Shown here: positions 1-39,464 of the stretch, in pieces
How the letters are laid out: the number at the start of each line of letters is the position of its first letter
Position numbering within the stretch: position 1 is the first letter of the stretch
Origin: a virus
DNA length: 39,464 nucleotides
Strand: one strand, 5' to 3'
IMG/VR virus record: IMGVR_UViG_3300047175_000261
Span: 1-39,464 of that record
Made by a program: the position numbers and the translations under genes
Notes under the pieces: model-generated
Databases searched by the model: none
The model's input: only the letters and a program-made list of their open reading frames with translations
What the model was told of the DNA's origin: nothing

Positions 1-986
1 AACAATTAACCTGGCTCCCACAAGGTAATATTGCGCCTGCGGTAAATTGGAAATCGAAAAGTTTGCCTGCGAAATCGGAGGCATGAAGTTGACAAACCCG
101 TATCCCGAAGAAGGAGTAGGAGGAGATCCCGCCGTAGGATCTCCGTCATACCATCGAATGCAATCCTTTGTGGAACTCGAAACGTTGGTGAGATATTGGA
201 TCATTCCTCCCGTGTACGTGTCGCTTGCAATTGAGGCATAAGGAAAAGAAACCACAACCGTAGTTCCGGAAACCGATGTCACAAATCCCGTTTGAAAGTT
301 GAGGGATTGGCTGTTTGCGGTGGTGGACCCCACAAACTCATTTACAAACACCCAATCGCCTACAACAAGAGGGGTCGCCGTAATGGTAAACGTCATGCTT
401 GTCGAGCTCGTACGGCTGATCGTGGCCGGAATCTGAAACTGCATTCCAATATTTGTCGTGGTAAACGGAATCGTGATGCCGGGGGTAACCCAAAAACTGT
501 TTTGATAATTCGTACTCCAAAACTGCTGATAATTTTGAGCATTCCAAGTTACGGAAGTCCATGAAGTTTTAGCGGTATATGTAATGCCGTTGATTGTCGT
601 GGTTTGGGGATTTTTAAAAAAACTTACCTTGTAAGAAGAATAAGGGTAAGTATTTGTAATATTGTATGCATAGGTCGTATCAAAAGCTAAAGTGTTTACA
701 TAAGAAGACGCGGAATTGTAATAATCTTCCAATCCTAAAACAGGAAGGCCGGGATAGTAAGCAACCGTCCCGGTCATGGTTTGTCCGCCTCCTGCGGCGA
801 TAAAAAGAACCCCTGTCGCGTAGTTAATGGACCCTGAACTTCCCGAGCCTCCGCTCAGCGTTAAAACTCCTGTTCCCAAAGGGTCCGTATATGTCGTTCC
901 GTCGGAACTTCCCACTAAACTAATACTTGTGGGAACAATCGAGGCAGTAGACGGCAATCCTAAAGCGGTGATCAAATTCACTTCCT
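1..986. repeat. Left copy of the 986-bp contig overlap
   Basis: This stretch is repeated in the same direction at 38479-39464, a constant offset of 38478. I see four substitutions: g100/a38578, a922/g39400, a925/g39403 and g954/a39432. The repeat lies inside a coding region that is only complete when the two ends are merged, so it is best read as assembly overlap of a circular or circularly permuted genome. Exact terminal repeats made by a packaging enzyme would be identical. Confidence 0.93.
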
Positions 987-1194
987 GTCCTGAATCTAGG
1001 TTTAAAGCAACGCTTACGGTATTGTTGGTAATTTTTAATCGCGTAAGATACGACGTGCCCCGTTTTCGTTTGACACGACCTCTCCATTGATACGCATTGA
1101 TCAATTCAGGAAAAGCATCATTGTCAATAACAAAAGCAGTTCGATTATCAACAAAACCCTTATTAACAGGACCGATGACAAGTTTTTCTCCCAT
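1..1194 (-). CDS. Tail stabilization/nozzle-type protein, N-terminal 398 codons (continues at 38478)
   Basis: This is the N-terminal part of a 941-residue protein whose remainder lies at 36847-38478; 1194 + 1632 = 2826 bases joins in frame. It starts at ATG 1194-1192, overlapping the stop of the upstream gene as TAATG. The N-terminus contains the stretches INAYQWRGRVKRKRGTS and LTRLKI, which I recall from large tail proteins of environmental podoviruses, often annotated as ubiquitin-activating E1 FCCH-domain proteins. In such phages this position, after the head-tail adaptor, holds the P22 gp10/T7 gp12-like protein that closes the tail tube. The rest is Ser/Thr/Gly-rich beta sequence. The family role comes from memory and position; the reading frame and the join are directly visible. 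Confidence 0.8.
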   Translation of the reverse strand, partial: MGEKLVIGPVNKGFVDNRTAFVIDNDAFPELINAYQWRGRVKRKRGTSYLTRLKITNNTVSVALNLDSGQEVNLITALGLPSTASIVPTSISLVGSSDGTTYTDPLGTGVLTLSGGSGSSGSINYATGVLFIAAGGGQTMTGTVAYYPGLPVLGLEDYYNSASSYVNTLAFDTTYAYNITNTYPYSSYKVSFFKNPQTTTINGITYTAKTSWTSVTWNAQNYQQFWSTNYQNSFWVTPGITIPFTTTNIGMQFQIPATISRTSSTSMTFTITATPLVVGDWVFVNEFVGSTTANSQSLNFQTGFVTSVSGTTVVVSFPYASIASDTYTGGMIQYLTNVSSSTKDCIRWYDGDPTAGSPPTPSSGYGFVNFMPPISQANFSISNLPQAQYYLVGARLIV

Positions 1195-1742
1195 TAGTAC
1201 CCGATGGCGATGTAATAATAAAGCCCCCCCGTTCCTGCGGAAATAGACGTAAAACTTGCTTCGGTAAACGATCCCACTTGAACCGCATTTTCTCGTCCGT
1301 CCGTATTTCCTCCAACCGCGATCACAACCAAACATCCGGTTGGAAAAGCAACGCCGAAATCAACGGTTTGCGTTGTGGAACTTTGAGTATAACTTCCCCA
1401 TTTGAGAATGTTTCCTTCTAAAATCACCGTACTTCCCGTAGAGCTGTACGGAACGTGTTGCAACGCGTTAGTTGCATTTAAAAATTGAATTTGAGGATGA
1501 GAATTCGCATCGGAATAGGGATACAAAACAGAGGCGGGATTGGTAGGCGTTGATTGAGTTGTTGTCGTCGGGAAACTTACTTGGGCATGCTCCCCGTTTG
1601 GATAAAGCGAGTTGTTAAACCCGATGTGATCGACCGAAACCCAACTGTTAATCGATTGGTTGTTGGTTTGCATCAAAGGCTGGTCATTGCTTGGATTGTT
1701 TGTGGTAGCCGGTATTGCGGGATAAAACGTGTATTCGGTCAT
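1194..1742 (-). CDS. Small tail/fibre protein with gp53-like C-terminus
   Basis: 182 residues, starting ATG 1742 and ending in TAATG shared with the next gene. The first two thirds are Asn/Ser/Thr-rich with no motif I recognise. The last 60 residues resemble the gp53-like C-terminal domain of tail fibres: TQTVDFGVAFPTGC, then a Val-rich strand, then a YYYIAIGY ending; that domain typically ends in an aromatic-rich IAIGY. It sits between the adaptor-like gene and the large nozzle-like gene, so a minor tail or receptor-contact role is likely. The domain call is by eye. No catalytic motif is visible. Confidence 0.72.
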   Translation of the reverse strand: MTEYTFYPAIPATTNNPSNDQPLMQTNNQSINSWVSVDHIGFNNSLYPNGEHAQVSFPTTTTQSTPTNPASVLYPYSDANSHPQIQFLNATNALQHVPYSSTGSTVILEGNILKWGSYTQSSTTQTVDFGVAFPTGCLVVIAVGGNTDGRENAVQVGSFTEASFTSISAGTGGLYYYIAIGY

Positions 1743-1751
1743 AAATTTCCT

Positions 1752-2936
1752 TTAAATGCCTGCGCCTTGACCCAATGAATCAACAGACCCTTGCGATCCT
1801 GAATTACTAAAAATGGTTTCGGTTCGGGTTGCAGTAAATTGTCTTTGACTTCGTTTCCAAACAAGACGTTCCTGTTCGATAAACAAAGGCTCGTAAAACT
1901 GAAATTGCTCCACGTCTCCCGTATCACTCAAAATTTTGCGTGCCGCACCTCTGGCGATGTATTCAGCCATGTAGCCGAAAGGAATAGCTTGTGATGAGCT
2001 CAGAAACGCTGCGGGACTTAAATACGCTTCCAACGAAATAAGGTAAGATTGGTTGGAAGGAGGAAGAATGGTCAATGTGTTGTTATAATACAAAATTCCG
2101 CGAGGCAATCCCGGGTTATAATAGTAATTTTGTGCCTGAATTTGCACATCATCGTCAATAATGACCGCTTCTCCGGTCAAAGGATTGGTAAAAGTCACAT
2201 TGGCTTCTCCTGTGACATAATTGACCGTGTTGAGACTTGTGCTGTATCCACCGGACAATGCTGTGTTCCCGGAAGGAGCATTGCCCGTTGCCATCAAAAG
2301 ACCATAGTTTTGATTCGAAGACAAAAACTGTCCGCTATCGGCCACGATGTACGTTGTTCCGTCGTTATTGGTTGCCGTAAAGTACACCGCAGATTGAACG
2401 GAAGTTGTGGGAATATTGGTGTTAAACGTGCTGACAAGAGGAGGGTCTTGATTGCTGCCCCCGTTGTTAATATAGGCTTGGATTCCCGTGATGTCGATAT
2501 GACCCGAAATGCAAGGGGCATACGAAAGCGTGATCGTGTAATTGCTATTGATGCCGTCCCCAACGGCTGCGGGATTTAACGATTGAACATACAACGGGAA
2601 AAGATTCAAAAAGGGGCTTTTTTGCGTGTAAAAAGGGATTGCAATCCCGTTTACTAAACATGTCGGAGTAAACCCTTGGTAAACGGGAAAACATGCAATG
2701 TTTTTGGGTCCCGGTTCGGTTTGCACGTTGTACAAAGGCATGTTGTAATTGATCTGATACGGAGTCGTTTGAAACTGATACGTTGTTTTGAGGTCAAACA
2801 ATTGAATGCGGGCATCCACATCCATCAACCAAAATCGATTGATGTAATCAATAATTAAATTATCGCTGATGGATGAATCGGAAGGGCTTTTAATAATCCT
2901 TCGAACATATGTAATAATATCCGATAAATAATTAAT
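1752..2936 (-). CDS. Head-tail adaptor/tail protein, probable AUU start
   Basis: The frame is open from just after TAA 2948-2946 and has no ATG, GTG or TTG until TTG 2828. Yet the intervening 36 codons read like the conserved start of this family (INYLSDIITYVRRIIKSP, then IIDYINRF). The only well-placed start is ATT 2936-2934, six bases after the Shine-Dalgarno AAGGA, which itself overlaps the stop codon of the upstream gene. This gives 394 residues; starting at 2828 would give 358. The body is beta-rich; a helical C-terminal segment (GYMAEYIARGAARKIL, then EQERLVWKRSQ) resembles podovirus adaptor or gatekeeper proteins. The genomic place, between capsid and tail nozzle genes, agrees. Function is inferred. 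Confidence 0.75.
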   Translation of the reverse strand: MNYLSDIITYVRRIIKSPSDSSISDNLIIDYINRFWLMDVDARIQLFDLKTTYQFQTTPYQINYNMPLYNVQTEPGPKNIACFPVYQGFTPTCLVNGIAIPFYTQKSPFLNLFPLYVQSLNPAAVGDGINSNYTITLSYAPCISGHIDITGIQAYINNGGSNQDPPLVSTFNTNIPTTSVQSAVYFTATNNDGTTYIVADSGQFLSSNQNYGLLMATGNAPSGNTALSGGYSTSLNTVNYVTGEANVTFTNPLTGEAVIIDDDVQIQAQNYYYNPGLPRGILYYNNTLTILPPSNQSYLISLEAYLSPAAFLSSSQAIPFGYMAEYIARGAARKILSDTGDVEQFQFYEPLFIEQERLVWKRSQRQFTATRTETIFSNSGSQGSVDSLGQGAGI

Positions 2937-2945
2937 AAAATTTCC

Positions 2946-3539
2946 TTATTGCTGACTGATAAAAATGGAAGTTTTGTTTTTGTTGACGGGATGAGCGTCC
3001 AACCGTTGTTTTTTCCCTTCGGAAATCATGCTTCCGGTAAAGGTTCCCATCCCGGTCTGCGCTGTTTGTTTGTTTTCATCCATTTTTAACACGGTGTAAT
3101 TTTTTCGTTTGATCTGCTCCGCAAGGTAACGAGGACCCCAAATAGGGACTCCTACGGGAACTTCCCAAAACTCCGCCGGAACTCCCGAATAAGGTTTGGT
3201 CCACATCTCGATAATGTCTTTGGTTTCATGGTTTTCGGCAATGAAAGCGACCTTTTGCTTGTCAAATTCCCACTCTCTGCGAAAACGTTCGTTGAATTTG
3301 TTTTTATCCCCTACAATCGCAGAAGGCTTGATGTAATAGTCTTCAAATCCGTTGATTTGAGCTTGAGAAAGAGGTCGAAGAAGATTGGGATTAGTCATCG
3401 GCTTTGAAAAATCAACCTTTCGCAAAGGAACGTCGTCGGTATGCTCTCGAATTTGTTCCGGCAATTGCGCGATTTGCTCCGCGGCTCTGTCCAAATCTTT
3501 TTGTGCTTCCGCGTTGACTCGAGGTCTTTCCTGTCCCAT
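2946..3539 (-). CDS. Conserved virion-region protein of unknown function
   Basis: 197 residues, ATG 3539 preceded by a GGAG-type ribosome site. It begins with a charged helical segment (VNAEAQKDLDRAAEQIAQLP) followed by a mixed alpha/beta region rich in Lys, Glu and aromatic residues; no signal peptide, membrane segment or catalytic motif is visible. It lies within the run of capsid and tail genes, and its stop codon TAA is part of the Shine-Dalgarno for the following AUU-start gene, so the two are probably translationally linked. I do not recognise the family with confidence. Confidence 0.75.
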   Translation of the reverse strand: MGQERPRVNAEAQKDLDRAAEQIAQLPEQIREHTDDVPLRKVDFSKPMTNPNLLRPLSQAQINGFEDYYIKPSAIVGDKNKFNERFRREWEFDKQKVAFIAENHETKDIIEMWTKPYSGVPAEFWEVPVGVPIWGPRYLAEQIKRKNYTVLKMDENKQTAQTGMGTFTGSMISEGKKQRLDAHPVNKNKTSIFISQQ

Positions 3540-3610
3540 TTTTTCTCCTTAAAAAAAATCCTTTGTTTCAAAATAACAATAAAGATTTTATTCGCATAGA
3601 AAATTGTTTT

Positions 3611-4033
3611 TTACACCGGGGAAATGTTGATGAATGAACCCGGAATATCCGTGGCCGTATCGGACCGTCCGTCGCTGTTAATTGCTCCTGTATTGACATC
3701 TCCAATCGCGATCACTTGAGGCGATTGATTGGACACAGAAGGCGATGCATTAAAGTCGTCATACTTTTGTGAATTGATATTCACAATGAATTGCGTGGTC
3801 GAAACAATTGCCGTAATAAAACCTGTTTGCTCATTCAAAGCTCTAATCCCATAAGGTGAAGGAATGGTGAATCGAACATTTTGTCCTAAAACGTAATCGT
3901 TTTCTTCCGATGTAGTGATGGTAGTTGTAATTCCTCTCGTAATTGCAGAAATCACAAACCTTCTTGGCTGATAATAATCGGGATTAATATTGGGATTTCT
4001 TTCCGGCGCAATCGGACCTGAAATCAAAGTCAT
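3611..4033 (-). CDS. FCCH-like virion protein, short paralog of the upstream gene
   Basis: 140 residues. Its body matches the C-terminal half of the neighbouring 371-residue protein: ISAITRGITTTITTS against ISALSYGTTTTVTTS, then LGQNVRFTIPS against LGQQVAFHIPS, then STTQFIVNI against STTQFVVNI, and a shared QV(I/V)A(I/V)GDVNTG. This pattern resembles the beta domain often labelled E1-FCCH in phage tail and decoration proteins. The pair looks like a tandem duplication in which this copy lost the first ~190 residues. It probably acts as a decoration or tail-surface protein; that is inference. Confidence 0.75.
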   Translation of the reverse strand: MTLISGPIAPERNPNINPDYYQPRRFVISAITRGITTTITTSEENDYVLGQNVRFTIPSPYGIRALNEQTGFITAIVSTTQFIVNINSQKYDDFNASPSVSNQSPQVIAIGDVNTGAINSDGRSDTATDIPGSFINISPV

Positions 4034-4072
4034 AAATACTCCAAGAAAAAGGCGGGGTTACCCCCGCCGATG

Positions 4073-5188
4073 TTAATCTCCTCTCCAAGCCGTCCAGTAA
4101 ATAACGTTACCGGAAGCTCCCACCAGCACGGATGAACTGTCGGTGACGGATGACCCGGCTCCGATAATAAACCCTTGCGAAGTGTTGTTAACAAATGCTC
4201 CGCTGATTGCGGGTCCGTTAATCGTAGAAGTGCTGTTGATCAGCGGTGAAGGATAATAAGCCCCCCCGCTGTACTGAACACCTCCGGTATTAACATCTCC
4301 CACCGCCACAACTTGTGGAGGGGAAAGTCCCGCTTTCACCTGCGCAACGGTAATTCCCGATGTGCTAAACGTCGTATAAGACGTTGAAGTGATGTTAACC
4401 ACAAACTGCGTCGTACTGTTGATCGCGGTCACAAATCCGTAGATCGGTGATCCGGGAGTCAACGAGTTGACGTTGCTTGCCGTGGAGTTAAACTGCGTGG
4501 GTCCCCAAGCAGAAGGAATATGAAAAGCCACTTGCTGACCCAAAACAAAATTGTTCGGGGCACTTGTGGTCACCGTAGTTGTCGTACCGTACGAAAGTGC
4601 GCTAATAACAGCCACTCCCGGGGCATACAAATACGGATACAGCACTTGCTTTACATAAGCTCCTGTCGGTGATCCGGTCAGATTGGTGTAACCCGATCCG
4701 TTGGAATTCCACGCAATCGTGAACGTTGTCGTTCCGGTCACGGTCACCGCAAAAGGAATACCGGTTAATTGCGGCATCCCTGTTGTAGAACCTGTGTTGT
4801 ACAACCCTTGAAACACGACGATTTGGCCTGTGGTATATCCGTGAGCCGAAGCGGTCGTGAACGTGGTTGTGCTACTTCCTTTGGTGCTGGATGCAATTTG
4901 AACCTGAGTTCCATATTGCAACAGCTGTCCCGCGCTAAACGTGCTAAAACCACCGCTTGTAATGACATCCGTTGTCAATACAGGGGTGGAGTTAAACAGT
5001 TTAACAACGCCGCCTCCGCTTCCCATATTTACATCCCAAAACGCCTCGGGAATTCCATGTTGCGCAGGCGTAGCATACGAACTGTAATTCCACATTTGGA
5101 TGCGATTGGGCTGAAACGGGATGTTGATTACCTGTGCAGATCCTGTTGAGGTAAAGTACCCATCCAGAATTCTTGAATATTCAGTCAT
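4073..5188 (-). CDS. FCCH-like virion surface protein, long paralog
   Basis: 371 residues immediately downstream of the capsid gene (11 bases apart). The N-terminus (EYSRILDGYFTSTG) is followed by repeated beta units with the pattern hydrophobic-TTTVTT-x-GQ-V-F. At least two such units occur, near residues 100-175 and 195-275, each ending in a T(T)xFxV/IxI strand. The C-terminal part is paralogous to the next gene. No enzyme motif is visible. Placement directly after the major capsid protein suggests a head decoration or head-associated protein. The repeat structure is visible; the role is inferred. Confidence 0.75.
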   Translation of the reverse strand: MTEYSRILDGYFTSTGSAQVINIPFQPNRIQMWNYSSYATPAQHGIPEAFWDVNMGSGGGVVKLFNSTPVLTTDVITSGGFSTFSAGQLLQYGTQVQIASSTKGSSTTTFTTASAHGYTTGQIVVFQGLYNTGSTTGMPQLTGIPFAVTVTGTTTFTIAWNSNGSGYTNLTGSPTGAYVKQVLYPYLYAPGVAVISALSYGTTTTVTTSAPNNFVLGQQVAFHIPSAWGPTQFNSTASNVNSLTPGSPIYGFVTAINSTTQFVVNITSTSYTTFSTSGITVAQVKAGLSPPQVVAVGDVNTGGVQYSGGAYYPSPLINSTSTINGPAISGAFVNNTSQGFIIGAGSSVTDSSSVLVGASGNVIYWTAWRGD

Positions 5189-5199
5189 GGTTTCCTCCC

Positions 5200-5870
5200 T
5201 TAAAACAGGTTGCTTGCGTACAATGAAGTACTCAAAAGGTTTCGGATGGCCGTGTCTTGGGTCAGGGCCTGCGCTTGCGCAAACTTGACCGCCAACGTAG
5301 CATTTTGCGCGAGGTAGCCGCTATAGTATGGATCTCGATAGATCAGCTTCATACTATACCCGTCTTGAGTAATATGCGTAATCGCCTGTTTACCCAAAAT
5401 GGTCGTGTAATACACGTTACTTCCGTTCGCCGATGCTCCATACGCAATTGGGGCTTCCGAAGAAGTCAAAATTCTCGTATTAAGAATCGAGCCGAATTCC
5501 GTCGGCAAGCAACTGATATTCGAAGGATAATTGGTAGAGGATAAAAATCCTTGTCCAACCAATCCGTCAAAGTCAGTTTGCAATTGCGTCGAGGTCAACG
5601 CAAAATATGAAGGACGAATGGGTCCGGTACCGAACCGGTCTTCCCCTTCAATTCCTGCCATAAACTTATACGCATTATTTGTATCCAACGTGGTAACAAC
5701 CAACGAAAAATCGGAAATTCCGAAGTTCGTAGGGTTGTCGTTATTACTTCCTCCCGAAGCGTTAATTTCGGACGCTGCGGAGACAATGTAGTCCCGGAGG
5801 ATCAAATCCTCAGCTTGCCTCATGGCTACGGCAAGTCTTTCAGAAACCCAAGCGAGTACACCCTCTTGGT
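5200..5870 (-). CDS. Major capsid protein, exon 2 (N4-gp56 family)
   Basis: Second exon of the capsid gene (223 codons plus stop). It begins inside a Tyr codon completed by the last base of exon 1 and continues QEGVLAWVSERLAVAMRQAE, then a RDYIVSAASEIN segment and a GYSMKLIYRDPYYSGYLAQN segment, typical of N4-gp56-type capsid proteins. Read upstream, this frame hits TGA at 5883-5881, so it cannot start independently in a sensible way. Joined to exon 1 (6612-6912) it makes 323 residues, a usual length for the family. From memory of homologs, this junction aligns without gaps: 13 residues between the conserved Gly and Gln on either side. Confidence 0.88.
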
Positions 5871-6611
5871 CTTGGAGGATTCATTCTGTTACCCCACATT
5901 GCTGTGTGGGCTGGTCATTTCTGCCAGCCTCTCATAGTCGCCTATGAGATCAGACTATCGCTTACGCGCACACTAAGTGGACGTCCTCTTCGCTTAGTCG
6001 TTGCGGGCGAATTATCGATTCCATTTAACCGCCTCATTTCCATGTAGTATTCTTCCTTTTTAATCAATACTTCCGGAGTTAAGTAACGTCCTCGTTGTGA
6101 AGGACAATCTGCGAAATATCGTAGAGCTAATTTAGCTTGTGGCTTCTTAACCCTGAGAAAAGGCAATATTTTTTCTATTACCATCTTAACATCATCTTTT
6201 GCCCGTATAGAATACCTCCACATAGGCCTAAATTTATGATAAGATTTTTCACAATCGATAAATCCTACTTCAAAGAACTCTTTGAAACCTTTGATAGCCC
6301 TTTCTTCTATCATACCCACCCTAAACGTAACATTATAGATGGGATTCCAATTTCGACCATTATCTTTTCCCAATGGTCTGTTGTCCTTTTGTATGCAGAT
6401 AGTCCCTTCTCCATCGAAAAGACCAGCTAAATACAATAATTCTTCCCTCTGATTGTCTGGCATATAACTCCTTATACAGTTCCGTATAATTATAGTATAC
6501 CAGAGATCCCAGTTATTAAGAAGAGGTTTATAGCAGGCAATTTCCCTCCAAATCTAACCTGCTCGTTTATGATACATCCCGTCGCAATCATAAACTATTT
6601 CGGCACGGGTT
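5871..6611 (-). ncRNA. Group I self-splicing intron in the capsid gene
   Basis: The intron core can be traced by eye on the minus strand. P1: exon end GCAU pairs with GUGC in the intron through the required U.G pair. A 9-bp stem pairs 6587-6595 with 6565-6573. P3: CCTCTTC (6526-6520) pairs with GAAGAGG (5991-5985). P7: CGACTA (6000-5995) pairs with TAGTC (5957-5953). The S-like sequence GATAGTCTGA is followed by a perfect 7-bp P9 hairpin with a GCGA tetraloop (5931-5948), and then by two more hairpins (5909-5929 and 5893-5910) before the 3' end. The proposed last base is G5871. The exact splice sites are inferred from P1, the terminal G and frame restoration; an alternative 3' site near 5882 fits less well. 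Confidence 0.85.
5942..6463 (-). CDS. Intron-encoded LAGLIDADG homing endonuclease
   Basis: 173 residues with one clear dodecapeptide motif, LAGLFDGEG, at residues 12-20; its acidic residues (Asp17, Glu19) bind the catalytic metal in this family. A second, degenerate half may follow, but I see only one motif, so it may act as a homodimer. The gene has its own ribosome site (AAGGAG, 4 bases before ATG 6463). Its last codons overlap the P3, P8, P7 and start of P9 parts of the intron core, so coding and ribozyme constraints coincide. It would cut intron-less capsid alleles and drive spread of the intron. The frame is intact, suggesting a functional element. Confidence 0.93.
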   Translation of the reverse strand: MPDNQREELLYLAGLFDGEGTICIQKDNRPLGKDNGRNWNPIYNVTFRVGMIEERAIKGFKEFFEVGFIDCEKSYHKFRPMWRYSIRAKDDVKMVIEKILPFLRVKKPQAKLALRYFADCPSQRGRYLTPEVLIKKEEYYMEMRRLNGIDNSPATTKRRGRPLSVRVSDSLIS

Positions 6612-6912
6612 ATGCAGCAAGACTAAACTCGCTTACACTATGCTTTCGACCGAAAAACGCCATCTGCGCATCGATTTGGTCCCTTTGAGGGATTTGGGCC
6701 GGTGGATCGATTCCCGAATTTCCCAACTGAACCGTAGGAGGGGTCAGTGCCCTTGCTCTTAAGAATCTACATGTGGTTCCACCGTTTGGAGGCATCGCAA
6801 CCTTATCGGCGGGGATAATGTAGTTAAAAGCGGGTGTTGGGACGTATAACATTGCGGGCGCAAGCGACTGCAATATTACGGGACCTAACTGGCCTGTTGT
6901 TGTAATTGACAT
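6612..6912 (-). CDS. Major capsid protein, exon 1 (N4-gp56 family)
   Basis: The first 100 codons plus one base of the capsid gene. It starts at ATG 6912 (MSITTTGQLGPVILQSLAPA), very like the usual start of environmental N4-gp56-type capsid proteins, followed by NGGTTCRFLRARAL and IDAQMAFFG. Unspliced translation would stop at TAA 6612-6610, directly at the proposed 5' splice site, giving a 100-residue fragment. The protein forms the icosahedral shell; the scaffold gene lies just upstream. A strong promoter candidate and a leader hairpin sit 135-190 bases upstream. Confidence 0.88.
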
Positions 6913-7046
6913 GGTGATTTCCCTGTTGTCAATTTGGTGATTTGTTGAATCCGTGGCCGACGAGCGTATTACAGCCGTTTTTCAACATATCGAGTGAAGG
7001 GTGCGAGGTCTTCTAACGCGAACTCCGTAACGTGGAGGGGCCGAGG

Positions 7047-7069
7047 CATCTTGGTAGCTAATCAAGATG
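7047..7069 (-). promoter_or_regulatory. Hairpin at the 5' end of the predicted capsid mRNA
   Basis: CATCTTG and CAAGATG form a perfect 7-bp stem with a 9-nt loop. It falls where transcription from the promoter at 7075-7102 should begin, so the capsid mRNA would carry a 5'-terminal stem-loop, an arrangement known to stabilise abundant mRNAs. The leader from here to the capsid start is about 135 nt and holds no other gene I can support. Confidence 0.5.
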
Positions 7070-7074
7070 ATTTA

Positions 7075-7102
7075 TTTGTAACATAAATTTTTATTTTGTC
7101 AA
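7075..7102 (-). promoter_or_regulatory. Candidate sigma70-type promoter for the capsid gene
   Basis: The minus strand carries TTGACA, a perfect -35 hexamer, 16 bases before TACAAA. The -35 lies in the last codons of the 48-residue gene upstream. It would give the capsid gene its own transcript within the late operon, sensible for the most abundant virion protein. This is recognised by eye only. Confidence 0.5.
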
Positions 7103-7237
7103 TAAATATTCACAGCAATCGATTAAGGTTTGAATGGCTTCCGCTACTGAAGCTCTAGGGGTTTCTTCGTTTGCTTCTCTTTTTAACAATTCAAGTCTTT
7201 TTAACAATTCATCATTTGTATTTTTTATGTTTTTCAT
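7091..7237 (-). CDS. Small 48-residue protein coupled to the scaffold gene
   Basis: Its ATG (7237-7235) overlaps the scaffold stop codon as ATGA, the usual sign of translational coupling. The product is 48 residues, charged and helical (NDELLKRLELLKREANEE near the start), ending ECYLLTK-like with two Cys residues (CCEY). No membrane segment is seen. It may be a scaffold- or capsid-associated helper, but nothing identifies a family. The frame is short, so the coupling overlap is the main evidence that it is real. Confidence 0.65.
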   Translation of the reverse strand: MKNIKNTNDELLKRLELLKREANEETPRASVAEAIQTLIDCCEYLLTK

Positions 7238-7896
7238 ATCCTCAAATTACTCCTTAACTCCACCATTTTTCGATAAAGATCTTTTCCTTGCTCCGCGCTG
7301 GGTTTAAAACCGCCGTTGGCAATGGAATACCCGGGAGAGCCCACGCCAAACGGCTGAAGAGGATTTTTGAGGTTTTTATCGATGGTTTGTTGGATGGATT
7401 CCGAAGGTTGTTTCGGCTTGTGAGCTCCAAGAAGTTTGATGTTGCGATAGACCAATTTATTGCGTTCAAAAGAGTCGGGCATCGCAAGGATGGACCTGGC
7501 GAGTTCGGGATCGGTTTCGGCAAGCTTATCGGCATGAGAAAGTACTTCTTCGTAATCAGGGTTTTGATCCAACCATTGCTGACGCTTGTAATCTTCCAAC
7601 GCTTTTTGAATTGCATTTTGAGTTTCGCGTTGCGTTTCTTGTTTGATCTCTTCTTTCACTTTTGTTGTGGTTTTGGCCAACCTTCTTTTATCGATGTAAG
7701 GCTCGTTATCGTCTTCATCATCGGAAGCAGCCGAACGAGATTGGGACAGTTCTTGAGCTCTTTGTTCGGCCGCCAGCCGAGCTTGTCGTTCTTCTTCCAA
7801 CTTGCGTTGATACATTTGTTCCATCTTTCGAAAATTCAATTCCTTCTCTGAAGTTGAAGAAGTTTGGGAAGTTTGAACGGAGCTTGCTTCTGTCAT
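7234..7896 (-). CDS. Capsid scaffolding protein
   Basis: 220 residues, start ATG 7896 behind a GGAAAGG-type ribosome site. Residues about 20-55 form a strong coiled coil (KMEQMYQRKLEEERQARLAA), followed by an acidic linker (DDEDDNEPY) and another long charged helix. This Glu/Lys/Gln-rich coiled-coil composition and the position between portal and major capsid genes are typical of podovirus scaffolds, which assemble with the capsid protein inside the procapsid and then leave. No protease motif is visible in it. The function follows from composition and gene order rather than a sequence match. Confidence 0.75.
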   Translation of the reverse strand: MTEASSVQTSQTSSTSEKELNFRKMEQMYQRKLEEERQARLAAEQRAQELSQSRSAASDDEDDNEPYIDKRRLAKTTTKVKEEIKQETQRETQNAIQKALEDYKRQQWLDQNPDYEEVLSHADKLAETDPELARSILAMPDSFERNKLVYRNIKLLGAHKPKQPSESIQQTIDKNLKNPLQPFGVGSPGYSIANGGFKPSAEQGKDLYRKMVELRSNLRI

Positions 7897-7910
7897 AAAA
7901 AAACCTTTCC

Positions 7911-7939
7911 TTGACTATCGTTTTCAAATTTGGTTTCAT
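7911..7939 (+). promoter_or_regulatory. Possible promoter for the rightward pair inside the late operon
   Basis: TTGACT at 7911-7916 and TTTCAT at 7934-7939 are separated by 17 bases. The -10 match is only moderate. It lies in the divergent gap between the scaffold gene and the rightward gene starting at 7979, where a promoter is needed. Confidence 0.3.
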
Positions 7940-7978
7940 TTAAACTGAAAATTTTAATTGGATCAAGGATTTTATATT

Positions 7979-8323
7979 ATGATAACAACCACAAGTCACT
8001 TACCTCCTTTGATCAAAGAATCATTTAGTAAACCATTACTTTGTTTTCCTAGAATAAAATTTAATGAAGATGAAGAAGATTTATATCGATGGTATAAATT
8101 TATTAAAAAAAAGATAAAAAATGAAAATCAAAAAGAATTAGAAAAAAAATTTTTAGAGATCTATGCGCAAATTGAAAAAGAAATCCATGAAAGCAAAATT
8201 CGAAACGAAACTCAAGAACCCTTCTATCGTATTACCTTGTTTAATCGAAGCCGCGGAAAAATACTTGAAGGAATTAAAAGAAAAGCCTTTATATTTAAAT
8301 ATAGGGGAAACGATGACATTTAG
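7979..8323 (+). CDS. Unknown protein, first of a rightward pair inserted in the late operon
   Basis: Start chosen at ATG 7979, nine bases after AAGGA; 114 residues. The N-terminal 75 residues are charged and helical (KFNEDEEDLYRWYKFIKKKI). After about residue 70 the reading is doubtful: a second frame (ATG 8187 to 8345) encodes a better-looking stretch (IVLPCLIEAAEKYLKELKEK). The real protein may therefore be frameshifted near 8190-8205, or a second small gene may overlap. The stop TAG at 8321-8323 contributes to the ribosome site AGGAG of the next gene. It is opposite in direction and more AT-rich than its neighbours, so it looks like an inserted cargo (moron-like) gene. No family recognised. 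Confidence 0.55.
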   Translation: MITTTSHLPPLIKESFSKPLLCFPRIKFNEDEEDLYRWYKFIKKKIKNENQKELEKKFLEIYAQIEKEIHESKIRNETQEPFYRITLFNRSRGKILEGIKRKAFIFKYRGNDDI

Positions 8324-8331
8324 GAGCACCA

Positions 8332-8910
8332 ATGAAAGTAACTAGAACGGAAGCTCATGATCGTTTTTTAGAGATTCAAAAACAAGAAGATCCGATTCAA
8401 CAAGGTTTTGAAGATTGCAAATTTCGCAATCCATTGTCTCTTGAACTGTTCGAATATTCGAATTACATTTATGTTTTTGCTCACAAAAGAGAAGTTGGAG
8501 CTGATGAGAAATTGGAAAAGTTTATGAGGGATTTGACCGAATCCATGACCAATCCGTTTTATCAAAGAAAATATACTACCATGTCCGACGTGCCCTCGTT
8601 CCGAATCCTATGGCAACCTCGATTGACAAAGCCCGAACCTCAACCCAACTCTTATCTGTTCCGTACCCTTAAAGACAACAACGACGTAGAAGTGTACTGG
8701 ATTCTTCCTCCTTTTGAATTGTTTAACGAATATCAAAAAGGGGATATGATCCAAGACGAAATCATTTGCGAAAGCATCGACCGTTTTCTCAACAACAAAG
8801 CATCCCTGTGTGTTCCGCATCGGGATGATTTACCTCTTGAAAAAGTAAAAGAAATTATTCGAAAAATGTGTAAAAAAGATAAAAAGAAGGAAAAGAAACT
8901 AATTTTGTAA
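8332..8910 (+). CDS. Unknown protein, second of the rightward inserted pair
   Basis: 192 residues; ATG 8332 follows AGGAG by five bases. It is a mixed alpha/beta protein with an aromatic-rich centre (EYSNYIYVFAHKREVGADE near residue 40, then VEVYWILPPFELF near 120) and a highly basic C-terminus (KKDKKKEKK). No membrane segment or catalytic motif is evident. It ends 2 bases from the end of the convergent leftward gene, leaving no room for a terminator. Its function is unknown; its position inside the leftward structural operon suggests accessory cargo. Confidence 0.7.
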   Translation: MKVTRTEAHDRFLEIQKQEDPIQQGFEDCKFRNPLSLELFEYSNYIYVFAHKREVGADEKLEKFMRDLTESMTNPFYQRKYTTMSDVPSFRILWQPRLTKPEPQPNSYLFRTLKDNNDVEVYWILPPFELFNEYQKGDMIQDEIICESIDRFLNNKASLCVPHRDDLPLEKVKEIIRKMCKKDKKKEKKLIL

Positions 8911-8911
8911 A

Positions 8912-9112
8912 TTACGCCAATGTTGTCGGAGGCTCACGCAGTTGACGATTTGACGTCCGAATCTGCCCATGCCCCCGAATCATCCGACCTACGGGATTCT
9001 TAATCGCTTGACCATAGAATGTACCTGCGGGAACGCCTGTCATGGCACGAATGTCCGTGTCCGAAGGATCGAAGTTCCCGGGATCTTGACTAGTACTCTT
9101 TTTTCTTGCCAT
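8912..9112 (-). CDS. Small virion-region protein
   Basis: 66 residues (MARKKSTSQDPGNFDPSDTD at the start), basic and glycine/proline containing, with no predicted membrane segment. It overlaps the start region of the next leftward gene's end by 23 bases (9090-9112), typical of a tightly packed phage operon. Two further small genes follow upstream between portal and scaffold. I do not recognise the family; podoviruses often carry small head-completion or capsid-associated proteins here. Confidence 0.6.
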   Translation of the reverse strand: MARKKSTSQDPGNFDPSDTDIRAMTGVPAGTFYGQAIKNPVGRMIRGHGQIRTSNRQLREPPTTLA

Positions 9113-9350
9113 ACATCTTCATCGGAGTTTCCGGAATGTTATCCGTTCTCATGGTATCAACACGGCCAAAAGGAAGAGTATCGGCATCAAGCTTTGCGGG
9201 ACCCTTTCGACCGATGGGGCTTTTAAATCCCATCCCGTACGAATCGCCTGCGGAAACCATTGTCCGATGATCATAACAAGGAGCGGTAAAATCCCACGGA
9301 TTTTTCTTTTCGTCCGGTTTAACCCTTGGGGCGATTGGATCCTTAAACAT
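9090..9350 (-). CDS. Small virion-region protein
   Basis: 86 residues, rich in Pro, Gly, Lys and Asp (MFKDPIAPRVKPDEKKNPWD at the start; a repeated MGFKSPIGRKGP-like middle). It overlaps the downstream small gene by 23 bases and lies 11 bases from the upstream one. No known motif is visible. Such low-complexity, Gly/Pro-rich small proteins between portal and scaffold genes are commonly virion components, but this is only positional inference. Confidence 0.6.
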   Translation of the reverse strand: MFKDPIAPRVKPDEKKNPWDFTAPCYDHRTMVSAGDSYGMGFKSPIGRKGPAKLDADTLPFGRVDTMRTDNIPETPMKMYGKKKEY

Positions 9351-9361
9351 TTGTCACGCTC

Positions 9362-9580
9362 CTAGTAGCGATACCCTTGCTTCATGGGATGGGATCGAAT
9401 CTTTTTTTGGGCCATTTCTTGCTGTTCTTTCAGCTTTTCGGTGGTATCCCAGTATTCGGACAGTTCCCCTTCGCCGCCTGCGGACGATTCCATTTTGGTT
9501 TTGGATCCCATTGGAAACACTTCCCCTTTTGCCGGTGCTCCCGCCCACACTTTGTGGTCATCAATGCGTCTGCCCCCCAT
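9362..9580 (-). CDS. Small virion-region protein
   Basis: 72 residues from ATG 9580, preceded by GGAGG. It begins MGGRRIDDHKVWAGAPAKGE and ends in a helical charged segment (EYWDTTEKLKEQQEMAQKK) followed by a basic tail. The reading frame fits the operon order portal, 44-residue gene, this gene, two small genes. Other frames across this stretch have no ribosome site or operon context. Function unknown. Confidence 0.6.
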   Translation of the reverse strand: MGGRRIDDHKVWAGAPAKGEVFPMGSKTKMESSAGGEGELSEYWDTTEKLKEQQEMAQKKIRSHPMKQGYRY

Positions 9581-9645
9581 GGTGGCCTCCTATAATTAAG
9601 AAAATTTGATTCTAAAATTTAAAAAAATATTTGTAAACGTTTATT

Positions 9646-9780
9646 TCAGCGGTGACATCCGTTCTTTTTGTAATTTTCCAAAATTACGATAAAATGTCTC
9701 ACTTCGTCTTTATTATCAAAGGTTTGCTTCACATAAAGCACCTTGTTTCTTTCAAAATAATATTTTACAACTATTTTCAT
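9646..9780 (-). CDS. 44-residue protein coupled to portal
   Basis: ATG 9780-9778 overlaps the portal stop codon as ATGA. The product is 44 residues, basic, with a beta-like N-terminus (MKIVVKYYFERNKVLYVKQ) and a helical C-terminus ending in a His/Cys/Arg-rich tail. No family is recognised. The evidence for a real gene is the coupling overlap and an intact frame of phage-like composition. Confidence 0.55.
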   Translation of the reverse strand: MKIVVKYYFERNKVLYVKQTFDNKDEVRHFIVILENYKKNGCHR

Positions 9781-11861
9781 TGCGGTTGATCGGGTTGTTG
9801 AGGTTCCTGCGGCATTTGCGGTTGTTGAACTCCGGGCATTCCTTTAAGAATTTCGTTCATAAATTCGTTTTGTGTTGCTTCCTGTTGAGATTTTTGCGTT
9901 TCTGCGTCTTCTTTGACAATGTCTTGATTTTGCAAAGCATCGATCTCGCCCAGTTTGACCATGGTTTCCACTGCGCCCAGCTTTGCGGTGACATCGACCA
10001 TCTTTTCAAGAGCTTCCATTTTTGCTTTAGTTGCAAGTGCCCTGTTTTTGGTGAGTTCGGATTCTCTTTCGTCTTTGAGACCCAGATCCGATTCGTAACG
10101 TCCGTACCGTTCTTTGGCCGATGCGATGTTGCTTGCCGCTTTGGACTGCAACTCTTGCAGTTTGGCGTGTTCGATGGCGTGAGCCACCTGTGCAGCTTCT
10201 TGTTGTGCGGCGGCTTGTTTTTGGGCCACTTCTGCAAGAATTTCCATAAGCTCTTTTTTCCCTTGAATTGGAGCTTTGGCCGCAAGTTTTTCGGGAGGAA
10301 TAATCCCGCCGAGTTGCTGATTGAGTTCAAGCCACGCTTGGTATTCTTGATACTGTTGCGTAGGAGTAAGAACTCCTTCTTCAACGGTGGTTTCATAGTT
10401 GGCAAAAATACGGGAATAGAAAAAGGGAGAAGGTTCTTCGTTGATCATCATTCCCACTTTGGAAGCATTCCAATTGTTGAGAACAATTTTCAGGCATTTT
10501 TTCCCGAGATTTTTCAACGATAAATCCCACTGGTCAAAATATTTTTGTAACACCATCAAATTTGCGGCTTGCTTCATCATAATCGTTGTGGAAGACGCTT
10601 GCTTCATGTCTTGAGCCGACCACGTTTCGAGATTGACTCCCGAGGTAGAGAAAATCAGGGATTGCAACTGATCCGCAAGAGCCATGTCCGACTCGGGAAC
10701 GGCCGAAGGCACAATCTTTTGAACATCGGTTAACTCATACCCTTCGTTGACAATTACATCCCATCCCTGACCGGATTTTTTAAGATTGTCTTCATTGGCC
10801 ACCGCTCCGATTTTTCGTATCCATCCTGCATTAATCGTCGCTTCGCTGATGTCATGGTTAATAATGATGCGGCGATTCAAAAGATAATTTGAATCACGCA
10901 TCGTTCGTACTAAACCTCTTACGCGTAAATCATAATAATTTATATGGGGTTCGTAATTCCAAAGGACGGGAATAAATGGGCAATCGTCAAATCCGAGGGG
11001 ATTATTCCCTTGGTACATCATTTGATCGTTCAGAACGACCGCAAGCTTCCACGTAGGAACCTCCATTTCCACAACTTCGAGATCGGGAAAAGATTGGAGC
11101 ATGATATCTTGCGGTTGATCTTCGGCATATTCGAAAAACTGATTTGTAGATCGAGAATACAGCTTCTTTTTTTTCCGTTTCCACTTGTACCACACGTAAG
11201 AAAGGACCATCAAATCATTTCTTGACATGTTATAATTCTCAGGGAGAAAGTAAAACGATCCAAATCTTTGGGGCGATCCCATCATGGGTCGAATTAGATT
11301 GAGTTTATCAGGGAATCGGTCTTGCGCTTCCTTTTTAGAAATGTACTCTTGACACCAGATATACTGAGAATCTTCAAACCCAAAATCACGCGCATATGGA
11401 TCGCACAAAAACGAGTTGTATTCCCACAATTTCAGCTTCATTTCCCCTTGGGCGGGATCACACCCTCGATAATCAAGATACGGTTGAAGAAGAACCATTC
11501 CGGTAATCGCGGCTTGCTCACAGGCTCGGGAAAATTGCTCGTGAAATGCCCCTGAGTTGAACACCTTCGTCATCAGCTTTGTATACTGGTCCGTTGTTTG
11601 GGTATCCGCACCTTCCGTAGGAATGTAATTAATTTGTTTACGATGCTGCCTTTGGTAGCCCGTGACCATGTTGACAGGCTGTTGTAACAAGTTGAAATAG
11701 AACTTGTTAAGACCTTGTTGCTGATTTAATCCGAAGTATCGATTAATGTATTCTTGACAGCCCGCATAAAATAAAGTATCGATGTTACTTTGATTCCATC
11801 GACTTTGCTCAATCGGCTGAAATTTGCTGTACAGATTGTCCAACCAGGTGCGGACATTCAT
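9777..11861 (-). CDS. Portal protein (P22-like type)
   Basis: 694 residues, close to the size of P22-type portals. It forms the dodecameric ring at one capsid vertex through which DNA enters and leaves, and it binds terminase. The N-terminal half has the usual portal content, including a QPVNMVTGYQRQHRKQINYI stretch near residue 60 that is typical of P22-like portals. The C-terminal ~190 residues are a long Gln/Ala/Glu-rich coiled coil ending in a Pro/Gln tail (MPQEPQQPDQPQ), matching the extended barrel of these portals. The start codon at 11861 lacks a clear Shine-Dalgarno; a second ATG follows at 11857. Hairpins occupy the leader. Family assignment is from memory and position between terL and scaffold. 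Confidence 0.88.
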   Translation of the reverse strand: MNVRTWLDNLYSKFQPIEQSRWNQSNIDTLFYAGCQEYINRYFGLNQQQGLNKFYFNLLQQPVNMVTGYQRQHRKQINYIPTEGADTQTTDQYTKLMTKVFNSGAFHEQFSRACEQAAITGMVLLQPYLDYRGCDPAQGEMKLKLWEYNSFLCDPYARDFGFEDSQYIWCQEYISKKEAQDRFPDKLNLIRPMMGSPQRFGSFYFLPENYNMSRNDLMVLSYVWYKWKRKKKKLYSRSTNQFFEYAEDQPQDIMLQSFPDLEVVEMEVPTWKLAVVLNDQMMYQGNNPLGFDDCPFIPVLWNYEPHINYYDLRVRGLVRTMRDSNYLLNRRIIINHDISEATINAGWIRKIGAVANEDNLKKSGQGWDVIVNEGYELTDVQKIVPSAVPESDMALADQLQSLIFSTSGVNLETWSAQDMKQASSTTIMMKQAANLMVLQKYFDQWDLSLKNLGKKCLKIVLNNWNASKVGMMINEEPSPFFYSRIFANYETTVEEGVLTPTQQYQEYQAWLELNQQLGGIIPPEKLAAKAPIQGKKELMEILAEVAQKQAAAQQEAAQVAHAIEHAKLQELQSKAASNIASAKERYGRYESDLGLKDERESELTKNRALATKAKMEALEKMVDVTAKLGAVETMVKLGEIDALQNQDIVKEDAETQKSQQEATQNEFMNEILKGMPGVQQPQMPQEPQQPDQPQ

Positions 11862-11863
11862 TT

Positions 11864-11888
11864 GGGAAGGCTCTTGCGAAGCCTCCCA
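11864..11888 (-). promoter_or_regulatory. Hairpin just upstream of the portal start codon
   Basis: On the minus strand GGGAGGCT and AGCCTTCCC pair around a 7-nt loop with one bulge, ending only 2 bases before ATG 11861. It occupies the place where a ribosome site should be, so it could limit portal translation. No Shine-Dalgarno is visible nearby. Confidence 0.45.
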
Positions 11889-11903
11889 CGGAGGATTGTA
11901 GAA

Positions 11904-11947
11904 AGACGTAACGACCCCCCAAGTTTGGAAGTTTGTGTGTTACGTCT
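11904..11947. repeat. Inverted repeat in the portal leader
   Basis: AGACGTAAC (11904-11912) and GTTACGTCT (11939-11947) are perfect 9-bp complements separated by 26 bases. The upstream arm lies where transcription from the candidate promoter at 11948-11977 would start, so it could be an operator or a 5' RNA stem. Confidence 0.5.
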
Positions 11948-11977
11948 AATCTAGCACTAAATATTTTAATGCATCAA
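11948..11977 (-). promoter_or_regulatory. Candidate promoter for portal
   Basis: TTGATG and TAGATT are 18 bases apart on the minus strand. The -35 overlaps the end of the SPFH gene. The match is moderate, but the 112-base gap before portal is the longest between leftward genes in this part of the operon. Confidence 0.3.
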
Positions 11978-12864
11978 GTTTTGTTTTGCAATTGAAGTAA
12001 AGGAATGGCTCCCGAAGTAACTTGGGGAAGTTTTCCGTCCCATCGTTGCACCGACTGCCATAAAATCAGCTCTTGAGTGATCGATTGCGATAAAATTGAG
12101 TTGGCCTCCGCTTCGGCATTGGCTTTAAGCAAAGCGCATTTAGCTTCCCCTTCAGCTTTGGCGACTTGTTTTTTCGCTTCGGCTTCCGCTTCTCGAAGCT
12201 CGTTTTCCCTTTGTTGAGCTCGTTGCATCGCTTCAATTTTAGAGTTAAGAGCCACGATGACGTTTTGAGGGAAATGAAAACGACCGATCAAATAGATCCG
12301 AGATAAAACAATCCCCATCTCTTGAAAATCCATTTTTACATGCTGTTCGACATCATGAAAAAAGAACTCTTTTCCGCTGTATAAATCTTCAATACATGTT
12401 TTGGAAGCGGATTTGTTAATGGCATCGCGGATGTAATTTCGGATAAACACATTGGTAATCTCATCCATCCCTCTTCGATATTTTTGGAAAATGGTGGGAA
12501 TTGCATTTGGCTTTAGGTGATACGTAATTCCAATATCTGCATGTACGGCCATTCCTTCGGAAGTTTGAAAACTGAACCCTTCTTTTTCCCCTTCCCACGT
12601 ATTGTTTTGTTCAAAGATCGGAAATTCGTAGACCTTTTTCCACGGTGCGATCCAATGAATCCCCACATGCAACTCTTTTGCTTCAACCCCTTTTGAATTG
12701 CCAAGCATGTCAATCACAACTCCGACATATCCGGGACTGATCATTTTGAAACAAAACAACCAGATAATAAATAAAGAAAATAAAAAAATTGATTTTAATT
12801 TATTATTAAATATCCAAAATATAATTTTAGTAAATATTTTCTCTTGTTTTACTTTCGTTATCAT
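11974..12864 (-). CDS. SPFH/Band 7 (prohibitin-like) membrane protein
   Basis: 296 residues. Residues about 25-41 form a single transmembrane helix (IFLFSLFIIWLFCF), preceded by a basic N-terminus. A Band 7/SPFH domain follows at about 43-220, beginning ISPGYVGVVIDMLG, a typical start for this domain. Next comes an Ala/Glu/Lys-rich coiled coil (about 215-262), the oligomerisation arm of prohibitins and HflK/C, and a short hydrophilic tail. Such proteins build large membrane rings; host HflK/C control FtsH protease and influence lambda lysogeny. The gene overlaps the upstream phosphoesterase gene as ATGA, so they are probably co-translated. The family is clear; the role in a phage (membrane remodelling, host-protease control or counter-defence) is inference. 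Confidence 0.85.
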   Translation of the reverse strand: MITKVKQEKIFTKIIFWIFNNKLKSIFLFSLFIIWLFCFKMISPGYVGVVIDMLGNSKGVEAKELHVGIHWIAPWKKVYEFPIFEQNNTWEGEKEGFSFQTSEGMAVHADIGITYHLKPNAIPTIFQKYRRGMDEITNVFIRNYIRDAINKSASKTCIEDLYSGKEFFFHDVEQHVKMDFQEMGIVLSRIYLIGRFHFPQNVIVALNSKIEAMQRAQQRENELREAEAEAKKQVAKAEGEAKCALLKANAEAEANSILSQSITQELILWQSVQRWDGKLPQVTSGAIPLLQLQNKT

Positions 12865-13547
12865 AATTCAATCCTAATTGGGGCGTTAACGGGTTCGTAA
12901 AATTCGTTCACATGAGAAGCATTGACAAATGTAATCGGATATTTTGATTTAAAACCCAATTGCGTTTCTGTTTCTTTTTTTTTCTTTTCCTTAACCCAAG
13001 TTCCATACTGTTCATGAATATGGCCGAAAACAACAAGTTTTAGTTTTTCGAGAGAGATCAATTTTTTGGTAAGACTTCGAGACCCCACAGATCCTTCGTT
13101 TGTCATATCACGAATTCCAAAGGGGGGTCCATGAGCGATGACAATGTCAACATCATCGGGAATCTTGGAAAAATGCTTTTCCAACTCTTCTTCCGTGCCA
13201 GTAAAAGACGCGCAACGAGGGTTGATCCGATCAAAGGTAAGGGACCAAGGCGTTCCCCAAATTTTGAGCCCTTTAAACGAAGATCCCCAATCCGGCAAAT
13301 AATCTACTCCGTCCGGGAAAAAACCAATATTTGGATATTTTTGAAAAAGATGATCGTGATTTCCTGCAATAAATATCTTTTTTTCATATTTTTGCTCTAA
13401 AATCCAATCCATAAAAACCATCAATTCTTCGTGGCTACCGCAACGGGTCAAATCTCCCGCAACAAGTAAAAGATCGCCTCCCGGCATTTCGGGTGTGTGA
13501 CCATGAAGATCCGCAATGCAGTCAATAATAATCTTTTTTCTAAACAT
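12861..13547 (-). CDS. Calcineurin-like metallophosphoesterase
   Basis: 228 residues with the full metal-binding set in order: DLH (Asp13, His15), GDL (Asp32), GNHD (Asn63, His64), AHG (His139) and GHIH (His176, His178). The spacing and the VAGDLTRCG and HGPPFGIRDM segments resemble the compact MPPED-like class of phosphodiesterases. No signal peptide or membrane helix is seen, so it should be cytoplasmic. The substrate (cyclic nucleotide, nucleic-acid end or phosphoprotein) cannot be told from sequence. Its stop overlaps the SPFH start by four bases, suggesting that the two work together, perhaps at the membrane. It lies between terL and portal among accessory genes. Confidence 0.9.
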   Translation of the reverse strand: MFRKKIIIDCIADLHGHTPEMPGGDLLLVAGDLTRCGSHEELMVFMDWILEQKYEKKIFIAGNHDHLFQKYPNIGFFPDGVDYLPDWGSSFKGLKIWGTPWSLTFDRINPRCASFTGTEEELEKHFSKIPDDVDIVIAHGPPFGIRDMTNEGSVGSRSLTKKLISLEKLKLVVFGHIHEQYGTWVKEKKKKETETQLGFKSKYPITFVNASHVNEFYEPVNAPIRIEL

Positions 13548-13561
13548 CTTCCATTTTCTGT

Positions 13562-13891
13562 CTACGGCATTAAACTTTTTATGTAATCCAGGTCTTCTTT
13601 TTCGAACACAAGAAAAACATCTTCATCACAAAAACAACCATCGCGCATGTAATGTTTATTAATTTCTTTAGATTGTCCGGTTTCAAGAATTACTTCATAA
13701 AAATCTGCACGCTCTTTACAATCTTTATAATCAAAATCGACTAAATTAAGATATTTAAAATCAATCGGCTCCGAATTATCAAAATAAGTTTCCCCTTTAA
13801 CACAAAATCCGTCTATAAACCATTTCTCCCCTTTTGCAAAAAAAGTGCCTTCGGGCATTTTTAAAAAATCTTTTCTATTTAGTATTTTCAT
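13562..13891 (-). CDS. Unknown acidic protein
   Basis: 109 residues (MKILNRKDFLKMPEGTFFAK at the start), acidic, with many Asp, Tyr and Phe residues and two Cys near the C-terminus (GCFCDEDVF). It lies 14 bases upstream of the phosphoesterase gene and 37 bases from the tRNA, within the accessory block. No family is recognised. It is more AT-rich than the structural genes, like other accessory genes here. Confidence 0.65.
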   Translation of the reverse strand: MKILNRKDFLKMPEGTFFAKGEKWFIDGFCVKGETYFDNSEPIDFKYLNLVDFDYKDCKERADFYEVILETGQSKEINKHYMRDGCFCDEDVFLVFEKEDLDYIKSLMP

Positions 13892-13928
13892 TTGTTAATT
13901 TTTCCATCGAGTAAACCTTATTAAAATC

Positions 13929-14000
13929 GGGAAATACAGGACTCGAACCCGCAACCTCCGGCGCGACAAGCCGGCATTCTAACCATTGAACTAATTTCCC
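13929..14000 (-). tRNA. tRNA-Asp (anticodon GTC)
   Basis: A 72-nt cloverleaf on the minus strand: 7-bp acceptor (GGGAAAT/ATTTCCC), D arm with AATGGTTA loop, anticodon stem CCGGC/GCCGG around loop TTGTCGC (anticodon GTC), and T arm with TTCGAGT loop. The 3' CCA is not encoded. The T stem contains two G.U pairs. It begins only 3 bases after the last hairpin of repeat array A, so tRNA and array are probably in one transcript and separated by tRNA processing. Confidence 0.95.
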
Positions 14001-14211
14001 ATCGCCGGTTCACCACCGGCACTAATCTTATCTCGTCAATTCGGTTCAAATCTTATCATCTCATATCCGGTGATCTCATTTCACCTCATATCAGTTCACA
14101 TCAATTTTATAAGACTTCGCAGACATAAAGCCCGGTCACCCCGGGCACTAATCTAATCACTTCATTTCAAGTCATTTCACATCAAATCACATCAGATCAC
14201 TTCATTTTACT
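14001..14211 (-). repeat. Array A: two GGUGA-loop hairpins joined by 5-nt UGA repeats
   Basis: Read on the minus strand, the stop codon TAA (14214-14212) of the upstream gene falls exactly on a lattice of TAA and TGA triplets every 5 nt: TCA on the plus strand at 14157, 14162 and so on to 14202, ten in a row. Then come hairpin A1 (14130-14146, GCCCGG-GGTGA-CCGGGC), a small GCGA-loop hairpin, a second pentamer run, and hairpin A2 (14004-14020, GCCGGT-GGTGA-ACCGGC), which abuts tRNA-Asp. The two hairpins are 126 nt apart. A 55-nt block (14035-14089) is identical to 36248-36302 in array C. The design recurs in arrays B and C. No coding frame fits it. Confidence 0.9.
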
Positions 14212-14514
14212 TTATTTAATTTTACTCCCTCTTTTTCGACCCCTCTTATTGTCGTACAGCTTCCAATCATCGTCATCGTAAACGGAAAGGTCCAAAACGG
14301 CACGATCCGTGATCTTGTGCAAGTTTTTGTCCACATCCATCGCTCCGAAAAAGAAAGGGTCCGATGAAATTACGGTTCCTTTTTCCATCAAAGACGGAGT
14401 TACAATGGTAAGATATTCTACCTTCTTGTATTCATTTCCCAACAACAATTTCAAACCCTTCTGATAAATTCTTTCGCCCTTTACCAATTCTTTATACGCT
14501 TCTTTAAAGTTCAT
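14212..14514 (-). CDS. Possible DUF2829/Tad2-like small protein
   Basis: 100 residues. The N-terminus MNFKEAYKELVKGERIYQKG follows the MNF-x-EA-x-x-L-x-x-G-x-x-(V/I) pattern of DUF2829, and residues about 75-88 (DLSVYDDDDWKLYD) match the D-x-x-x-x-D-DW ending of that family. DUF2829 is the fold of Tad2, a phage protein that sequesters the signal molecule of the Thoeris defence system. The middle is divergent and a basic tail (NKRGRKRGSKIK) is added, so the match is weak. It overlaps the upstream gene by 11 bases and is followed at once by repeat array A. Treat anti-defence function as a hypothesis. Confidence 0.7.
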   Translation of the reverse strand: MNFKEAYKELVKGERIYQKGLKLLLGNEYKKVEYLTIVTPSLMEKGTVISSDPFFFGAMDVDKNLHKITDRAVLDLSVYDDDDWKLYDNKRGRKRGSKIK

Positions 14515-14824
14515 CTTTTATTTCTTCGTCCCTTTCTAATTGTAAAACAGATTCAACTAAATTTGGAGCCAATTCTAAATGTTTTTGCACAATCTGTTTA
14601 ACATAATTTTCATCAAAAAAATGAATAATCGTATTAATGTAACAAGCAAGAACATCGTTAACCGTAAAAAAAATCCCCTCATAATCTTCTTCACCGTTAA
14701 TTTTCAACAGCTCCGCAACAAAATTTTCCGACAACATTCGAATTTTTTCTAAATTGTTGCACCTTTCTTGCGAAGGAATTTTTGAATCTAACGAAATATT
14801 CATCGTAACAAAATTAATATCCAT
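14504..14824 (-). CDS. Unknown helical protein downstream of terL
   Basis: 106 residues; start ATG 14824-14822 overlaps the terL stop as TAATG. It is acidic and largely helical (IRMLSENFVAELLKINGEED, then ENYVKQIVQKHLELAPNL). No membrane segment or motif is visible. It is tightly packed with terL and the next gene (11-base overlap), so it belongs to the packaging operon. Function unknown. Confidence 0.65.
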   Translation of the reverse strand: MDINFVTMNISLDSKIPSQERCNNLEKIRMLSENFVAELLKINGEEDYEGIFFTVNDVLACYINTIIHFFDENYVKQIVQKHLELAPNLVESVLQLERDEEIKDEL

Positions 14825-16116
14825 TACATAAACCCATATCCTCGAGGGTGATCTCTTCGCATGATCTGCTCTTTTTGTTTGTCATAATATTCCTGCTGAT
14901 TAAAGTTGCTCGGCTTGTGCGTAGCGATTGCGTAACGAACGGCATCGCAAATGTGATCGTTTTGCTTCAAGGGGGCATCAATCCCCATCTTCGCTTTCTT
15001 GGAATCCCATACGTATCCTTGAAACTCTTTGATCGTTTCTTTGCACTCTCGGCATACAAACAAGTTCCCTTGTTGCAATTCGCTACTCACTCGATTGATT
15101 CCGTACAAAACATCGTTGTTTGCATCAATGGGATGCATCTTACGACGCCTCAGCTCTTCCTTAAACGATGCGGCCGAAGGGTCAATGTAAATGTGCTTTA
15201 CACCGTAAGGTTCCAAAAAGCGTTGCACGTCATCGGCATACTCCGCATTGGTCTTTTGTCGACCTTTGTCTCGGGAATTCCAATAGTATTCTTTCTCAAT
15301 CCACAATTTTTTCCCCGACTGATCGTAACGACCCGTAGACACTCCAATCAGCACGCATGCGAATGCATTGACCGTACCTACGTCGATTCCCGCAATCCAA
15401 TACTCCGCGGCGCGAGGAGCGCGGTCCACAACGTGCACATCGGTGTCAAAAAAATCAAAGATCGCTCCTTCAGCCAAGCACCATAGACCCAAGTAGTTTC
15501 GTTTGTACGAAAGACCGCTGTGCGACAAACGAATCCTCTCTTTATATTCGTAATCGACAAACGGATTGTCATCGAGGGTAAAATGAAGGCTGTAATAGTT
15601 CTTATCCCCTTCTTCTCCTCGATCGATCCACTTCTTAATCTTGTGTTCCGGATGGTGAGGGTTCATCGCGGCAAAACCCATGCTCCACGGTTGCGACAAG
15701 CGGTTGTCGATCATATCGATCATGGAATCGGGATAAAGGGTCATCTCGTCGCAATAGACCAAAGACATGGTTTGCCCTTGAATCTTTCCTACGGCCCCTT
15801 CGTTATCCGCTCCGGTGGTATTGATCACTTTGTCTTTAAAAAGAAGCGAATTATCGCCGGCTCTCCAAGTACAGAAAGGTCGGAACACTTCCATGATTTG
15901 GTCTTCAAAGATCAGCTTGATTGCGTTGTTATAGATGGTACGACTTGTATACCCGATCATCCAGATTTTAGAATCTTGGCATTGATGAACGGCTTGCATG
16001 AAGCGCCACAAAGTGCAGATCGTTTTACCGGATCGAACGGAGCCGTGAGCCAAATTCCATTTCGCCGTTGATCGAAGGATAAAATCAATTTGCTTGGGAC
16101 TGAAAGGTTCCGTCAT
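14824..16116 (-). CDS. terL: Terminase large subunit
   Basis: 430 residues. It powers DNA packaging into the procapsid and cuts the concatemer. The ATPase domain has Walker A GSVRSGKT (25-32), Walker B SLVYCDE (118-124) and the coupling motif AAMNP (149-153). The RNase H-like nuclease has acidic residues at IDVGT (Asp245), IYIDP (Asp312) and NDHICDA (Asp387/Asp391). The length is usual for PBSX/P22-like enzymes. It overlaps the holin-like gene upstream as ATGA and the next gene downstream as TAATG, and lies in the same leftward operon as terS and portal. The set of motifs is complete. Confidence 0.96.
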   Translation of the reverse strand: MTEPFSPKQIDFILRSTAKWNLAHGSVRSGKTICTLWRFMQAVHQCQDSKIWMIGYTSRTIYNNAIKLIFEDQIMEVFRPFCTWRAGDNSLLFKDKVINTTGADNEGAVGKIQGQTMSLVYCDEMTLYPDSMIDMIDNRLSQPWSMGFAAMNPHHPEHKIKKWIDRGEEGDKNYYSLHFTLDDNPFVDYEYKERIRLSHSGLSYKRNYLGLWCLAEGAIFDFFDTDVHVVDRAPRAAEYWIAGIDVGTVNAFACVLIGVSTGRYDQSGKKLWIEKEYYWNSRDKGRQKTNAEYADDVQRFLEPYGVKHIYIDPSAASFKEELRRRKMHPIDANNDVLYGINRVSSELQQGNLFVCRECKETIKEFQGYVWDSKKAKMGIDAPLKQNDHICDAVRYAIATHKPSNFNQQEYYDKQKEQIMRRDHPRGYGFM

Positions 16117-16289
16117 TCATTGATCCATACTAATAGGATAAAACCGGTAAACTGAAATAGACAAACCGCTTTCAAAAGAAAGGAAAATGCTTTCAATTCT
16201 TCGGGCAGTTCCATAACAAGGAATCTCCACAAAATGGCTCCCCATAACGAACTCAAAATTGAAAACACCACTTTTTGATTTTTACTCAT
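16113..16289 (-). CDS. Small two-helix membrane protein, holin candidate
   Basis: 58 residues with two hydrophobic stretches: about residues 7-26 (VVFSILSSLWGAILWRFLVM) and 36-56 (ending FTGFILLVWI), joined by a short charged loop (PEELK). Size, two membrane segments and location in the late operon suit a class II-like holin, which would permeabilise the host membrane at lysis. Its start overlaps the stop of the upstream gene and its stop overlaps terL as ATGA, so translation is coupled. No endolysin is adjacent, which weakens the call; another small membrane role is possible. Confidence 0.65.
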   Translation of the reverse strand: MSKNQKVVFSILSSLWGAILWRFLVMELPEELKAFSFLLKAVCLFQFTGFILLVWINE

Positions 16290-16434
16290 CATCTTTCTCT
16301 TCTATCACAAGAAAATATCGATCTTCAATTTTTTCAACCGATACCATTTGACGCTTGTCTTCCATTTCCAAAACGGCATTCAAAAACTCTTTTAAAATTG
16401 CACCGTTGATCGGTGTTTCGATGGTTTTTTTCAT
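16282..16434 (-). CDS. 50-residue acidic protein
   Basis: Start chosen at ATG 16434, with AAGGAG seven bases upstream; a longer frame upstream would run through the divergent promoter region and lacks a ribosome site. The product begins MKKTIETPINGAILKEFLNA and ends with an acidic EEKDDE tail. It is followed by the holin-like gene with an 8-base overlap. No family recognised. Confidence 0.55.
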   Translation of the reverse strand: MKKTIETPINGAILKEFLNAVLEMEDKRQMVSVEKIEDRYFLVIEEKDDE

Positions 16435-16471
16435 AGTTCTTTCTCCTTTTTGCCAACCATGATACATTAAT

Positions 16472-16966
16472 GTGAAAAAATTCAAAGTGAATATGAGAAA
16501 CCGTGCAAAATGTACTCTGTGTGGAGAGATCATCGAAAGCTTTGCTTTGATGGATACGATCACCTGTTCTTGCGGAGAGATCACCATTTCAGGGGGAGAC
16601 CAGAAGTATTTAACTTGGTCAAAAAACAACTATGCGAATTTTAGAAGAGTAGGAGAAAATGGAGAGATCATCCCTGTACGAATTGAGTCTAACGAAATTA
16701 CTGTGGATCACGGCTCAGAGAATATTGACCTGGCTTTGCGTGATCGAGACGGGAATGCTAATGGTAGCACTTCCGATCAAATTCATGATTCTTCCGACCC
16801 TTCGATGGATTTTCGCGTAAAAAACAAAGAACAGCTTCTCAAAGACCTTGATCATTTCATTTCTTACTTCAAAAACCTTTCGCAAAACGAAAAGCTGATG
16901 CCGATTACTCACTATGATTTTGAGTCTGCGCTATTGCTGTTTTCTTCGCTTTTTAAAGCTTGTTGA
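16472..16966 (+). CDS. Zinc-ribbon protein, DUF7695-like N-terminus
   Basis: 164 residues if it starts at GTG 16472; ATG 16493 would give a shorter product beginning MRNRAKCTLCGEIIES. No good Shine-Dalgarno decides between them. The N-terminus has CxxC (Cys14, Cys17) and CxC (Cys32, Cys34) within NRAKCTLCGEIIES and TITCSCGEI, very like a widespread small phage zinc-ribbon domain (DUF7695 from memory). The C-terminal half is helical and acidic with no motif. The gene runs rightward inside the leftward packaging operon and converges on terS, overlapping its 3' end by 55 bases, so both frames are used in 16912-16966. Confidence 0.65.
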   Translation: MKKFKVNMRNRAKCTLCGEIIESFALMDTITCSCGEITISGGDQKYLTWSKNNYANFRRVGENGEIIPVRIESNEITVDHGSENIDLALRDRDGNANGSTSDQIHDSSDPSMDFRVKNKEQLLKDLDHFISYFKNLSQNEKLMPITHYDFESALLLFSSLFKAC

Positions 16967-17355
16967 GCTTTATCCAACTGATTCATCAAGGTGTTAAAAT
17001 TCTTGGTCGTTTCAGGGGAAATGGAGAGTTCGGTGGGATTTTCTTTTTGTTTTAATCTGTTTTTACCTAACCAAACTAACTGGACATTATCTCCGCTGGT
17101 TAATTCACCAATTGCTTTTAAATATTGAATATGTCTTAAACAAGCATTACCTTTTTCTTGTTTTTCAGATGCGTAAACGGTAAAAGTTACACCGTATTCT
17201 TCTTGGATTCTTCGATAAAGAGTATCGGCGTGAATATTGAAGTAAGGAGCAACTTCAGTTCCGGTACATCCTGCTTCCAATAGTTTATCAACCAAATCCC
17301 AATCGATTGGTTTTGGTTCTCTTCCCATGGGTTTGGGTTCTTTTTCTTTTGTCAT
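16912..17355 (-). CDS. terS: Terminase small subunit
   Basis: 147 residues. It recognises the packaging site and loads the large subunit. After a Lys/Pro/Glu-rich start comes a helix-turn-helix at about 18-55 (DKLLEAGCTGTEVAPYFNIH and then TLYRRIQEEYG), followed by a segment ending VQLVWLGKNRLKQKE that I recall from environmental phage small terminases. A hydrophilic Gln/Ser/Glu tail ends the protein. It is the first gene of the long leftward late operon, with a good promoter candidate 24 bases upstream, and terL follows after three small genes. The 3' end overlaps a convergent gene by 55 bases. Confidence 0.78.
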   Translation of the reverse strand: MTKEKEPKPMGREPKPIDWDLVDKLLEAGCTGTEVAPYFNIHADTLYRRIQEEYGVTFTVYASEKQEKGNACLRHIQYLKAIGELTSGDNVQLVWLGKNRLKQKENPTELSISPETTKNFNTLMNQLDKAQQALKSEENSNSADSKS

Positions 17356-17378
17356 AACTTCCTTTTATAAAAGTTTAA

Positions 17379-17406
17379 ATTATCTTTTACATTAGTTTTT
17401 TTGCAA
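17379..17406 (-). promoter_or_regulatory. Candidate late-operon promoter before terS
   Basis: TTGCAA and GATAAT are separated by 16 bases on the minus strand, in an AT-rich gap between divergent genes. The terS ribosome site (AAAGGAAG) follows about 20 bases later. GCAACCT (17403-17409) is matched by an inverted AGGTTGC at 17462-17468, a possible operator pair. Recognised by eye. Confidence 0.45.
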
Positions 17407-17513
17407 CCTATTTTTTTTCAAGACAACAAAAACATGAGAAAGTCCTAGATTAACAATCAACAGGTTGCTCTAAAAGATGGAGGGGAATATGTTTAAGAAA
17501 ACAGGAGGTGTTT

Positions 17514-17711
17514 ATGAGTATTGAGCCGTCGACCCCAAGACCCGGCGCAAGAAAGCGTGTGGAGCCGGTTGATCAAACAAAATGCTTTTGCCTTGGAGGC
17601 AAGAAAGAAAAGCCCGTAGAAGAAAAAACAGAAGCGGTTGTGAAAGGGATTTTACGAAGAGAAAACACGGAAATTGCAAGGACAAAAAATGAGTCGAAGA
17701 CAAAGAATTGA
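17514..17711 (+). CDS. Small basic protein of unknown function
   Basis: 65 residues; ATG 17514 is preceded by AGGAGG six bases upstream. It starts MSIEPSTPRPGARKRVEPVD and has one CFC pair and many Lys/Glu residues. A very short frame (17490-17525, 11 codons) with its own GGAGG ends just inside this gene and may be a leader peptide. The gene overlaps the next one by 23 bases. No family is recognised; the composition suggests a disordered protein. Confidence 0.6.
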   Translation: MSIEPSTPRPGARKRVEPVDQTKCFCLGGKKEKPVEEKTEAVVKGILRRENTEIARTKNESKTKN

Positions 17712-17964
17712 AGACTTGGGTGTGCTGTCGGAAAAATTACATAATCTTTCCAAAGATGAACTTTTTGAGGTCATTGATAGCGTTTGTAGAAGATGTAAAG
17801 ATTTTACAGATGTTTTTCGAACTTTAAGCGAAGACCTAAAAGAAGAGCTTTTGGATGAAATTGCCTACGGAATTGAAAGAGTGAAAGAAAAAATTTTAGA
17901 ATGTTACTTCGTTGCTTTGGGAGAAGAAGACGACGACGACCGAGAATTAATTTGGAAAGGATAA
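17689..17964 (+). CDS. Small acidic helical protein
   Basis: 91 residues from ATG 17689, six bases after AAGGA. It is helical and charged (MSRRQRIEDLGVLSEKLHNL at the start; EELLDEIAYGIERVKEKILE in the middle), with Cys residues near position 33 and an acidic ending (EEDDDDREL). No motif is known to me. It is the last rightward gene before the bidirectional terminator at 17975-17994. Confidence 0.65.
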   Translation: MSRRQRIEDLGVLSEKLHNLSKDELFEVIDSVCRRCKDFTDVFRTLSEDLKEELLDEIAYGIERVKEKILECYFVALGEEDDDDRELIWKG

Positions 17965-17974
17965 AAAGAATAAA

Positions 17975-17994
17975 GGCGGGAAGAATATCCCGCC
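17975..17994. terminator. Bidirectional terminator between convergent genes
   Basis: GGCGGGA and TCCCGCC pair around AGAATA (7-bp stem). T-rich sequence follows on the minus side (CTTTATTC). It separates the rightward gene ending at 17964 from the leftward collagen-like gene ending at 18002. The rightward tail is weak in T. Confidence 0.7.
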
Positions 17995-18001
17995 CGACTT
18001 A

Positions 18002-18661
18002 TTAAAGTTTCTTCAGAAGAACTGCTGTGATGGAACCGTTTGCGATAGGGAATACGGACCCCGAAGGCAATGGGTTCATCGAAACACTTACAACCGAAGC
18101 GTTTTTAAGGGTCAAGATTTGACCTGCTTTCACTTCAACGATCGTTTGCCCGCTTGTATGAGCATTGTCGTCGTTCGGACTTTGAGTAAAGGCCGAATCT
18201 ACCGATCCCGGTAAAAGAGTTGCGTCCAAATACAGCGCAAAACTGAAAGAAGGAACGGGTGAAGGGACGGGGGGTGTCATATTTGCCTGGGCAATCCAGT
18301 TGAGCAAATAAATCCCGTGAGTCAGAAATTTAATTCCACCCGTGCTTGACGCAAAAGAAGTATCAAAATCTGAACTGACTTCAGCTTGCGAATTAAACGT
18401 GACCGTGTTGGTCGCAGAACTGTTAGGTCCTACAACTTGAGACTGGGTCGAATAAACGTTTAAGTACGAGCTCCAAGAATTTCCGGTTGCATCTTTACCG
18501 GGAATCCCTTGGATCCCTTGAGGTCCTTGAAGACCCGTCAGTCCGGTTGGACCTTGAGGTCCGGGAACGCCCTGAATCCCTTGAGGACCTTGCAGTCCGG
18601 GAACTCCTTGAGGGCCTTGATCACAGCAACAGTTGCTACCGTGCGTTGAATCTTTACACAT
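18002..18661 (-). CDS. Collagen-like protein with C-terminal C1q/BclA-like domain
   Basis: 219 residues from ATG 18661 (GGAG six bases upstream). A Cys triplet at 11-13 precedes 14 uninterrupted Gly-X-Y triplets (residues 16-57, mostly GPQ, GIQ, GVP), which should form a trimeric collagen helix; the Cys cluster could lock the trimer. A beta-rich C-terminal domain (about 70-219) with Asn/Ser/Thr-rich strands resembles the C1q/TNF-like trimer heads of BclA and phage fibres. In phages such proteins are usually virion fibres or appendages. It is not in the fibre cassette but at the end of a separate leftward block, so timing and role are uncertain. No membrane anchor is visible. Confidence 0.88.
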
Positions 18662-18850
18662 ATAAACTCCGTGTGATGTTAAAAATCGCACGGCGGAGGC
18701 TGTAACGACGTGCACCATAAGCCGAACAGCCGGCTAGGTGAGTAATCGTCATTACCACATTCCCTTATTTTTCTTGTGATTGTATAATTATTTTTATTTA
18801 AAAAGAACCTATTAATTTAATATCTTTGCAAAGATCGAATCGTTAAAGCA

Positions 18851-19003
18851 TTACCTGCTTTTTTTCTTGGGAATCTTCGCTCCGGATTCTCGAGCTTCAT
18901 TCAAAGCTGCTGCAACGGCTTGTTTTTTGGGGTGTCCCGACTTTTCCATTTCTGAAATATTTTTCCCGATCGTCTTACGACTTGTCCCTTTTTTGAGCGG
19001 CAT
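18851..19003 (-). CDS. DUF6496-like 50-residue protein
   Basis: 50 residues, very basic. The sequence [19 protein letters not shown] and the following [17 protein letters not shown] segment match the small phage and bacterial family I know as DUF6496 (GTSKKTIGKNI, then [13 protein letters not shown] and a KIPKK ending). Its biochemical function is not known. It lies in a leftward run of tiny genes between RusA and the collagen-like gene. The 189 bases between it and the collagen-like gene start hold no gene that I can support. Confidence 0.8.
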
Positions 19004-19038
19004 GAATTTTTTCCTGCATTTGTTTTTCGTGATTGTAA

Positions 19039-19266
19039 TTAGTTATTACCCGTACCGGAATTTGTTGAGGTTTTTAAAGAGGTAAGGTAAGTGATGGCGG
19101 TATCCAATAAAGCGTCCTTGATATTGCCGTCTTTTATGTAATCCGCTCCTACGGTTTTTTCCAAGTCTGAAATGGCGGTTACGAAAGAGGAGGCGTGAGC
19201 GATGCTTATGAAGTGCGATAAAAAGCTTCTTACGGTCGTTGTTGATGCAGTCGCGGGTGTAGTCAT
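19039..19266 (-). CDS. Small protein of unknown function
   Basis: 75 residues; start ATG 19266, eight bases after AAGGA. The N-terminus is Thr/Ala/Ser-rich ([19 protein letters not shown]), followed by an amphipathic helix and a Gly/Asn tail. No signal peptide cleavage site or clear membrane segment is seen. The composition resembles small phage structural or membrane-associated proteins. Next leftward gene is DUF6496-like. No family recognised. Confidence 0.6.
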
Positions 19267-19296
19267 GGTTTTTTCCTTTTTGTTGAAAAACACGAA

Positions 19297-19545
19297 TTAT
19301 TTGCGTCCTTTGGGAGGAGGAGGAATTTTGGCTCCCTGTCTTTTTGCTTTGTTGATAATCGGGTCTCTGACCTTTTCATCATATTTGGCAAGCCCTTGAT
19401 TGTTCATCTCGGCTTTTTTCAATACCTTTTCCGCTTTCCGAATTGGTTTTGTGACTTCTTTTCTCATGAACTTGTCGATGGGATCCTCCTTGATTGCAAA
19501 AGAAGCTCCTATCACAGCGATAAGAGCCTCATACGAGACAATCAT
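19297..19545 (-). CDS. Small protein with hydrophobic start and basic helix
   Basis: 82 residues. It begins with a short hydrophobic segment (MIVSYEALIAVIGASFAI), then a long basic helix and a PPPPKGRK tail. The first 18 residues could anchor it to the membrane. Its ATG overlaps the stop of the Lys/His-rich gene upstream as ATGA. No family recognised. Confidence 0.6.
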   Translation of the reverse strand: MIVSYEALIAVIGASFAIKEDPIDKFMRKEVTKPIRKAEKVLKKAEMNNQGLAKYDEKVRDPIINKAKRQGAKIPPPPKGRK

Positions 19546-19670
19546 TTTTTCTTTTTATGAGCTTCTTTTTTGTGATGAAGAGACATTTTGCCCATTTTGG
19601 CTTCAGGCTCCTTCACGGCTTCTTTTGAATGCTCTTTTTTATGATGTTCTTTCTTGTGTTTTTTTTCCAT
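19542..19670 (-). CDS. 42-residue Lys/His-rich protein
   Basis: ATG 19670 to TGA, ending as an ATGA overlap with the next gene. Almost half of the residues are Lys or His (MEKKHKKEHHKKEHSKEA). It may bind nucleic acid or metal, but the sequence is low in complexity. The overlap and ribosome site (GAGGGG upstream of the start) support it as a gene. Confidence 0.5.
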   Translation of the reverse strand: MEKKHKKEHHKKEHSKEAVKEPEAKMGKMSLHHKKEAHKKKK

Positions 19671-19722
19671 CTTCCCCTCAATGTTGAAGTTGAATTAACA
19701 ATGAGGCTTTACGATTTTTGAC

Positions 19723-20142
19723 TCAACAAATTTCTATTATTTTTATGACAACGGAGTTTTTATTGGAGTATATCTTTTCCGAGCAGGATTTCGTGACCTG
19801 TTTGTCATCCCTAATGACAATTCCTTTTAAACAATCTTCAAAAAATTTTTGGATGTTTGTGCAATCGGGAGTTTTAGTGTGAAACAATTTGCCGTCTAAA
19901 AGTTGCTGCTGTTTCTTTTTGGAATAGGACGGAGGGATTTTAAAGAAAAATTTATAATCTATCTCCAAAGGGCCGGTCAGCATCGGAGTGCGATATTGGG
20001 AAAGCAATTCCGCCTGAATCAATTTTCTCTCTTGATAAAGAGGGTTGTACGCTTTTGCTCCATACCCCTTATGAGACTTCCATGAGTAGATTTTTGGAGG
20101 GTAGAGAACAAGTGTAACTAAATGTACCCAAGATCTTGTAAT
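19723..20142 (-). CDS. rusA: RusA-type Holliday junction resolvase
   Basis: The C-terminal half carries the RusA active-site pattern: PDCTNIQKFFEDCLKG followed by IRDDKQVTKS, with Asp at the PD pair, the later FED and the DD pair as metal ligands. The enzyme resolves four-way DNA junctions made during recombination or replication, fitting the ERF/YqaJ genes nearby. The start is unclear. The only ATG in frame (20217) lies deep inside the HTH gene and gives a non-family N-terminus. ATT 20142-20140, six bases after GGGAGA, would give 139 residues and place VTLVLYPP near the front, as in the family. I give that start tentatively. Confidence 0.8.
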   Translation of the reverse strand: MTRSWVHLVTLVLYPPKIYSWKSHKGYGAKAYNPLYQERKLIQAELLSQYRTPMLTGPLEIDYKFFFKIPPSYSKKKQQQLLDGKLFHTKTPDCTNIQKFFEDCLKGIVIRDDKQVTKSCSEKIYSNKNSVVIKIIEIC

Positions 20143-20306
20143 GTGACTTCTCCCTTTGTTTTTCGATAGATCCGAATGGCATGCTTGGACATCGGCTTCA
20201 CCTGCTTCACGATCCAATTATGAACCGTCGCTTCGGACACCTTGAACAGCTTCGCCAAATCCTTATTCGTAAAAGATTTTTTATCTCGATATTCTTGTAG
20301 ATTCAT
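20118..20306 (-). CDS. Small HTH transcription regulator
   Basis: 62 residues with a helix-turn-helix at about 13-37 (FTNKDLAKLFKVSEATVHNW). It is the size of Cro-type or excisionase-like regulators. It is the first leftward gene at the divergent control region opposite the early rightward operon, the classic place for a switch repressor. Its 3' end overlaps the RusA frame. The repeated sequence at 20332-20398 could be its operator. No second domain is present, so it would bind as a dimer without proteolytic switching. Confidence 0.8.
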   Translation of the reverse strand: MNLQEYRDKKSFTNKDLAKLFKVSEATVHNWIVKQVKPMSKHAIRIYRKTKGEVTLQDLGYI

Positions 20307-20331
20307 AACACCTCTTGAGCCATCATAGCAT

Positions 20332-20398
20332 AAAATGAAAATGAAGTCACATATTTCTTGAATTGAATCGATTTTTCGAGGAAAAATGAAAATGAGGT
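20332..20398. promoter_or_regulatory. Direct repeats between divergent early genes, possible operators
   Basis: AAAATGAAAATGAAGT at 20332-20347 and AAAATGAAAATGAGGT at 20383-20398 differ by one base and are 51 bp apart, close to five helical turns. They lie between the HTH gene and the first rightward early gene, so they may be regulator binding sites. No clear promoter hexamers are placed around them. Confidence 0.45.
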
Positions 20399-20455
20399 TG
20401 AATTTTTGTGGTATTTAAATTAAGCTTTCAACCAAGCTTTTGTAAGGTTAAAAAA

Positions 20456-20809
20456 ATGGAACAAAAATTTTACGATCACGACGGAAAAGAAATTTCCGTT
20501 GAAGAATGGAAAAAAATATTTGAATCAAATGTAAAAATTGCAATCACTCAAGAAGATTTTTTTTTAATATGCACGCTTTACATGGGTCTCGATATGAGTA
20601 GGTCTAAAAATTGTAATATCATTTCAGATAAAGAAGATAAAATTCATATCTTTGAAACGTCAATTATTCCAATTGTTGATCAAGATGAAAATTGTAAATT
20701 GAATTCTTACAAAAGAAGATACGCTACGAAAGAAAAAGCATTGAAAGGTCACGAAGAGGCGGTTCAAATGGTAAAATATTTTTTAAAACAAGAGAAAAAA
20801 AATGTGTGA
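20456..20809 (+). CDS. First early gene, unknown function
   Basis: 117 residues from ATG 20456, preceded by AAGG eight bases upstream; a longer frame from 20408 lacks a ribosome site. It begins MEQKFYDHDGKEISVEEWKK, is acidic and mixed in structure, and has a helical Lys-rich C-terminus (EEAVQMVKYFLKQEKK). It overlaps the next gene by 8 bases. No family recognised. Position suggests an early host-takeover or replication-accessory role. Confidence 0.7.
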   Translation: MEQKFYDHDGKEISVEEWKKIFESNVKIAITQEDFFLICTLYMGLDMSRSKNCNIISDKEDKIHIFETSIIPIVDQDENCKLNSYKRRYATKEKALKGHEEAVQMVKYFLKQEKKNV

Positions 20810-21071
20810 AATTTTTACCGATAAAGAAAAAGAATTATTTGCTAATACACAAAGTGAACTTGAAAAAATAAAATCAAAAGTATTTGAAATGGGACTGCAC
20901 CCGGCTTATTTGATTTCTTTAATGCTTATAGAATGCGTTGAAATGGCTTATAAAAATTATCCCACAAAACCCGAACAAATGCCGTTTGGAATCCCTAATT
21001 ACAAAATGTTTCTTGAATATACTTTAAAAGAAACAATTAAATCTTTTGAAGAAAAAAATAGAGTTAAATAA
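20802..21071 (+). CDS. Early helical protein of unknown function
   Basis: 89 residues (MCEIFTDKEKELFANTQSEL at the start), mostly helical with a hydrophobic centre (AYLISLMLIECVEMAYKN). It overlaps the previous gene by 8 bases and precedes the ERF gene by 26 bases. No family recognised. The hydrophobic stretch is broken by Glu residues and is more likely a buried helix than a membrane segment. Confidence 0.65.
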   Translation: MCEIFTDKEKELFANTQSELEKIKSKVFEMGLHPAYLISLMLIECVEMAYKNYPTKPEQMPFGIPNYKMFLEYTLKETIKSFEEKNRVK

Positions 21072-21097
21072 ATTATTTTTAAAACAGGAGGAGCAAA

Positions 21098-21700
21098 ATG
21101 GAATTTAGGACATCAAGTGATTCAATAGGGCAAATTTCAAGCGCACTAGCCAAAGCGCAGTTGCATATCGGCAATGCTTCAAAAGACGCAAAAAACCCCT
21201 TTTTCAAAAGCAAATACGCCGATCTGGCTTCGGTTCGAGAAGCATGTCGAAAACCTTTATCCGAAAACGGTCTTGCTTTGACCGGAAGTGTGATTTGTGA
21301 AAACGGATTGTGGATGTACGTAGGAAAACTTAGCCATGCCGAAAGCGGAGAGTGGTTTCAAACGTACGTCCCCCTCCTGATGGCCAAGAACGACATGCAA
21401 TCATTTGGAAGCGCACAGACATACGCGGAACGATATGCAATTAAATCTCTTTGCGCGATTGCCACCGAAGACGATGACGGAAATGAAGCATCCGCAAAAA
21501 CAAGCGCAACACCCGTAACGCAAGTTCTCAAAAAAATTACCGGAGAACAGTTGGACACTCTCGTTTTCACTTTGAACATTACCGATGAGGAAAAGGCCAA
21601 CATGACCTCGCATTACAAAGTTGCGAATCTTGAGGACTTGTCTTTTGATCAAGCGGTCAATGCCATTGCGATCTTGGAAAAGAAAAGGGCTCCAAAATGA
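21098..21700 (+). CDS. erf: ERF-family single-strand annealing protein
   Basis: 200 residues; ATG 21098 sits behind a strong AGGAGG. The N-terminal domain has the ERF pattern: a helix, then NPFFKSKYADL (33-43), SVREACRKPLSENGLALTG, and the SFGSAQTYAERYAIKSLCAI segment near residues 107-126. ERF proteins bind and anneal complementary single strands during phage recombination, often to circularise or repair phage DNA. The gene overlaps the YqaJ exonuclease gene by four bases (ATGA), so the pair forms an exonuclease/annealase system like lambda Exo/Bet. The C-terminal region (from about 145) is a variable linker plus small helical domain. Confidence 0.92.
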   Translation: MEFRTSSDSIGQISSALAKAQLHIGNASKDAKNPFFKSKYADLASVREACRKPLSENGLALTGSVICENGLWMYVGKLSHAESGEWFQTYVPLLMAKNDMQSFGSAQTYAERYAIKSLCAIATEDDDGNEASAKTSATPVTQVLKKITGEQLDTLVFTLNITDEEKANMTSHYKVANLEDLSFDQAVNAIAILEKKRAPK

Positions 21701-22566
21701 TCGAAATTGATTTGTTCCAAGGAAGCAAGGAATGGAAAGAGTATCGAAAAAAAAGGATTGGGGCGAGTGACGTCGCCGCAATTATGGGCCTTTCCCCCTT
21801 TCAAACCCCTTATCAAAAATGGTTGGAAAAAGTGGAAGACGTGGAACAAGAATCCACATTTTCCATGAAAAGAGGGACGAACAGAGAAAAAGAAGGTCGA
21901 GAATACTACGAAAAAACGGTGGGATACAAAGTGTACCCTAAAGTGGTACAGTCAAGAGAATACGATTGGTTTTTTTGTTCTTTGGACGGAATCAGCCAAG
22001 ACGAAACGTATATGGTCGAAATCAAATGGGCCAACCAAGACGTGCATCGAATGGCCAAAAGCGGAGTGGTTGTGGATTATTACTACACGCAATGCCAAGC
22101 TCAACTTTTTTGCGTAAACAAGAGATCCATGGATTTTTTGAGTTGTTTTGAAAAAGACGGAGACAGAGAGTTTGCGTTGGTGTCCGTAACAAGAGATTCT
22201 CTTTTTCAAGAAAAAATGCTGGAAAAATGCTCTCAATTCTACCATGATCATCTCCTCACCAAAAACCCACCCCCTTTATCGGACAAAGATTACCAAGTCG
22301 CGGACGACGACTCGCTCGAACTTCTTTGTCTGGATTATGAACGAGCATCGGCCATTATTAGAAAAGAGGAAGAAATCAAAAAAGAGATTCTGGAGAAAAT
22401 AAAAGAAAGAGTTGACAATCGAAACACGATGTCCAATCTTTTCAAGATCACCAAGTTTAAACCGAAAGGGGTGATTGACTATTCGGCCGTTGAAGAGCTG
22501 AAAAACGTGGACCTGGAAAAGTACAGGAAAGACTCGAAGGAACAATGGAGAATCACAAAACGATGA
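21697..22566 (+). CDS. YqaJ-type (lambda Exo-like) exonuclease
   Basis: 289 residues. The fold's signature is visible: RIGASDVAAIMG (20-31), RGTNREKEGREYYE (59-72), SLDG with Asp97, VEIK with Glu108 and Lys110, and the YYTQCQAQLF segment (129-138) with its Gln residues. It should degrade one DNA strand from double-strand ends to feed the coupled ERF annealing protein. Its ATG overlaps the ERF stop by four bases. The C-terminal ~90 residues are charged and helical, as in other members. Confidence 0.92.
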   Translation: MIEIDLFQGSKEWKEYRKKRIGASDVAAIMGLSPFQTPYQKWLEKVEDVEQESTFSMKRGTNREKEGREYYEKTVGYKVYPKVVQSREYDWFFCSLDGISQDETYMVEIKWANQDVHRMAKSGVVVDYYYTQCQAQLFCVNKRSMDFLSCFEKDGDREFALVSVTRDSLFQEKMLEKCSQFYHDHLLTKNPPPLSDKDYQVADDDSLELLCLDYERASAIIRKEEEIKKEILEKIKERVDNRNTMSNLFKITKFKPKGVIDYSAVEELKNVDLEKYRKDSKEQWRITKR

Positions 22567-22574
22567 GGTGATCG

Positions 22575-22760
22575 ATGGGTATTAGGCTGGAACAAAAAGA
22601 CAACAAGTGGATGATCGTTCGAGGTTATTTGTTTTGGAAAGTGTTTTGGTGTGAAGAAAAAAAAGGATGGATCGATCGAGATCACATTTGGTACGAAAAA
22701 TGTAAAATGACGGAAGAAAAAGCAAAAAAGATTTTTAGTTATTTAGAATTAGATTATTAA
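22575..22760 (+). CDS. Small Trp-rich early protein
   Basis: 61 residues, beginning MGIRLEQKDNKWMIVRGYLF, rich in Trp, Lys and Glu (six Trp). The ribosome site GAGGTGAT lies just upstream. It sits between the exonuclease and the possible ssDNA-binding gene, in the recombination operon. It may form a small beta-rich domain. No family recognised. Confidence 0.6.
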   Translation: MGIRLEQKDNKWMIVRGYLFWKVFWCEEKKGWIDRDHIWYEKCKMTEEKAKKIFSYLELDY

Positions 22761-22768
22761 AGGAAATT

Positions 22769-23077
22769 ATGGAAATCCAATTTATTGATTATGTCGAAGT
22801 AAAAAACGAAAAGTATTTAGGTATTGCAACAATTATGTATAACAACATGTTGCTTCGTTACAAAATTCAACCCAAAAAAGAGACAAAGGGTTTTTATGCC
22901 AAGCCTGCGGTTCATAAGATTACGGAAAACGGAGTGGATCGATACGTAGACTCGTTTGTGATCGATTCTCGCATTGAAAACGACAAGATCATTAAGTTGA
23001 TCCAAGAAGAGGTCACGAGGCGAATGCTGCCCGTTTCTGCGGTTCCGGGGTCTGTCTTCGACAATCTTCCATTCTAA
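22769..23077 (+). CDS. Possible single-strand DNA-binding or SpoVG-like protein
   Basis: 102 residues after AAGGA. The body alternates beta strands (IQFIDYVEVKNEKYLGIATI) with a basic aromatic region, and the last residues FDNLPF resemble the acidic, Phe-ending tip by which SSB proteins recruit partners (typically DDDIPF). Operon position after ERF and YqaJ supports an ssDNA-binding role. The N-terminal 80 residues also recall SpoVG, a small nucleic-acid binding protein. I cannot separate these options. The acidic linker normally found before an SSB tip is absent, so confidence in function is low. Confidence 0.72.
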   Translation: MEIQFIDYVEVKNEKYLGIATIMYNNMLLRYKIQPKKETKGFYAKPAVHKITENGVDRYVDSFVIDSRIENDKIIKLIQEEVTRRMLPVSAVPGSVFDNLPF

Positions 23078-23079
23078 AC

Positions 23080-23101
23080 AAAAAAGCCCCCAAACGGGGG
23101 C
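23080..23101 (-). terminator. Terminator closing array B on the minus strand
   Basis: Minus-strand GCCCCC-GTTT-GGGGGC is followed by six Ts, a standard Rho-independent terminator. It replaces the GGUGA hairpin as the last unit of array B, in the same AGTGCC context, just as the last hairpin of array C is a terminator. It ends 3 bases from the stop codon of the convergent rightward gene. Confidence 0.85.
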
Positions 23102-23459
23102 ACTATTCTATTCATTTCATGTCTCTTCAGCTCAATTCACTTCACATTAAATCATTTCATTTTTTTAGCCCTTGCGGACACAAAGCCCACTCACCGTGGG
23201 CACTAATCTAATCTAGTCATATCTAGTCATATCATTTCATCTCATCTCAAGTCATTTCAATTTCATAAGCTCTTTCGAACACAAAGCCGGTTCACCACCG
23301 GCACTAATCTTATCTCGTCATTTCAGCTCATGTCAGCTCATATCATTTCAGCTTCTCTAGCCTTTGCGGACACAAAGCCGGTTCACCACCGGCACTATTC
23401 TAATCTGATCATTTCATATCATCTCAGATCACCTCAGCTCAAATCAGCTCATATTAAAC
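23102..23459 (-). repeat. Array B: three GGUGA-loop hairpins joined by 5-nt UGA repeats
   Basis: Read on the minus strand. Hairpins: B1 23377-23393 and B2 23286-23302 (GCCGGT-GGTGA-ACCGGC) and B3 23185-23201 (GCCCAC-GGTGA-GTGGGC), 91 and 101 nt apart, followed by the terminator at 23080-23101. After each hairpin come TTTGTG and a small tetraloop hairpin (B2 at 23269-23280, GAAA loop; B3 at 23168-23179, GCAA loop). The rest is TGA every 5 nt: plus-strand TCA at 23409 to 23449 is nine in a row, 23318 to 23348 seven. It lies antisense-facing between two rightward genes, so it needs its own leftward transcript. No protein-coding frame is credible here; this accounts for the gene-free stretch 23078-23500. 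Confidence 0.9.
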
Positions 23460-23484
23460 AAAAAAACCCCGCAATCAAGCGGGG
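23460..23484 (-). terminator. Leftward terminator at the head of array B
   Basis: Minus-strand CCCCGC-TTGATT-GCGGGG followed by seven Ts. It stands directly before the first pentamers of array B, so either a leftward transcript from 23609-23721 stops here, or read-through enters the array under some control. Confidence 0.75.
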
Positions 23485-23500
23485 TAAAAACAAGGATTGT

Positions 23501-23608
23501 ATGAAAAAATTCTTTGAACTAAAATTAGCCGGACTTTTAATCGGCTCCGGCTCAACCTTGAGTTCAAGTTTGCCGAACACCCTACCAAGGAGTGCAAACC
23601 TAAACTAA
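23501..23608 (+). CDS. 35-residue hydrophobic peptide
   Basis: ATG 23501 follows AAGGA by four bases. The peptide begins MKKFFELKLAGLLIGSGSTL: a basic start and a short hydrophobic stretch, followed by a Ser/Pro/Asn-rich tail. It may be a small membrane or exported peptide; the hydrophobic part is short for a full membrane helix. It lies between array B and the replication gene. Evidence is only the ribosome site and composition. Confidence 0.4.
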   Translation: MKKFFELKLAGLLIGSGSTLSSSLPNTLPRSANLN

Positions 23609-23692
23609 AATGCTAAATTAACGAACGAAAATATATCCCACAAGCGGGATTTATCACAATAGCACAAATTAGTTTAATTGCAACTCCTTGGT
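23584..23692. repeat. Imperfect inverted repeat before the replication gene, candidate origin or operator
   Basis: ACCAAGGAGT (23584-23593) and ACTCCTTGGT (23683-23692) are perfect complements, and similarity continues inward for about 30 bases per arm with small gaps (GCAA, then TAAACTAA on both arms). Between them lies a hairpin ATCCC-ACAAGC-GGGAT (23635-23650). A minus-strand promoter-like pair TTGCAA (23678-23683) and TATTGT (23656-23661), 16 bases apart, is embedded. The dyad just upstream of the replication-initiator-like gene could be an origin or regulatory site. No other gene is seen in this gap. Confidence 0.5.
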
Positions 23693-23721
23693 GAAAAAAT
23701 CTTAACCCAAGAGTTGCTTCC

Positions 23722-24495
23722 ATGCAATCACCTCAAAACTTTCTTGAAACCTTCGTCATCCTTGACGACAAGATTACCAAAAAAGAACTAGCAATTTGCC
23801 GATCGTTTCTTTGGTTTTTCAAAGAAAGGTTGGTTGGGAATCACCAAGAAACGTTTCCGGCGATCAAAAAAATTGCCGAAATGTCGAAATGCTCGACAAG
23901 AACTGTAAACACTTTTATTGAAAAATATGAAGGGATCATCATCAGTCACAAATCAAAAAGAAATTTTGAAACCGGAAAGCATCATTCCAACCGATACGAG
24001 TTTAACCGGGAATTTTTTGAAAACATGATCCTTTTGGACGCATGCGGGTACCTAAAAAAATGGACTAAAAAGACCAAAATTCACGTTCTCAAATCCTACC
24101 TAAAAAACGAATGGTTTTTGCACGAAATTCTCCTATGTAGAGGAGACCTTATGAACAACAAAATTGCGCACGGTTTTTATCAAAAATTGCGCACTATTGA
24201 GAATTTCTTCTTATCAAGAAGGTTTTTAAATAAAGCACTTCAAGGCGCTTCACATAAAAAAAGGCCGGAAAAGGGCTTTGGAGTCAAAGACCCCGGGTTT
24301 GTGCACCTTCAAGGCTTGCCTTTGAGCGATCAGCAAAAAAGAAACTTGGTTGCGCAGTTCGGTCCTTACCATTTGAAAAGAGGTCGCGAAGCCTTTTTGT
24401 TCAAAAACGGGGATTCCGATTCTATAAAAAACCCCGGTTCGTTTATTTTTATGAGCTGCAGACAAAGCATTTTGCAAACCATGGCTAGAAAATGA
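23722..24495 (+). CDS. Replication-initiator-like HTH protein
   Basis: 257 residues. The N-terminal ~75 residues form a winged-helix-like domain (FPAIKKIAEMSKCSTRTVNT with the preceding helix) as in plasmid and phage replication proteins of the O/DnaD/RepA type. The central part is basic, with KKWTKKTKIHVLKSYLKNEW, and the C-terminal half is helical and basic. Its position after the recombination genes and next to an inverted-repeat region supports a role in starting phage DNA replication. No helicase or polymerase motif is present, so the phage probably uses host replication enzymes. The family is not certain. Confidence 0.75.
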   Translation: MQSPQNFLETFVILDDKITKKELAICRSFLWFFKERLVGNHQETFPAIKKIAEMSKCSTRTVNTFIEKYEGIIISHKSKRNFETGKHHSNRYEFNREFFENMILLDACGYLKKWTKKTKIHVLKSYLKNEWFLHEILLCRGDLMNNKIAHGFYQKLRTIENFFLSRRFLNKALQGASHKKRPEKGFGVKDPGFVHLQGLPLSDQQKRNLVAQFGPYHLKRGREAFLFKNGDSDSIKNPGSFIFMSCRQSILQTMARK

Positions 24496-24796
24496 ATGAA
24501 AAAAATTTAATTTAAAAATAACAAAAATTGAAATAAATCCTTCTTTGAAATCAAAATTTATAAGAATTTCAATTTTAATTATTTTTGAAGAAATAAGTTT
24601 TAATTTAAAAGATTTAATTATTGTTCAAAAGGAAGAATATTTTTCAAAAAATTGTCCGGGTTTTGAATTAGAAAACAATAATTTTACTTTTGAAGAAATT
24701 GAGGATGAATGGAATTTTCGAAATCAAATTATTGATGAAGTATTAAAAATTGATTGGGTTGTAAAATTTTTTAATTTAGATAAAATTTTAGGTTAA
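24492..24796 (+). CDS. Small acidic protein, frame interrupted at an A7 run
   Basis: ATG 24492 overlaps the previous stop as ATGA, but this frame ends after seven codons. If ribosomes slip back one base at the A7 run (24499-24505), or if one A is missing from the assembly, the frame continues for about 100 residues: MNEKKFNLKITKIEINPSLK at the start, then KDLIIVQKEEYFSKN, ending FFNLDKILG. The shifted frame is open from 24500 to 24796 and has no good start of its own except TTG 24545. Either a homopolymer error or programmed slippage explains it. Family unknown; highly AT-rich. Confidence 0.5.
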
Positions 24797-24801
24797 CAAA
24801 A

Positions 24802-24957
24802 GTGAAAATACAAAAAGACTTTTTAATATTATTAATATGTTCTTTAATTGCGGCTGCGCTTTATATTTACGTACTTTTTTATTATTTTGAAAATTTTTCC
24901 AAAAAGGACGTCAATGGAACTGAAAACGTTAAAGTGCACCAACTGCGGATCGGTTAA
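24802..24957 (+). CDS. Small single-span membrane protein
   Basis: 51 residues from GTG 24802. Residues about 6-28 are a strong membrane helix (FLILLICSLIAAALYIYVLF) after a basic start; a short charged tail follows. It overlaps the next gene by 44 bases in another frame, typical of tightly packed phage accessory or lysis genes. It could be a small inner-membrane protein linked to lysis, but no family is recognised. Confidence 0.5.
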   Translation: MKIQKDFLILLICSLIAAALYIYVLFYYFENFSKKDVNGTENVKVHQLRIG

Positions 24958-25105
24958 ACCATGGGAGCGTTTCAGCTTTGCCAAAAAAGGAAAGTTTGCT
25001 TCTCAATGCAAAGATTGTGTAAAAGAAAAGAAAAAATTGAAAAACACATCCAAAAAAAAACGAATGCATCCCTGGTCCGAGTTTCGATTTAAAAACATGA
25101 TCTAA
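24914..25105 (+). CDS. Small zinc-ribbon protein
   Basis: 63 residues; ATG 24914 lies five bases after AAGGA, preferred over an upstream start with no ribosome site. It has CTNCG (Cys8, Cys11) and, about 20 residues later, CKDC, forming a four-Cys zinc site, with aromatic/basic residues between (WERFSFAKKGKF). This pattern is common at the start of phage HNH or endonuclease VII-like proteins and in free-standing small phage zinc proteins. The nuclease part is absent, so it is probably a nucleic-acid binding module. The C-terminus is basic. Confidence 0.72.
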   Translation: MELKTLKCTNCGSVKPWERFSFAKKGKFASQCKDCVKEKKKLKNTSKKKRMHPWSEFRFKNMI

Positions 25106-25121
25106 CCCGATAAGGAACCCT

Positions 25122-25412
25122 ATGAACCTCTTTACAGCCCCTTTAGCGTGCTTTTACGCGTCGAGCCTGGCAATCACACCAACCTGCGACGATACGCGAG
25201 ATTTGGACCTTTCCGTGTGGAAATACGCTTATCACGCAGATTACCTCAATGCTCATCGCAAAATTCTCGAACACCCTCTTTACGATAGTGAAGATATTAT
25301 TTTAAATACATTCATGCACGTATACCTCGCCTATCGAATGGGAGATCAACAACTCATGGATCATTATTTAAAAATGGTGGATTACGTCGTGGAAAATCAG
25401 GTGATTCATTAA
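25122..25412 (+). CDS. Last early gene, helical protein of unknown function
   Basis: 96 residues. The first 20 residues (MNLFTAPLACFYASSLAITP) are moderately hydrophobic; the rest forms two or three helices with regularly spaced Ala/Tyr/Leu (YHADYLNAHRKILEHPLYDS, then FMHVYLAYRMGDQQLMDHYL) reminiscent of a tetratricopeptide-like hairpin. No family recognised. It ends just before the terminator of the convergent fibre operon. Confidence 0.65.
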   Translation: MNLFTAPLACFYASSLAITPTCDDTRDLDLSVWKYAYHADYLNAHRKILEHPLYDSEDIILNTFMHVYLAYRMGDQQLMDHYLKMVDYVVENQVIH

Positions 25413-25461
25413 AAAACTTTATGCGATTCATGCCGACCCTGCCGACACGCATCGCATAAAG
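25411..25461 (-). terminator. Terminator of the leftward fibre operon
   Basis: CTTTATGCGAT (25417-25427) and ATCGCATAAAG (25451-25461) pair perfectly over 11 bp. On the minus strand the stem is followed by a T run (25416-25411). The 23-nt loop holds a repeated GCCGAC. It lies after the last fibre gene and overlaps the end of the convergent early gene. Confidence 0.75.
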
Positions 25462-25539
25462 AAAAGACCATCAGATGTTTCTAATGTTTACGCCGTTGGA
25501 TTGGCAATTCAAGTTATATAAAAAATAAGATTTTTTTGT

Positions 25540-25776
25540 CTAGCTTGAACTTGAAGGTCCCACATAAGTGTAAGTCAAATTGAGACTGGTATACAAATTA
25601 TCGATCGCTCGAAGCAGATCAGGGTATTTGGCTGCCAAAGCCTGCGTTTGCGCATCATAAGCGGCCGTTGCTGCGGCTGCTGCGGCATTGGCTGCCCATT
25701 CCGCCTGCATCGCCGCAATTTCTTGCGCTGAACATTGAACACATTCCCCGTTTACCATCTTTGTCAGTGTCGTCAT
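25540..25776 (-). CDS. Small Ala-rich protein at the end of the fibre cassette
   Basis: 78 residues: a short start containing MVNGECVQCSAQEIAAMQAE, an Ala-rich helix (WAANAAAAAATAAYDAQTQA) and a Ser tail. The pattern of an N-terminal strand followed by an Ala/Gln helix occurs in small tail-fibre-associated proteins of the XkdW or fibre-chaperone kind, but I cannot assign it. It is the last gene before the terminator. Confidence 0.65.
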   Translation of the reverse strand: MTTLTKMVNGECVQCSAQEIAAMQAEWAANAAAAAATAAYDAQTQALAAKYPDLLRAIDNLYTSLNLTYTYVGPSSSS

Positions 25777-25788
25777 ATTTCCCCCTTA

Positions 25789-26289
25789 TTAACACGCTAA
25801 AAATCCTGAAAAAACCGTCATGTCGTTTTGCCCTTGCACGGTCACCGATTTTGTTCCTCCCGATACCGTCAAAGCTAAAAAAGCCGTATCTCCCGCGCTC
25901 ATATTGCAAAGCCTGGAACCTGAAAAAATATCCGCATTTGTATCATTAATACTATAAGGCGAAAGACGAACCATTTGTTGATTATTGTTTGCGGTTTTTA
26001 CAATTTGAATTAAAAAATCGGTCATTGAAACCGTAAGCCCCGAAACGGCTACCGTGTAAGCCAAATAATACTTTCCCGTGACGGGAGCGGTAAAAACCGC
26101 AGACGATCCTGTTGTAAAATTAGAATTTTGATCGAATGTAAGTGTGTCAAAAGCAATATGATAGGTTGTTCCATCCCCTGTTACATTTGAAGGGCTTGTG
26201 GAAATGTACGCTTGAAAAACCGGTTGTTTTGTGTTGGTGGCAATTCCCTCTGCACTGACAGTTGTATTGATTGCGTTTTGCGTTCCCAA
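25789..26289 (-). CDS. Fibre-cassette protein with C1q-like fold
   Basis: 166 residues beginning MGTQNAINTTVSAEGIATNT, a variant of the MATNNAIN start shared by four other genes of the cassette. The body reads like a C1q/TNF-type jelly roll: FQAYISTSPSNVTGDGTTYH, then FTAPVTGKYYLAYTVAVSG, a hallmark of such domains (F-x-A-P-x-x-G-x-Y), and a Val/Thr-rich final strand. These domains trimerise and bind receptors. It is probably a receptor-binding fibre tip. Confidence 0.8.
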   Translation of the reverse strand: MGTQNAINTTVSAEGIATNTKQPVFQAYISTSPSNVTGDGTTYHIAFDTLTFDQNSNFTTGSSAVFTAPVTGKYYLAYTVAVSGLTVSMTDFLIQIVKTANNNQQMVRLSPYSINDTNADIFSGSRLCNMSAGDTAFLALTVSGGTKSVTVQGQNDMTVFSGFLAC

Positions 26290-26292
26290 GGT

Positions 26293-26832
26293 TTAGCCCG
26301 TACTAATTGCATAAAGAGTAAATATTCCGGAACTAATGTTTCCGTTATTATACAAAAATTTAATTGCATTCACTCCCGTTGTTCCGGAACAAGTTAAACT
26401 ATGAGAAGAAGCTAATTGAGCTAAAGAAGAATCGTTCCAGGAAGTTATTCCATTTAAAATAAAATATGTTCCTAAATTAAAATTATACAAATAAATAAAT
26501 CCATTTGAAGTAATTGAACCGTTATTTTGCGATGCTGTTAATAATGCTGCCGATGAAGAATTATTATTATATAAAGAAGCTGAATTATAACCCGAATAAG
26601 TTATTCCTGAATTATATCCCGTTGTTGCATAAGAAGAACCGTTATTCGTAGAAACAAGAAGTTGTAAAACCCCTCCGTTTGTAACTGCTTGTACTTCGGA
26701 AAAAACAACGTAAAAAGTTAAATTTCCATAAGAAGAAAGATTGGTAAACGAAATCGATGCAGAGTTGCTTGCTGTTTGGGAGGAAATTAAAATTAAATTA
26801 ACTTTATTGTTTATTGCATTGTTTGTAGCCAT
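26293..26832 (-). CDS. Fibre-cassette protein, short paralog
   Basis: 179 residues beginning MATNNAINNKVNL. From residue 13 it is closely related to the C-terminal half of the next upstream gene (LISSQTASNSASISFTNLSS against LISSQSASNSASISFTGLSS; VSTNNGSSY and SGITYS in both). It lacks the ~120-residue Ser/Ala-rich shaft of its relatives. It probably forms the same receptor-binding head on a shorter stalk. Strongly Ser/Asn/Tyr-rich, as is typical of fibre tips. AT-rich compared with upstream virion genes. Confidence 0.78.
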   Translation of the reverse strand: MATNNAINNKVNLILISSQTASNSASISFTNLSSYGNLTFYVVFSEVQAVTNGGVLQLLVSTNNGSSYATTGYNSGITYSGYNSASLYNNNSSSAALLTASQNNGSITSNGFIYLYNFNLGTYFILNGITSWNDSSLAQLASSHSLTCSGTTGVNAIKFLYNNGNISSGIFTLYAISTG

Positions 26833-26838
26833 GATTAC

Positions 26839-27693
26839 CTAGGATTGAGAAATTGAATATAAACTAAAAGTGCCCGCTAAAATATTTCCCGTAGAATATG
26901 AAAATTGAATTGCATTCACTCCCGTTGTGGAAAAAGCCCCCAAAGCGACCGTATTTACAATATTTGAAGCCGTTGTATCCGTCCAGCTTGTCATCCCGTT
27001 AACGGCAAAATAAGTTGCAAGATTTATATTGTACAAATACAAAAATCCGTTTAATTCATTTGCTCCTGAATTTGATTGTGTATTACTTAATAAAATTGCG
27101 CTTGTACTGTTTTTATTTGTTAAAGTTGCTGAATTGTACGCAGAATAAGTAATTCCGGAAGTATATCCTGAAGTAATATAAGAAGATCCGTTATTGGTTG
27201 ACACAAACATTTGTAAAACAGCTGCGTTTGTTACGGGAGCGATTGTATCCAAAGTTAAAAAAAGCATCGAACTATACGAACTCAATCCCGTAAACGAAAT
27301 CGATGCAGAGTTGCTTGCGGATTGAGAAGAAATTAACTGCAAACTTCCTCCGGTAGATCCCGGAACTTTTGTTGACCATTGAGGAACGGATCCCGACGTT
27401 GTTGTCAACACGGAACTTGCGGTAGGCGCCAAAACGGAAACGGTATTGGTTGCGGACCCGTACAACAAACCTCCGGAAGCAACCGTTGAAGGATAAGTTG
27501 AAGAAGCCCATGAAGGGGCCGACGATGCCCCTGAAAGTAAAGGTTGGCTTGCCGTTGAAGTTCCCGCAAGAACGGCAAGAGCGGAAGAACCGCTGTAGAC
27601 AATTCCCCCGTTGGATGCAGTCAAAGAAGCATTCGTGCCTCCTTGCGCAAGCGTTAAAGGATTGCTTGTGTTGGTTGAATTGTTTGTTGCCAT
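26839..27693 (-). CDS. Fibre-cassette protein, long paralog
   Basis: 284 residues beginning MATNNSTNTSNPLTLAQGGT. Residues about 10-120 are a repetitive Gly/Ser/Ala shaft (ASNGGIVYSG, LLSGASSAPSW, LLYGSATNTV), which is shared with the next gene upstream; the C-terminal half is shared with the 179-residue gene downstream. It thus looks like a recombination-built fibre of a conserved shaft plus exchangeable head. Its start shares one base with the stop of the upstream gene. Confidence 0.8.
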   Translation of the reverse strand: MATNNSTNTSNPLTLAQGGTNASLTASNGGIVYSGSSALAVLAGTSTASQPLLSGASSAPSWASSTYPSTVASGGLLYGSATNTVSVLAPTASSVLTTTSGSVPQWSTKVPGSTGGSLQLISSQSASNSASISFTGLSSYSSMLFLTLDTIAPVTNAAVLQMFVSTNNGSSYITSGYTSGITYSAYNSATLTNKNSTSAILLSNTQSNSGANELNGFLYLYNINLATYFAVNGMTSWTDTTASNIVNTVALGAFSTTGVNAIQFSYSTGNILAGTFSLYSISQS

Positions 27694-28541
27694 TAACTTG
27701 TTGAAACTCCATATAAACTATATGTTCCCGACGCAATATTTCCTGAAGAATAATAAATTTCGAAAGCATTTACATTTGTTGTGCAAAAACCTGAAAGAGA
27801 TGCAGATGTATTCACCGCCGGTGTTAAATTATAAAAAGTACTAATCCCATTTAACATAAAATAAGTTGAAAGATTTAAATTGTACATATACAAAACTGCA
27901 TTACAAGTATTTGAAGAACTGTTGGGTTGTCCGTTGGAAATTCTAAATAAATTGGTAAAATTTGCGTTGCTCAACGAAGAAGAATTATACAAATTTGAAT
28001 TCAAATTCGCGGTATATCCCGATGTAAGGTAGGAAGACCCGTTATTGGTAGAAACTCTGCAAATTAAAGTTCCGTTTGTGGTAGCCGGATAAAAAGATTG
28101 CAAAAACAGTACATAATTTACATACGAGGTTAAGGAAGTAAAAGTAATACTCGAAACACCCGTTGCAGTTCCCGTGCTGATCAATTTTAAACTTCCCCCT
28201 GCAGAAGAAGGCAACGAAGAAGACCATTGTAAAGCCGATCCGGATGTTGTTGTTAAAATCGATGAAGCGGCGGAGGCAAAGTTTCCAACGACATTTGAAC
28301 TTGATCCATACAAAAGGTCATTAGCCGTTACCGTAGAAGGATAGGTAGCGGTGGACCAAGACGGTGCCGAAGATGCCCCTGAAAGCAAAAATTGGTTTGC
28401 CGTGGACGTGGGCGCAAGCAATGCCGATCCCGTAGCGTTCGAGTATACAACAGCTCCGTTGGAAGCGGTCAAAGCCCCCCCGGTTCCCCCTTGAGAAAAG
28501 GCAACGGGATTGCTTTGATTGTTCGCATTATTCGTCGCCAT
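27693..28541 (-). CDS. Fibre-cassette protein, long paralog
   Basis: 282 residues beginning MATNNANNQSNPVAFSQGGT, with the same shaft as the neighbouring paralog (ASNGAVVYSN, LLSGASSAPSW, LLYGSSSNVV) and a diverged head that keeps VSTNNGSSYLTSGYT. Conservation is high in the first 125 residues and lower in the head, the expected result of selection on receptor binding. One-base overlap with the next gene. Confidence 0.8.
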   Translation of the reverse strand: MATNNANNQSNPVAFSQGGTGGALTASNGAVVYSNATGSALLAPTSTANQFLLSGASSAPSWSTATYPSTVTANDLLYGSSSNVVGNFASAASSILTTTSGSALQWSSSLPSSAGGSLKLISTGTATGVSSITFTSLTSYVNYVLFLQSFYPATTNGTLICRVSTNNGSSYLTSGYTANLNSNLYNSSSLSNANFTNLFRISNGQPNSSSNTCNAVLYMYNLNLSTYFMLNGISTFYNLTPAVNTSASLSGFCTTNVNAFEIYYSSGNIASGTYSLYGVSTS

Positions 28542-28553
28542 ACACTCTCAATT

Positions 28554-29150
28554 TTAGACGTAGGTAAGATTTCCTTGAACTTGTACCACAGTCCAATCGG
28601 TATTCGCAACAGTGCAAAGCAAATATACGTTGTCATACTGCAAAGAAGAGCTGAGAGACCCGGAACTGCCCGTGGTCGTATTGACACTTCCAAAGTGGAT
28701 TGTTTGCCCTGAGTTTTGCGCAATCGTCCATCCTCCCGCTCCTTTTCCAATCACGGCTACAACAGATCCAAAAGCTGCCGTAGAGGGTAAAGTAAAAGTC
28801 ACCAAAGATGCATTGTTTGCAGTATATCCCGTATTAACGGCAATGGTTTGAGAAGTCCCCGTTACATCCACATAACTCATCGCTGTTGCAGTGGAGTTGA
28901 TCGTGATTGACCCCGCAGCATTCGTAATGGAGATGTTGGTCCCGGCGGTCAAAGTAGCGGCAACGGGATTGGCTCCGGTAGAACCCACTAAAAGTTGACC
29001 GTTGGTCAAAGGTCCGATGGAGGTAATTCCGTTGGAAGCTGCACCGACAAGAGGAGCATACTGAGTTGTGGTGTCTGCGCTGAATGTTCCCGAACCGTTA
29101 TATACAACGATCCCCGCGCTGGTTAGGTTAATTGCATTGTTTGTAGCCAT
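28554..29150 (-). CDS. Fibre-cassette protein with alternative head
   Basis: 198 residues beginning MATNNAINLTSAGIVVYNGS. The middle (NGQLLVGSTGANPVAATLTA) is a shaft segment common in phage fibres. The C-terminal ~100 residues (VNTGYTANNASLVTFTLPS, IAQNSGQTIHFGS, then VQVQGNLTYV) are paralogous to the head of the next upstream gene and differ from those of the two downstream relatives. It probably has a separate binding specificity or a structural role. Confidence 0.78.
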   Translation of the reverse strand: MATNNAINLTSAGIVVYNGSGTFSADTTTQYAPLVGAASNGITSIGPLTNGQLLVGSTGANPVAATLTAGTNISITNAAGSITINSTATAMSYVDVTGTSQTIAVNTGYTANNASLVTFTLPSTAAFGSVVAVIGKGAGGWTIAQNSGQTIHFGSVNTTTGSSGSLSSSLQYDNVYLLCTVANTDWTVVQVQGNLTYV

Positions 29151-29158
29151 AAATATCC

Positions 29159-29653
29159 TTATACGTAAATCAAGTTTCCTTCAGAATTTCGAACCTGCCA
29201 TGTCGTATTTGCCACGACACAAACCAATTCCACGGCATCGCCCGTAAAAGTTGATGTCAACGAACCGGAAGTCCCGGTTGTCGTTGTAAATTTTCCGTAG
29301 ATGATCTGTTGCAAAACGGGTTGAGCGATGGTAAATGAGGTCCCCGTTGAAAGAAGAACTTGAATAACCGAACCGAACGCGGCAATCGAAGGAAGGGTAA
29401 GAGTAACGGCATTTGCGGTGACTACGTACCCCGAATTGACACTCATTGTTTGAGAAGAAGTGACGGCATTGTAAACAAAAGAGCTCCCCGATCCGGAAGC
29501 CGATATCGTAATCGAATTTGTTCCCGAAGTAATCGTAACGTTTGAACCGGCATTGATGGTAAAATTTCCCGATGAGTTCGGAGAAATGGAGTTAACGGTC
29601 AGAACACCTGAACTTGAACTTCCGCCGCTGCCGATGACTCCAATTTGAGACAT
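29159..29653 (-). CDS. Fibre-cassette protein
   Basis: 164 residues. It starts MSQIGVIGSGGSSSSGVLTV, followed by a short shaft (NFTINAGSNVTITSGTNSIT) and a head that matches the 198-residue paralog: VNSGYVVTANAVTLTLPSIA, then IAQPVLQQIIYG and a final NSEGNLIYV. The shared head and differing start again point to domain shuffling within the cassette. It is separated from neighbouring genes by 1-8 bases, so all are co-transcribed. Confidence 0.78.
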   Translation of the reverse strand: MSQIGVIGSGGSSSSGVLTVNSISPNSSGNFTINAGSNVTITSGTNSITISASGSGSSFVYNAVTSSQTMSVNSGYVVTANAVTLTLPSIAAFGSVIQVLLSTGTSFTIAQPVLQQIIYGKFTTTTGTSGSLTSTFTGDAVELVCVVANTTWQVRNSEGNLIYV

Positions 29654-29654
29654 G

Positions 29655-29993
29655 TTACACCTGCGCTAAAAGTACTTCGACGTAGAAAGATCCCGATGTA
29701 GGAGCCGTCCCTGAATACTTGACAAGGATGGGTGTATTTTGAGGAAGAAGGTAATCCGTTACCTGAGGTCCGTTTGTTCGAATGTCGTACACTTGATACA
29801 TGGTTGAAGGGAAAACCAAGTTGTCATTAATTCCGTCAAACGAAACAAAAATCAGTTGATCCGTGGTGTTTTTAAAGGCAATCGAAACGGCGGGAGAAGG
29901 AAGAACGGACCCCAGAAGGGCATACGAACTTGTAATTGATCCGTACGCCACCGTACGAAGCGTATCAAAAAGAGCGGCGTTTTTATACGACAT
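29655..29993 (-). CDS. Small fibre-cassette protein
   Basis: 112 residues (MSYKNAALFDTLRTVAYGSI at the start), beta-rich, with SPAVSIAFKNTTDQLIFVSF and a Val-rich final strand. It contains no collagen or shaft repeats. Proteins of this length and pattern accompany fibre genes in many environmental phages; the role is unknown, perhaps a fibre-attachment or cap protein. Ten bases separate it from the upstream shaft gene. Confidence 0.7.
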   Translation of the reverse strand: MSYKNAALFDTLRTVAYGSITSSYALLGSVLPSPAVSIAFKNTTDQLIFVSFDGINDNLVFPSTMYQVYDIRTNGPQVTDYLLPQNTPILVKYSGTAPTSGSFYVEVLLAQV

Positions 29994-30002
29994 CCATTTC
30001 CC

Positions 30003-30941
30003 TTACGTTGGTCTTACGATGAAATAAGCAAAGCTCGACAAATCCCCGGTTTGAGTTGACCCCGGAGTTCCTAAAATTACGGAAGTAACCGTAAAAGAAG
30101 CTGCGTTGGTGATGGTGTAGGTAAATTCACCCAGTGTCGTGCTTGCGTTGACTCCCGTTCGAGTGATGTAAATCGCATCGCCCGTCGCAATATTTGTATT
30201 GGCAATCGTCACCGTTCCCGCAACAAGCGTTCCCGTTCCTGCAAACCCAAGCGTGCCAGATTTGATGGTAAGCTTGTTCCCAACGGTTCCCAAAACCAAG
30301 TTTCCGTTTGTGGCCGTGATATTTCCCGTCGTGGCTGTTAACCCGGTGCCGGCCGTAACGGTCGTTCCCGCCGATACCGTTGTTGCTGCGGAAACACTTC
30401 CCGCCGTAGAAACCAAATTTCCTGTTGTGGCCGTGATATTCCCGGTTGTCGCGGTGATTCCGGTCCCTGCCGTAACCGTGGTCCCTGCTGCAACGGTCGT
30501 TCCTGCGCTTACACTTCCTGCGGTCGCAGTGATATTTCCGGTGCTCGCCGTAATTCCCCCGGCTGTCGCCGTGACGCCCCCGGCTGTGACGGACAACCCC
30601 CCCGCAGTGATTCCAACTCCCCCCGTCGTAACGGTGATCCCTGACGACGCAGTAACGGCACCGGTTAAAGTGCTCGTTCCTGAAACAGTCAAAGAGCTGA
30701 ACGAAGCGGTTCCCCCGGAAGTTGCATTCCAAGTTGCCTGGATGGTGCCGGAGGTCGTAGAAAGACCGACCAAAATCCAAGAAGAAAGATCGGTGGTATC
30801 AATCCAAGCTTTTCCGATCGGATAATTGACGTCATAGGTCGTAGGCGCTCTTGTTTGATAAATGGGTACTTCGACCGACTCGGGCCGATTTCCGAAAGCT
30901 TGCGTGTTCAGCACTGCGCCCGGTTGGAAAAGAGAGGACAT
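30003..30941 (-). CDS. Tail fibre with repetitive beta shaft
   Basis: 312 residues and the first gene of the fibre operon. The N-terminal 75 residues (QTRAPTTYDVNYPIGKAWID then a LSSWILVGLSTTSGTIQATW segment) form a domain I know from many tail fibres and probably attach to the tail. Residues about 95-235 are near-perfect repeats of about 6-8 residues built from TATTGN, TAGTG and SAGTTV units, likely a beta-helical or triple beta-spiral shaft. The C-terminal ~65 residues form a small beta domain ending FIVRPT. It may be the attachment fibre onto which the other cassette proteins are fitted. Confidence 0.88.
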   Translation of the reverse strand: MSSLFQPGAVLNTQAFGNRPESVEVPIYQTRAPTTYDVNYPIGKAWIDTTDLSSWILVGLSTTSGTIQATWNATSGGTASFSSLTVSGTSTLTGAVTASSGITVTTGGVGITAGGLSVTAGGVTATAGGITASTGNITATAGSVSAGTTVAAGTTVTAGTGITATTGNITATTGNLVSTAGSVSAATTVSAGTTVTAGTGLTATTGNITATNGNLVLGTVGNKLTIKSGTLGFAGTGTLVAGTVTIANTNIATGDAIYITRTGVNASTTLGEFTYTITNAASFTVTSVILGTPGSTQTGDLSSFAYFIVRPT

Positions 30942-31106
30942 AGATTGGCTCCTGTTAAACTAAAATTTACTTTAGCAAGAGATTAAGTGCTACTAAAATT
31001 TTTAGATGATTCGAAAAGATTGTCAGAAATTTAATTGTGAATAAAGATTGAATCGATTAACATAGAGAAAATGAAATACAAACTGAATTAACAAGGAGAA
31101 GAGAAA

Positions 31107-31220
31107 ATGTTTTGTTTAATTATTTTAGGAATTTTTGTTGCTGAATGCGTTTTTAACAAAGGGGAACCTTTTTATTTGATTAAACCTAAAAAATGCGATT
31201 GCGACAAAAATAATTTTTAA
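31107..31220 (+). CDS. 37-residue Cys-containing peptide on the opposite strand
   Basis: ATG 31107 follows AAGGAG by seven bases. The peptide begins MFCLIILGIFVAECVFNKGE, hydrophobic at its start, with a CDCDK motif near the end. A possible promoter (TTGTGA 31035-31040, TAACAT 31058-31063, spacing 17) lies upstream. It runs rightward between two leftward late genes and overlaps the ejection gene's stop by four bases. It may be a small lipoprotein-like or membrane peptide; no family. Confidence 0.4.
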   Translation: MFCLIILGIFVAECVFNKGEPFYLIKPKKCDCDKNNF

Positions 31221-33382
31221 TCGGATGTATTTGATTTTGATTGCATTAAAGCCGCTTTAATTGGCTGTTCCATTTGCTTACCAATTGAAAGCATTTTTGG
31301 AATATCATTTTTTGAAGACGCTAAAACGGCATCTTCCACTAATTTTAAAAAATTTGGATCTGCAATCAACTTTGTTGCATATTTTATGGTTCCATAAATT
31401 CCTGCCGATTTCAATGCGGGCCACGGATTTCCTGCAAGCAACATACCTACATCTTTTAAAGCGGTAGCTACCAAAGCTGCATCCAAAACCGTTGTTCCCG
31501 ATTTTGAAGCATTCAAAAATTTATTAGCAGTTTGACTGAGTTTTCCCGAAATTTTTTGAAGACGTGCCAATCGAGAAAACCCTTCTTTTCCAAGAAGTTC
31601 CAAAGCAATTTGTTTATCTTTTGGATTTTGTAAAAGATTCGAAAACTTTCCCGTTTTTAATTGCTCAACAACGTTATCGGTCATTTTGTTTCCAATCATT
31701 TGATCCAACTTCAATCTTTTTAAATCACCGAACATTTTTTTTCCTTCTTCACTAAAAGACAAAGCTTTTTCAATATCTTTAATTCCTTGAACCGTATTCA
31801 TTTTGTTCATCAATGTTGCGGGATCTTGTGAAGTAATTATTTTATCGATGTTGGGATTTCGAAATTTTTTGGCATGGCTTTTGAAACTTTCGTTCGCTTT
31901 GCTTTCCAATTTGTAAAACAAAGGGTTTTGAGTGCCATAAGATTTAATTGCTTGATCAATTTCTTGCACAACAGATTTTAAAAGTTGTTTTTGTCCTCCT
32001 TGAACTTCATAATTAATAATATCTCCTAAAGCAATCTTACTGTTCATCAAATCCAAAACGGAAACTTTCCCTTCTTTGATATCTTCAGAAACTTTTTTCA
32101 AAGAATCTATAACAGATTTTTGCTCCGCAGATTTTAAAGACCCGGGTTCCAAAGATTTGGTTAGTTGAGAAATCTTTTTGGAAAGATTCGTTGCGTCAAC
32201 GGTAGCACCGGGTTTGACGGCGGCCCTTGCTTTTTCGTACAAATTTGAAATACCCGCTTTTTCAATATCTCTTGCCGCAACAATCGCTTCTTTCCCAATT
32301 TCTCCCGCTTCATGCAAAGTTTGAAAACGAGCTTCACCAAGAGATTCCGCAATCGCTTTGTATTCGTCTTTGATTTGGGTTGTAATTTGTTTGCGAAGTT
32401 GTTCCAATCCGTCTCCGGTTAATCCCGATTGAGAAAGCCTTGCCTGCGCCATTTTCAAAAGATCACTGTTTGTGATGGTTCCAATATCGGCTTGGACACC
32501 CGCTTCTCGAAAATCTTTGATCAATTCTTTTTGAAGTTCCAAAGATTGTTTTGGAGTAAATTTGGCCGCCGCTTTTGCCAATCCTTTTTTCCCCGAAGCC
32601 AGAGTGCCCGCAACATTTGCCGCTTTCCCTGCAATTACATCTCCGGCAATGGCTGCCCCAATCGTTCCTAAGGGTCCAAATTCTCCATCTTCGGCCGCTT
32701 GCAATCCTGTAGCAGCTCCTAAACTTCGAAACGTTTTTTCTCCCGGTGCGATTGCTTTTAAAAGCTCGGACGGTTTTATCCCGGTTTTAGCTACGTCCTT
32801 AACAAATGCGGCACCCTTTGTTGGATTTTTTAAAAATCCCAACCAGTTGGCCGCTTTTTCCACAACTCCTTCAGGATGCAAATCTTTTCCTGAAATCTTT
32901 TCTGCAAGACCTCGAACCCCAATGTCCGCGGTTTGAACAAACGGGTCCATTTTTTCAGGGTTATTTACCTGGTCCAAAAGATTATTCAAAATTTTTTCAT
33001 CTTGTTCATCCCAAGGCCCTGTTAAATCTCCTCCATTTCTTTTTTTGGCTCCGAGTCGTTCAATTTCTTCAAAATCTATGGCTCGCAAAGCGACCGTTTG
33101 GGCAGATTTGTTGGCTAACGGCGCAACGGCCGCTTCGTAAGGCAATAAAGCATTTTCCGCAACTCCAATACCAAATTGCGTAGCTACACGTCCCGCTTTT
33201 TCCAATCCGGATCGTTCTTTTTTGTAAGAGGATAAATATTGATTGATTTCATCGGAAGAATATCCCGATTCAATTGCAGATTTGTAATCAAATTTTGGGT
33301 GTTTTTCCAACAAAAATTGAGAAATTTCCTCGTCGGAATAACCGGATTTTTTGGCTGCTTGATAATCAAATTTTTTGGCCAT
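31217..33382 (-). CDS. Large internal virion (DNA-ejection-type) protein
   Basis: 721 residues. Two tandem repeats open it (FDYQAAKKSGYSDEEISQFL and FDYKSAIESGYSSDEINQYL), followed by a long Ala/Lys-rich helical protein with a Gly/Ala-rich hydrophobic part near residues 235-270 (GPLGTIGAAIAGDVIAGKAA) and extended coiled coil to the end. Podovirus ejection proteins (P22 gp16/gp20, T7 internal core) have this make-up and are released into the cell ahead of the DNA. With the next two genes upstream it forms a set of three, as in P22-like phages. No muramidase motif is visible. The assignment rests on composition and position. Confidence 0.75.
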   Translation of the reverse strand: MAKKFDYQAAKKSGYSDEEISQFLLEKHPKFDYKSAIESGYSSDEINQYLSSYKKERSGLEKAGRVATQFGIGVAENALLPYEAAVAPLANKSAQTVALRAIDFEEIERLGAKKRNGGDLTGPWDEQDEKILNNLLDQVNNPEKMDPFVQTADIGVRGLAEKISGKDLHPEGVVEKAANWLGFLKNPTKGAAFVKDVAKTGIKPSELLKAIAPGEKTFRSLGAATGLQAAEDGEFGPLGTIGAAIAGDVIAGKAANVAGTLASGKKGLAKAAAKFTPKQSLELQKELIKDFREAGVQADIGTITNSDLLKMAQARLSQSGLTGDGLEQLRKQITTQIKDEYKAIAESLGEARFQTLHEAGEIGKEAIVAARDIEKAGISNLYEKARAAVKPGATVDATNLSKKISQLTKSLEPGSLKSAEQKSVIDSLKKVSEDIKEGKVSVLDLMNSKIALGDIINYEVQGGQKQLLKSVVQEIDQAIKSYGTQNPLFYKLESKANESFKSHAKKFRNPNIDKIITSQDPATLMNKMNTVQGIKDIEKALSFSEEGKKMFGDLKRLKLDQMIGNKMTDNVVEQLKTGKFSNLLQNPKDKQIALELLGKEGFSRLARLQKISGKLSQTANKFLNASKSGTTVLDAALVATALKDVGMLLAGNPWPALKSAGIYGTIKYATKLIADPNFLKLVEDAVLASSKNDIPKMLSIGKQMEQPIKAALMQSKSNTSD

Positions 33383-33384
33383 GC

Positions 33385-33915
33385 TTACCTGTAAAATGAG
33401 GACAAAGGCGGTTTTTCTTTATTTTGAGATTTTTCTGAGGATGCAGACATTCCGGTCATGGTTCCCAAAATTTTTTCCCATTCATCTAAAATTGCTTCAT
33501 TTTCAGCATCGGTTTTGTCGGAGGAAGGAAGTCTTGATTTTAAATATTCAAATCTTTGTTTACTTAAAGTTCCTTTTCCAACCATGTCTGCGGCAAGCTT
33601 TTCTAAATTTAAAGCTGAAGTGTCTAAAGCAGCTCGATCGCTTCTTCCCGTTGAAGTTAATTTATTGAAAAAATTCCACCCCGTATTGCCTTTTTTGACA
33701 ATTCCTCTCATATCTTCAATGGATCTAATGGCGTTTTGAATAGACGGGTCAATTTGTTCGCTGCCTTTTAATTGTTGTTGATGTTGATTTTTCATCAACT
33801 CCATAACAAAATTAGTTCCTTTTTCCGTTCCTTTTTGAAGTCCTTGACCAATAGAAGCTCCTAATTGAGAACTAAAAGAAGGCTTTTTTTCTACACCGGG
33901 TAATACAAGTGACAT
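33385..33915 (-). CDS. Internal virion-type protein
   Basis: 176 residues, Gly/Ser/Gln-rich at the start (MSLVLPGVEKKPSFSSQLGA) and helical in the middle (PSIQNAIRSIEDMRGIVKKG). It lies 2 bases from the large ejection-type gene and 9 from the next small one. Small companion proteins in such three-gene sets are usually ejected with the DNA. No motif is recognised; composition and operon position are the only evidence. Confidence 0.65.
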   Translation of the reverse strand: MSLVLPGVEKKPSFSSQLGASIGQGLQKGTEKGTNFVMELMKNQHQQQLKGSEQIDPSIQNAIRSIEDMRGIVKKGNTGWNFFNKLTSTGRSDRAALDTSALNLEKLAADMVGKGTLSKQRFEYLKSRLPSSDKTDAENEAILDEWEKILGTMTGMSASSEKSQNKEKPPLSSFYR

Positions 33916-33924
33916 ATGCTTTCC

Positions 33925-34494
33925 TTAATAAAGTCCTAAAGATCTTGATCCGTAAATAGATCCTAAAGTTCCCGCTGCTTGCGATCCTGCTCCTCCCAAT
34001 CCCAACAAAAGTTGCTTCAAAAATCCCGGTTGCTTTTGTTGTTCGGGCACATAGATATTTTCGTACGGTCTTTGACCCAACAAAGAGTTGGAAATGCCCA
34101 TAAGATCTTGCAAAGCTTGTCTTTGGATTCCCATCCGTTGGCTTTGCAATTGCTGAGCAAAATCGGACGCGGCAGATGTAGCGGTGTTTTGGAATCCTGA
34201 AGAATTTCGAGCTCCAAAAGACCCCATTCCGCTAAACCGAGACCCTAACCCTCCCAGCAATCCCGAAAACTGTTGCATCGCGGGAGCTTCCAATTGGGCA
34301 AATTGCGATTGATCTCCGTTGGCTAACCTGGAAAGATTCGAATCGGGACTGACCCAAGAAAACAACTGCTTAAAAAGATTTGTTTGTTCAGGGGTAAACT
34401 GAGGAGTGGTAATTTGTTTATAACCCGTTCCCTGAAGTTTTTGAGAGAATAAAGGGCTTCCGCCGTAAGGGGACCCTCCAAACATTGATGACAT
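33925..34494 (-). CDS. Internal virion-type protein, Gly/Gln/Ser-rich
   Basis: 189 residues, rich in Gly, Ser, Gln and Phe (MSSMFGGSPYGGSPLFSQKL at the start), with a central helical segment (ASDFAQQLQSQRMGIQRQAL) and a Gly/Ala-rich hydrophobic stretch near 160-175 (LLLGLGGAGSQAAG). This pattern is frequent for the first protein of ejection sets in environmental podoviruses. First gene of the leftward set opposite the gene at 34639. Role inferred. Confidence 0.65.
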   Translation of the reverse strand: MSSMFGGSPYGGSPLFSQKLQGTGYKQITTPQFTPEQTNLFKQLFSWVSPDSNLSRLANGDQSQFAQLEAPAMQQFSGLLGGLGSRFSGMGSFGARNSSGFQNTATSAASDFAQQLQSQRMGIQRQALQDLMGISNSLLGQRPYENIYVPEQQKQPGFLKQLLLGLGGAGSQAAGTLGSIYGSRSLGLY

Positions 34495-34638
34495 ACGCCC
34501 TCCAATTTTTTCTTTACTTTACACAAGTCAAAAAATAATTTCTTCAAAAATGTGGATGAAATAAAGATTCAGAATTGAAAAGTTGAATGTTTTTATGTTA
34601 ACCTATACCGCAAAAAACCCCTAAAACGAGGAGATGAA

Positions 34639-35283
34639 ATGAACGTAGATAAAATTAAAGTAAATATTACAGGTGTAACCCCTCTTTTGCTTCACAACGG
34701 AAGAACGGCCAACCCTCTTGATCCCTATTGCAAAAAGATGAAGAGTTTGGTGTCCAAAAGGTCCAAAACCGACGAAGATCACGAAGAAATTCTCGATGTT
34801 CAATGGGAAGCGGCTTTGTATTTTTCCGAAAGAATCGGTCTTTATATGCCCAGCGAAAACATCTTTGCTGCGATCTCTACAGCGGCTCGAAAGCATAAAC
34901 TCGGACAAAAGTCCGGAGGAATTTCTTTAACCGAAGCACTGGGATATCCAATCGTTACAGCCAATCACTTGAGCTTAGCCGATCTGAAAGCGGATCGGAC
35001 GAATCGTTTTTACAAAACGGTCAACATCCAAAAATCCAAAACCCTTTCCTGTCGTCCCATCTTTAACGATTGGAAAATGGAATTTGAGTTTGAGTTTGAA
35101 AAAGACATCGTAGATGTCAACGAAATCATGACCATTTTGATGACACTCAATTCAAGAGTGGGCTTTGGAGTGTGGAGACCGTCCAGTCCAAAACCGGGGT
35201 CTTACGGGAAATTTATCTATAACAACATCGATTACATCGATCATAAAGGAAAGGTAAACAACCTATGGACTCTCCCATCCTAA
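34639..35283 (+). CDS. Conserved phage protein of unknown function
   Basis: 214 residues behind GGAG (ATG 34639). The start (KINITGVTPLLLHNGRT-like) and the later PSENIFAAISTAARKHKLGQ, CRPIFNDW and VGFGVWRPSSPKPGSYGKF segments match a widespread phage protein I have seen without known function. The layout of an N-terminal strand ending PLL-x-HN, a helix and a Gly-rich C-terminal strand recalls RAMP-like ferredoxin folds, but that is a guess. A promoter-like TATACC lies about 30 bases before the start. It is transcribed rightward, apart from the late operons, with the next gene. Confidence 0.75.
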   Translation: MNVDKIKVNITGVTPLLLHNGRTANPLDPYCKKMKSLVSKRSKTDEDHEEILDVQWEAALYFSERIGLYMPSENIFAAISTAARKHKLGQKSGGISLTEALGYPIVTANHLSLADLKADRTNRFYKTVNIQKSKTLSCRPIFNDWKMEFEFEFEKDIVDVNEIMTILMTLNSRVGFGVWRPSSPKPGSYGKFIYNNIDYIDHKGKVNNLWTLPS

Positions 35284-35798
35284 ATAAAAGCCATACTTCT
35301 AAAAAAATAAAGTCGATCAAAAACCAAATTCAACTCCTCAAAAACGAGGGGTTGATCAAAGCCGGTAAAGTGTTTGAAAAGGAAACCATCGAGTTGATCC
35401 TTGGGGTTTCGTACAAAAAAGAGGATTGGGAATTTTTAGGCCCTTACCTTGCTTTTATTTCTCTCATTGAAGCCGAAGGATTTTTTGTCACTCAACGAGG
35501 GATGGAACCCCCTGCGTTTCGTTTGCTGGAATCTAAAGAGATGGCAGACCATGCGGAGCGAAAGCTTGTCAAAAACATGATGAGCAACATGAAAATTGGG
35601 TATATTTTGGCGGCTCATGACACAACTTCTTTAAACGAAGAAGAGCGAAAAAAGCATGAGCATATTCAAAAGAAAGCCGCTCGAACTTCGTTGTTTCAAC
35701 AAAAGCTTTTAATGGAAGATGTTCTTTTTGATTATCTTGTAGAAGATAAAAATCAAAAGATGAATTTAGAAAGTCCTATTAACTTTGATGAATATTAA
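35265..35798 (+). CDS. Unknown protein preceding repeat array C
   Basis: 177 residues; ATG 35265 overlaps the previous gene by 19 bases. It is helical and charged: SKKIKSIKNQIQLLKNEGLI near the start, a central domain (FLGPYLAFISLIEAEGFFVT) and a Lys/Glu-rich end. The N-terminal part may bind nucleic acid. Its stop is followed directly by repeat array C, so the array probably forms the 3' untranslated part of this mRNA. No family recognised. Confidence 0.7.
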   Translation: MDSPILNKSHTSKKIKSIKNQIQLLKNEGLIKAGKVFEKETIELILGVSYKKEDWEFLGPYLAFISLIEAEGFFVTQRGMEPPAFRLLESKEMADHAERKLVKNMMSNMKIGYILAAHDTTSLNEEERKKHEHIQKKAARTSLFQQKLLMEDVLFDYLVEDKNQKMNLESPINFDEY

Positions 35799-36320
35799 TT
35801 AAAATAAATTAAAATGAGATGAAATGATGTGAGATGAAATGAAGTGAATACATAAGATTAGTGCCCGGGGTGACCGGGCTTTGTGTTCGAAAGAGCTTAT
35901 GAAATTGAAATGACTTGAGATGAGCTGAGATGAATTGAAATGAGATGCTATCAGAGGAAATGAGTTGAGCGGATTAGAATAGTGCCGGTGGTGAACCGGC
36001 TTTGTGTCTGTATAGGCTTATGAAATTGAGATGAGCTGAGATGAATTGAAATGAGCTGATTTAAGATGAAATGAAGTGACTAGATTAGATTAGTGCCCAT
36101 GGAGAGTGGGCTTTGTGTCCGCAAGGGCTTATGAAATTGAAATCAGTTGAGCTGATGTGAAGTGAATTGAGTAGAAGTGATTAGATAAGATTAGTGCCCG
36201 GGGTGACCGGGCTTTGTGTTCGAAAGAGCTTATGAATTTGAATTGAGATGAGGTGAAATGAGATCACCGGATATGAGATGATAAGATTTGAACCGAATTG
36301 ACTAGACTAGACTAGATTAG
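35799..36320 (+). repeat. Array C: four GGUGA-loop hairpins joined by 5-nt UGA repeats
   Basis: Hairpins: C1 35863-35879 and C4 36196-36212 (GCCCGG-GGTGA-CCGGGC), C2 35984-36000 (GCCGGT-GGTGA-ACCGGC), C3 36095-36111 (GCCCAT-GGAGA-GTGGGC). Each is followed by TTTGT and a 4-bp hairpin with a GAAA, GTAT or GCAA loop (35885-35896, 36006-36017, 36117-36128, 36218-36229) whose stems co-vary. Then, after TTATGAA, TGA triplets recur every 5 nt, for example 35815 to 35845 (seven in a row) and 35906 to 35941 (eight). Hairpin-to-hairpin distances are 121, 111, 101 and 126 nt, all 5n+1. A terminator at 36322-36344 is the last unit. This gene-free stretch has no credible coding frame. Confidence 0.92.
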
Positions 36321-36321
36321 T

Positions 36322-36344
36322 GCCCGGGTAAACCGGGCTTTTTT
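36322..36344 (+). terminator. Rho-independent terminator ending array C
   Basis: GCCCGG-GTAAA-CCGGGC followed by TTTTTT. It takes the place of the fifth array hairpin and ends the rightward transcript from 34639. The T run contains the stop codon of the convergent leftward gene (36345-36343). Confidence 0.9.
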
Positions 36345-36840
36345 ATGGCTGGCTGAGCCAAGAAAGAACGATAATTCCCGAAGACAAACTCGGTGCTCCC
36401 GTCCCTGTTTCAAACACAATCTGCGTCGAATTCACATAAAAAGAAATTTGCCCTGCAATCGATGTAGAAGTCCCAAAAATCAATCCGTAACTGCTTGTCC
36501 CATCCGTATACGATCCAAAACATTCCGTAAATTGTGAAGGGCTAATCACGTTAATCCCGTGTGTAATCGATGAGGTCGAACTAAACGAATAGACTTGCCG
36601 AAGCTCTTGCTGACGATTTTGAAACTGTTGCGTCTGACTTGAAATATAATACGTGTTTCCCGTCAATGCGGGACGATTGGTTGGAAATAACGAAATCGTT
36701 CGATTGTTGACCGCGGCCGCAACGTCTACGTACATTCTGTTTACCTCGACAGTTAGTTGCCGAAGATCTTCCGGAAAGTTACGAGAGGTTCGAAGGTATG
36801 GGGTTTGATTGATGATGTCGGGATTGTTATTCGTTGTCAT
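36343..36840 (-). CDS. Tail protein downstream of the nozzle gene
   Basis: 165 residues; ATG 36840 with AAGGAA upstream. It starts MTTNNNPDIINQTPYLRTSR, then a helical segment (FPEDLRQLTVEVNRMYVDVA) followed by a beta-rich C-terminus (VYSFSSTSSITHGINVISP, then IFETGTGAPSL-like strand and IIVLSW). A helix followed by a small beta domain at this place, after the tail nozzle gene, is common in environmental podoviruses and is probably a needle, tip or fibre-linker protein. Last gene of the first late operon. Function inferred. Confidence 0.72.
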   Translation of the reverse strand: MTTNNNPDIINQTPYLRTSRNFPEDLRQLTVEVNRMYVDVAAAVNNRTISLFPTNRPALTGNTYYISSQTQQFQNRQQELRQVYSFSSTSSITHGINVISPSQFTECFGSYTDGTSSYGLIFGTSTSIAGQISFYVNSTQIVFETGTGAPSLSSGIIVLSWLSQP

Positions 36841-36846
36841 GGTTCC

Positions 36847-39464
36847 TTAACAAAGCATTTGGCTAGGCGTGCAATCGAGTGTGGCTCCGTGAAACTCAAT
36901 TTCTGCAAAATAGTTTTGAAGAGTCGTGTCTCTCATTTGCGCATCGGACAAAATAAACCCAAATTGCACCGTATCACCAATCAAAGAAGTATTCAATCGA
37001 TGCCAAATTTGCGATTGAGTAGGCGCTGTTGGGGTGTTCAAATTGTACGTAAATTCCGTGAGCCCCAAATTTGTTGATTCCGCACACGTGTACAAAACGG
37101 TGCTGTAAATCGTTCCTGAGTTTTGCACTCCCGACAGATTGATTCCCGGCAACGAAGGGAACAAAGGATCGGTCGAAGTCATCGTATTGTACACATTGGT
37201 CGAGTCTTGACTTAAAAACATCATCAAAGTGAGTTCGTTAATTGGTGTAGATGTAAACAAGTATTGCTGCACCCCCAACCTTGTTTTACGACCCATCGAC
37301 CAAGACAAAGGAAATTGCTTGGATTGAATAAAGGGAACATACAAGCGTTGGATCAAACCCGCTCCCAAATAGGTATACGATGACTCGTTAAATCCGGCAT
37401 CGATCACAAACGTGTTTTGCGTGGTAAAAGAAACTTTATATACATTTCCATTGAGTTCTGTTCCAATGGTTCCCAAAGCTCCGCTGATTAAAATATAATC
37501 ACCGTCATTGAGCATATGATTGTACGATGTGATCGTAACCGTCGTTCCCCCCGAAAAAGAGGTAATGAGCAAAGAAGTTGCTTCCCCGGTCCCTTGACCT
37601 CGAATGACGACAAACCCTTGCGCATTTCCTGCAATCACCTCCGGTTGTAAAAGAGTCGATTGCCCTGCATTCCAAGGATCGTTCCATTGCTCCCAAGTTG
37701 CATACACCGTACCAATCGTTCCCCATGTTTGTCCTGTGGATCTGCGAAAAGATCCATACGTAGTATACGATTCGTAAAACAATCCGTACGAATTATCCCG
37801 ATAGTTGTATTGCAACGTTGCGCTCGGAAATAAGAAATTGCTATTGACCAAATTACTGTTAAAAGAAAAATAGATCCATTCGTTGATATAATCCCTTTGG
37901 GCACAAATCCTTTGTGCTCCGTTGTTGAGCAATGAAATCTCAAAGATTTCATCGGGGATGTCCAAATCGATCCTTTCCGCCCCTGTTTGCGTTGTAATGA
38001 TGTATCCTCGACTTCCAACGCTAAACACCCCTTTATCCATGACAACGGTTGAAAAAGTGGATTGTGTTCCAAGTTCCGAGTTGACGATGAAGAAGTTGAA
38101 CGGTACAATGTCGTTGCCGGTGTAGATCATTCGCGTCTGTTTCGTCGGGAAACCGACGAGCAATACGTCTTCATTCCCTCCTACGGAAATTATAGGTTGA
38201 TCTACACCGACATTTTGAAATCCTCCAAATCCCGTCACATCCGAAAAATAGGCCGAAGGCGTTGCGGTCTCAAGAGTTTGGACCGATGCTCCGGGATTGT
38301 ATCCCGCAACCAAAAGCGGATAAAACGTGGTAGAAGCCGAAACAGGCGATCCGGAAAACGATGCCGTATAATACGGAGTCCCGTTTTGAGAGTATACAAT
38401 CGTGTCTTGCAAATAGATGGGCGTTCCCGATGAGGTTTGCACAACAACCCCAAAAAAAATCAATCGATCTTTAAATGGAACAATTAACCTGGCTCCCACA
38501 AGGTAATATTGCGCCTGCGGTAAATTGGAAATCGAAAAGTTTGCCTGCGAAATCGGAGGCATGAAGTTGACAAACCCATATCCCGAAGAAGGAGTAGGAG
38601 GAGATCCCGCCGTAGGATCTCCGTCATACCATCGAATGCAATCCTTTGTGGAACTCGAAACGTTGGTGAGATATTGGATCATTCCTCCCGTGTACGTGTC
38701 GCTTGCAATTGAGGCATAAGGAAAAGAAACCACAACCGTAGTTCCGGAAACCGATGTCACAAATCCCGTTTGAAAGTTGAGGGATTGGCTGTTTGCGGTG
38801 GTGGACCCCACAAACTCATTTACAAACACCCAATCGCCTACAACAAGAGGGGTCGCCGTAATGGTAAACGTCATGCTTGTCGAGCTCGTACGGCTGATCG
38901 TGGCCGGAATCTGAAACTGCATTCCAATATTTGTCGTGGTAAACGGAATCGTGATGCCGGGGGTAACCCAAAAACTGTTTTGATAATTCGTACTCCAAAA
39001 CTGCTGATAATTTTGAGCATTCCAAGTTACGGAAGTCCATGAAGTTTTAGCGGTATATGTAATGCCGTTGATTGTCGTGGTTTGGGGATTTTTAAAAAAA
39101 CTTACCTTGTAAGAAGAATAAGGGTAAGTATTTGTAATATTGTATGCATAGGTCGTATCAAAAGCTAAAGTGTTTACATAAGAAGACGCGGAATTGTAAT
39201 AATCTTCCAATCCTAAAACAGGAAGGCCGGGATAGTAAGCAACCGTCCCGGTCATGGTTTGTCCGCCTCCTGCGGCGATAAAAAGAACCCCTGTCGCGTA
39301 GTTAATGGACCCTGAACTTCCCGAGCCTCCGCTCAGCGTTAAAACTCCTGTTCCCAAAGGGTCCGTATATGTCGTTCCGTCGGAACTTCCCACTAAACTG
39401 ATGCTTGTGGGAACAATCGAGGCAGTAGACGACAATCCTAAAGCGGTGATCAAATTCACTTCCT
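36847..39464 (-). CDS. Tail stabilization/nozzle-type protein, C-terminal part (runs off the window edge)
   Basis: This is the same gene as at 1-1194; 38479-39464 duplicates 1-986. The merged product is 941 residues (36847-38478 plus 1-1194). The sequence is beta-rich throughout, with a DRLIFFGVVVQTSSG segment, a TRMIYTGNDIVPF-type segment and, near residues 690-760, an FCCH-like unit (VTITSYNHMLNDGDYILISG then LNGNVYKV and NTFVIDA). P22 gp10- and T7 gp12-like tail proteins are large beta-propeller proteins with similar size and place. Among the copies, g954/a39432 changes Pro to Ser; the other three differences are silent. Confidence 0.85.
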   Translation of the reverse strand, partial: EVNLITALGLSSTASIVPTSISLVGSSDGTTYTDPLGTGVLTLSGGSGSSGSINYATGVLFIAAGGGQTMTGTVAYYPGLPVLGLEDYYNSASSYVNTLAFDTTYAYNITNTYPYSSYKVSFFKNPQTTTINGITYTAKTSWTSVTWNAQNYQQFWSTNYQNSFWVTPGITIPFTTTNIGMQFQIPATISRTSSTSMTFTITATPLVVGDWVFVNEFVGSTTANSQSLNFQTGFVTSVSGTTVVVSFPYASIASDTYTGGMIQYLTNVSSSTKDCIRWYDGDPTAGSPPTPSSGYGFVNFMPPISQANFSISNLPQAQYYLVGARLIVPFKDRLIFFGVVVQTSSGTPIYLQDTIVYSQNGTPYYTASFSGSPVSASTTFYPLLVAGYNPGASVQTLETATPSAYFSDVTGFGGFQNVGVDQPIISVGGNEDVLLVGFPTKQTRMIYTGNDIVPFNFFIVNSELGTQSTFSTVVMDKGVFSVGSRGYIITTQTGAERIDLDIPDEIFEISLLNNGAQRICAQRDYINEWIYFSFNSNLVNSNFLFPSATLQYNYRDNSYGLFYESYTTYGSFRRSTGQTWGTIGTVYATWEQWNDPWNAGQSTLLQPEVIAGNAQGFVVIRGQGTGEATSLLITSFSGGTTVTITSYNHMLNDGDYILISGALGTIGTELNGNVYKVSFTTQNTFVIDAGFNESSYTYLGAGLIQRLYVPFIQSKQFPLSWSMGRKTRLGVQQYLFTSTPINELTLMMFLSQDSTNVYNTMTSTDPLFPSLPGINLSGVQNSGTIYSTVLYTCAESTNLGLTEFTYNLNTPTAPTQSQIWHRLNTSLIGDTVQFGFILSDAQMRDTTLQNYFAEIEFHGATLDCTPSQMLC
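38479..39464. repeat. Right copy of the 986-bp contig overlap
   Basis: Counterpart of 1-986 in the same direction. Four substitutions, three of them within the last 65 bases. Merging the copies gives a circular unit of about 38,478 bp. Confidence 0.93.

Follow-up and report, generated by a model that had tools for sequence, protein, structure and literature searches.

Putative core-less mini introns and ssrA-like peptide ends accompany group I introns in a family of phage capsid genes

The capsid gene on the 39,464-bp virus record analysed here, the whole of which is referred to as the window, is, on comparison with its relatives, interrupted twice, by a group I intron and by a separate 66-nt insert, with a 26-nt exon in between. 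The insert, a core-less mini intron, appears from its reading frame to put a degradation tag on the unspliced capsid protein. We hold it quite probable that degron, mini and group I intron form a unit in which the intron would splice itself, the mini would serve as its substrate and unspliced capsid would be tagged. It is on balance likely that minis are non-autonomous introns, spliced by a neighbouring ribozyme and kept for their degradation tag, while full-size capsid introns would tag themselves.

Exon structure of the capsid gene and its group I intron

The window carries P22-type portal, terminase, Erf, RusA and YqaJ genes, and the capsid gene with its inserts occupies the minus strand, to which all capsid coordinates below refer. 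ORFs 6912-6610 and 5823-5200 are pieces of a single capsid gene, the latter matching PHROG 1357, 'major head protein', at E 1.2e-10, which upholds an earlier description of the gene as interrupted. Exon 3 was used to fetch 80 relatives, and the 54 with one unbroken capsid match were aligned as an uninterrupted set. All of them read FFG-TGC(I/V)INEQV(I/V)(L/I)QD-QEG or deviate at a single residue, and with more flanking sequence the same proteins read DAQMAFFG-TGC(I/V)INEQV..QD-QEGVLAW, again give or take a residue. Spliced alignment of the window to a profile of the 54 uninterrupted proteins, with no preference for boundary bases, placed two inserts of 66 and 675 nt, and a one-base synonymous shift gave group I boundaries at 6648-6583 (U/CGAAAG...GCG/) and 6556-5882 (CAGGU/UAG...GAAUG/AAUCC). 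The corrected coding sequence of 972 nt and 323 aa joins exon 1 (6912-6649, codons 1-88, ending in TTTTTCGGT), placed by the spliced alignment, to exon 2 (6582-6557, 26 nt), which with its flanking bases encodes TGCIINEQV and is supported by the relatives and the spliced alignment, and to exon 3 (5881-5200), supported by the PHROG match and the spliced alignment. The spliced protein contains the conserved 13-residue segment TGCIINEQVILQD.

The first-pass annotation had instead proposed one group I intron at 5871-6611, joining 6612 to 5870. This splice yields an open frame of 323 residues, a length that agrees with the corrected product by coincidence only, the sequence being wrong in that TGCIINEQVILQD is swapped for intron-encoded residues. 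Its junction, said to align with the family without gaps, reads FFG-RKHSVSEFSLAAY-QEG against the relatives' FFG-TGC...QD-QEG, and the 13 junction residues are found in no uninterrupted relative. The residues missing from the join are encoded at 6582-6557, so that the conserved TGCIINEQV/ILQD codons are stranded inside the claimed intron, and P1 (CAGGU/GCCUGCU) suits the corrected site instead. Comparison with intron-less relatives, which the same annotation had suggested as a check, contradicts its splice in all 54 uninterrupted genes, and the single-intron reading is almost certainly wrong. The stop that was placed right at the 5' splice site really closes an LAA-stop peptide within the 66-nt insert. 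A composite intron that skips exon 2 was also rejected, because the relatives conserve exon 2 in the capsid frame.

The 675-nt intron displays the P1 U.G with the 5' exon, the terminal G (...GAAUG/) and both the P3 and P7 strands of a group I core. The IGS GCCUGCU (6532-6538) forms P1 with exon AGCAGGU, ending in a U.G pair, and P3 is established between CCUCUUC (6520-6526) and GAAGAGG (5985-5991). P7 pairs GACUA (5995-5999) with UAGUC (5953-5957), both P3 and P7 covary in the siblings, and P9 is the hairpin CUCAUAG-GCGA-CUAUGAG (5931-5948) with a GCGA loop. The proposal of a group I intron in the capsid gene therefore holds, on P3, P7, the P9 hairpin and the corrected P1. Independent support for the core type comes from covariation among compact sibling introns, of which 21 of the 23 not exceeding 280 nt were aligned (196-253 nt; L046 69.0 and L057 96.2 were left out). 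Across these 21 introns, 97.6% of the P3/P4/P7 cells are paired, two-sided changes occur at 11 of 16 core pairs, and covariation scores 0.572, compared with 0.224 +/- 0.022 after shuffling (0/500 as high) and at most 0.218 after sliding. The Rfam group I model misses even siblings with clear cores. On the window intron RF00028 reached 19 bits, short of its gathering score of 50 (E 0.039 in 1261 nt), and on the sibling intron at the same site of L014 it reached 28.2 bits (E 0.0033). Ten siblings (62 kb) gave no group I match at E <= 0.5, and an overlapping set of ten gave 10 Rfam matches at E <= 10, one of them group I (L014).

The intron houses a 173-aa ORF (6463-5942) for a single-motif LAGLIDADG endonuclease, with the motif LAGLFDGEG and a match to LAGLIDADG_1 (PF00961) at E 1.6e-4 and 23.0 bits, against a curated cut-off of 23.1. 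It overlaps P7, P3' and P9, and the enzyme had been correctly described as intact and overlapping the core. PHROG 5046, labelled 'HNH endonuclease', also matches ORF 5942-6463, and this label does not suit a LAGLIDADG ORF. The enzyme type had been called uncommon in phage introns; one published phage count agrees, PMC12363816 giving 505 HNH, 80 PDDEXK_5, 55 GIY-YIG and 17 LAGLIDADG enzymes in the intron-rich Jug phages, but the type is not rare in this capsid gene family, where a crude regular expression found the strict motif in the longest ORF of 14 of the 69 introns having an ORF of at least 80 codons. LAGLIDADG-like ORFs also lie antisense within the full-size introns L084 143.2, L091 101.0, L102 101.0 and L167 180.2. 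Both the large intron and its endonuclease are real and fairly ordinary, and by themselves they would add one more member to a known kind.

Elsewhere in the window, a tRNA gene (13928-14000, minus strand, 67 bits) is the sole Rfam match at the gathering cut-off. A Band 7/SPFH protein and a calcineurin-like phosphoesterase adjoin the portal gene (11974-13547), and a collagen-like repeat protein similar to minor tail and tail fibre proteins is encoded at 18002-18718. A search of a phage collection for the capsid returned a single distant relative (27%). Capsid relatives on genome contigs (L309-L314) fall in six MAGs of six unrelated lineages (Bacteroidales, Chlamydiia, Patescibacteria, Pseudomonadota, Nitrospiraceae and Peregrinibacteria), which are probably mis-binned phage contigs and single out no host.

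Mini introns and their neighbouring full-size introns

Relatives were gathered via exon 3, exon 1 and a short-insert pattern, and 196 loci were reduced to 131 distinct capsid regions, of which 128 were counted (L085, L099 and L111 were dropped as fragment copies or truncated). Eight inserts at gene or contig ends were also dropped (L008, L053, L055, two of L056, L093 315.2, L159 315.2 and L090 215.2). No insert is present in 64 of the 128 genes, and the remainder hold 101 full-size introns (196-1272 nt) and 39 minis (29-79 nt), counts that are not of independent events, since introns sharing a site are related. The richest gene, L093, has five full-size introns and one mini. The 39 minis sit at codons 87, 91, 103 and 113. 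Their lengths, far under that of the smallest full-size intron, leave no room for a core, and the minis are therefore not filed as group I introns.

In the window mini (6648-6583), a guide at 6599-6609 provides GCCGAA, which pairs with the 5' exon UUCGGU to form P1 with a terminal U.G, and CCCGU, which pairs with the 3' exon ACGGG to form P10. The mini ends in G and has no catalytic core (P3-P7) of its own. A U/...G/ placement, allowing a shift of at most 3 nt and at most one changed base in the joined exons, is possible for 39/39 minis and 101/101 full-size introns. Each of the four mini sites has a separate guide, preceded by bases complementary to the 3' exon, the guide/exon pairs being GCCGAA/UUCGGU, GUGCAGC/GCUGCAU, GCCCUCUU/AAGAGGGU and GGCCAAG/CUUGGCU. 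The combined P1 and P10 length exceeds that of at least 99.5% of 1000 shuffles in 38 of the 39 minis, the exception being the L182 mini (74/1000 shuffles), with neither P10 nor degron, and the guides pair with their own site over a mean of 9.8-12 bp against 0-6.5 bp for the guide of another site. At site 87 (31 minis) the pair at exon position -4 is C-G in 26 and U-A in 5, and the P10 pair at +3 is U-A in 20, A-U in 5, G-C in 3, C-G in 2 and U.G in 1; in both cases 0/10,000 permutations were as good. Nineteen of these 31 minis were found solely by a pattern that includes part of P10 and the greater part of the P1 guide, which leaves P1 -4, P10 +3 to +5 and the homology-found loci as the only unbiased evidence. 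The minis behave like the substrate half of a group I intron. Codons 87 and 180, both much-used insertion sites, share the guide GCCGAA and a near-identical exon, TTCGGT/AC(A/T)GG. At mini site 87, L082 carries a full-size intron that is itself tagged, and the minis may thus be deletion derivatives of full-size introns.

A different reading of the 66-nt insert is a translational bypass element of the T4 gene 60 type, across which ribosomes would hop. The size is comparable (50 nt in T4), a homing endonuclease (mobA in T4) lies nearby and the gap contains a stop codon, as in the short non-coding gap of the T4 gene (PMC3014915). However, known bypassing uses matched take-off and landing codons, and none of the 38 minis that follow a complete codon ends in a copy of the preceding codon, the ground on which this candidate was rejected; in place of such codons the minis have a group I-type guide and a terminal G. 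Moreover, the P1/P10 guides covary with the exons, all inserts end in G, and a hop would leave the dependence of minis on group I introns unexplained. We regard bypass as very improbable.

This dependence of the minis is strict in the genes collected. Among the 128 genes, 64 have neither insert type, 30 have full-size introns only, 34 have both and none has a mini alone (p = 3e-13). The homology-found loci taken by themselves give 64, 29, 14 and 0 in the same order (p = 6e-7), and clustering at 95% identity leaves 125 genes with the same result. The next insert downstream of every mini (39/39) is a full-size intron, 24-168 nt away, and genes with two minis follow the order mini, full, mini, full. 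In the window, the large intron begins 26 nt downstream of the mini.

Degron-like ends of the unspliced reading frames

The unspliced in-frame reading of the window is GRKHSVSEFSLAA followed by a stop, ending in EFSLAA, and the mini thus supplies an ssrA-type C-terminal Ala-Ala in the translated frame. LVA-type variants of the ssrA tag are active. Ends of the form (A/V/T)A-stop occur in 42 of the 101 full-size introns in frame 0, against 0 in frame +1 and 1 in frame +2, and in 37 of the 39 minis in frame 0, again against 0 and 1. Mono-nucleotide shuffles give such ends in 0.6% of cases for full-size introns and in 17.8% for minis, the latter rate being raised by exon 2, from which part of the tag comes. 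A chance origin of the LAA-stop ends was rejected on these frame and shuffle controls. Of the tagged ends, 53/79 terminate in LAA.

The tags take several forms. In full-size introns a KSSLIDLEL(L)AA segment adjoins P3/P4, FRLAA and KETLLAA are among the separate 5' ends, and QAKAA lies deeper in the core; within minis the tags are LLAA, LLAAA and LMAA. A further form is the +1 frame of exon 2 (CTG GCT GCA TAA), entered via a mini of length 2 mod 3, and every one of the 19 site-87 read-through minis has such a length. In this exon 2 frame the stop behind a mini is provided by NTA (ATA or GTA) in 20/20 tallied rows, against 11/89 rows with no mini there; the 20 rows are 18 read-through genes, the decayed L182 and L085, a second copy of L056 that was kept for this tally only, while the read-through mini of L103 lies outside the sequence pattern of the tally.

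The Ala-Ala-stop could alternatively be a feature of the RNA or of the termination context rather than a peptide signal, as most tagged full-size introns have the homologous segment SSLIDLELLAA adjoining P3/P4. This is quite improbable, given that 11 codon pairs encode the Ala-Ala, that each of the three stop codons is used, and that the tags are specific to frame 0 and occur in several unrelated places (the 5' end, beside P3/P4, P6, the mini and the shifted exon frame).

Minis precede full-size introns that have no degron of their own. Among full-size introns at codon 60 or later, 39 have only their own tag, 36 only a mini, 3 both and 8 neither (p = 5e-13), and the homology-found loci in the same range give 28, 14, 1 and 6 (p = 7e-7). 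The 'own tag' of L083, one of the three cases with both, ends a 215-codon read-through and is probably due to chance. Cover by tag or mini is found for 0/15 introns before codon 60 and for 78/86 at codon 60 or later (p = 2e-12). At codon 143, for example, the introns of L093, L100 and L156 are tagged themselves and lack a directly preceding mini, and those of L084 and L105 (placed at 144.1) have no own tag and are preceded by a mini. The 8 uncovered introns among the 86 are L037 119.2, L047 89.2 (which ends VSA), L082 96.1, L108 65.2, L190 122.0 and 116.2 of L003, L033 and L046. The L108 mini at 103.2 has no degron.

Under another explanation the minis merely hitch-hike on the neighbouring ribozyme, through addiction or constructive-neutral lock-in, and the LAA ends are not functional tags. 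It would account for the lack of any lone mini, since a mini is not maintainable without a ribozyme, but it does not explain why the AA-stop ends are frame-specific, why exon 2 uses NTA codons, why minis are anti-associated with introns bearing their own tag, or why no tags occur before codon 60. Hitch-hiking is thus unlikely, and the best reading is that the capsid introns would mark unspliced products for proteolysis, with core-less minis providing the tag for main introns unable to do so.

Wider and prospective scans bear on the same pattern. The shared tag segment, searched as a pattern with a free gap of 0-12 nt, matched at least 120 stretches of viral contigs. Among the matches listed there were 108 distinct sites, and in 101 the gap length is divisible by three. 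For 91 of the 101, an open stretch of 60 codons or more leads up to the AA-stop in its frame, against 1 and 0 in the other frames. Still among the matches listed, the capsid consensus is matched by 78 of these 91 frames, at identities down to 24%; 10 others belong to a single cluster with no match, and the last 3 are singletons. In a distant clade, at about 46% identity, 7/80 capsid genes contain introns, and no mini was seen in these 7 interrupted genes. Of the five introns at codon 180 in this clade, four end in Ala-Ala (one as GKLEYALAA) and the fifth in QA; the codon 12 intron ends in VKA and the codon 223 intron in LIFA. A site-103 pattern matched 27 stretches, of which 23 were analysed; 15 of the 23 have no capsid match and look like chance matches. 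This codon-103 prospective scan yielded four fresh capsid genes (L231, L400, L405 and L410), in which 4/4 minis end in AA-stop, two of them as EYALLAAA, and 4/4 lie upstream of a full-size intron at codon 122. From codon 60 onward, 12/13 of the prospective full-size introns have cover, L400 84.2 being the exception, a count that omits the gene-end inserts 315.1 and 316.0 and the repeat contigs L110, L226, L397 and L411. An intron at codon 13 is uncovered, matching expectation.

Proposed mechanism, known systems and significance

From its structure, the 675-nt intron would be a group I ribozyme that excises itself, and the 66-nt insert a minimal group I splicing substrate, with P1, P10 and a terminal G and no ribozyme. 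The most likely agent of mini removal would be the catalytic core of the large intron, which starts 26 nt further on and would dock the P1/P10 of the mini, and another ribozyme or some other factor may act in its place. Before splicing, ribosomes would run from exon 1 into the mini and halt after the ssrA-like -SLAA, the frame and peptide being those read in the window. The tagged capsid fragment could then be degraded by ClpXP-type proteases rather than poisoning assembly. In siblings, the tag comes from the 5' part of the full-size intron or else from an upstream mini, directly or through the exon 2 frame shifted by the mini.

The full-size introns share with phage group I introns such as T4 td and Twort the P1 with U.G, the P3/P4/P7 core, the terminal G and an early in-frame stop, a stop soon after the 5' site being common to most group I introns according to a review (PMC3073962). 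In contrast, here an ssrA-like peptide precedes the stop and some inserts are wholly core-less. With tmRNA/ssrA the system shares a C-terminal Ala-Ala on unfinished proteins, the tag compared being that of E. coli, which may not be the host's. The E. coli tag is AANDENYALAA, with the terminal Ala-Ala as the main ClpXP determinant, and ssrA-like sibling ends here include NEYALLAAA, GEYALLAAA and GKLEYALAA. In PMC7652416, the source for the E. coli tag, GFP ending in LAA alone is not degraded and GFP-YALAA is, so that an accessible tail would be needed for degradation. In contrast to tmRNA, here it is the intron that encodes the tag, and ordinary translation of the unspliced message would append it. 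Degenerate group II and group III introns are short, have no full catalytic core and require help in trans. The minis would differ from these in their group I chemistry, their presence in phage and their one-to-one relation with a neighbouring ribozyme.

Among the titles and opening lines of abstracts returned by searches of the open PMC literature, none described a degron-encoding or core-less group I intron, and no earlier non-autonomous class of group I introns is known; priority is not proven by this, since subscription papers and most preprints fall outside that literature. Among the closest papers are one on an out-of-frame HNH insert (PMC11855218) and one on a group I database (PMC11835236).

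The erroneous single splice conceals a far more unusual feature, a core-less mini intron with an apparent degradation tag. If the proposed mechanism is true, detecting introns of this sort, of 30-80 nt, requires comparison against conserved exons, and capsid genes of this phage group may be mis-annotated as truncated ORFs ending in -LAA. On the same condition, and as far as a limited search shows, the minis would be the first non-autonomous class of group I introns known, and the neighbouring intron would be a natural ribozyme acting on two introns. Introns could then evolve to render their own failure harmless, the unspliced product being marked for destruction, and mobile introns would be linked to proteolysis, having built a protein quality control that is coupled to splicing.

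Follow-up and report, generated by a model that had tools for sequence, protein, structure and literature searches.

Array B and its surroundings

The window, a 39,464-nt stretch of viral DNA (IMG/VR record IMGVR_UViG_3300047175_000261), carries three arrays of short repeats, designated A, B and C. A 90-aa ORF is listed twice, at 292-564 and at 38770-39042, once at each end of the record, so that the record may carry a direct terminal repeat of almost 1 kb. Array B, which was also picked up by a repeat finder and by TRF, consists of four units on the minus strand. Each unit is composed of a tract of pentamers (UGA followed by two variable bases, NN) and a hairpin tail. The features of the array B region are the following, with the basis of each assignment in brackets:

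23466..23485, minus strand, terminator-like hairpin and T-run directly upstream of array B (terminator scan)
23397..23456, minus strand, repeat tract of putative guide RNA (vrRNA) 1, 12 pentamers (sequence grammar)
23358..23397, minus strand, B1 tail, two hairpins (covariation and covariance model)
23306..23350, minus strand, repeat tract of putative vrRNA 2, 9 pentamers (sequence grammar)
23267..23306, minus strand, B2 tail (covariation and covariance model)
23205..23259, minus strand, repeat tract of putative vrRNA 3, 11 pentamers (sequence grammar)
23166..23205, minus strand, B3 tail (covariation and covariance model)
23105..23159, minus strand, repeat tract of putative vrRNA 4, 11 pentamers (sequence grammar)
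23080..23105, minus strand, last B tail, consisting of the first tail hairpin (23101-23086) and a T-run, terminator-like (16.5 bits)

The genes on either side of array B, 22769-23077 and 23722-24495, are both encoded rightward, as the first-pass annotation had stated, and the leftward terminators that it placed around the array are found as hairpins with T-runs at 23485-23466 and 23101-23086. No leftward ORF of at least 80 aa is listed between 22546 and 25654, so array B is not the 3′ UTR of a leftward gene. The absence of such a gene and the tail hairpins, which covary on one strand, support the earlier proposal of a non-coding RNA on the leftward strand. The description of this RNA as stand-alone is applicable to array B only, which no leftward gene precedes; arrays A and C each begin immediately after the stop of a gene. 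A promoter-like pair had also been suggested at 23656-23683. This pair is weak: a 9/12 promoter-like site is present at 23659-23630, but such sites are no commoner here than in shuffled sequence (nine found versus a shuffle mean of 7.5). Transcription of array B would either start close to the upstream terminator or reach the array by read-through of that terminator.

The region upstream of the array, 23456-23721, ends in the terminator hairpin preceding array B and folds strongly on both strands compared with shuffles (z −6.1 for the minus and −6.7 for the plus strand). No relatives of this region were detected in the collected related loci beyond a weak 59-nt match. It is perhaps an origin or a structured leader. 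A match to the Rfam family GcvB upstream of array B stays below threshold (26.3 bits, threshold 42, E 0.0011). The gene beside array B gives weak matches to replication initiators (E 0.012).

Units and tails of the three arrays

Arrays A and C share the unit of pentamers and tail with array B, which bears out the earlier assignment of array B to the same system as its neighbours. Their features are as follows:

14004..14204, minus strand, array A, two putative vrRNA units with tracts 14150-14204 and 14024-14103 (grammar and tail model)
13927-14001, tRNA-Asp, abutted by the last tail of array A
35810..36344, plus strand, array C, five putative vrRNA units (grammar and tail model)
35810, 35906, 36027, 36138 and 36239, plus strand, tract starts of array C
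36322-36338, plus strand, terminator-like hairpin closing array C (terminator scan)

The 11 units of the window contain 9-16 pentamers each. Over their 135 pentamers, which were assigned to units with the tract ends chosen by eye, the three fixed positions are T in 104, G in 126 and A in 134 cases, and the last two positions are mixed. Two stems make up the tail behind each tract, one of 6 bp showing compensatory changes and one of 4 bp capped by a GNRA-type loop; 97.5% of the cells pair. The covariation of the tail is 0.514, compared with a shuffled mean of 0.199 and with 0.014-0.075 in slid controls; none of the 500 shuffles reaches the native value. Each of the three arrays has a stronger fold than its shuffles (z −5.4 to −6.0).

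A covariance model was built from the eight complete tails of the window. Within the window it recognizes 11 places only, which correspond to the 11 array units: the eight complete tails, whose match is built into the model, score 67.9-60.8 bits, and the truncated tails closing the three arrays score 30.2, 23.2 and 16.5 bits. None of the Rfam families matched the arrays at gathering score. The model was also applied to 29 other sources and gave no confident match in 28 of them; the best match of all, in the contig L198 (17.4 bits, E 0.0084), lies upstream of the L198 array and was not accepted. A likeness of the window tail to blocks in the contigs L075 and L083, noticed by eye, received no support from the covariance model.

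The first tail stem closes every unit. Within the arrays, TTTGTGT or TTTATGT and then the second hairpin come after this stem. In the final units of arrays B and C a T-run takes their place, and in that of array A the tRNA-Asp gene begins within a few bases. We infer that one and the same hairpin serves as the vrRNA tail and, in the last units, also as a terminator or as the edge that tRNA processing leaves. Since the last tail of array A abuts the tRNA-Asp (tail and tRNA together 13927-14024), 5′ processing of the tRNA could form the 3′ end of the array A guide.

The arrays also share longer stretches. The stretch of about 45 nt that had been reported as common to arrays B and C measures 48 nt; it starts from GGCTTTGTG and comprises a unit's tail together with the opening pentamers of the following unit. 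Arrays A and B have 35 nt in common. Arrays A and C share a 55-nt guide piece of the units A2 (14024-14103) and C5 (36239-36318), and for this reason guides appear to move between arrays by copying or exchange.

The vipr and vap genes

Array C sits behind a two-gene operon; the distance to its first gene is 20 kb for array A and 11 kb for array B:

34639..35283, plus strand, vipr, RAMP/Cas7-fold protein of phrog_4652, homologue of SUSP1 Vipr (sequence and predicted structure)
35265..35798, plus strand, vap, accessory gene overlapping the end of vipr (iterated HMM)

A CRISPR-like, phage-borne system, VIPR (Viral Interference Programmable Repeat), was described for the Escherichia phage SUSP1 in a 2026 bioRxiv preprint (PMC13142463), the only description of it that the literature search returned. 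According to the main text of the preprint, a VIPR system comprises a RAMP protein, a vap gene and vrRNAs with 9-16 GGY/NN repeats and a structured tail, which in SUSP1 holds a pseudoknot. The arrays are described there as flanking vipr. In SUSP1 the NN bases pair with DNA, one target base being skipped per pair, and the complex, as tested for this phage, represses genes of rival phages and prophages (PMC13142463). The same source reports VIPR to be older than CRISPR, RNA-guided, RAMP-based and a very small DNA-targeting tool. Passages of two earlier articles dealing with Felix O1-like phages (PMC4837284, PMC3185647) do not mention the code.

The Vipr protein of the window matches PDB entry 36pp, 'SUSP1 Vipr protein', with an E value of 2.4e-27 as a single sequence. 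The profile of the family, made of seven rows including the SUSP1-like protein of phage wV8, matches 36pp with an E value of 8.1e-85. In the predicted structure (mean pLDDT 82, weak at 181-186) the window protein adopts a RAMP fold that most resembles Csm3/Cas7. Nearly all of the best 50 VIA-align rows are RAMP chains of type III, IV or VII CRISPR systems (best Z 10.9, rmsd 4.0 over 173 residues), and the best Foldseek match has an E value of 5.4e-5. The vap product forms one family with the products of the genes behind vipr in SUSP1-like phages, namely in wV8 and in the contig L256, as revealed by iterated HMM searches. PADLOC, applied to 12 proteins of the vipr family, returned weak Cas6 matches for one of them only (best E 0.0019). 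No cas operon was seen next to the system in the window.

In view of the match of Vipr to 36pp, the RAMP fold, the vap family and the published description of VIPR, array B is best read as four vrRNAs of this phage, with a probability of about 0.88. The RNA proposed by the first-pass annotation is thus right in kind, and array B is presumably transcribed, by analogy with VIPR systems, which produce such RNAs (PMC13142463). The 5-nt grammar of three fixed and two free bases, the tie to the genes at 34639-35798 and the function go beyond that annotation; the function is deduced from vipr, which lies 11 kb from array B, and from the preprint.

Association of the arrays with vipr

Related viral contigs were gathered with the 694-aa protein encoded at 9777-11861 of the window. 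Over a total of 1.40 Mb, made up of the window and 96 related loci, 33 regions in eight sequences have a period-5 score above the threshold; in the same DNA, no regions were obtained with control period 4, five with period 7 and 12 with period 8. The general period-5 detector revealed other triplets in a few related contigs, namely GCC/GGC, GTT and TCC/GGA, and the array-bearing contigs with these triplets are those that carry phrog_4652 (6 of 50 records). Period-5 arrays are present in all five relatives with vipr and in none of the 35 without it (Fisher 1.5e-6). This count covered 41 of the 50 records, the longer ones up to base 39,900 and the contig G022 up to base 20,000 only, short of its vipr.

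Among 80 viral vipr loci, 69 have an array within 3 kb of the gene, and 11 have no array over the threshold. Control period 6 exceeds the threshold in 14 of these loci, so single weak regions mean little; period 4 does so in none and period 7 in two.

GenBank phages contain 129 relatives of Vipr, mostly in felixounaviruses. In phage wV8 (L192), GGTNN arrays lie on either side of gene 95, which is vipr, at 7690-7920 and 9093-9310. The depositors of this genome annotated a repeat_region, DR_4, beside these arrays and gave no explanation for it. Arrays also occur beside vipr in the phages MakoManhole, Trine, Medea1 and LittleE, the weakest being that of Medea1 (40.7 bits). Six plasmids of Azospirillum and Bradyrhizobium (H101-H106) carry Vipr relatives. 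In Gordonia and Mycobacterium phages, blocks are located between GGCNN tracts (L193 2880-3250 and L196 7130-7530). By eye these blocks resemble a tRNA T-arm with an acceptor-like stem; a search of them against Rfam gave no tRNA call.

In the related loci the triplet is found on the sense strand of vipr. This orientation bears on the possibility that the arrays act as double-stranded DNA sites, such as iterons for partition or replication, with the RNA being incidental. The dispersal of the arrays over three places and the weak similarity of the gene beside array B to replication initiators would fit such sites. The strand preference of the triplet, the tail hairpins covarying on one strand with one GNRA-type loop, the terminators ending the last units and the RNA-binding RAMP fold of the protein speak against them, and we regard this explanation as very improbable.

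The anchor triplet

The triplet in the window, UGA, differs from the GGY (GGC/GGU) of the described VIPR, for which the main text of the preprint gives GGY 'or a related consensus' (PMC13142463). This other fixed triplet suggests a change of the guide code between phage lineages. A Vipr tree was calculated from 90 rows (72 different) by a quick method with midpoint rooting; three rows duplicating contigs already present had been removed manually, 20 of the 90 rows have no anchor label, and the program flagged long branches. The UGA users, namely the window, L197, L198 and L174, form one group (SH-aLRT 99), in which L174 is less pure (15 GAA and 14 TGA among 67 pentamers). Five GUU users form another group, which is sister to the UGA group, with an SH-aLRT of 99 for both nodes and for their pairing. 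Both groups are nested among the GGY users. In the contig L023 (4478-5407), GGANN arrays flank a divergent vipr, which stands beside a GGC pair elsewhere in the tree; GGA is a third non-GGY anchor and a separate change.

These triplets also bear on the idea that the arrays are a series of degenerate terminators or a REP-like repeat that was amplified by chance. Each tail hairpin with TTTGTGT does score as terminator-like; however, the 5-nt grammar is exact, the arrays go with vipr across phages, with none in the 35 relatives lacking it, and the triplets follow the protein tree. A chance origin of this kind is accordingly highly implausible.

When 46 different GGY proteins were compared with four UGA and five GUU proteins, window position 178, in the glycine loop, was found to be D in 44 of the 46 GGY, V in all four UGA and E in all five GUU proteins. 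Residue 178 may be among the determinants of the anchor switch. Eleven further positions also split the UGA from the GGY proteins, and with four UGA sequences shared descent alone could explain any separating position. We infer that UGA replaces GGY as the triplet held by Vipr. The VIPR guide code has probably been rewritten in nature, with Vipr reading UGA here and GUU in the sister clade in place of GGY, giving orthogonal systems. Anchors of the UGA and GUU type may already be contained in the 'related consensus' of fig. S17 of the preprint (PMC13142463).

Search for targets

All 11 units were searched with skips of 0-3 against 3.49 Mb of related loci and the window with the arrays masked, and nothing above chance was obtained. 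With a skip of 1, the native guides of the 11 units were not clearly better than order-shuffled guides on the same DNA. As no guide matches the masked window above shuffled guides, self-targeting by the one-skip rule is not seen. Large collections were scanned with three of the 11 units, A2, C5 and B1. In viral_contigs, the 20-base core of A2/C5 and the 18-base core of B1 gave no matches. The 16-base cores gave three and five stretches there, in which the flanking pairs agree at about chance level; those of B1 lie within unrelated proteins. In genome_contigs, the A2/C5 core has a single match, at about chance, in a Planctomycetota contig with no open frame across it.

Such an outcome would be in keeping with arrays that bind Vipr without being guides, as decoy or storage RNA or as an inhibitor of rival VIPRs with no programmed DNA target. 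The guide stretches of 35-55 nt common to the arrays, as in repeat shuffling, could be understood in the same way. We consider this improbable: the NN positions are mixed and the anchor is kept, as in the active guides described in the preprint (PMC13142463), the phage owns vipr and vap, so that a pure decoy is not needed, and the wide target search took in only three of the 11 units.

Proposed function and relation to known systems

We propose that the four RNAs of array B are VIPR guides. Each would contain 9-12 pentamers, in each of which a copy of the phage's Vipr would hold the fixed UGA. The two free bases would name a double-stranded DNA target, probably with one skipped base between pairs, as in SUSP1. 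The hairpin behind each tract would be the vrRNA tail; where a T-run follows it, in the last unit, it would double as terminator. The complex would serve to silence genes of competing phages or prophages, and the guides may name DNA of a rival element; complex formation, the skip rule and silencing are carried over to this clade by analogy with SUSP1. The UGA anchor, the negative target searches, the vipr loci without an array, the distance of arrays A and B from vipr and the good terminator-like hairpin directly before array B count against this reading.

The system shares with VIPR of SUSP1 homologous Vipr and Vap proteins, a two-gene phage locus with an array downstream, tandem pentamers of three fixed and two free bases and a structured tail behind each tract. 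It differs in having UGA in place of GGY, a tail of two hairpins of its own kind and two of three arrays far from vipr. With class 1 CRISPR-Cas and its Csm3/Cas7 RAMPs it has in common the RAMP fold and arrayed RNA guides with a constant and a variable part. The hallmarks of class 1 CRISPR-Cas are direct repeats separated by unique contiguous spacers, together with several cas genes, whereas the tracts of the window consist of 5-nt repeats without such spacers, the guide information being spread over dinucleotides. TRAP-bound leader RNAs also contain triplets two free bases apart, but with other triplets, at a single site and for an unrelated ring protein. A TRAP-like site, Rho utilisation, DNA iterons and REP-like repeats were dropped as explanations; the arrays of relatives with other triplets track phrog_4652. 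The system is thus a recoded variant of the just-described VIPR, with a changed anchor and dispersed arrays.

The three dispersed arrays of the window indicate that guide loci can sit far from vipr, and searches confined to the flanks of vipr will therefore miss guides. The main interest of the array B system lies in its recoding. If the triplet changes with the protein between clades, a comparison of the clades could pinpoint the residues that read the anchor, and several VIPRs, each with its own code, could operate in one cell.

What the first reader, a model, noticed from the sequence alone, without database searches (positions are those of the whole stretch)
35799..36344. Array C: a tandem RNA-like repeat system after a rightward gene
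Seen directly: four GC hairpins with a constant GGUGA (once GGAGA) loop, each followed by TTTGT, a 4-bp tetraloop hairpin, TTATGAA and then long runs of UGA triplets every 5 nt, ending in a true terminator. Stems change in a compensating way (GCCCGG/CCGGGC, GCCGGT/ACCGGC, GCCCAT/GTGGGC), and the tetraloop stems do too (GTTC/GAGC, GTCT/AGGC, GTCC/GGGC). This is the signature of selection on RNA structure. I know of no described family with this layout. Inference: a structured 3' RNA or a protein sponge comparable in design to CsrB/RsmZ.
Basis: partly seen in the sequence, partly recalled or inferred. Interest (0 to 1): 0.9.

Follow-up and report, generated by a model that had tools for sequence, protein, structure and literature searches.

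The report
UGA-coded VIPR guide RNA array
This phage carries a set of guide-RNA-like repeats that belong to VIPR, a phage RNA-guided DNA-recognition system related to CRISPR and described only in 2026, but written with a different repeat triplet (UGA instead of GGY) and spread over three places in the genome.

Summary
Together they hold 11 units, each with 9-16 pentamers UGA-NN followed by a structured 3' tail. The triplet is nearly fixed, the NN positions are close to random, and both tail stems co-vary. The gene just upstream of array C's second gene (34639-35283) is a homologue of the Vipr protein: E=2.4e-27 to PDB 36pp 'SUSP1 Vipr protein', and its predicted fold (pLDDT 91) best matches CRISPR Csm/Cas7-type backbone chains. 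89 of 97 Vipr-bearing loci (window included) have 5-nt-periodic arrays nearby; 0 of 20 control pieces without Vipr do. Most are GGY/NN, as in the only paper on VIPR found (PMC13142463). Mechanism inferred: each UGA is held by one Vipr subunit and the NN pairs spell a gapped DNA target, probably in a competing phage. New relative to that text: the UGA triplet, three dispersed arrays (one abutting a tRNA), and a two-hairpin tail. No natural target was established. Verdict: new variant of a known, very recent kind.

The parts
34639..35283 (+). vipr: RAMP (Cas7-like) protein, 214 aa
   Evidence: phmmer to PDB 36pp_D 'SUSP1 Vipr protein' E=2.4e-27; phrog_4652 E=1.7e-41; AlphaFold2 pLDDT 90.9; best Foldseek matches are CRISPR Csm/type VII backbone chains
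35265..35798 (+). second gene of the locus, in the position of a vap (Vipr-accessory protein), 177 aa; overlaps vipr by 19 bp
   Evidence: Gene order; homologous over about 85 aa to the gene in the same position in L012 (BLASTP E=3e-11). No database match; model unreliable. DNA binding is not shown
35795..35859 (+). vrRNA C1 guide region (UGA repeats from 35815; TAA-like pentamers before)
35863..35896 (+). C1 tail: hairpin 35863-35879 (loop GGTGA), tetraloop hairpin 35885-35896
35906..35980 (+). vrRNA C2 guide region, 15 repeats
35984..36017 (+). C2 tail: hairpin 35984-36000, tetraloop hairpin 36006-36017
36027..36091 (+). vrRNA C3 guide region, 13 repeats
36095..36128 (+). C3 tail: hairpin 36095-36111 (loop GGAGA), tetraloop hairpin 36117-36128
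36138..36192 (+). vrRNA C4 guide region, 11 repeats
36196..36229 (+). C4 tail: hairpin 36196-36212, tetraloop hairpin 36218-36229
36239..36318 (+). vrRNA C5 guide region, 16 repeats; shares a run of 10 NN with A2
36322..36344 (+). C5 tail / intrinsic terminator (GCCCGGGTAAACCGGGC TTTTTT)
23397..23456 (-). array B, vrRNA B1 guide region
23360..23393 (-). B1 tail
23306..23350 (-). vrRNA B2 guide region, 9 repeats
23269..23302 (-). B2 tail
23205..23259 (-). vrRNA B3 guide region, 11 repeats
23168..23201 (-). B3 tail
23105..23159 (-). vrRNA B4 guide region, 11 repeats
23086..23101 (-). B4 tail / intrinsic terminator hairpin (T6 follows)
14150..14224 (-). array A, vrRNA A1 guide region (UGA repeats from 14204)
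14113..14146 (-). A1 tail
14024..14103 (-). vrRNA A2 guide region, 16 repeats
14004..14020 (-). A2 tail hairpin; the second hairpin is missing and a tRNA begins 2-3 nt further on
13927..14001 (-). tRNA-Asp (GTC) directly 3' of vrRNA A2; possible RNase P processing point (inference)

Best explanation
The arrays encode VIPR guide RNAs (vrRNAs). Shown here: a Vipr (RAMP/Cas7-fold) gene and a second small gene lie directly upstream of array C; eleven units of 9-16 pentamers have a near-fixed UGA triplet and near-random NN; eight units carry a conserved, co-varying two-hairpin tail and three end instead in a terminator or at a tRNA. Inferred from the paper on VIPR: Vipr subunits assemble along the RNA, one per pentamer, each holding the UGA and presenting the NN; the NN dinucleotides together spell a gapped DNA target (two paired bases, one skipped); binding silences a gene of a competing phage or satellite in the same host; the tail is the constant handle that caps the guide. 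Compared with the published consensus, this system uses UGA instead of GGY, and its guides sit in three dispersed arrays that one vipr gene would serve in trans.
For: Vipr homologue at array C: E=2.4e-27; family profile 3.9e-76 to the same chain; fold. Published layout: (PMC13142463: vipr + vap, 9-16 pentamers, conserved triplet / hypervariable NN, structured 3' tail, phage-borne). Units and phase statistics: (from the third repeat on, triplet identity between units 0.89, NN identity 0.32 against 0.28 expected from composition). Tail covariation. Association: 89 of 97 Vipr-bearing loci (window included) score at least 4.0 for period 5, 0 of 20 control pieces from relatives without Vipr. SUSP2, a Suspvirus like the experimentally studied SUSP1 as named, shows GGT/NN arrays in the same scan (L121). 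A second UGA/NN locus with a divergent Vipr: L162.
Against: No target was established. Nothing above shuffled guides in 1.6 Mb of held sequence, counting both strands. Of three 10-NN patterns scanned exactly in viral contigs, two gave nothing and one gave a single hit that chance could give. The triplet is not GGY; the paper allows 'a related consensus' without saying which in the text held. No pseudoknot was evident in the tail. The second gene has no match beyond relatives in the same position. No sigma-70-like promoter was found within 34400-36400.
Confidence: 0.9

Rival explanations
1. A sponge RNA: the repeated UGA motifs or the GGUGA hairpin loops titrate a regulatory RNA-binding protein (CsrA/RsmA-like, TRAP-like).
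For: Repeated short motif at a fixed spacing, exposed between stable hairpins.
Against: The NN positions are near-random and differ between units while triplet and tail are kept, which a sponge does not need. A RAMP gene is adjacent, and RAMP-flanking arrays with other triplets occur in dozens of loci. Loops are GGUGA, with a GGA only in C3.
Confidence: 0.03
2. A decayed pentanucleotide microsatellite between duplicated terminator hairpins, without a guide function.
For: Pentamer microsatellites of TGANN exist in other viral contigs; hairpins with T-rich 3' sides look like weak terminators.
Against: The microsatellites mostly have low entropy of the whole dinucleotide (below about 2 of 4 bits); here each NN position alone has about 1.9 of 2 bits with the triplet preserved. 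Tail stems change by compensation.
Confidence: 0.03
3. A DNA element: half-turn-spaced binding sites (iterons) for a DNA-binding protein, for replication, partition or packaging.
For: 5-bp spacing equals about half a helical turn; three dispersed copies.
Against: Stems co-vary as hairpins, and their orientation leads into a terminator or a tRNA; relatives with other triplets keep the array beside vipr.
Confidence: 0.02

Closest known systems
VIPR of Escherichia phage SUSP1 and Pseudomonas fulva prophage (PMC13142463; PDB 36pp)
   Same: Homologous Vipr protein; small second gene; noncoding arrays of 9-16 pentamers with conserved triplet and hypervariable NN; conserved 3' tail per unit; phage-borne
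   Different: UGA (some AGA) instead of GGY; tail of two successive hairpins without evident pseudoknot; eleven units in three dispersed arrays instead of all beside vipr; second gene not shown to be a relative of the published vap1
VIPR-like loci with other triplets found here: L012/L029 (GTT), L054-L059 (NGA), L064/L089 (AGC), L122/L123 (GCA, Listonella/Vibrio phages), L162 (TGA/TGG)
   Same: Vipr homologue plus 5-nt-periodic arrays
   Different: Different triplet and tail; in the tree the window Vipr is a lone long branch
CRISPR class 1 effectors (Cas7/Csm3)
   Same: RAMP fold of the protein; constant handle plus variable guide in the RNA
   Different: No CRISPR repeat, no adaptation genes seen; guide information is gapped, not contiguous
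CsrB/RsmZ sponge RNAs
   Same: Repeated protein-binding motifs in a hairpin-rich RNA
   Different: Hypervariable NN, RAMP partner, loops mostly without GGA

Membership tests
VIPR | Vipr protein (single-RRM RAMP homologue) | tested here: met
VIPR | Minimal locus: vipr plus a vap gene | tested here: inconclusive
   A second small gene overlaps vipr and is homologous to the gene in the same place in L012; kinship with a published vap and DNA binding not shown
VIPR | Noncoding tandem pentamers, 9-16 per unit | tested here: met
   9 to 16 repeats in 11 units
VIPR | Conserved triplet (GGY 'or a related consensus') alternating with hypervariable NN | tested here: met
   Met as a related consensus only: UGA, not GGY; NN entropies 1.92/1.87 bits
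VIPR | Constant structured 3' tail | tested here: met
   the pseudoknot reported for the SUSP1 clade was not evident here
VIPR | DNA recognition with a 1-nt skip (xNN) | tested here: inconclusive
   no significant target
VIPR | vrRNAs expressed and bound by Vipr | not testable with these tools
   Needs RNA sequencing and pull-down
CRISPR-Cas | Array of identical repeats with unique contiguous spacers, cas genes | tested here: not met
   Repeat search and gene scans show no such array or cas gene besides the RAMP; not every small ORF was scanned
CsrB/RsmZ | Repeated GGA in hairpin loops; match to an Rfam sponge family | tested here: not met
   Loops GGUGA (one GGAGA); no Rfam match up to E=1 in 35700-36400
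CsrB/RsmZ | CsrA/RsmA partner protein | not tested
   Host unknown; no CsrA search was made
Known Rfam family | Covariance-model match | tested here: not met
   only the tRNA

The most novel reading that the evidence does not exclude
VIPR triplets are an evolvable, mutually orthogonal 'address' layer: Vipr lineages have changed which triplet they hold (GGY, GTT, GCA, AGC, NGA, UGA), UGA arising in at least two divergent lineages (window and L162), so that VIPRs of competing phages in one cell do not load each other's guides; and this phage deploys guides in trans from three loci, one released by tRNA processing.
Probability: 0.4. Interest if true: 0.8.

Novelty: new variant of a known kind. 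Interest (0 to 1): 0.65.

Why it matters
VIPR was described only in 2026 as an RNA-guided DNA-recognition system proposed to precede CRISPR. A clean UGA-coded system, and a series of other triplets across Vipr lineages, make it directly testable which Vipr residues read the triplet, whether systems are orthogonal, and how guides placed far from the vipr gene are processed. If confirmed it would also widen the set of programmable DNA-binding systems beyond GGY-coded ones.

Tried and rejected
Exact scan of viral contigs with the hairpin/tail pattern: no other carrier. blastn of the array against phages and plasmids: no match. Tail covariance model on 56 loci: hits only in the window. Target search with 0-3 nt skips in 1.6 Mb (both strands counted) of held loci: no guide stands out from shuffled guides for any skip. 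Exact 10-NN target patterns in viral contigs (1-nt skip): A2/C5 none, C2 none, C3 one hit in L125, in frame with skips on wobble positions (65-aa ORF 2841-3038, minus strand, on a contig whose 3-1169 ORF reads like a T7-type RNA polymerase to my eye), but the next NN fails and the rough chance expectation is 0.1-0.3 in-frame plus 0.06-0.18 other hits for that scan, under an assumed collection size of 35-100 Gb: not counted as a target. NN composition as a test of codon reading: sense codon positions 1-2 fit best (4.5 bits) but hardly better than plain genome composition (4.0), so uninformative. A G-loop insertion specific to non-GGY Viprs was considered and dropped, since GGC systems L084/L095 have one too (the L162 row of that call was translated out of frame and was redone). 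The AlphaFold model of the second gene was too poor to use. Pseudoknot between loop GGUGA and the 3' flank: looked for by eye, not conserved.

Full report
What is there. Array C is as described, and the whole window holds three such arrays: A (two units, minus strand, running into tRNA-Asp), B (four units, minus strand, ending in a terminator) and C (five units, plus strand, ending in a terminator). A unit is a run of 9-16 pentamers UGA-NN, grading into AGA-NN near its 3' end, then AGUGCC and the tail: a 6-bp hairpin with loop GGUGA, UUUGU, and a 4-bp tetraloop hairpin. A1 and C1 are preceded by TAA-like pentamers. In B4 and C5 the tail hairpin is a terminator; in A2 the second hairpin is missing and the tRNA starts instead.

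More than chance. In 111 internal repeats the triplet is T in 100, G in 105 and A in 110, while NN entropies are 1.92 and 1.87 bits. From the third repeat before the tail onward, units share 89% of triplet letters but 32% of NN letters, against 28% expected from composition (leaving out the pair A2/C5). A2 and C5 share a run of ten NN, and C2 and C3 share five, which looks like duplication or shared targets. TGA pairs at spacing 5 number 31 in array C against a simulated maximum of 10. Tail stems: 5 of 10 pairs change on both sides, 97.5% of cells paired, 0 of 500 shuffles as high for the cell and score measures; the count of pairs with a two-sided change alone is not exceptional (78 of 500).

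What it is. Neighbours gave the answer. The first gene of the pair just before array C (34639-35283) belongs to phrog_4652, a family of unknown function. Its relatives in unrelated phages (L004-L006) and in a phage with a related terminase (L012) also lie beside 5-nt-periodic noncoding arrays, but with other triplets: GGC and GTT. The sequence looked RAMP-like to me, and I recalled a recent report on such systems; a literature search then found VIPR (PMC13142463), and the protein matches the solved SUSP1 Vipr protein at E=2.4e-27. The family profile matches the same chain at 3.9e-76 (that profile contains two Felix-O1-like relatives of SUSP1). The AlphaFold model (pLDDT 90.9) finds CRISPR Csm and type VII backbone chains first in the PDB library, with probability about 1.0 though modest TM-scores of about 0.4-0.55. 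Sequence and fold agree.

How general. Of 97 Vipr-bearing loci scanned (the window and 96 from viral contigs, genomes, phages and a plasmid; some are near-duplicates), 89 pass the period-5 threshold of 4.0. None of 20 pieces from terminase relatives without a Vipr match passes (highest 3.93). Two caveats: the threshold was chosen after seeing the first scan, and a few passing windows have a mixed consensus (for example L090, L124). Triplets are GGC/GGT in most; GTT/GAT in L037-L039; GTT in L029/L041; AGC in L064/L089; GCA in L122/L123; GGA/TGA/AGA in L054-L059; TGA in the window. A scan for seven consecutive TGANN in viral contigs gave 74 stretches, mostly microsatellites, but also L162, which has its own divergent Vipr (HMM E=1.4e-15) with TGA/TGG arrays on both sides of a small gene, and L187, a 25-repeat TGA array with no Vipr recognised on its 7-kb contig. 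In the tree the window Vipr is a lone long branch of unsure place, so how often the triplet changed cannot be counted firmly.

How it most likely works. By homology with the published system (inference): Vipr subunits coat the pentamers, hold the triplet and offer the NN; the guide reads double-stranded DNA as NN-skip-NN; binding represses genes of rival phages or satellites. One Vipr presumably serves all three arrays. Whether vrRNA A2 is released by RNase P at the tRNA is conjecture from the 2-3 nt gap between the A2 hairpin and the tRNA.

What could not be shown. No target: see Tried and rejected. Expression, binding, the skip rule for UGA guides and the role of the second gene are untested. 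The preprint's supplement was not readable here, so UGA may already be among its 'related consensus' motifs; novelty is stated with that reserve.

Verdict. Observation confirmed; sponge reading replaced by VIPR guide RNAs; new variant of a known kind (triplet, dispersal, tail).

Noticed in passing
window 1-986 and 38479-39464: The record's ends repeat each other over 986 bases with 4 mismatches, suggesting a complete, terminally redundant or circular genome of about 38.5 kb.
   Followed up: partly
L004:6597-7721, L006:5854-5915 (same contigs as L028, L035): Between GGC/NN arrays lie short elements with a TTCGA T-loop-like arm and a closing acceptor-like stem, resembling minimal tRNA-like (RNase P substrate) pieces; possible vrRNA tails.
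   Followed up: partly
L187:983-1107 (-): 25-repeat TGA/NN array with varied NN and a following GC hairpin on a contig without a recognised Vipr; could be a satellite's or a fragment's guide array.
   Followed up: partly
L174:8811-9195 (+): 77-repeat TGANN-like array with moderately varied NN (entropy 2.16), no Vipr on the 10.9-kb stretch held; repeats in blocks, nature unclear.
   Followed up: no
window 26293-28541 (-): Three paralogous stretches 546-854 bp apart (repeat families D7, D8, D12) in neighbouring genes; one of these genes matches a PHROG of unknown function, and a nearby gene (28554-29150) matches a tail fibre family.
   Followed up: no
window 21098-22566 (+): Erf-like annealing protein and RecE-like exonuclease side by side, a complete-looking recombination pair.
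   Followed up: no
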